In this document: piece after piece, positions 1 to 21,573 of the stretch
Position numbering within the stretch: position 1 is the first letter of the stretch
How the letters are laid out: each line of letters opens with the position of its first letter
Source of the DNA: a virus
Virus record (IMG/VR): IMGVR_UViG_3300037963_002027
Location: 1 to 21,573 of that record
DNA: 21,573 nucleotides
Direction: 5' to 3' (one strand)
Notes under the pieces: model-generated
Told to the model about the DNA's origin: nothing
Database searches by the model: none
Seen by the model: only the letters and a program-made list of their open reading frames with translations
Position numbers and translations under genes: made by a program

Positions 1-141
1 CTTGTTGCCAGAATAATTTTTCAGGTTGAGCCACAGTAAAAACATTATAAACAAAGTAAACGATTTTAGTTGCATATATGGGATATTTAGTATAGGATAA
101 CTACAAGGTTAAACCCTTTTTATTAACAAACGGAGAACGAA
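1..141 (+). promoter_or_regulatory. Non-coding leader of the small-gene operon
   Basis: No credible reading frame is present. The segment is AT-rich and ends in a Shine-Dalgarno-like GGAG (132-135) seven bases before the first ATG at 142. It contains TCAGGTT (21-27), TAAAAACATT followed by AACAAA (37-55), TATGGGATAT then GTATAG (77-95), and AAGGTTAAACCC (105-116). Close relatives of these elements recur in the non-coding region 3950-4310. A promoter is expected here because a 15-gene + strand operon starts immediately downstream, but I see no clean -35/-10 pair with standard spacing. A phage-specific promoter is therefore as likely as a sigma-70 one. Confidence 0.5.
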
Positions 142-426
142 ATGCAAATAAGAAAATGGAACTATGGAAACTATAGCTCAGATAATTACGGAAGCCATAC
201 ACAGGCTTTCAGAGATAACTACGGTAATAATTATTATTTTAGTTATAACACTTTGGTAGCGGTAGAAACCAACGAAGGAGAAGAAATAATTCACGAAAAT
301 ATTTGGGGAACTACTACAGGGAAACATCTGAACTGGATTAATCCCGATCATTCAATCAGATTATCGCAGGAAGATTTTAACGCTACTATCAACAGACTAA
401 AATTAAATTTGGAGGTTATGAAGTAA
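142..426 (+). CDS. Small phage protein, DUF8033-like
   Basis: This 94-residue protein is rich in Tyr, Asn and Gly at its start (WNYGNYSSDNYG, residues 6-17). The middle contains FSYNTLVAVET (33-43), and WGTTTGKHLNWI (55-66) follows. That arrangement (YGNYSSDNYG, then a FSYDT-like strand, then a TTTGKHLNWI-like block) matches my recollection of a widespread small phage family of unknown function (DUF8033). The name is from memory and needs a profile search. No signal peptide or membrane segment is visible. It is the first gene of the + strand cassette, has GGAG seven bases upstream, and its stop overlaps the next start by one base (TAATG). No function can be assigned. Confidence 0.8.
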   Translation: MQIRKWNYGNYSSDNYGSHTQAFRDNYGNNYYFSYNTLVAVETNEGEEIIHENIWGTTTGKHLNWINPDHSIRLSQEDFNATINRLKLNLEVMK

Positions 427-704
427 TGGAGCAGTTAATCAATCTAATAAATGAAATAGCAAGTAACGATGAAATGGAAACAGTTATCAACGCTATCAAG
501 AAAAAACAAAAAGAGTTAAAAGCAGAACTTACTTTAAAGGCTTTAAAAAGTTTTGAGGTGGGGGACAAAGTGCTTTGCAATGCTAGAGACGGAATACACG
601 AGGCCACTATAACCAAGATCAACAGGACGACCGCAGATATAGAAATCGGAAAAGATAAATATACTGCCCCTCTTTCAATACTTGAACCAATGGAGGTGGC
701 GTAA
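426..704 (+). CDS. Unknown small protein with an SH3-like beta-barrel candidate
   Basis: The 92 residues fall into two parts. Residues 1-40 are charged and helical with many Lys and Glu, likely a coiled coil. Residues 44-90 begin with VGDKVLCNARDG and continue with short beta-prone stretches (EATITKI, TADIEIG, YTAPLSIL). The VGDKV start and strand spacing are what one sees in KOW, Tudor or SH3-like barrels that bind nucleic acid or proteins. That is a fold impression from pattern, not a family match. The start codon overlaps the preceding stop, and GGAGGTT lies just upstream (410-416), so translation is probably coupled to the gene before it. Confidence 0.75.
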   Translation: MEQLINLINEIASNDEMETVINAIKKKQKELKAELTLKALKSFEVGDKVLCNARDGIHEATITKINRTTADIEIGKDKYTAPLSILEPMEVA

Positions 705-1213
705 TGGACGTAAAAGTTAAAAGAAAAAACAAGAAACAAAAAAAGGTTGTACCCATCAAAGGCATGACATCAGACGAAATTGTTAAGAAAAATCTGTTAC
801 GAATGCTTCAAGAACAACACAGTCAGAGAAATATTTTTAGAGGAACACGGGGAGGGAGACGAATGAACTACTTCTTAATTGAACTCCACAATAGAGACGG
901 AGACAAGGAATACTACGACCATGTTCCTATTAAAAGCGAAATGACTAATGAAGATTTGAGAGCCAACAAAGACTTTTGGAAAGAGTGTATCTTGGCTTGG
1001 AACTTTCATTGGATAGAGCAAGACGACTTTGATGATTGGTGGGCGGACTTGCGTATTGTTCGTGTGTGTAGTTGGAGCATACTTTCTGTAGAAGAGTATG
1101 AAGTGTTAGAAAAATATCTTGGAGGTTGGAGACTAGAAAACCTTATAGCTGAATCACAAGGAAACTTTGAGCCTAACGAAGAGAACGCAAGTAAATATGT
1201 GGAGGTAGCATGA
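704..1213 (+). CDS. Unknown phage protein, acidic Trp-rich core with a basic N-terminal extension
   Basis: The 169 residues start with a strongly basic stretch (MDVKVKRKNKKQKK). From Met54 onward there is an acidic, tryptophan-rich region (WKECILAWNFHW and DDFDDWWADLR, about residues 89-117). A perfect GGAGGT (692-697) precedes the ATG at 704, which overlaps the previous stop. A second in-frame ATG at 863 (Met54) has its own strong Shine-Dalgarno (GGGAGGGAG, 851-859), so a shorter 116-residue product starting MNYFLIELHNRD may also be made. The basic arm could bind nucleic acid. I do not recognise the family. The gene ends in an ATGA overlap with the following mini-gene. Confidence 0.7.
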   Translation: MDVKVKRKNKKQKKVVPIKGMTSDEIVKKNLLRMLQEQHSQRNIFRGTRGGRRMNYFLIELHNRDGDKEYYDHVPIKSEMTNEDLRANKDFWKECILAWNFHWIEQDDFDDWWADLRIVRVCSWSILSVEEYEVLEKYLGGWRLENLIAESQGNFEPNEENASKYVEVA

Positions 1214-1284
1214 ACGAAGAAGAATATTGCGAGCATTGTGGTGAGACCACAGACGATTGCCCTGGTTATAAATGTTGGATATAG
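1210..1284 (+). CDS. 24-residue cysteine mini-protein, zinc-knuckle-like
   Basis: This very short frame encodes a 24-residue peptide with four cysteines (C7, C10, C17, C22), that is C-x2-C-x6-C-x4-C, plus a histidine at position 9. The spacing is compatible with one zinc knuckle. It starts inside the preceding stop (ATGA), with GGAGGT nine to four bases upstream (1201-1206), and is followed within eight bases by the next gene. Perfect fit into the overlap pattern of the operon, a strong ribosome site and the ordered cysteines argue for a real gene. Metal binding is inferred only from the cysteine pattern. Confidence 0.6.
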   Translation: MNEEEYCEHCGETTDDCPGYKCWI

Positions 1285-1292
1285 GAGGAGAC

Positions 1293-1436
1293 ATGCAAGC
1301 AGATAAAAAGATGCCTGACTCCTTTTATGATTGGCTAAGCGAATGTCCTGTAAATTGGATTCGCTTACAAGTAAATAGTGATACTGTTCATTATTCATTT
1401 GAAACACCTGATATAGAGGAGTCCGACAATGGATAA
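1293..1436 (+). CDS. Unknown 47-residue protein
   Basis: An ATG preceded by GGAGGAG (1284-1290) opens a 47-residue frame with segments PDSFYDWLSECPVNWIRL and VHYSFETPDIEE. It is acidic toward the C-terminus and has no membrane segment. The last eight bases overlap the next gene. The reading relies on the ribosome site and on the unbroken spacing of genes in this operon, since the family is not recognised. Confidence 0.6.
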   Translation: MQADKKMPDSFYDWLSECPVNWIRLQVNSDTVHYSFETPDIEESDNG

Positions 1437-1596
1437 AGAAGTTTACGTAGTAATAAATATGTGGAACGGATTAGTTTGTGATGTAGAAGTATTTAGAGAA
1501 GAACCACAAGGTACAAAAGAAATATGTGAGGACACCGATAATGGTGAACACGTTTATTGCTTAACTGTAGAAGATAAATACCATGGAGAAAACTAA
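1429..1596 (+). CDS. Unknown 55-residue protein
   Basis: The start ATG follows AGGAG (1417-1421) and lies within the end of the preceding gene (8-base overlap). The product begins MDKEVYVVINMWNGLVCDVEV and is acidic, with a pattern of alternating hydrophobic residues that suggests a small beta-sheet protein. The opening resembles small phage proteins that start with a short beta-hairpin, but I cannot name a family. The next ATG follows two bases after its stop. Confidence 0.6.
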   Translation: MDKEVYVVINMWNGLVCDVEVFREEPQGTKEICEDTDNGEHVYCLTVEDKYHGEN

Positions 1597-1598
1597 CA

Positions 1599-1793
1599 AT
1601 GGCTATACCAAGCGATAGAAAAAGAACGTACAAAATAATTAAATTTGAGAAAGACCGAGACGGCTTTCCTGTACGAAGTCAAAGACCTGTTATGAAAGGC
1701 TTAACTTTGGAAGAAGCTCAGGCACATTGTCAACGCAAAGACACACGAGGCAAAAACTGGTTTCACGGATATACGGAAGAGTTTCCAAAATGA
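1599..1793 (+). CDS. Small conserved phage protein with the LTLEEAQAHC motif
   Basis: The 64 residues read as a short beta strand (TYKIIKFEKD), a basic loop, then GLTLEEAQAHCQRKDTRGKN and WFHGYTEEF. The layout 'YKIIKFY-D...VMKRGLTLEEAQAHC...W(F)DGY' is shared by many small tailed-phage proteins of unknown function, a family I recognise by style rather than by accession. The basic N-terminus and the compact alpha/beta outline fit a small fold of its own. GGAGAA lies eight bases or more upstream (1584-1589). The stop overlaps the next start (ATGA). Confidence 0.75.
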   Translation: MAIPSDRKRTYKIIKFEKDRDGFPVRSQRPVMKGLTLEEAQAHCQRKDTRGKNWFHGYTEEFPK

Positions 1794-1990
1794 GCGAAGA
1801 CAACATAAATCCTTCTTACTACAAGAAAGGTATAGAGACCACGGACTACATACAGTCTCACAAGCTAGGATTCTTGGAGGGTAACATCATCAAGTATGTT
1901 ACCCGACACAAACACAAGAACGGCCTTGAGGACTTGCTCAAAGCAGAGTGGTACTTGAACAGATTAATTAAAGAGACAAGAAATCAATGA
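1790..1990 (+). CDS. DUF3310-family protein, T7 gp1.7-related domain
   Basis: The 66-residue protein carries the DUF3310 signature. An N-terminal NPSYYKKGIETTDYI is followed by LGFLEGNIIKYVTRHKHKNG and a helix LEDLLKAEWYLNRLI, which matches the family consensus 'HYK...E-ID-I...LGN-IKY--R-..K-NG-EDL-KA-WYL-R'. The domain occurs in phage nucleotide-metabolism proteins, including the C-terminal part of T7 gp1.7 (a nucleotide kinase), but the stand-alone form has no proven activity. I chose the ATG at 1790 because it overlaps the previous stop (ATGA) and starts just before the conserved block. An in-frame upstream start at 1727 would lie deep inside the preceding gene. Confidence 0.85.
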   Translation: MSEDNINPSYYKKGIETTDYIQSHKLGFLEGNIIKYVTRHKHKNGLEDLLKAEWYLNRLIKETRNQ

Positions 1991-2178
1991 AGGAAATAAT
2001 GCAAACACAACAACGCATTAGAGAGCTAACTAAAAACCTAATAAATAAGGTTGAAAAGATAGACCATAAAAGCGTAAAGGATTTTATCTTGTCTGATCTA
2101 AAGAAAATACAAGATGAGCAAACAGTTGTAGAAAACAGTTTAATAATTAAAAACCATGAGGAGAGAAATAATGGGTAG
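1987..2178 (+). CDS. Small helical protein, likely coiled coil
   Basis: The 63 residues are almost wholly charged and helical, with leucine and isoleucine at heptad-like spacing (RIRELTKNLINKVEKI, about residues 10-25, and FILSDLKKIQDEQTVV, about 33-48). It overlaps the DUF3310 gene by ATGA. A second in-frame ATG at 1999 (Met5), four bases after AAGGAAAT, may be the preferred start. No family is recognised. Oligomerisation through a coiled coil is the only property the sequence suggests. Confidence 0.65.
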   Translation: MKEIMQTQQRIRELTKNLINKVEKIDHKSVKDFILSDLKKIQDEQTVVENSLIIKNHEERNNG

Positions 2179-2359
2179 ACCAAAAAAGAAAATACAGAAA
2201 AGAGAAAAGGTATTTAACTTCATAAGCAAGGCAATAGACATTATCAAATATCAATGGAAGACAGTTATATTTACTTTTGTTATGGCGGTTTTTATATACG
2301 TTGTATTCTTTTGGCTAGATACAGTACAAAAGATTAAATTTGAAATTATCTACATCTAG
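2171..2359 (+). CDS. Small single-pass membrane protein
   Basis: The product is 62 residues from the ATG at 2171 (MGRPKKKIQKREK). A basic N-terminus is followed by one strong hydrophobic segment (about residues 35-53, VIFTFVMAVFIYVVFFWL). The positive-inside rule puts the N-terminus in the cytoplasm. I prefer 2171 over the upstream in-frame ATG at 2156 because GAGGAGAG (2158-2165) sits at the right distance and the 8-base overlap with the previous stop repeats a pattern seen elsewhere in this operon. Phage membrane proteins of this size can be holins, superinfection-exclusion factors or host-membrane modifiers. Its position in a small-gene cassette away from structural genes argues against a classic holin, but nothing settles it. 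Confidence 0.7.
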   Translation: MGRPKKKIQKREKVFNFISKAIDIIKYQWKTVIFTFVMAVFIYVVFFWLDTVQKIKFEIIYI

Positions 2360-2370
2360 GAGAAAAGCTA

Positions 2371-2574
2371 ATGAACCTACGAGAAATTACAGGGATAGGA
2401 ACGCAGTATGTAAACTGTTGTGAACAATGGGTGAGATACAACGTTGTTTTAAATTCGCAGGGACTACCTTTAGTTTATTTACACACAGAACAACATGCGA
2501 TTCTTAACAACAAAAAATTGCATAAATTAGTAATTAGTGAAATCATTAACAAACTTACAGAGGATTTAAAATGA
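2371..2574 (+). CDS. Unknown 67-residue protein
   Basis: A good ribosome site (AGGAGAAA, 2358-2365) precedes the ATG. The product has an N-terminal half with a Cys-Cys pair (NCCEQW, about residues 15-20) and beta-like stretches (RYNVVLNSQGLPLVYLHT). A helical C-terminal half follows (KLHKLVISEIINKLTEDLK). It is soluble with no signal peptide, and I do not recognise a family. The stop overlaps the next start by ATGA. Confidence 0.65.
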   Translation: MNLREITGIGTQYVNCCEQWVRYNVVLNSQGLPLVYLHTEQHAILNNKKLHKLVISEIINKLTEDLK

Positions 2575-2717
2575 CGAAAGAGTACATTTTAGACAAATTA
2601 AGCGGGGAGTATGTATTGGTCTGCTCAGACTCTACACGTCCAACAATACGATTAGGCACGGACGATTTAGAGACTGCAAAACAACGAGCAAAGCCATACA
2701 TGAGCTTTAATGACTGA
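2571..2717 (+). CDS. Unknown 48-residue protein
   Basis: The frame starts in the ATGA overlap with the previous gene and ends eight bases into the next. The product reads MTKEYILDKLSGEYVLVC, then TIRLGTDDLETAKQRA. It looks like two short beta strands followed by one helix. This is a common outline for tiny phage proteins and gives no function. AGAGGA (2559-2564) is the probable ribosome site. Confidence 0.6.
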   Translation: MTKEYILDKLSGEYVLVCSDSTRPTIRLGTDDLETAKQRAKPYMSFND

Positions 2718-2964
2718 ACTATATAAAGGCAAGTTTGATTGCCACCCTACCTTTCAATTTAATTCCGATAATCACGGTACAATAGATTGGACTCTTTACA
2801 TGGAACCACCTGAGAGTATTTATTGGAAAACAAGTAAAATAAAGAAAAACCACATAAGGATCCTTAGCCAGGTGACACCCGAACAAAGAAAAGAACTGAC
2901 AAACGAGCTTTATTTAGATATAAACCCACCCAAGGAGAGTCCAAAGAGGATTAAACGACTATGA
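2710..2964 (+). CDS. Unknown 84-residue protein
   Basis: The product begins MTELYKGKFDCHPTFQFN and includes IDWTLYMEPPESIYW (about residues 25-39). It ends in a helix and a basic tail (SPKRIKRL). Beta strands at the front and a helix-plus-basic-tail at the back are all that can be seen. The start has no strong ribosome site and sits eight bases inside the previous gene, so translation is probably coupled. It ends in an ATGA overlap. Confidence 0.65.
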   Translation: MTELYKGKFDCHPTFQFNSDNHGTIDWTLYMEPPESIYWKTSKIKKNHIRILSQVTPEQRKELTNELYLDINPPKESPKRIKRL

Positions 2965-3284
2965 AAAGAAAGATAGCATACTTAGATAAACCGCAAGCTA
3001 AAGCTGTGGTGCAGATATTTAGGAGAGGGCAACTAGGAGACCTAGCTGTATTTTTAAAAGTAGACAGCAAGCACAAAAACGGACAATACAAACTGTGCTT
3101 AGATTGTCCTACAGACACCCACCCACGATTGATGAACAAGCTCCAGGATGTAGCGGATACATTGGTTGAAACACACAAGCAAGCGATTGAGTCGATGTCG
3201 TGGGAGGATTATGATGATAAAGATATGGAACCTGAGGAAGATAATCTTAGAGACTTTATAGACTTACTAGGGAGCTACGACTAA
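2961..3284 (+). CDS. Unknown 107-residue protein with acidic C-terminus
   Basis: The first 40 residues are basic and beta-like (KAVVQIFRRGQLGDLAVFLK). The middle holds a CLDCPTDTHPR segment (about 46-56) with two cysteines and a histidine. The last 30 residues are very acidic (DYDDKDMEPEEDN). An acidic tail of this kind occurs in DNA-mimic or protein-interaction proteins of phages, but here it is only an observation. It overlaps the previous gene by ATGA and the next by TAATG. Confidence 0.65.
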   Translation: MKRKIAYLDKPQAKAVVQIFRRGQLGDLAVFLKVDSKHKNGQYKLCLDCPTDTHPRLMNKLQDVADTLVETHKQAIESMSWEDYDDKDMEPEEDNLRDFIDLLGSYD

Positions 3285-3424
3285 TGGACTTAAAAAACGC
3301 ATACAAAGAATGGCAAGAAGATAATCCTGACAGCTACATGATTAACGGGAAGAAAAGACCCGTGAAATGGATTAGGAAGCTAACGGCCTACAAACAAAGA
3401 AACAAGCGAACTATTCAACAATAA
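3284..3424 (+). CDS. Unknown basic 46-residue protein, last gene of the cassette
   Basis: The 46 residues are strongly basic (NGKKRPVKWIRKLTAYKQRN in the second half), with a YKEWQEDNP helix at the front. AGGGAG (3269-3274) precedes the ATG, which shares a base with the previous stop. The 3' end overlaps the terminase small-subunit gene on the other strand by 14 bases, so the two transcripts converge. The charge suggests nucleic-acid contact, but there is no further evidence. Confidence 0.6.
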   Translation: MDLKNAYKEWQEDNPDSYMINGKKRPVKWIRKLTAYKQRNKRTIQQ

Positions 3425-3911
3425 CGGCATCTTCTGCTTCAAGCAGAGGTTTATAGTCTCCGAGCAGTTTCTCGATTCGTTCTTTTATTTCTGCCTCGCT
3501 CAAGGAGTCTAACGTACCCGTCCTGACTTCTTTACGCTCTACATACAAACCAGCGGCTCTGCCTCGTTGCACCTCTGCCGATACTGCTGCGGTGAGATTG
3601 CCTTTGTCTATGGCTTGATCTCTAATCTTGGCTAACTCTCTGACATGACGACTAAAAGTAACCTCGTACTTCTTGTCCAGCTCTGCCTGGAGACCCTGTA
3701 TGTATCGAACCACAAGCGGATATTTCTGTGGATTTAAAAGCTCCGAAGCTCTGACAGCAGCTCCAGACTCTCCATAACCAGCAGCAAGCGCGCACTCTGT
3801 TTGTGTTTTAGATCCATCGTTATACACATATTCCTTAGCAAACAACATTTGCTTAGGTGTTAAATGTTTATCGTTCTTACCTGATATGTTTCCTGATACT
3901 CCTTTTGGCAT
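3411..3911 (-). CDS. terS: Terminase small subunit
   Basis: This 166-residue protein has the typical phage terminase small-subunit N-terminus: LTPKQMLFAKEYVYNDG, then TECALAAGYGESGAAVRASELL (about residues 18-58 from Met1). This is the helix-turn-helix region that recognises the packaging site on the phage DNA. A helical middle (QAELDKKYEVTFSRHVREL) follows, then an acidic C-terminus of the kind that contacts the large terminase. I start it at the ATG at 3911 (MPKGVSG). The frame stays open to a TTG at 3947, but that adds a hydrophobic dozen residues with no ribosome site. The partner large subunit is not in the window. It lies downstream of the repeat-rich region and is convergent with the small-gene cassette. 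Confidence 0.88.
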   Translation of the reverse strand: MPKGVSGNISGKNDKHLTPKQMLFAKEYVYNDGSKTQTECALAAGYGESGAAVRASELLNPQKYPLVVRYIQGLQAELDKKYEVTFSRHVRELAKIRDQAIDKGNLTAAVSAEVQRGRAAGLYVERKEVRTGTLDSLSEAEIKERIEKLLGDYKPLLEAEDAVIVE

Positions 3912-3986
3912 TTGCAAAGTATATACCAAGGTAATTAAAAGTAACAATACCTATAATATATGGGACAGATAATACATAACTTTTAC

Positions 3987-4306
3987 CAGGTTAGCTGTAA
4001 ACCCCTATTCTTTCAACATTCTTGGCACTTTCTAACCTGAGCTAACTTCTGTCAGGTTAGACGGAAACCCTTATAAGGGCTATATTTTCATCACTTCTAA
4101 CCCAGAAAATGAAAATTCTGTATTTTTGACGTACTTGTAAAATCTTTTTGAAATATTTCAGGTTAGGTTAGGTTTTGTTATATAGGAATAAAAACATTGT
4201 TAACAAAATCAATAGCTTACAATCTAACCTTACCAAAGTTAGAAGATTTTTATTAGTAATAAAATCAATAACTTGCATCTAACTTCTAAAGTGAGGTTCA
4301 GGTTAG
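3987..4306. repeat. CAGGTTAG iteron-like repeat cluster
   Basis: The exact 8-mer CAGGTTAG occurs at 3987-3994, 4053-4060, 4159-4166 and 4299-4306 on the + strand and at 4032-4039 on the - strand (CTAACCTG). Shortened or mutated copies lie at 4097-4103 (CTAACCC), 4164-4172 (a second unit directly abutting the third exact copy), 4224-4230 (CTAACCT) and 4279-4284 (CTAACT). Two copies continue into a similar tail (AGGTTAGCTGTAAACCC at 3988 and AGGTTAGACGGAAACCC at 4054). Five exact octamers within 320 bp of non-coding DNA is far above chance, and repeated protein binding is the likely reason. Confidence 0.7.
4202..4286 (+). repeat. Pair of 30-base imperfect direct repeats
   Basis: The segment at 4202-4231 (core AAAATCAATAGCTTACAATC) and that at 4258-4286 (core AAAATCAATAACTTGCATC) match at nearly all positions apart from one single-base gap and a few substitutions. 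Both run directly into a CTAAC element of the octamer family, so the octamer appears to be part of a larger repeated unit about 56 bp long. Confidence 0.65.
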
Positions 4307-4316
4307 AAAGTCCTTG

Positions 4317-4341
4317 GTCCGTCGTCCTTCGTCCTTCGTCC
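4317..4341. repeat. Heptamer tandem repeat (GTCCTTC)n
   Basis: The run GTCCGTC, GTCCTTC, GTCCTTC, GTCC gives three and a half copies of a seven-base unit with one substitution in the first. It directly abuts the A-run of the adjacent terminator hairpin. It is GC-rich compared with its surroundings. Function is unknown. Confidence 0.8.
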
Positions 4342-4343
4342 AC

Positions 4344-4373
4344 AAAAAAAGGGAAGATGTAACACCTTCCCTT
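4344..4373 (-). terminator. Intrinsic terminator at the end of the - strand late unit
   Basis: AAGGGAAG (4349-4356) and CTTCCCTT (4366-4373) form a perfect 8-bp stem with a 9-base loop. Read on the - strand, the hairpin is followed by a run of seven T (complement of A at 4344-4350). It lies about 100 bases past the last - strand gene (4476-4607), which is where the long unit should end and before the terS gene. Confidence 0.75.
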
Positions 4374-4475
4374 CTTCTAGTTTTGTATAACCAAGCCTTT
4401 TAATAGCCACACTAGGCAAACAGTGTGTAACGTATAAACATATAAACACCAAGGGGGTTATTTATATAACATGTA

Positions 4476-4607
4476 TTATACAGGATCCTTACCCGACAGG
4501 CTACCGCCTAAATGTTTTTTCTGCGTATTCTTAAAAATCTTATCCCAGTTCTTGCTAAACTCTTCGACAGAGATAGAAGCTGGTCTTTGCTTAGATCCTT
4601 TACCCAT
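4476..4607 (-). CDS. 43-residue MGKGSKQRP-type phage mini-protein
   Basis: The ATG at 4607 is preceded by AGGTGG (4611-4616) and overlaps the stop of the previous gene by eight bases. The product starts MGKGSKQRPASISVEEFSKN and continues WDKIFKNTQKK. Small basic proteins that open with MGKGSKQRP and contain a 'F-x-x-NW-D-IF' helix recur in many phage genomes, usually near structural genes. I recognise the type but know of no demonstrated role. It is too short for a default gene-length cutoff, and it is the last gene of the - strand unit. Confidence 0.8.
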   Translation of the reverse strand: MGKGSKQRPASISVEEFSKNWDKIFKNTQKKHLGGSLSGKDPV

Positions 4608-5268
4608 CGCCACCTGGTCCTGGTTGCATAATTCTTCGCTGAGCAGCGTTTTGTGCCATACCTAACAACGTAGCGACACCGTATACAGCGTTCATTCCGC
4701 CTTTGTCGTAGGCTGATCTAAACAATGACGGTCCTGCCTTTTGGAAAGCAGCAGAGGTTGCGAGACTGCCTATTCCTTGTCCTGGTGTGATCCTGCCTTG
4801 ACTGACATTTCGTAATGTTCTTATGCCAGCACGACCCATAGGAGAAAGACCTATATTGCTTCCTACCTTCTGCATAGCAAGATTGCTTATCATACCTTTA
4901 ACAAAGTCTTGTGGGTTTTCTGAGTTTTGCAATCCTTTTATAAAGTCACGGATAAACATTATATTACGCGTGGCTGGATGTACTCTAGCCAGACGCTTTA
5001 AAAAATTTTTGATACTTTCACCAGCCTTTTGTCCAAAGGTTTTTTCTGGTTGGAGCTGAGGCATAACAGGCGTAGGTATGCTAGGTGTGAAGTCTCCTAT
5101 TCCAAACGGTGAAGCATAAGCTCCTATGCCACCAGTAAAAGGGCCCATGTATGTCATAGCAGAGGAAGGTAAGTTCATGGTTCCACCAAAAGGTGTACCA
5201 AGAATCTCTACCCTGTCTATGCCTGTAGATCCTCCGCCTATTGAACCTAAATCGCCATCGCCATTCAT
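4600..5268 (-). CDS. Unknown phage protein, Gly/Pro-rich N-terminus and helical C-terminus
   Basis: The 222 residues divide in two. Residues 1-75 are rich in Gly, Pro, Ser and Met without charge clusters (for example GGTMNLPSSAMTYMGPFTGG), as in flexible virion or tail-associated proteins. Residues 76-215 are basic and helical (ESIKNFLKRLARVHPATRNI, then a stretch with MISNLAMQKVGSNIG and GIGSLATSAAFQKAG). Alternating Ala/Gly small residues in the C-terminal half could pack against membranes or other helices. There is no signal peptide. Position after the large virion-type gene suggests a minor structural or ejection-related protein, but no family match is apparent. No strong ribosome site is visible upstream. 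Confidence 0.75.
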   Translation of the reverse strand: MNGDGDLGSIGGGSTGIDRVEILGTPFGGTMNLPSSAMTYMGPFTGGIGAYASPFGIGDFTPSIPTPVMPQLQPEKTFGQKAGESIKNFLKRLARVHPATRNIMFIRDFIKGLQNSENPQDFVKGMISNLAMQKVGSNIGLSPMGRAGIRTLRNVSQGRITPGQGIGSLATSAAFQKAGPSLFRSAYDKGGMNAVYGVATLLGMAQNAAQRRIMQPGPGGDG

Positions 5269-5294
5269 AGGCTAATAATAAAGAAATGTAGGAT

Positions 5295-5585
5295 TTAGTG
5301 CAAAGTAAATTTTTTGCCAAAGTTCTGTAGCTGAGAAGGTTCGTACCACAACTCTACAAACTCTCGGTATTGTTCTTGCGTCATTTTTCCGTCTTGCTCC
5401 AAGATAACAGTCTTGAGCAGATCAAAAATTTCAGGGCTGAACACACCGTAATCCCTCAAGGCATCTAACATCTGCACATAATCTTGTGGAGTCATGTTGT
5501 CAAAGAAGTCTTTTATCTGCGGTGGCAAATCGTCGTAAACACTATTCTTTAGTGCTTCTAGTATTGAATGTTTTTCTTTTTTCAT
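5295..5585 (-). CDS. Unknown acidic helical protein
   Basis: The product is 96 residues from the ATG at 5585 (MKKEKHSILEALKNSVYDD). An in-frame GTG at 5606 would add seven residues, and neither start has a good ribosome site. The protein is acidic and almost all helical, with a regular pattern of short amphipathic helices (IKDFFDNMTPQDYVQMLDAL, FSPEIFDLLKTVILEQDGKM, EQYREFVELWYEP). The MTPQDYVQMLDAL and MTQEQYREFVELW stretches are loosely similar to each other and might be an internal repeat of a helical hairpin. Family unknown. It lies between the broken small gene and the 222-residue gene in the - strand unit. Confidence 0.75.
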   Translation of the reverse strand: MKKEKHSILEALKNSVYDDLPPQIKDFFDNMTPQDYVQMLDALRDYGVFSPEIFDLLKTVILEQDGKMTQEQYREFVELWYEPSQLQNFGKKFTLH

Positions 5586-5619
5586 AATAAATAGGTGGGG
5601 GATCACTGGGCTGGAGGCT

Positions 5620-5755
5620 TTACTTAAGATTATAGAGTAAGTAAGGCGGTTTGGCTCGAACAGCTCCCCCTGCAGATGTTTTCTTTATGGAGCACACCGT
5701 CTGCTGGCACTCTCTGAATTTCAAGGTTATTAGCAAACCTTACGCTGCCCCCCAT
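5620..5755 (-). CDS. Small phage protein apparently split by a +1 frame change
   Basis: The ATG at 5755 opens a frame reading MGGSVRFANNLEIQRVPADG VL. It then runs in the same frame through a Cys/Ser-rich tail to a stop at 5630. One base further on, the overlapping frame reads IKKTSAGGAVRAKPPYLLY NLK and stops at 5620. That second stretch looks far more protein-like than the zero-frame tail, so the full product is probably about 44 residues and needs a single-base skip around CTC-C-ATA (about 5690-5686). The cause is either a programmed +1 shift, a real mutation or a one-base sequence error. There is an in-frame stop just before the ATG and no strong ribosome site. Confidence 0.5.
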
Positions 5756-5822
5756 CCAGCTGGGCTAAAAATCTCACAGCGCAGATGTATTTTACTTTAT
5801 AGTATGGGATATGTATAGCGAT

Positions 5823-6242
5823 TTATACTGGCTCGAATATTCCTTTCTCAATAAGAATATCTCTGTTACGCAAATGCTCGGCTTCTACGTCATCTTTTGA
5901 CTGACCGTGATAGGCGACCGCTAGGTGGCATTTAACCATGAGCTTGTTGATGTTTACGCCGTCCACAACTACATCACCTAAAACCCTGCCGTACTTGCCC
6001 TTGGAGTCCTTGAGCTTTGTTTGTATGACTACTTTCTCCCCGTCCTCGATCGCTTCTTCTAAAAACGCTCCAGCCATTTTTCCTCTAGCTTTCTCATCTT
6101 TGTCGCGAGTACGTGATTCGGGAGTATCAATACCATATAAACGAACGCGACAACTATAAGAAACATCAAACCCAAGATCCAAAATAACGTCCACCGTATC
6201 TCCGTCAACCACCCTTTTAACTTTGCAAGCGTATTCATACAT
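5823..6242 (-). CDS. Staphylococcal-nuclease-fold (SNase/TNase) nuclease
   Basis: The 139-residue protein matches the thermonuclease fold over its whole length. VVDGDTVDVIL (residues 11-21) gives the calcium-binding aspartate D15. RVRLYGIDTPESR (32-44) gives R34, D39, T40 and E42, and KYGRVLGDV (83-91) gives R86. By family alignment these correspond to D21, R35, D40, T41, E43 and R87 of staphylococcal nuclease, so all catalytic positions are present. The enzyme cuts DNA and RNA to 3'-phosphate ends with Ca2+. There is no signal peptide, so it acts in the infected cell or is packaged. Its ATG immediately follows the stop of the 1042-residue gene, with AAGGAG inside that gene's last codons, so expression is coupled. 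Host DNA degradation or DNA processing during infection are possible roles. Confidence 0.93.
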   Translation of the reverse strand: MYEYACKVKRVVDGDTVDVILDLGFDVSYSCRVRLYGIDTPESRTRDKDEKARGKMAGAFLEEAIEDGEKVVIQTKLKDSKGKYGRVLGDVVVDGVNINKLMVKCHLAVAYHGQSKDDVEAEHLRNRDILIEKGIFEPV

Positions 6243-9200
6243 TTATTTATAACTCCTTCCATAATCACCGTAGTTCATGACCAAACCACCATCCTTGTAA
6301 CCTTTAAACCCTTTAAATACTTTGGCTTCTATCAACTGTCTCAACGGCCTTATATCCAATGCGTAGTACGGGCCTCCTGGCACGTCTGCTGAATCTGGCA
6401 ACATTTTAAACAAATCGTTCGCTTTCAAATCACCGCTATAACTAGCTATGACTTTTGCAATATCCTCGGCTTCTTTTCTTTGAGCCCTATACACAGATGG
6501 TGGAGCTCCTCCTTTTCCGTCGGTGCTTATAAACACGTAATCATTACCCTTGTCTAAGGCTAAGGTTATTGTTCGCCTCAAATTCATCGCTGGGTAATTA
6601 TTTTTAAAAGGGTAATCAGGGTATATTGTTCTGCCAGTTTGTCTCATTCTAGCTTCATACTGTTCCAGCTCTCTCATTTCTGCATCACTAGGATAATTAT
6701 CTGTTGCTATAAGCAAACTATCAAAAGTGTTGTACTTATCAGACAATTTAGGAGTGTAATCTAATATTAATTCTACTCTGTCTGTAGTCTGTTTGCGGTC
6801 TAATTCTTTGTTGGGTTGATTAGCTATTTCAATTATTTTAGTGTTAATTGGTTTAAAAGTTCTTTGGTCATAGTTTCTATTCGTTACTGATTCAAGTTTT
6901 ATGTTGAAACCATGGTTCAAAATAACGTACTCATTAAACCTACGCCTTCTTTGTTTTCCTAACGTGTCAAACACATCTAAAGCTTGTGCGGGTTGATCCA
7001 TAAAGTTTTGAAGCTTATCTTTATCTATCATTATTCCTAAATTTCCAAGAGGCTGAGACTCAGCAATCTCTTCTACAAAAGCATCGTTAGTTTCTTTAGC
7101 TTGCCTTTCTTTTAACAACTTAGTTTCTTTTGCAAACGTATCAGATACTGTACTTAATTCTTTATCTATATCTAAAAGTATTTCGTTCCTGTATTCACCG
7201 TACTGGCTTGGCTCTTCTAAAAGCAAAGTTGCAAGTGTGTCCATGGCTTGTGACACACCGATGTAATCAGTCGTATTTTTATCAGTTACCTCTTCCCTAA
7301 AATTATCGTAAGCTCTCTGATACTCGTCTTGTTTTTTCTTTATAGCGTCAATTCGAGACGTGTCTGTTTCAATGCCCGTTGAAGAAAAATACATTTCATC
7401 AGCTTTACCTGGATCTTGTGAGTGCCCATGGAGTTTAGATTGGTTTTCTGCAATCAATATCCCTGGTCCTGATCCGTCTGGATGTTGAACCTGAAAACCA
7501 CGAGTCCACATGTTTGCACCAGGGCCATGAGGACTATGAGCACTGTCTACATTACGGTTGTAATAAGGGCTGTTTTCTAGATTGGCACCCTCTGGTATTA
7601 AAGGAACATAGTGATTCCAAAGTTCAAAATAGTTATCCGACAACGAAACTCCAGGGAACAACTCTGCTAATCCGTCATTTTTCCACGTATAGCCGCCGTT
7701 ATGTTCAGTTGCTTGTCCCGTTCTGTAAAAAGAAATATGACGATTTAAAGAATCGTAAAGTATGTTTTCTATCTCTGCACGAGTAACTTTTTCCCCTGCG
7801 TCTTTTTTAGCTTTTAGGAAAGGAGCTATCTCTGTGTTCACAACTTCACTAACAACTTTTTTGCTACCTCTTTTTGATGTTTCAAACCAATTTTTATCCG
7901 TTTCTTTTACACCTAATTCTTGCAGTAGCCCTTGAGGATTTACAGGTTTGTTAGGGTCCTTAGGTAAACGTTGATCTAATATTCCATCTTTTATCAAAAT
8001 AGATTGAGTCAAGAACTTAGGATCGATACCTGATTCTATAGATGTTATGCCCTCTCCAAGAGGATCAAGGCTAGTGTATAACTCTTCTTTCGCGTTAAGA
8101 TTTAAATTCATAGACCCTGGCCCAACATAACGTGGATCGACACCCGCCTCTACGTTTTGTTGATTAGCTATATCTAAAACAGTCGCTCCCTCTTCTCTTA
8201 CAGTCTGTAGTATTTGCGCTATTGCTTGGCGTGGCGTGATGTCTGTCCTGGGGTCAAAAAATTCAAAATGATTTCTTATGTAATCTTGCACCCGTACAAA
8301 TAAATCGAATTGTTGATCGCTACTCAGTCTATCGCCAAACAAAGTTTGAATATTATTATCTATAAGCTGGTCGTTAGTTCTTAAAAATTGTGCAATAACG
8401 TCCTCGTCTGTAAAAGCTTCTGGATCGTTAGGATTGTTTTCAGGAGCTTGCTGTTCAAACTCTTCTATGTTTCTTTCAGTTTGATCTGTCAACATTAAAG
8501 TAGTATTCATTTCTTGCACAGCTTCTTCGGGCGTAGTTTGGTCAAACCGAGCATTTGCCAGACTATCTTCAAATACACTTTGTCTAAAGTCCTCTAATGA
8601 TTGATCTAATGACTGAGCTGTACTTAATGCAGAAGATGGCACTTGTGCAGTAGACCCTGTAGTGCCACCTATTAATCCCTCACCTATAATTTGTTTAGGA
8701 TCAATCTGTAGACCAGCTTCTGTAAGTCCTGTGCTTCCTATTTGTTCGGTTGCTCCTTGTAAGCCCTCTGTTACTCCCTCACGTAGACCTGATCCAAATA
8801 CTGTGGCGTTAAGCTTGCCTATGTTTTTTACCCCATAAGCATTAAGTAAACCTGAAAATACAGAAGTTGTAACAGCTCCAGACCAGTCTTTCCAATTAGG
8901 TTCTGTTCTTCCTTCATTTCTTGCTCTTTCTAGTGCAACAGGTCCCGCTATTTGTGCTGCCTCAAATAATCCTGGTCCAATCAAAGCTCCAGCTATTGCG
9001 CCAGGTGGTCCTGCTACTGAACCTGCACTGGCTCCAGCAAATCTAGATAGTAAGGATCCGCCTAGTTGACCCGCTTGTTCTACCACAGCTAAAGGTAAAT
9101 CTTTGTAGCTAAAATCTAAAAGTCCCTCTCCTTCTGGATTCATAAACCTAGCTGCTGCCGATTCATAGTTTTCAGGTGCATCTACTAGACCGCTCAGAGC

Positions 9201-9371
9201 GTCTGCTTGTGCATCAAATCCTAGTGCTCGTAACGTTGTTGCAACGTTTTCTGTTGGCTGGTCTATGCCAAATCGTAAAGCTTTACCGAACTCTGATGCC
9301 TCTTTCTCAGAGCCTTGTAAATTACCTGCAGCTAAATCGGCTGCTGTAATATCTTTACCAAATATGGACAT
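6243..9371 (-). CDS. Very large virion-type protein with polyvalent-like domains
   Basis: The protein is 1042 residues. Residues 1-100 are an unremarkable soluble region. Residues about 104-145 and 190-245 are rich in Gly/Ala with glycine-zipper spacing (GASAGSVAGPPGAIAGALIG; GLIGGTTGSTAQVPSSALS), as in membrane-active phage ejection proteins. Residues 560-650 contain LFPGVSLSDNYFELWNHYVP and then GILIAENQSKLHGH. This resembles the 'EIQSDWHQ' block in large polyvalent phage proteins, though the key residues here are EnQSklH. A charged coiled-coil-like stretch follows (about 670-760). Near the C-terminus LRRTITLALDKGNDYVFIST is similar to another block of those proteins. The end, KDGGLVMNYGDYGRSYK, is a tail type I know from marine phage proteins. 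Role inferred: internal virion or ejection protein, possibly carrying effector domains into the host. Confidence 0.75.
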   Translation of the reverse strand: MSIFGKDITAADLAAGNLQGSEKEASEFGKALRFGIDQPTENVATTLRALGFDAQADALSGLVDAPENYESAAARFMNPEGEGLLDFSYKDLPLAVVEQAGQLGGSLLSRFAGASAGSVAGPPGAIAGALIGPGLFEAAQIAGPVALERARNEGRTEPNWKDWSGAVTTSVFSGLLNAYGVKNIGKLNATVFGSGLREGVTEGLQGATEQIGSTGLTEAGLQIDPKQIIGEGLIGGTTGSTAQVPSSALSTAQSLDQSLEDFRQSVFEDSLANARFDQTTPEEAVQEMNTTLMLTDQTERNIEEFEQQAPENNPNDPEAFTDEDVIAQFLRTNDQLIDNNIQTLFGDRLSSDQQFDLFVRVQDYIRNHFEFFDPRTDITPRQAIAQILQTVREEGATVLDIANQQNVEAGVDPRYVGPGSMNLNLNAKEELYTSLDPLGEGITSIESGIDPKFLTQSILIKDGILDQRLPKDPNKPVNPQGLLQELGVKETDKNWFETSKRGSKKVVSEVVNTEIAPFLKAKKDAGEKVTRAEIENILYDSLNRHISFYRTGQATEHNGGYTWKNDGLAELFPGVSLSDNYFELWNHYVPLIPEGANLENSPYYNRNVDSAHSPHGPGANMWTRGFQVQHPDGSGPGILIAENQSKLHGHSQDPGKADEMYFSSTGIETDTSRIDAIKKKQDEYQRAYDNFREEVTDKNTTDYIGVSQAMDTLATLLLEEPSQYGEYRNEILLDIDKELSTVSDTFAKETKLLKERQAKETNDAFVEEIAESQPLGNLGIMIDKDKLQNFMDQPAQALDVFDTLGKQRRRRFNEYVILNHGFNIKLESVTNRNYDQRTFKPINTKIIEIANQPNKELDRKQTTDRVELILDYTPKLSDKYNTFDSLLIATDNYPSDAEMRELEQYEARMRQTGRTIYPDYPFKNNYPAMNLRRTITLALDKGNDYVFISTDGKGGAPPSVYRAQRKEAEDIAKVIASYSGDLKANDLFKMLPDSADVPGGPYYALDIRPLRQLIEAKVFKGFKGYKDGGLVMNYGDYGRSYK

Positions 9372-9385
9372 AAACTTAGTTTACA

Positions 9386-9733
9386 TTATTCCGTTAATGG
9401 GTTTTTATCTTTATCCTCTAGTTTTTCTAAGTCTGCCTGCAGACGTTCAACACTAAGAGTTAAGCCAGCTATACTAGCTTTCAAGTCGCTATTGTCTGGT
9501 ATGACCAAACTATCTATAGATTTATTAATATACTCAACAGAGGTTTCTATAGCAGCAAACCTTTCTTCGATTATCTTTTGAGCATTTTCTGTGTCTCCAA
9601 TGCCACCTATTTCTGCTTCAAGATTTTCTAGCCTATTTACGTAGGTTGCACCAGTGTAGCCAAACCCTGCCAAGGTCCCAACAATGCCAACTAAAGCGAT
9701 TAACTGCGTAGTTTTATTTTCAAACCATTCCAT
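9386..9733 (-). CDS. Single-pass membrane protein with coiled coil (spanin- or holin-like candidate)
   Basis: The 115 residues have one hydrophobic segment near the start (LIALVGIVGTLAGFGYTGA, about 11-29) after a short charged head. A long heptad-like helical region follows (about 34-110), rich in Glu, Lys and Leu (RLENLEAEIGG; LSVERLQADLEKLEDKDK). The layout of one membrane anchor plus a coiled coil is that of i-spanins, and of some structural or superinfection proteins. No lysis neighbours (holin, endolysin, o-spanin) are seen, so spanin is only a possibility. Ribosome site AGGAG sits at the right distance before the ATG. Its stop leaves 14 bases before the 1042-residue gene. Confidence 0.75.
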   Translation of the reverse strand: MEWFENKTTQLIALVGIVGTLAGFGYTGATYVNRLENLEAEIGGIGDTENAQKIIEERFAAIETSVEYINKSIDSLVIPDNSDLKASIAGLTLSVERLQADLEKLEDKDKNPLTE

Positions 9734-9741
9734 AAAAACTC

Positions 9742-11751
9742 CTATAAATTTGGTTGTGATTGTATCATTTCATTTAATGTATTATAACTTTCAGTCGAAA
9801 GCCCGTAAAAGGCTTGCGTGTTGTCGTTAATAACTGCATCAGTATAAATATCTCTAGGAGTATACCATTCATTTTGTTTAGGCATTTCATAACCCTTATA
9901 TACTTCAAAAGCTGGTACATAGCCTAGATAAGCCACCAACGTTGATTGATCGGCATATTGTCCTGTTTCTTGTGCTTCTTCCTGTAATTCTTCTTGCTGT
10001 TCTTTAATGTTATTAGCAATAATTTGATCGGCTATTTGGTCTGCTTCGCTTTGTGTCATTGCACCCGATACAGCTGTGCTAATTTCACCTTGCATGTTTT
10101 GTACTTGTACCTCTGCCATAACCACCTGTGGACTAGAATCTAGTGTGGCTAGTGGTGTAATGATTGTAGTTACGTTTTGTGTTTGACCGCCACCTTCGTT
10201 TGTATTCAAAGATAGAACCATGTTGTTTTGTGCATTAGCTGACGTTATTTGATCCGACATACTTGGTGAGTTACTGGTGCTGATACCTGATGTAGATGAA
10301 GATGTATTGTTATTTGCAGTGTTAAGATTATTACTAGAATTAGAACTAGCAGAAGCTGTCCTTATAGTGCTGTTAACTACACTTAACATAGTAGAAGTTA
10401 TCCCACCGCTAGTAGATGTTTCTTCGGCAAGAAGTTCTTCTGTTTCTTCCTCAAGTTCTTCTATAACTTCTTCATCGTTTTCTGCAACTTCTATTATTTC
10501 TTCTACTTCTTCTTCTATTAGTTCTACAACTTCAACAGGTTCTACTTGTGTTTCTTGTTCTAGCTCCTCTCTGATAATTGTTTCAAATTCAAATAGCTGT
10601 ATAAGTTCCTCTACTGGATTAATAATAACTTCCTCAGCAATAAAATCAGTGTAGCTGACCAATACAACAGGTTCTTGGAACGTAGCGATGGGCTCTTCGA
10701 TTATGTCTAGGTCTATTAGCTCTTCAATATCTTCTACATAAGTTCCTTGTAATATAGGCTCTACAAATATTTCTTCGTAATCAAAGACAATAATTTCTTC
10801 TTGTACTTCTTCATAACTAAAATCTTCTTCGTAACCATAATCAAACTCTTGTTCAACGTAGTAAGCTATTGATTGTTCCTGTTGATAGCCTGGACAAAAT
10901 GGAGCGTACTGTGGGTCCTCATCGCATTGTTGGTCATCATAAGCCTCCCAGTACAAAGGGCAGGCTACATCATATAAAGAATCTAAATCACATTGCTGTG
11001 TCAAATAAGCTGCTGCATATCCTGGACAGCTAGAGTCGTTTAGAGGATCACTACAGTCAACACCGTTGCCACTACCCGATCCATACAAACTACCCCCGTT
11101 TTCTAATAACGTGTTGAATGAGGTGGCATTCCAATTTTGATTTACGCATGAGCTGGAGTTAGTAGTCCCTGTGTTGCACTCGTCATGGTATAGATAAGTA
11201 TATGAATTATCTTTATTAGATCCTACCTCACCAATCAAAACATCATGGTTGATAATGTCTAGCTCTCGATAACGAAAGTCAAAAGAGTTGTTGTTCCATA
11301 ATATAATCTCAAAACTATTGTCAGATGCACGATTGTATTCACGCATTTCATACCAACCAAATATCATCTTGCTAGAGTCTCCCCAAGATTTCATGCGAGC
11401 GTTATTGTCTCTAATTAAATCAGTCCAGAAAGGGTATAAAGTGTAAGTGTGTTGTCCGTTAATAGGATCTGGGGTGTAATCACTGCAATAGTCGCCACTG
11501 TTACCAAAATGTAAACAGCCGTTTGTTGCCATTCTTGCCTGTGAGAAAGTTGAGCCATAAAAAGTAAAGTTAAAAGAAAGGTCAATCGCAGGAGAAATAC
11601 CATCATCTACAACTTCATACGCCAACTCTCCTTGGAAATTATTAGCGTTACGGTGTAGGTCGTATAGTGGTTGATTAGCCTCGTAAGTATACGTTGCTTG
11701 TAGGCTGTTAAAAAATAGTAAGCAATTAACTAGCCAAAAATTCTTTAACAC
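9742..11751 (-). CDS. Secreted NIDO-like protein with Cys repeats and acidic low-complexity region
   Basis: The 669-residue product opens with a signal-peptide-like stretch (MLKNFWLVNCLLFFNSLQA). Residues 45-180 resemble the nidogen-type NIDO domain: LSFNFTFYGSTFSQARMATN G, an LYPFWTDL block, then FEIILWNNNSFDFRYRELD. Three tandem units of about 22 residues follow, with cysteines at 233, 242, 254, 264, 276 and 286 (C-x8/9-C-x11-C spacing, motif QQCDxD). Next comes an extreme Glu/Ile/Val-rich stretch (about 298-445), then an Asn/Ser-rich linker (about 446-515). A conserved-looking C-terminus contains GYVPAFEVYKGYEMPKQNEW and DIYTDAVIND. The start is GTG at 11751 after AGGAAG, inside the preceding gene. 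Likely exported and cell-surface or virion-exposed. Function unknown. Confidence 0.8.
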   Translation of the reverse strand: MLKNFWLVNCLLFFNSLQATYTYEANQPLYDLHRNANNFQGELAYEVVDDGISPAIDLSFNFTFYGSTFSQARMATNGCLHFGNSGDYCSDYTPDPINGQHTYTLYPFWTDLIRDNNARMKSWGDSSKMIFGWYEMREYNRASDNSFEIILWNNNSFDFRYRELDIINHDVLIGEVGSNKDNSYTYLYHDECNTGTTNSSSCVNQNWNATSFNTLLENGGSLYGSGSGNGVDCSDPLNDSSCPGYAAAYLTQQCDLDSLYDVACPLYWEAYDDQQCDEDPQYAPFCPGYQQEQSIAYYVEQEFDYGYEEDFSYEEVQEEIIVFDYEEIFVEPILQGTYVEDIEELIDLDIIEEPIATFQEPVVLVSYTDFIAEEVIINPVEELIQLFEFETIIREELEQETQVEPVEVVELIEEEVEEIIEVAENDEEVIEELEEETEELLAEETSTSGGITSTMLSVVNSTIRTASASSNSSNNLNTANNNTSSSTSGISTSNSPSMSDQITSANAQNNMVLSLNTNEGGGQTQNVTTIITPLATLDSSPQVVMAEVQVQNMQGEISTAVSGAMTQSEADQIADQIIANNIKEQQEELQEEAQETGQYADQSTLVAYLGYVPAFEVYKGYEMPKQNEWYTPRDIYTDAVINDNTQAFYGLSTESYNTLNEMIQSQPNL

Positions 11752-12709
11752 AAGTTCTTCCTGATTTCTTTTTGCCTTTTGCGTTACGAGTAGTCTTACA
11801 TTTTTTAACGTACTTTTCTTTTAATTCTATATAGTCAGGTCTATCTGATTTATTTTCTGTCCAAGCTACTGAGGCTTTCTTTCCAACTTCACCTTTGTAA
11901 GGACATGGTGTGCCTGCCATTTCCATAGCTTTGAAGACTCTTACATCTTGGCAAAGTATGGCCACAGATGCTACTTTCATACCTGTATCGTATAAGTATT
12001 TAGAAAGCTTTAACCTTTCACAGTTTTCATCTCTAACTGCCTTGCCTCCTGATAAACCAAAAACTTGTCCTTGAAAAGCACCTGATACTCCTGTGGTACA
12101 TAGGTCTTGAGAGTATGACATGATAGACGGAGCGATAGCCGAAGCAGGTGGGGCTTTAGTGTCTACGTTTTGATTTATAGTCTGCGTACTATTAGACTCG
12201 TTTATGTTCCTATTAGTATTATCAGAAACAGTATTGTTGTTATTGGTATTAGTATTATCTGTTGTTACGTTTGACTCAGACGTTGATTCATTATAGTTCG
12301 TATTCGTATTATTGTTTGTGTTCGTATTTTCCGAAACAGTTGTGTTGTTTACGTTTTGAGTAACTGTTGAATTAACCGTAGAAGTCGATGTATTAACGTT
12401 TGTATTACTGTTATTTGTTGTTGCTGTTGAAGTAGCGGTAGTTGTGTTTACGTTAGTGTTGTTTGACGTATTGGTATTTGTGTTGGTATTCGTATTGGTA
12501 TTTGTCGAAGTGTTAGTGTTTGTATTCGTGTTTGTATTGGTATTCGTATTGGTGTTTGTATTTGTGTTAGTTGTAGTTGTCGTGTTTGTTGTGTCCAAAC
12601 TATTTTGCTCACAGTATTGTGTGCCTGCGTCACAATCTCCAGTTTGGTCGGCAACTGCATAAAACGGCAATAAGACTAATAAAAATAATAACGGAACCTG
12701 TCGCGCCAT
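11726..12709 (-). CDS. Secreted Asn-Thr repeat protein with conserved Cys-containing C-terminus
   Basis: The 327 residues begin with a clear signal peptide (MARQVPLLFLLVLLPFYAVA, cleavage near DQTGDC). Residues about 39-183 are almost entirely Asn, Thr, Ser and Val in alternating order, a low-complexity region likely to be disordered or, by composition, a possible glycosylation target. Residues 184-327 are ordered: KAPPASAIAPSIMSYSQDLC, GLSGGKAVRDENCERLKLSK, VASVAILCQDVRVFKAMEMAG TPCPY. A basic tail ends KKKSGRTCVKEFLAS. Cysteines at 204, 230, 253, 269, 304 and 320 could form disulfides outside the cell. I recall similar proteins in marine phage genomes, of unknown role. AGGAGAAG precedes the ATG. 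It shares 26 bases with the NIDO-like gene. Confidence 0.8.
   Translation of the reverse strand: MARQVPLLFLLVLLPFYAVADQTGDCDAGTQYCEQNSLDTTNTTTTTNTNTNTNTNTNTNTNTNTNTSTNTNTNTNTNTNTSNNTNVNTTTATSTATTNNSNTNVNTSTSTVNSTVTQNVNNTTVSENTNTNNNTNTNYNESTSESNVTTDNTNTNNNNTVSDNTNRNINESNSTQTINQNVDTKAPPASAIAPSIMSYSQDLCTTGVSGAFQGQVFGLSGGKAVRDENCERLKLSKYLYDTGMKVASVAILCQDVRVFKAMEMAGTPCPYKGEVGKKASVAWTENKSDRPDYIELKEKYVKKCKTTRNAKGKKKSGRTCVKEFLAS
12161..12589 (-). repeat. Low-complexity tandem region encoding (Asn-Thr)n
   Basis: On the + strand this stretch is a run of GTATT, GTGTT and TTGGT variants in about 6- and 12-base periods, densest at 12465-12585. It encodes the Asn-Thr repeat of the secreted protein. Codon choice is mixed (AAT, AAC, ACT, ACA, ACG), so repeat units have diverged at synonymous positions. 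That means the repeat is old enough to have been held by selection on the amino-acid pattern, while the number of units may still vary by slippage. Confidence 0.8.
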
Positions 12710-12743
12710 TTGCTTCTCCTAAATATGTATATTTATTATACAT

Positions 12744-14192
12744 TTATTGGAACCAACTGCGAACTTCTCCTAATACTTCGTTACTTATTTTAACCTTGTT
12801 TAAAAGATTTCTAAGTATTTGCTCGTCTACTGTGCCAGGAGAAACTAAATCAATATATGTACAGCTATGTTCTTGTCCGATCCTGTGTATGCGGTCCTCG
12901 GCTTGTACTCTAAGTTCTAGGTCGTAGGAGTTAGAATAAAATATCATTGTGTTAGCTTCTGTAAGTGTGATGCCCCTGCCACCCGTCTGTGGGTTTGACA
13001 CAAAGTATCGTAGCTCACTGTCAGGATCCTGGAACTTTTCAATAATCTTTTGTCGTTCGTCCTGGCGTGTATGGCCATAGTAAGATGCAACAGAGCCTTG
13101 ACCAAATTTTTCCGTGATAGCTCGTTCTAGTTCTTGTATGTCTGTTTGAAAGACGGCAAAGATTACAACTTTGCCAGATGTTTCTTCTAATAAGTCCAAC
13201 ACAGTCTGCACTCTGTTGTTTTTAAGAATGATTGTTTCGCCTTCTTCGTTACGTAAACTACCTGCTACAACTTGTTGCAGTCGCATTAGCTGAGTCAATA
13301 CGTTCATAGTAGAGAACAGTTCGTCCTCTAATATCATAAGAGCTTCGCGTTTCATTGTGCTGTACGCTTTGTTCTGTTCGTCAGTTAATTCTACGTGTCG
13401 TCTAACGTAAACCTTTTCGGGCAGGTCTAAACACTCGTCTTTTATTTTACGTATAGAAAAGTCCTTGATCGATTGTTGTAGCTCCTCTAGCTTTTGAAAT
13501 CCAACTACTTGCTGGAAAGCGTGTTGTCCCATTTGTCTGCGTTGTGTTATTGCGTATCTAGCTTGAAAAGCATAGAAACTACTAAATCCTAGTAGATTAG
13601 GAGATAGAAAATAACATTGTGAATACAAATCAAGTGGAGCCTTAGTGATTGGAAAACCTGTAAGTATTCTTCTGTAGTCTGCTAGTGGAGCTAACTTAAT
13701 AAGATGTTGTGTGCGTTTTGCTTTTGGGTTTTTAATCGTAGTCGATTCATCTACAGCCATCATGACATCATGCGTAACCATAAACTCCTCTACAAACTTA
13801 CATGCCTTGACTGTAGCAAAGGCTTCTACGTTTACTAACAATATATTTAGTTGTCCGTCACTTGGTTCGTCAACCATTTTTTTAAAGTCATGTAGCCACT
13901 TTTTTGTGTGGTTGGGTTGCCACACTAATACGTTACGTTCTATGCGGTCGGGCAAGTGTTTATTTATTTCATTAATATCCCAGTTACGTAAGTTGCCTTT
14001 AGGCGACACAATCAACAGCCCTGATATTTTACCTTGTTCAAATAACATACCCGCGTTATCGAGAAGTATTTTTGACTTGCCAAGTCCCATTTCCAAAAAT
14101 AATGCAAATAGGTTACGATGGTAACTCTGTTGGAGAGTTTCTAGTTGATGCTGGTAAGGTTCACTTTTAAATTCGTAGTTATCTAATTCCAT
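12744..14192 (-). CDS. SNF2-family SF2 DNA helicase/translocase
   Basis: The 482-residue protein has the complete SF2/SNF2 motif set. Motif I is MGLGKSK (35-41), Ia LLIVSPKGNLRNW (59-71) and II AVDES (146-150, a DEST-type Walker B common in phage members). Motif III is ILTGFPI (176-182, where most relatives have TGTP), V is QTGGRGITL (402-410) and VI is QAEDRIHRIGQ (430-440). The length is typical for compact phage versions without extra domains. It uses ATP to move along duplex DNA. Roles proposed for phage members include replication, recombination and displacing bound proteins. AAGGA precedes the ATG. It heads the - strand unit, next to the divergent promoter, apart from the other replication genes on the + strand. 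Confidence 0.95.
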   Translation of the reverse strand: MELDNYEFKSEPYQHQLETLQQSYHRNLFALFLEMGLGKSKILLDNAGMLFEQGKISGLLIVSPKGNLRNWDINEINKHLPDRIERNVLVWQPNHTKKWLHDFKKMVDEPSDGQLNILLVNVEAFATVKACKFVEEFMVTHDVMMAVDESTTIKNPKAKRTQHLIKLAPLADYRRILTGFPITKAPLDLYSQCYFLSPNLLGFSSFYAFQARYAITQRRQMGQHAFQQVVGFQKLEELQQSIKDFSIRKIKDECLDLPEKVYVRRHVELTDEQNKAYSTMKREALMILEDELFSTMNVLTQLMRLQQVVAGSLRNEEGETIILKNNRVQTVLDLLEETSGKVVIFAVFQTDIQELERAITEKFGQGSVASYYGHTRQDERQKIIEKFQDPDSELRYFVSNPQTGGRGITLTEANTMIFYSNSYDLELRVQAEDRIHRIGQEHSCTYIDLVSPGTVDEQILRNLLNKVKISNEVLGEVRSWFQ

Positions 14193-14241
14193 AAGTCACG
14201 TCCTTTATTCTTCGTTATATATTTAAACACATCTTTAAGTG

Positions 14242-14269
14242 TTGCAATCTATTATATAGATGCTATCAT
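14242..14269 (+). promoter_or_regulatory. Sigma-70-like promoter for the + strand replication unit
   Basis: TTGCAA (14242-14247), a 16-base spacer and TATCAT (14264-14269) with an extended -10 (TGC immediately before it) face the replication genes. The element overlaps the - strand promoter almost completely. The two -35 hexamers are the same palindrome and together form an inverted repeat, GTTGCAA (14241-14247) and TTGCAAC (14274-14280). Confidence 0.55.
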
Positions 14270-14279
14270 GCACTTGCAA
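14251..14279 (-). promoter_or_regulatory. Sigma-70-like promoter for the - strand unit
   Basis: On the - strand TTGCAA (14279-14274) is separated by exactly 17 bases from TATAAT (14256-14251), a perfect -10 element. Transcription would start near 14244 and give a leader of about 50 bases before the SNF2 helicase gene. This is the best promoter in the window. Confidence 0.75.
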
Positions 14280-14313
14280 CTTTGAGTTGATAACGAATAA
14301 ATAAGGAAAAATT

Positions 14314-14886
14314 ATGAAAAACATTACGGACCTCTTCGAGGACAGCACAAAAAAAGCGGTAGAGGATATAGAAGAATCTACCATTTTAGATCTTAGCCAA
14401 CTTTGTCAAAAGCTTTTACGAGTAGAAGCAGAGGTTGGTAACACAGAAGAAAAACTTAAACGCCTGAAAGAACAACAAAGAGAGCTTTCAGAGCAAACCA
14501 TACCTGACAGACTTGCTCAGCTAGGAGTAACAGGTATCAAACTTAATGACGGTTCACGTATTTCAGCTGAACCTTTTTACAGTGCCAGAATATCTGCTGC
14601 AAATTTAGAAGCTGCACACAACTGGCTTAGAGATAATGGACATGGAGACATCATAAAAAACACAATGACGCTTTCGTTCGGTCAAGGTGAAGATGATCTC
14701 GCAAAAGAATTGGTTGCATCGCTTACTAAACAAGGGTTCATACCTGAGGAAAAGGAAGCAGTGCACCCAAGCACCCTGAAAGCATTTGTCAAAGAACAAA
14801 TAGAGTCAGGAAACAAAACGTTTGACCAAGACGTGCAGAAAAAGTTTTCTGTGTATCAAGGCAAGCGCACAAAAATAAATCGTTGA
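14314..14886 (+). CDS. Conserved phage early protein with coiled coil, possibly DNA-metabolism accessory
   Basis: The 190 residues start with an acidic helix (FEDSTKKAVEDIEES). A coiled coil follows (about 36-65, RVEAEVGNTEEKLKRLKEQQ), then ETIP-like PDRLAQLGVTGIKLNDGSRI and EPFYSARIS. The second half has NWLRDNGHGDIIKNTMTLSF GQGEDDLAKELV, then VHPSTLKAFVKEQIESG. This order (coiled coil, 'LNDGS', 'WLR-NGHGDIIKN', 'HPSTLKAFV-EQ') is a recurring pattern in phage early regions that I recall under a DUF7173-type name. The name is from memory. Its place directly in front of the SSB-like gene and the replisome suggests a role in DNA replication or nuclease control. AAGGA precedes the ATG. Confidence 0.8.
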   Translation: MKNITDLFEDSTKKAVEDIEESTILDLSQLCQKLLRVEAEVGNTEEKLKRLKEQQRELSEQTIPDRLAQLGVTGIKLNDGSRISAEPFYSARISAANLEAAHNWLRDNGHGDIIKNTMTLSFGQGEDDLAKELVASLTKQGFIPEEKEAVHPSTLKAFVKEQIESGNKTFDQDVQKKFSVYQGKRTKINR

Positions 14887-14909
14887 ACGAAGAAATAAGG
14901 AGTAAATAA

Positions 14910-15698
14910 ATGGCAACGAAGAAAAATGGAGAGGGGACATCCTTAACGTCCCTATTTGAAAACATCGAAGAAAAAGGTTTCGGCGATGTAGGTGCGGAAG
15001 ACCTCAAGACTCCGCGTATCAGCATAGTGCAAGCAATGTCTCCGCAAAGACAAAAAGCCAGCGCAGATTATGTTGCAGACGCAGAAGAAGGAGACATCTT
15101 CTATTCAGGCAACAACACTTGTATAAGTGGAGACGAAGGATTGTCTTTCTTACCTGTCTATTACAACAAGACTCTTGTTGAATGGCGTTTGCGTGAGAAA
15201 GGTGGTGGTCTTGTTACTGTGCATCCTGCAGACTCAGACCTGTTAAATCGATGCCAACGCGACAGCCAAGGTAGGTTAGTAACGCCAAGTGGGGAAACTC
15301 AGTTGACTACCACAGCCAATCATTATGGCTACGCGCTTGTTGATGGCACACCTCAAAGATGTGTTATCAATATGACAGGATCACAACTCAAACATTCGCG
15401 TGGTTGGAATACCCTGATACAGGGAACCAAACTGCAAGGTGCGAAGGGAGCTTATACTCCACCAGCATACTCGCATTGGTACAAACTAAAAACGCAAGTG
15501 GAGTCCAATGATCGTGGGTCGTGGTATAGCTACAATATTACGCAGGAACGGGTATTGGAAGAGAAAGAAATCGACCTCTTTAAAGAGGCAGAGGAGTTCT
15601 CTAAGTTTTGTTCCGATGGGGGAATGGACCAGTTGCCTGGTCAGCAAACCTCAGCACTAGAAGATAAGTCCGAGTCCAACAAGGATTGGGAAGACTAA
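14910..15698 (+). CDS. SSB-like DNA-binding replication protein (putative)
   Basis: The 262-residue protein has a mixed alpha/beta body beginning LKTPRISIVQAMSPQ (about 32-46). It continues with GDIFYSGNNTCISGDEGLSF LPVYYNKTLVEWRLREKGGG and a C-terminal part with YSHWYKLKTQVESNDRGSW. It ends in an acidic tail (SALEDKSESNKDWED), as seen in phage single-strand DNA-binding proteins that recruit partners through the tail. I recognise the 'PRISI-Q-MSP...GDI' and 'EWR-R--GGG' pattern as a large phage family, usually annotated hypothetical. The ssDNA-binding role is inferred from position, size and tail. AGGAG precedes the ATG, and a terminator follows its stop. Confidence 0.8.
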   Translation: MATKKNGEGTSLTSLFENIEEKGFGDVGAEDLKTPRISIVQAMSPQRQKASADYVADAEEGDIFYSGNNTCISGDEGLSFLPVYYNKTLVEWRLREKGGGLVTVHPADSDLLNRCQRDSQGRLVTPSGETQLTTTANHYGYALVDGTPQRCVINMTGSQLKHSRGWNTLIQGTKLQGAKGAYTPPAYSHWYKLKTQVESNDRGSWYSYNITQERVLEEKEIDLFKEAEEFSKFCSDGGMDQLPGQQTSALEDKSESNKDWED

Positions 15699-15705
15699 CT
15701 TCATT

Positions 15706-15746
15706 AGGCCCCAGCATTCCCTCATTATGTTGGGGCCTTCTTTCTA
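15706..15746 (+). terminator. Intrinsic terminator between the SSB-like gene and primase
   Basis: AGGCCCCAGCAT (15706-15717) and ATGTTGGGGCCT (15727-15738) pair along 12 bases with a single G-T pair and a 9-base loop, followed by TCTTTCT. No promoter is visible between the hairpin and the primase gene 8 bases on. Transcripts reaching the primase must read through, so the hairpin probably lowers expression of the downstream genes relative to the two upstream ones. Confidence 0.85.
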
Positions 15747-15753
15747 GAAGTGT

Positions 15754-17346
15754 ATGGAAGAAATTGCCCACCAATTCAAGCAAGTATTCTCAGGTTTGGA
15801 GAGAGCTCACGGTATTTATGAAATAACGGGACAAAAGAACACAGCAAAAGGTGTAAAGAAAGATGGTAAAGGCAGAACTTTACTTGAGCCACTTACACTA
15901 GAACTTTGGGAGAAACATTTAAAAGGAGAAATCTCAATAGGCGTTGTGCCATTGACTGATGATGAAACTTGCAAATGGGGTTGTATAGACGTTGACGAAT
16001 ACCCCATAGATACAAAACACCTACTTAACAAGATTGATGAAATGGAGTTACCACTACTACCATGTATGACTAAATCGGGTGGGGTGCATTTGTTTTTATT
16101 TACTAAGGAACCTATATCAGCGTTTAAGTTCCAATCTAAATTAGAGGAGATAGCAGCAGCTATGGGAAGGACAGGAGACGAAATCTTTCCAAAGCAATAC
16201 GAGTGGTCAAAACAACAACCGAAGGAGAGACAGACGGGCAACTGGTTAAACATGCCCTACTTTGCTGGAGAAGATACAACAAGATACGCACTTAGACCTG
16301 ACGGTGAAGCTGCGAACATAGAGGAATTTTTTGAACTTGTAGATAAAGTTTCGATTACAGAAAAGCAGTTAGACAAGTTAGTACCTGTAAAGAAAAGCAG
16401 AAGAAAACAAATAACAAAGCAAGGCAGTATGTGGGACGAGGCTCCGCCTTGTTTAGTACACATGAAACTAAACGGCATACCTGAGGGAATGCGTAACAAT
16501 GCTTTGTTGAACTACGGTGTGTTTCTACGCAAGGTACATCCTGAGGGAGAAGAATGGAAAGACAAACTACAAGAGATAAATAAAACAGTTTGTACTAAGC
16601 CTTTGTCGCATAGCGAGTTAAACACAATCATACAGAGTCTAGAAAAGTCAGAGTACAGATACCAATGCAGTAAACAACCGTTGGTAGATTTTTGTCAGAG
16701 CGGTATTTGTGTAACAAGACGATACGGCATAGATGCTTCTGAACGTGATCCTAACTTTGGTGGACTACGTAAGTATCTTACCGATCCCCCTCTTTGGCAT
16801 TTAGACGTGGACGGCAGAACTATTGTGCTAGATACAAAACAACTACATAACTTTTCCATGTACCAACAAAGATGTATGGAGGTTCTTAATATATGTCCGC
16901 CTGATGTAAAGAAATCTGATTGGGTAGCCAAACTAAATACATTATTACAGGACGTGCAAGAAGTAGAAGTCCCAGCCGATATGACTAAGCAAGGTTTACT
17001 CAGAGAAGCTGTGTATGAGTTTTGTAGATTATCAGAGTCTTCCTCAAGATTATCTATCGCATCAAATGGTGTCTTTAGATACGAAGAAGAGAATACAAAG
17101 CAGTGGTGGTTTACGGGTAGAGACGCAGTAATTTTTATACAAGAGTTCAAAAAGATGCGTCACATTAAAGAAGCAGAAGTGTTTACTGAGCTCAAGAACA
17201 TGGGAGCTACAAACATTGCTAAGTACATAGACAGAACCGTTGGTAACAAAAAGATTTGGATACTAGATATACGTGAGATAGATGAAGACTCTGTTGACTA
17301 TGGTGAGTTCAAGACACAAAAGGAGCCGTTACCATGGGAAGAGTAA
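15754..17346 (+). CDS. Archaeo-eukaryotic-type DNA primase (PrimPol-like)
   Basis: The 530-residue protein carries AEP active-site motifs: CIDVDEYP (77-84), with D79 and D81 as the metal-binding pair; TKSGGVHLFLF (106-116), with S108 and H112; and EIFPKQ (143-148). GNWLNMPYF (162-170) is a likely third motif. A region with four cysteines follows (C233 in PPCL, C305, C314, C319; the last three as YQC, FCQSGIC), suiting a zinc or iron-sulfur site as in PriCT/primase C-terminal domains. The C-terminal 200 residues have no helicase motifs. Product: short primers for the phage DNA polymerase. Unwinding would come from the separate UvrD-like gene, whose start it overlaps by 13 bases. Only a weak ribosome site (AGAAG) is seen, fitting a low-expression gene after a terminator. 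Confidence 0.88.
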   Translation: MEEIAHQFKQVFSGLERAHGIYEITGQKNTAKGVKKDGKGRTLLEPLTLELWEKHLKGEISIGVVPLTDDETCKWGCIDVDEYPIDTKHLLNKIDEMELPLLPCMTKSGGVHLFLFTKEPISAFKFQSKLEEIAAAMGRTGDEIFPKQYEWSKQQPKERQTGNWLNMPYFAGEDTTRYALRPDGEAANIEEFFELVDKVSITEKQLDKLVPVKKSRRKQITKQGSMWDEAPPCLVHMKLNGIPEGMRNNALLNYGVFLRKVHPEGEEWKDKLQEINKTVCTKPLSHSELNTIIQSLEKSEYRYQCSKQPLVDFCQSGICVTRRYGIDASERDPNFGGLRKYLTDPPLWHLDVDGRTIVLDTKQLHNFSMYQQRCMEVLNICPPDVKKSDWVAKLNTLLQDVQEVEVPADMTKQGLLREAVYEFCRLSESSSRLSIASNGVFRYEEENTKQWWFTGRDAVIFIQEFKKMRHIKEAEVFTELKNMGATNIAKYIDRTVGNKKIWILDIREIDEDSVDYGEFKTQKEPLPWEE

Positions 17347-18881
17347 CTAAATATTTTGGTCCTCCTGGTACAGGTAAGACCACAACTCTTATGAATATTA
17401 TAGAGAAAAGTCTTGATGAAGGTGTGCCACCTGAAAAGATAGCCTTTATATCTTTTTCTGTAAAAGCAGCTGAGGAAGGTAAGAACAGAGCGCACATACG
17501 TTTTGGTCTAGGCTTTGATGAAATGCCTTACTTCTGCACGAGCCATGCTTTTTGTAAAAGGGTTATGGGTATATCTCAGGTAATGAGTGGCAGAGACGTG
17601 TTTGAGTTTTTAGAAGACTATGAGTTTAACTTAACGAAAAAGTATGGCAGTAACACGAGAGGCCTTAGGTCCGTGGTCCAAGATCCCTACTTCGACATTA
17701 TAGAACGTGCAAAAGCAAACTGTCGTACATTAAAAGAAGAACGTTTGTCTTTGGAGAAAGAACAACGCAAAGGTGTTGTAGCTCACATGTTAGAACCTAT
17801 GGCAGACGCGTGGGAGTCGTTTAGATTATCTAGAGTTCCTGTCGTCTATTCTTTCGCTGACATGATAAATAAATTTATAGATGATGGTGAAGCACCTGAA
17901 TTGGAATTGCTGATTGTTGATGAAGCTCAAGACTTAGCAGAACTTAACTGGAGACTTGTAGATAAGTTAGCTTTGAACGCAAAGAAGACGTACATAGCTG
18001 GGGATGATGACCAAGCAATCTACGAATGGAATGGAGCTAGACCTCAACGTTTTGTAAATTACACAGGAGAAAGCATAGTCTTAGATCAATCTTATCGTAT
18101 ACCTGGCAAGGTGCATCCAATAGCTGAGCGTATATCAAAACGTATTGTGTCGAGAGAGCCTAAAAGCTACAAGCCAAGAGAGGAGCCTGGCACGGTAAAT
18201 AAGGTTAGTTCAGTTGAGCTACTGCCTTTAGCAGAAGGCGATTGGTTGGTGTTGGCTTCTTGTGACTACATGCTGACTGACGCATCCAAAGGCTACAATG
18301 TTAGAAAGTATTTAATAGATAACGGGTATCCTTTTGCACACAACAACTTTCGTTACATACCTAGAAAGATGGTGGCAGCTATACAGATTTGGGAAAGGCT
18401 TAACAACAAAGAAGAGATTACATTAGCAGAGCTAGACGATTTATATAAATATTTAGGTAAGACAGGAGTAAAAAGAGGTTTTATTACACAGGTTTCTCAA
18501 GCTCCAAATCCAGGGCAGTCGTTATCGCTGCAACAAATTATAGATAACTATGGACTCAAACCTGAATGCCTCGGTCAAGATTGGCAGACAGCGTTTGATA
18601 AAACGATTGACGTAGAAAGAAGAAGTTTTATAGAGAAAGCGTTGAAGAACGAAGAAGACCTTTACGGAGAACCACGTATTGTCATTTCAACAATTCATCA
18701 GGCAAAAGGTGGGGAAGCGAAGAACGTTGCTGTGTATTTAGATTTGTCTAAATCACAGAAGCGAACTTCTATGTTACAACCCGATGGGCTACACAGACAG
18801 TTTTATGTTGCGGTTACACGCACCATAGATAATTTATATTTGATACAAGCCCAAGATGATTACTACAGGTACGTTATATGA
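17334..18881 (+). CDS. SF1 (UvrD/Rep-like) DNA helicase
   Basis: The 515-residue protein has the SF1A motifs. I is FGPPGTGKTTTLM (8-20), Ia is AFISFSVKAA (37-46) and II is LLIVDEAQDL (192-201). III is IAGDDDQAIYEWNGA (221-235), IV is LDQSYRIP (250-257), V is ISTIHQAKGGEAKNV (451-465) and VI is QFYVAVTRTIDNLYL (489-503). It is shorter than cellular UvrD/Rep and lacks most of the 1B/2B insertions. It unwinds DNA with ATP, 3'-to-5' in the family, and probably serves as a replicative or repair helicase in the phage replisome. AGGAG lies just before the ATG, which is inside the primase gene. It ends in an ATGA overlap with the polymerase gene. Confidence 0.95.
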   Translation: MGRVTKYFGPPGTGKTTTLMNIIEKSLDEGVPPEKIAFISFSVKAAEEGKNRAHIRFGLGFDEMPYFCTSHAFCKRVMGISQVMSGRDVFEFLEDYEFNLTKKYGSNTRGLRSVVQDPYFDIIERAKANCRTLKEERLSLEKEQRKGVVAHMLEPMADAWESFRLSRVPVVYSFADMINKFIDDGEAPELELLIVDEAQDLAELNWRLVDKLALNAKKTYIAGDDDQAIYEWNGARPQRFVNYTGESIVLDQSYRIPGKVHPIAERISKRIVSREPKSYKPREEPGTVNKVSSVELLPLAEGDWLVLASCDYMLTDASKGYNVRKYLIDNGYPFAHNNFRYIPRKMVAAIQIWERLNNKEEITLAELDDLYKYLGKTGVKRGFITQVSQAPNPGQSLSLQQIIDNYGLKPECLGQDWQTAFDKTIDVERRSFIEKALKNEEDLYGEPRIVISTIHQAKGGEAKNVAVYLDLSKSQKRTSMLQPDGLHRQFYVAVTRTIDNLYLIQAQDDYYRYVI

Positions 18882-20746
18882 GTTTTGTTTATAAACCACC
18901 AACGGAGTGGATACCCCCAGATAGTTTTCCAACAGAGAGATTATGTCAGGCAACAGAGATTGCAATTGACCTTGAGACAAAAGATCCTAACTTAAAAGAG
19001 TTGGGTCCTGGATACATACGAGGCGATGGCGAGGTTGTTGGTATATCTTTTGCTATAGACGGATACGAAGATTATTTTCCGTTTGCACATGAGCAAGGAT
19101 TTAATTTTTCTAAAAAGAAAGTTATAGAGTTTACTAAAAAGATTTGCGCTACAAACAGTGACAAGATATTTCACAACTCGACCTACGATGTTGGGTGGCT
19201 TACTAAAGAGGGTGTGACTATAAACGGTCGTATTATCGACACAATGATAGTTGCTCCTTTGATTGACGAGAATCAGTATTGGTATTCTTTGAATGCTTTG
19301 GGTCGTGAATACATAAATGAAGGTAAGACTGAGGCAGAGCTAAATGCTGCTGCGGAGGAGTGGGGATTGGATCCTAAGGCTGAAATGTGGAGGCTACCAT
19401 CGGCTTATGTGGGTACTTATGCAACACAGGACGCAGCCCTCACGCTTAAATTATGGAATCACTTCAAGATTTTATTAGAAGAACAAAACCTCTGGAACGT
19501 GTTTGATTTAGAAATGCGAGTGCTTCCTGTCATTCTTGCAATGAAACAAAAAGGTGTTCGTGTTGATTTGGAGAGAGCAGAGACGTTGAAGACTCAACTT
19601 GTCAAAAGAGAGAAAGACATAATCCAACAGATAAAGAGAGAGTCGGGTGTTCCTGAGATACAACTGTGGGCCGCCAACTCGTTAGCAAAAGTGTTTGATG
19701 CGATGAAGCTCACGTATCTTAGAACACCAACAGGTATGCCTAGCTTTACAAAAGCGTTCCTAGAGAACCACTCTCACCCCATAGCTAAACTTATACGTGA
19801 AGCAAGAGAGGTGAACAAAACACACAGCACTTTTATAGACTCAATACTAAAGCATGAGCACAACGGTAGGATACACGCCGAAATACGTCAGCTGAAAGGC
19901 GAGTCGGGTGGGACAGTCACAGGTCGGTTGTCCATGAGCAATCCAAACTTACAACAAGTGCCTGCACGTAACAAAGAGATCGGCCCTTTGATTAGATCTT
20001 TGTTTTTACCAGAAGAGGGAGAGCTCTGGTGTTCTGCTGACTTCTCTCAACAAGAACCTAGAATACTGACACACTATGCCAGTCGTTCTAAGTATGATGG
20101 CGCAGATGCAATTGCAGATGCCTACCATGCTGGTGATGCAGACTTTCACCAGGAGGTTGCTAACCTTGTGGATATTGATAGAAAGACCGCAAAGACAATA
20201 GGACTTGGCATCATGTACGGCATGGGCAAAGGTAAGCTGGCGGATCAGCTGGGTGTTACCGTAGACGAAGCATCGGAGATTCTAGCTAAATTTAATACCT
20301 ATGCACCGTTTGTCAGACAGTTGGCAGACTCTGTTATGCGTAGTGCAAACTCAAAAGGTTACATCAAAACCATACTGGGGAGGCGTTGTCACTTTGATAT
20401 GTGGGAGCCTTTGAAGTACGGAACGGGTAGACCTATGAAACACAAAGAAGCCGTGCATGAATACAACGGTGAAATCAAAAGAGCATTTGTTTACAAAGCT
20501 CTAAACAAACTAATTCAAGGGTCAGCAGCAGACATGACCAAACAAGCCATGGTCCATTGTTATGAAGCGGGTTATCTACCGCTTTTACAAGTCCATGACG
20601 AGCTAGTGTTCTCTATAAAATCAGACGAAGATGTAGAGAATATATGTCGCTTGATGGAAGAAGCTGTGCCTTTGGATGTTCCAAACAAGGTGGATGCCGA
20701 GATTGGAGATAATTGGGGCGACTCAATGGAGACTAAGAATAGTTAA
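18878..20746 (+). CDS. DNA polymerase, family A (with 3'-5' exonuclease)
   Basis: The 622-residue protein has both domains of a T7-type/Pol I enzyme, without the 5'-3' exonuclease. Exonuclease motifs are AIDLETKDP (D31, E33), HNSTYDVGWL (N100, D104) and YATQDAALTL (Y181, D185). Polymerase motif A is CSADFSQQEPRIL (D388). Motif B is DRKTAKTIGLGIMYGMG, with R435, K439, L443 and Y447. Motif C is PLLQVHDELVFSI (H573, D574, E575). TGRLSMSNPNLQQVP (348-362) is the usual region before motif A. At the position equivalent to E. coli Phe762 this enzyme has leucine (L443), a variant frequent in marine phage polymerases. It replicates the phage genome with proofreading. It overlaps the helicase gene by ATGA. 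Confidence 0.97.
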   Translation: MSFVYKPPTEWIPPDSFPTERLCQATEIAIDLETKDPNLKELGPGYIRGDGEVVGISFAIDGYEDYFPFAHEQGFNFSKKKVIEFTKKICATNSDKIFHNSTYDVGWLTKEGVTINGRIIDTMIVAPLIDENQYWYSLNALGREYINEGKTEAELNAAAEEWGLDPKAEMWRLPSAYVGTYATQDAALTLKLWNHFKILLEEQNLWNVFDLEMRVLPVILAMKQKGVRVDLERAETLKTQLVKREKDIIQQIKRESGVPEIQLWAANSLAKVFDAMKLTYLRTPTGMPSFTKAFLENHSHPIAKLIREAREVNKTHSTFIDSILKHEHNGRIHAEIRQLKGESGGTVTGRLSMSNPNLQQVPARNKEIGPLIRSLFLPEEGELWCSADFSQQEPRILTHYASRSKYDGADAIADAYHAGDADFHQEVANLVDIDRKTAKTIGLGIMYGMGKGKLADQLGVTVDEASEILAKFNTYAPFVRQLADSVMRSANSKGYIKTILGRRCHFDMWEPLKYGTGRPMKHKEAVHEYNGEIKRAFVYKALNKLIQGSAADMTKQAMVHCYEAGYLPLLQVHDELVFSIKSDEDVENICRLMEEAVPLDVPNKVDAEIGDNWGDSMETKNS

Positions 20747-20773
20747 GATATATCTTAGAATATAATGTATAAT
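20744..20773 (+). promoter_or_regulatory. Palindromic operator and promoter before the RHH-like gene
   Basis: TAAGATATATCTTA (20744-20757) is a perfect 14-base palindrome starting in the polymerase stop codon. It is followed directly by two overlapping -10-like elements, TATAAT at 20761-20766 and 20768-20773. There is no good -35. A palindrome abutting a -10 in front of a small ribbon-helix-helix-like gene is the usual layout for autoregulation. Confidence 0.5.
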
Positions 20774-20792
20774 GTTATCTACAGGAGTAAAA

Positions 20793-20963
20793 ATGGATAC
20801 AACTAAATGGCGAAGCGTAGCTATACGTAAAGAAATTGTTGAAGTAGCAGCCGACATCGGTGAAAAAACTGAAAGACCTACTAGCAATGTGTTTGCGTAT
20901 GCAATCAAAAGATTACAAGATGATCTTGAACAAGGACGCTTGAATGACGTGCCTAAAAGCTAA
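20793..20963 (+). CDS. Small ribbon-helix-helix-like DNA-binding protein (putative)
   Basis: The product is 56 residues from the ATG at 20793, which has AGGAG five bases upstream. The longer frame from 20772 lacks a ribosome site. The product reads KWRSVAIRKEIVEVAADIGE, then a second helix with VFAYAIKRLQDDL. That is a short basic strand followed by two helices, the outline of MetJ/Arc/CopG-type repressors (strand KWRSVAIRKEI, turn, helix, helix). The 14-base palindrome just upstream fits a dimer binding site. Identification rests on pattern only. The gene sits between polymerase and nuclease genes and may set their late shut-off. Confidence 0.65.
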   Translation: MDTTKWRSVAIRKEIVEVAADIGEKTERPTSNVFAYAIKRLQDDLEQGRLNDVPKS

Positions 20964-20965
20964 TC

Positions 20966-21573
20966 ATGAAACATAAAATACTGTACGAGTCTCCGTACGA
21001 GTACGGTGTGTTCTCCAGCGAAGACATGCAAAGTGGTCGGTTCTACGACTGCAACGGTGTAAAACTTCCGTCTGTCACTACCATACTGTCTGGCACTAAA
21101 GAAGGTGACTTCTTGAAAAAGTGGATAGACAAAGTAGGTGAGGAAGAAGCGGAGCGCATTAGAACAGAAGCTGCTACTAGGGGATCGTACATGCACGACA
21201 TCCTAGAAAACCAAATTGTTAACGGTGACATCTGGGATTTCAAACCTAGAAACGCAGAAGAGAAACGTGCCTACAAGATGGCTTGTACAATTATGGATCA
21301 AGGCTTGCCTAACGTATCACAGGTGTACGGTTGTGAAATATCTTTGTACTATCCTGACAAGTATGCAGGTAAAGCTGACGTGATTGGTGTGCACGATGAC
21401 GATTTGTCTATTATGGACTTCAAACAAACCAATAAACCTAAACGCAGACAGTGGGTGTGGGACTACTTTCAACAGTTAGCTGCGTATGCACTTGCACACA
21501 ACGAACTGTACGGCACCGACATACAGAAAGGTGTTGTCATGATGTGTTCTGTAGATTGTTTATATCAAGAGTT
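20966..21573 (+). CDS. PD-(D/E)XK nuclease (Cas4/RecB-like), cut by the window end
   Basis: About 202 residues are present, and the 3' end lies beyond the window. The motif order is that of RecB/Cas4/MGME1-type exonucleases. SVTTIL (36-41) is at the front, then RGSYMHDILE (72-81) with H77, and E124 in GCEISLYYP. GKADVIG (135-141) contains D138, and IMDFKQTNK (149-157) has D151 and K153, the (D/E)xK pair. QQLAAYALAHNELYG (169-183) is motif IV, Q-x-x-x-Y. Such enzymes trim DNA ends in recombination or replication, and can supply nucleotides by degrading host DNA. The start follows the RHH-like stop by two bases, with a weak ribosome site, so translation is likely coupled. Confidence 0.9.
   Translation, partial: MKHKILYESPYEYGVFSSEDMQSGRFYDCNGVKLPSVTTILSGTKEGDFLKKWIDKVGEEEAERIRTEAATRGSYMHDILENQIVNGDIWDFKPRNAEEKRAYKMACTIMDQGLPNVSQVYGCEISLYYPDKYAGKADVIGVHDDDLSIMDFKQTNKPKRRQWVWDYFQQLAAYALAHNELYGTDIQKGVVMMCSVDCLYQE

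Follow-up and report, generated by a model that had tools for sequence, protein, structure and literature searches.

The window analyzed here (the whole stretch of DNA under study) is an IMG/VR virus record of 21,573 bp and is probably a fragment. It belongs to a marine phage that groups with the HTVC023P-type pelagiphages. Both TerS and PolA match those of Pelagibacter phage HTVC027P, 023Pt_psg01, and the freshwater phage DSL-LC04, PolA also matches that of HTVC023P, and the replication module includes Pam3-like genes, an AEP primase, a UvrD-type helicase, and PolA. No DNA-level match to the window was found among phage isolates, and no TerS relatives were found in GTDB genomes. An array of short iterated sites occupies a stretch without genes ~65 to 395 bp upstream of the ATG of terS at 3911; it is flanked by terS and by an ORF that matched nothing in PHROG or Pfam. 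The ORF list places the terS start further upstream, at a TTG at 3947; the ATG at 3911 is the most likely start because an MPKG start is common to the relatives. The features of the locus are as follows.

3411..3911, minus strand: terS, terminase small subunit, 166 aa, Terminase_2, SPP1/SF6 family
3918..3947, minus strand: putative terS promoter TTGTTA-N18-TATACT, predicted from the sequence
3976..4306, no strand assigned: whole iterated-site array of 14 ARGTKMK heptamers, defined by density and conservation
3976..3982, minus strand: AAGTTAT, pairing with the site at 3988..3994 across an N5 spacer
3988..3994, plus strand: AGGTTAG, from the heptamer scan
4032..4038, minus strand: AGGTTAG, part of a three-site module kept in nearly all of 15 representatives
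4042..4048, minus strand: AAGTTAG, part of the three-site module
4054..4060, plus strand: AGGTTAG, inverted partner in the three-site module, N5 spacer
4063..4079, minus strand: non-site anchor adjoining the three-site module, from the alignment (CCCTTATAAGGGTTTCC on the minus strand)
4090..4096, minus strand: AAGTGAT, from the heptamer scan
4160..4166, plus strand: AGGTTAG, overlapping tandem pair with 4165..4171
4165..4171, plus strand: AGGTTAG, overlapping tandem pair with 4160..4166
4207..4219, plus strand: IHF-consensus match AATCAATAGCTTA (WATCAANNNNTTR), from a consensus scan
4224..4230, minus strand: AGGTTAG, inverted pair with 4236..4242, N5 spacer
4236..4242, plus strand: AAGTTAG, inverted pair with 4224..4230, N5 spacer
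4263..4275, plus strand: second IHF-consensus match AATCAATAACTTG, 56 bp away from that at 4207..4219
4268..4274, minus strand: AAGTTAT, overlapping the second IHF-like match
4279..4285, minus strand: AAGTTAG, from the heptamer scan
4289..4295, plus strand: AAGTGAG, from the heptamer scan
4300..4306, plus strand: AGGTTAG, distal end of the array
4309..4342, minus strand: heptamer repeat (GGACNAA)n bordering the distal end of the array and conserved in relatives
4346..4376, minus strand: hairpin followed by a T-run, found as an inverted repeat, without a match in the terminator scan

The original prediction had described five exact CAGGTTAG octamers, in both orientations, in gene-free DNA upstream of terS, and this cluster was confirmed. 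Four copies are on the plus strand (3987-3994, 4053-4060, 4159-4166, and 4299-4306) and one is on the minus strand (4032-4039); all lie within 3987-4306, and the 21.6-kb record contains none elsewhere. In 2,000 dinucleotide shuffles of 3947-4350, CAGGTTAG occurred 0.0135 times on average and never more than once, and any 8-mer class at all reached at least five copies in 9 of 1,000 shuffles. Near copies with one mismatch in the region are TAGGTTAG (4164, plus strand) and AAGGTTAG (4224, minus strand), and the remaining sites match the core only (AAGTTAG and similar). As the whole window contains only 21 one-mismatch matches compared with the 16.7 expected, the excess consists of the exact copies and their clustering. 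The real repeat unit is the heptamer ARGTKMK, of which CAGGTTAG is the commonest form: 14 such sites lie between 3976 and 4306 in both orientations, whereas 1,000 shuffles gave 1.05 on average and never more than 5.

The array contains further ordered elements. A perfect 14-nt inverted repeat is formed by 4027-4040 and 4298-4311, and the anchor at 4063..4079 is conserved, being TATAAGGGTTTC-like in relatives and present also in arrays with other letters. Two IHF-consensus matches fall within the array, compared with five in the whole record; IHF-like sites are found in the window clade and are absent from arrays of the AGGTGCG type, so that IHF would be an optional part of the proposed model. 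The hairpin at 4346..4376 is the probable terminator of the upstream gene (5268-4600). An RNA element was considered for the region and rejected, as the paired arms lose complementarity across variants (judged by eye) and neither an Rfam match nor a tRNA was found. In HTVC027P, CAAGCNN heptamers occur in a region comparable to that of the (GGACNAA)n repeat.

A scan with TerS yielded 80 relatives. Most of the close ones (TerS at least 89% identical and enough upstream sequence) keep the array with three to five exact octamers, and two (L036 and L037) have one exact octamer each. In the window and in five of the seven long relatives scanned (G018, G008, G011, G003, and G017), the 400 bp upstream of terS contain seven core heptamers compared with at most two elsewhere; the other two long relatives have four (G010) and two (G015), the array of the latter being mostly AAGTGAG. 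Across 19 close sequences, site bases are conserved at 95.8% compared with 83.4% for the bases between them, and none of 330 rotations of the site mask scored as high as the real mask, which shows that the sites are under constraint. The claim that the octamers are concentrated at this place and shared with close relatives therefore stands, the cluster being both unique in the record and conserved.

The location of the array just upstream of terS is the same in nearly all array-bearing relatives. In one of them (L084), the array is intact, with 10 sites, and a 253-codon ORF without a Pfam match lies between it and terS (L084:1099-1857); in L482/L484, a small ORF lies in the same place. The array thus stays on the promoter side without touching terS, and a regulatory role, alone or together with packaging, is accordingly possible. 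Under a purely regulatory reading, a phage or host regulator bound to the heptamers would switch the terS promoter, and packaging would begin elsewhere. Consistent with this, the array always adjoins a promoter, and the promoter-like element beside it commonly leaves a 6-nt gap to the ATG: in the window the −10 element ends 6 nt before the ATG, and 28 of 55 relatives have the same distance, from which we infer that the terS mRNA may be leaderless. A regulatory precedent also exists in SPP1, whose terminase represses its own synthesis according to the title of a reference listed in PMC6316719. However, 14 sites over 330 bp would be a large array for one small gene, and in the records scanned no other promoter has a cluster of these sites.

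The original prediction had also named an RHH-like protein (20772-20960) as a possible reader of the sites. This protein is conserved. Its N-terminal KWKSVAI segment, the presumed DNA contact, is nearly unchanged across clades whose site letters are unrelated, even in a weak HTVC023P match (E = 0.005 to 0.08), rather than changing with the site as would be expected of an RHH-bound operator, and the protein is therefore an unlikely reader. The RHH fold itself was not supported, as no Pfam domain was found and the AlphaFold2 model is helical with a pLDDT of 68. The near invariance of this segment also counts against transcription control as the only function of the array, which we consider unlikely.

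In more distant relatives, the place and geometry of the array are kept and the letters differ, mostly across the whole array. Arrays were composed of AGGTTAG, of AGGTGAG, of AGGTGCG mixed with AGGTTATG or AGGTTAG, of TTAGACG/AATGTTA, or of ACTGAGG, the last type reading by eye as CCTCAGTT-N5-AACTGAGG. In almost all of 15 representatives, the layout is an inverted pair with a 5-bp spacer and a third site 3 to 4 bp further on. The HTVC023P clade, in which TerS is ~30% identical to that of the window and terS is inverted, again has iterated sites just upstream of terS; these are YYRGGAAA (ACTAGGAAA and variants), with five sites in 300 bp in HTVC023P compared with at most one elsewhere. Sites in this clade are spaced by 1, 36/37, 4, 2, and 5 bp, and the AGGTGCG types of the window clade also show spacings of 1, 36, 5, and 4 bp, the exact figures depending on where the site borders were drawn. 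In addition, arrays of the HTVC023P clade (L120-L199) are framed by an inverted repeat of 24 to 34 nt, with a conserved TTCTAGAGC midway. No such array was found upstream of terS in the HTVC027P clade, and the literature searched contained no account of these repeats in pelagiphages. In 023Pt_psg01, an intergenic TGGCACA array of seven copies lies on the downstream side of terS (L087:13500-14010). An intergenic GGTNNGG array with a 5-bp period in DSL-LC04 (L089:23080-23325), located upstream of a gene annotated as an HTH regulator, has similar letters but lies 3 kb from terS and was treated as unrelated.

With its short sites iterated in both orientations, its two matches to the IHF consensus, and its AT-rich stretches, the array also resembles iteron-type replication origins. 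Unlike such origins, however, the array has no adjacent known initiator gene and no skew sign of an origin: the change in GC skew near 3.5 to 4 kb of the window coincides with a change of gene strand, and the skew does not flip at the HTVC023P array, which is flanked on either side by mainly plus-strand genes. Nucleotide skew is weak evidence in lytic phages. The array also lies beside terS, not beside the primase/polymerase module, and stays with terS where that gene is inverted, and we consider an origin with iterons and IHF sites quite improbable.

The leading candidate for binding the array is TerS. TerS matches Pfam PF03592 (1.9e-8) and PHROG 51 (2.4e-14), and it matches the SF6 gp1 structures 2cmp, 4zc3, and 3zqp with E values of ~1e-5 by profile and 7e-4 by single sequence. 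Its AlphaFold2 model (mean pLDDT of 71, with 84 to 90 in the HTH region) places the N-terminal DNA-binding domain (DBD) on 2cmp with a TMt of 0.70. The TerS DBD is thus homologous to the DNA-binding domain of SF6/SPP1 G1P, and the recognition helix of its HTH comprises residues 51 to 58.

Array letters change along with TerS. The distance between arrays correlates with whole-TerS distance (r = 0.75). In all 55 sequences, the array type agrees with the residue at position 52, where the recognition helix begins: A or S occurs with AGGTTAG/AGGTGAG arrays, and H, K, or R occurs with AGGTGCG arrays. On a tree built without the helix, at least two switches at this residue are needed, and the R52 pair L063/L357, which carries the switched array, is nested within an A52 clade (support, 94/88). 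However, the phylogenetically independent pairs number one to two, too few for significance, and when stretches of eight residues were scanned along TerS in a partial-Mantel test, the recognition helix did not stand out; the covariation is thus suggestive rather than proof and may come from shared ancestry and linkage. A one-residue code does not hold, because H52 proteins further away (KSSAHVRASELTNPR) go with still other arrays.

Because the layout is kept while the letters change along with TerS, recognition by the packaging machinery is the most likely function of the array. We propose that the array is a TerS recognition site for pac-type initiation of packaging, a reading to which we give a probability of roughly 0.6; the array possibly also serves as the terS operator. 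Among the roles originally put forward, a terminase site gained support, since the array stays with terS, even where this gene is inverted (HTVC023P clade), and its letters track TerS, whereas the skew gave the origin no support. Members of the SPP1/SF6 family of TerS form rings. The steps that we infer, namely, TerS binding, DNA bending, cutting, and autoregulation, might begin with TerS binding several ARGTKMK half-sites in inverted pairs, 5 bp apart within each pair and with neighbors about one helical turn away. In the window clade, host IHF would perhaps bend the DNA at two sites between pairs. Such bending would fold the region of ~330 bp around the TerS ring, which would recruit TerL, and TerL would make the first cut.

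The closest precedents for a pac-type site are SPP1 and SF6. The pac site of SPP1 covers the terS promoters and the beginning of the gene, and TerS binds it (PMC6316719); in SF6, the boxA repeats of SPP1 are missing and a different pair is present (PMC4737164). The likeness to the array lies in a TerS of the same family, in repeats at the terS promoter, and in letters that vary between related phages (PMC4737164, PMC6316719): the array lies by terS, next to its putative promoter, and the cognate TerS is a Terminase_2 HTH protein. As for differences, the direct repeats of SPP1 form three sets and extend into gene 1, whereas the arrays described here have 8 to 14 heptamers, many of them in inverted pairs with fixed spacing, located upstream of the gene, and IHF-like sites in part of the clade. 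One published result fits poorly: on its own, the SF6 DBD shows no sequence specificity in binding pac (PMC4737164), at odds with strict recognition of a heptamer. The pac site of P1 also combines short repeated words around an IHF site with a TerS-linked region (PMC10028697), but its words are seven hexamers that contain GATC, are controlled by methylation, and lie inside pacA; the ARGTKMK heptamers are without GATC, and the array lies outside the gene.

TerS could also use the array in another way, as a cos site whose cohesive ends are fixed, instead of headful packaging from a pac. In lambda cosB, TerS sites in opposite orientations lie beside terS with an IHF site between them, and the putative TerS sites and IHF-like matches of the window array resemble this arrangement (PMC4669245), although the TerS of lambda, a winged-HTH dimer, belongs to another family and cosB has three R sites. 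In line with a cos, contig ends are more frequent in the 1 kb upstream of terS (25 of 58) than downstream (3 of 64). However, these ends, which are an indirect test, are scattered from 63 to ~960 bp without a shared position, and no cosN was identified in the window. Published genomes of relatives circularize by end overlap (PMC9599517), which fits a pac better than a cos, and we regard a lambda-like cos as very improbable.

How TerS selects its own DNA is poorly understood, and within this family the TerS that has been studied best shows little sequence specificity toward pac (PMC4737164). If pac-type recognition of the array by TerS is confirmed, the natural variation in array letters and TerS would make it possible to test directly which bases are read by which residues, and it would become testable whether packaging specificity keeps coexisting phages apart.

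Elsewhere in the window, the ORF at 11726-12709 on the minus strand contains a long Asn-Thr repeat region, and the gene at 6243-9371, also on the minus strand, encodes a 1,042-aa protein with weak PHROG matches to a virion RNA polymerase and a virion structural protein.
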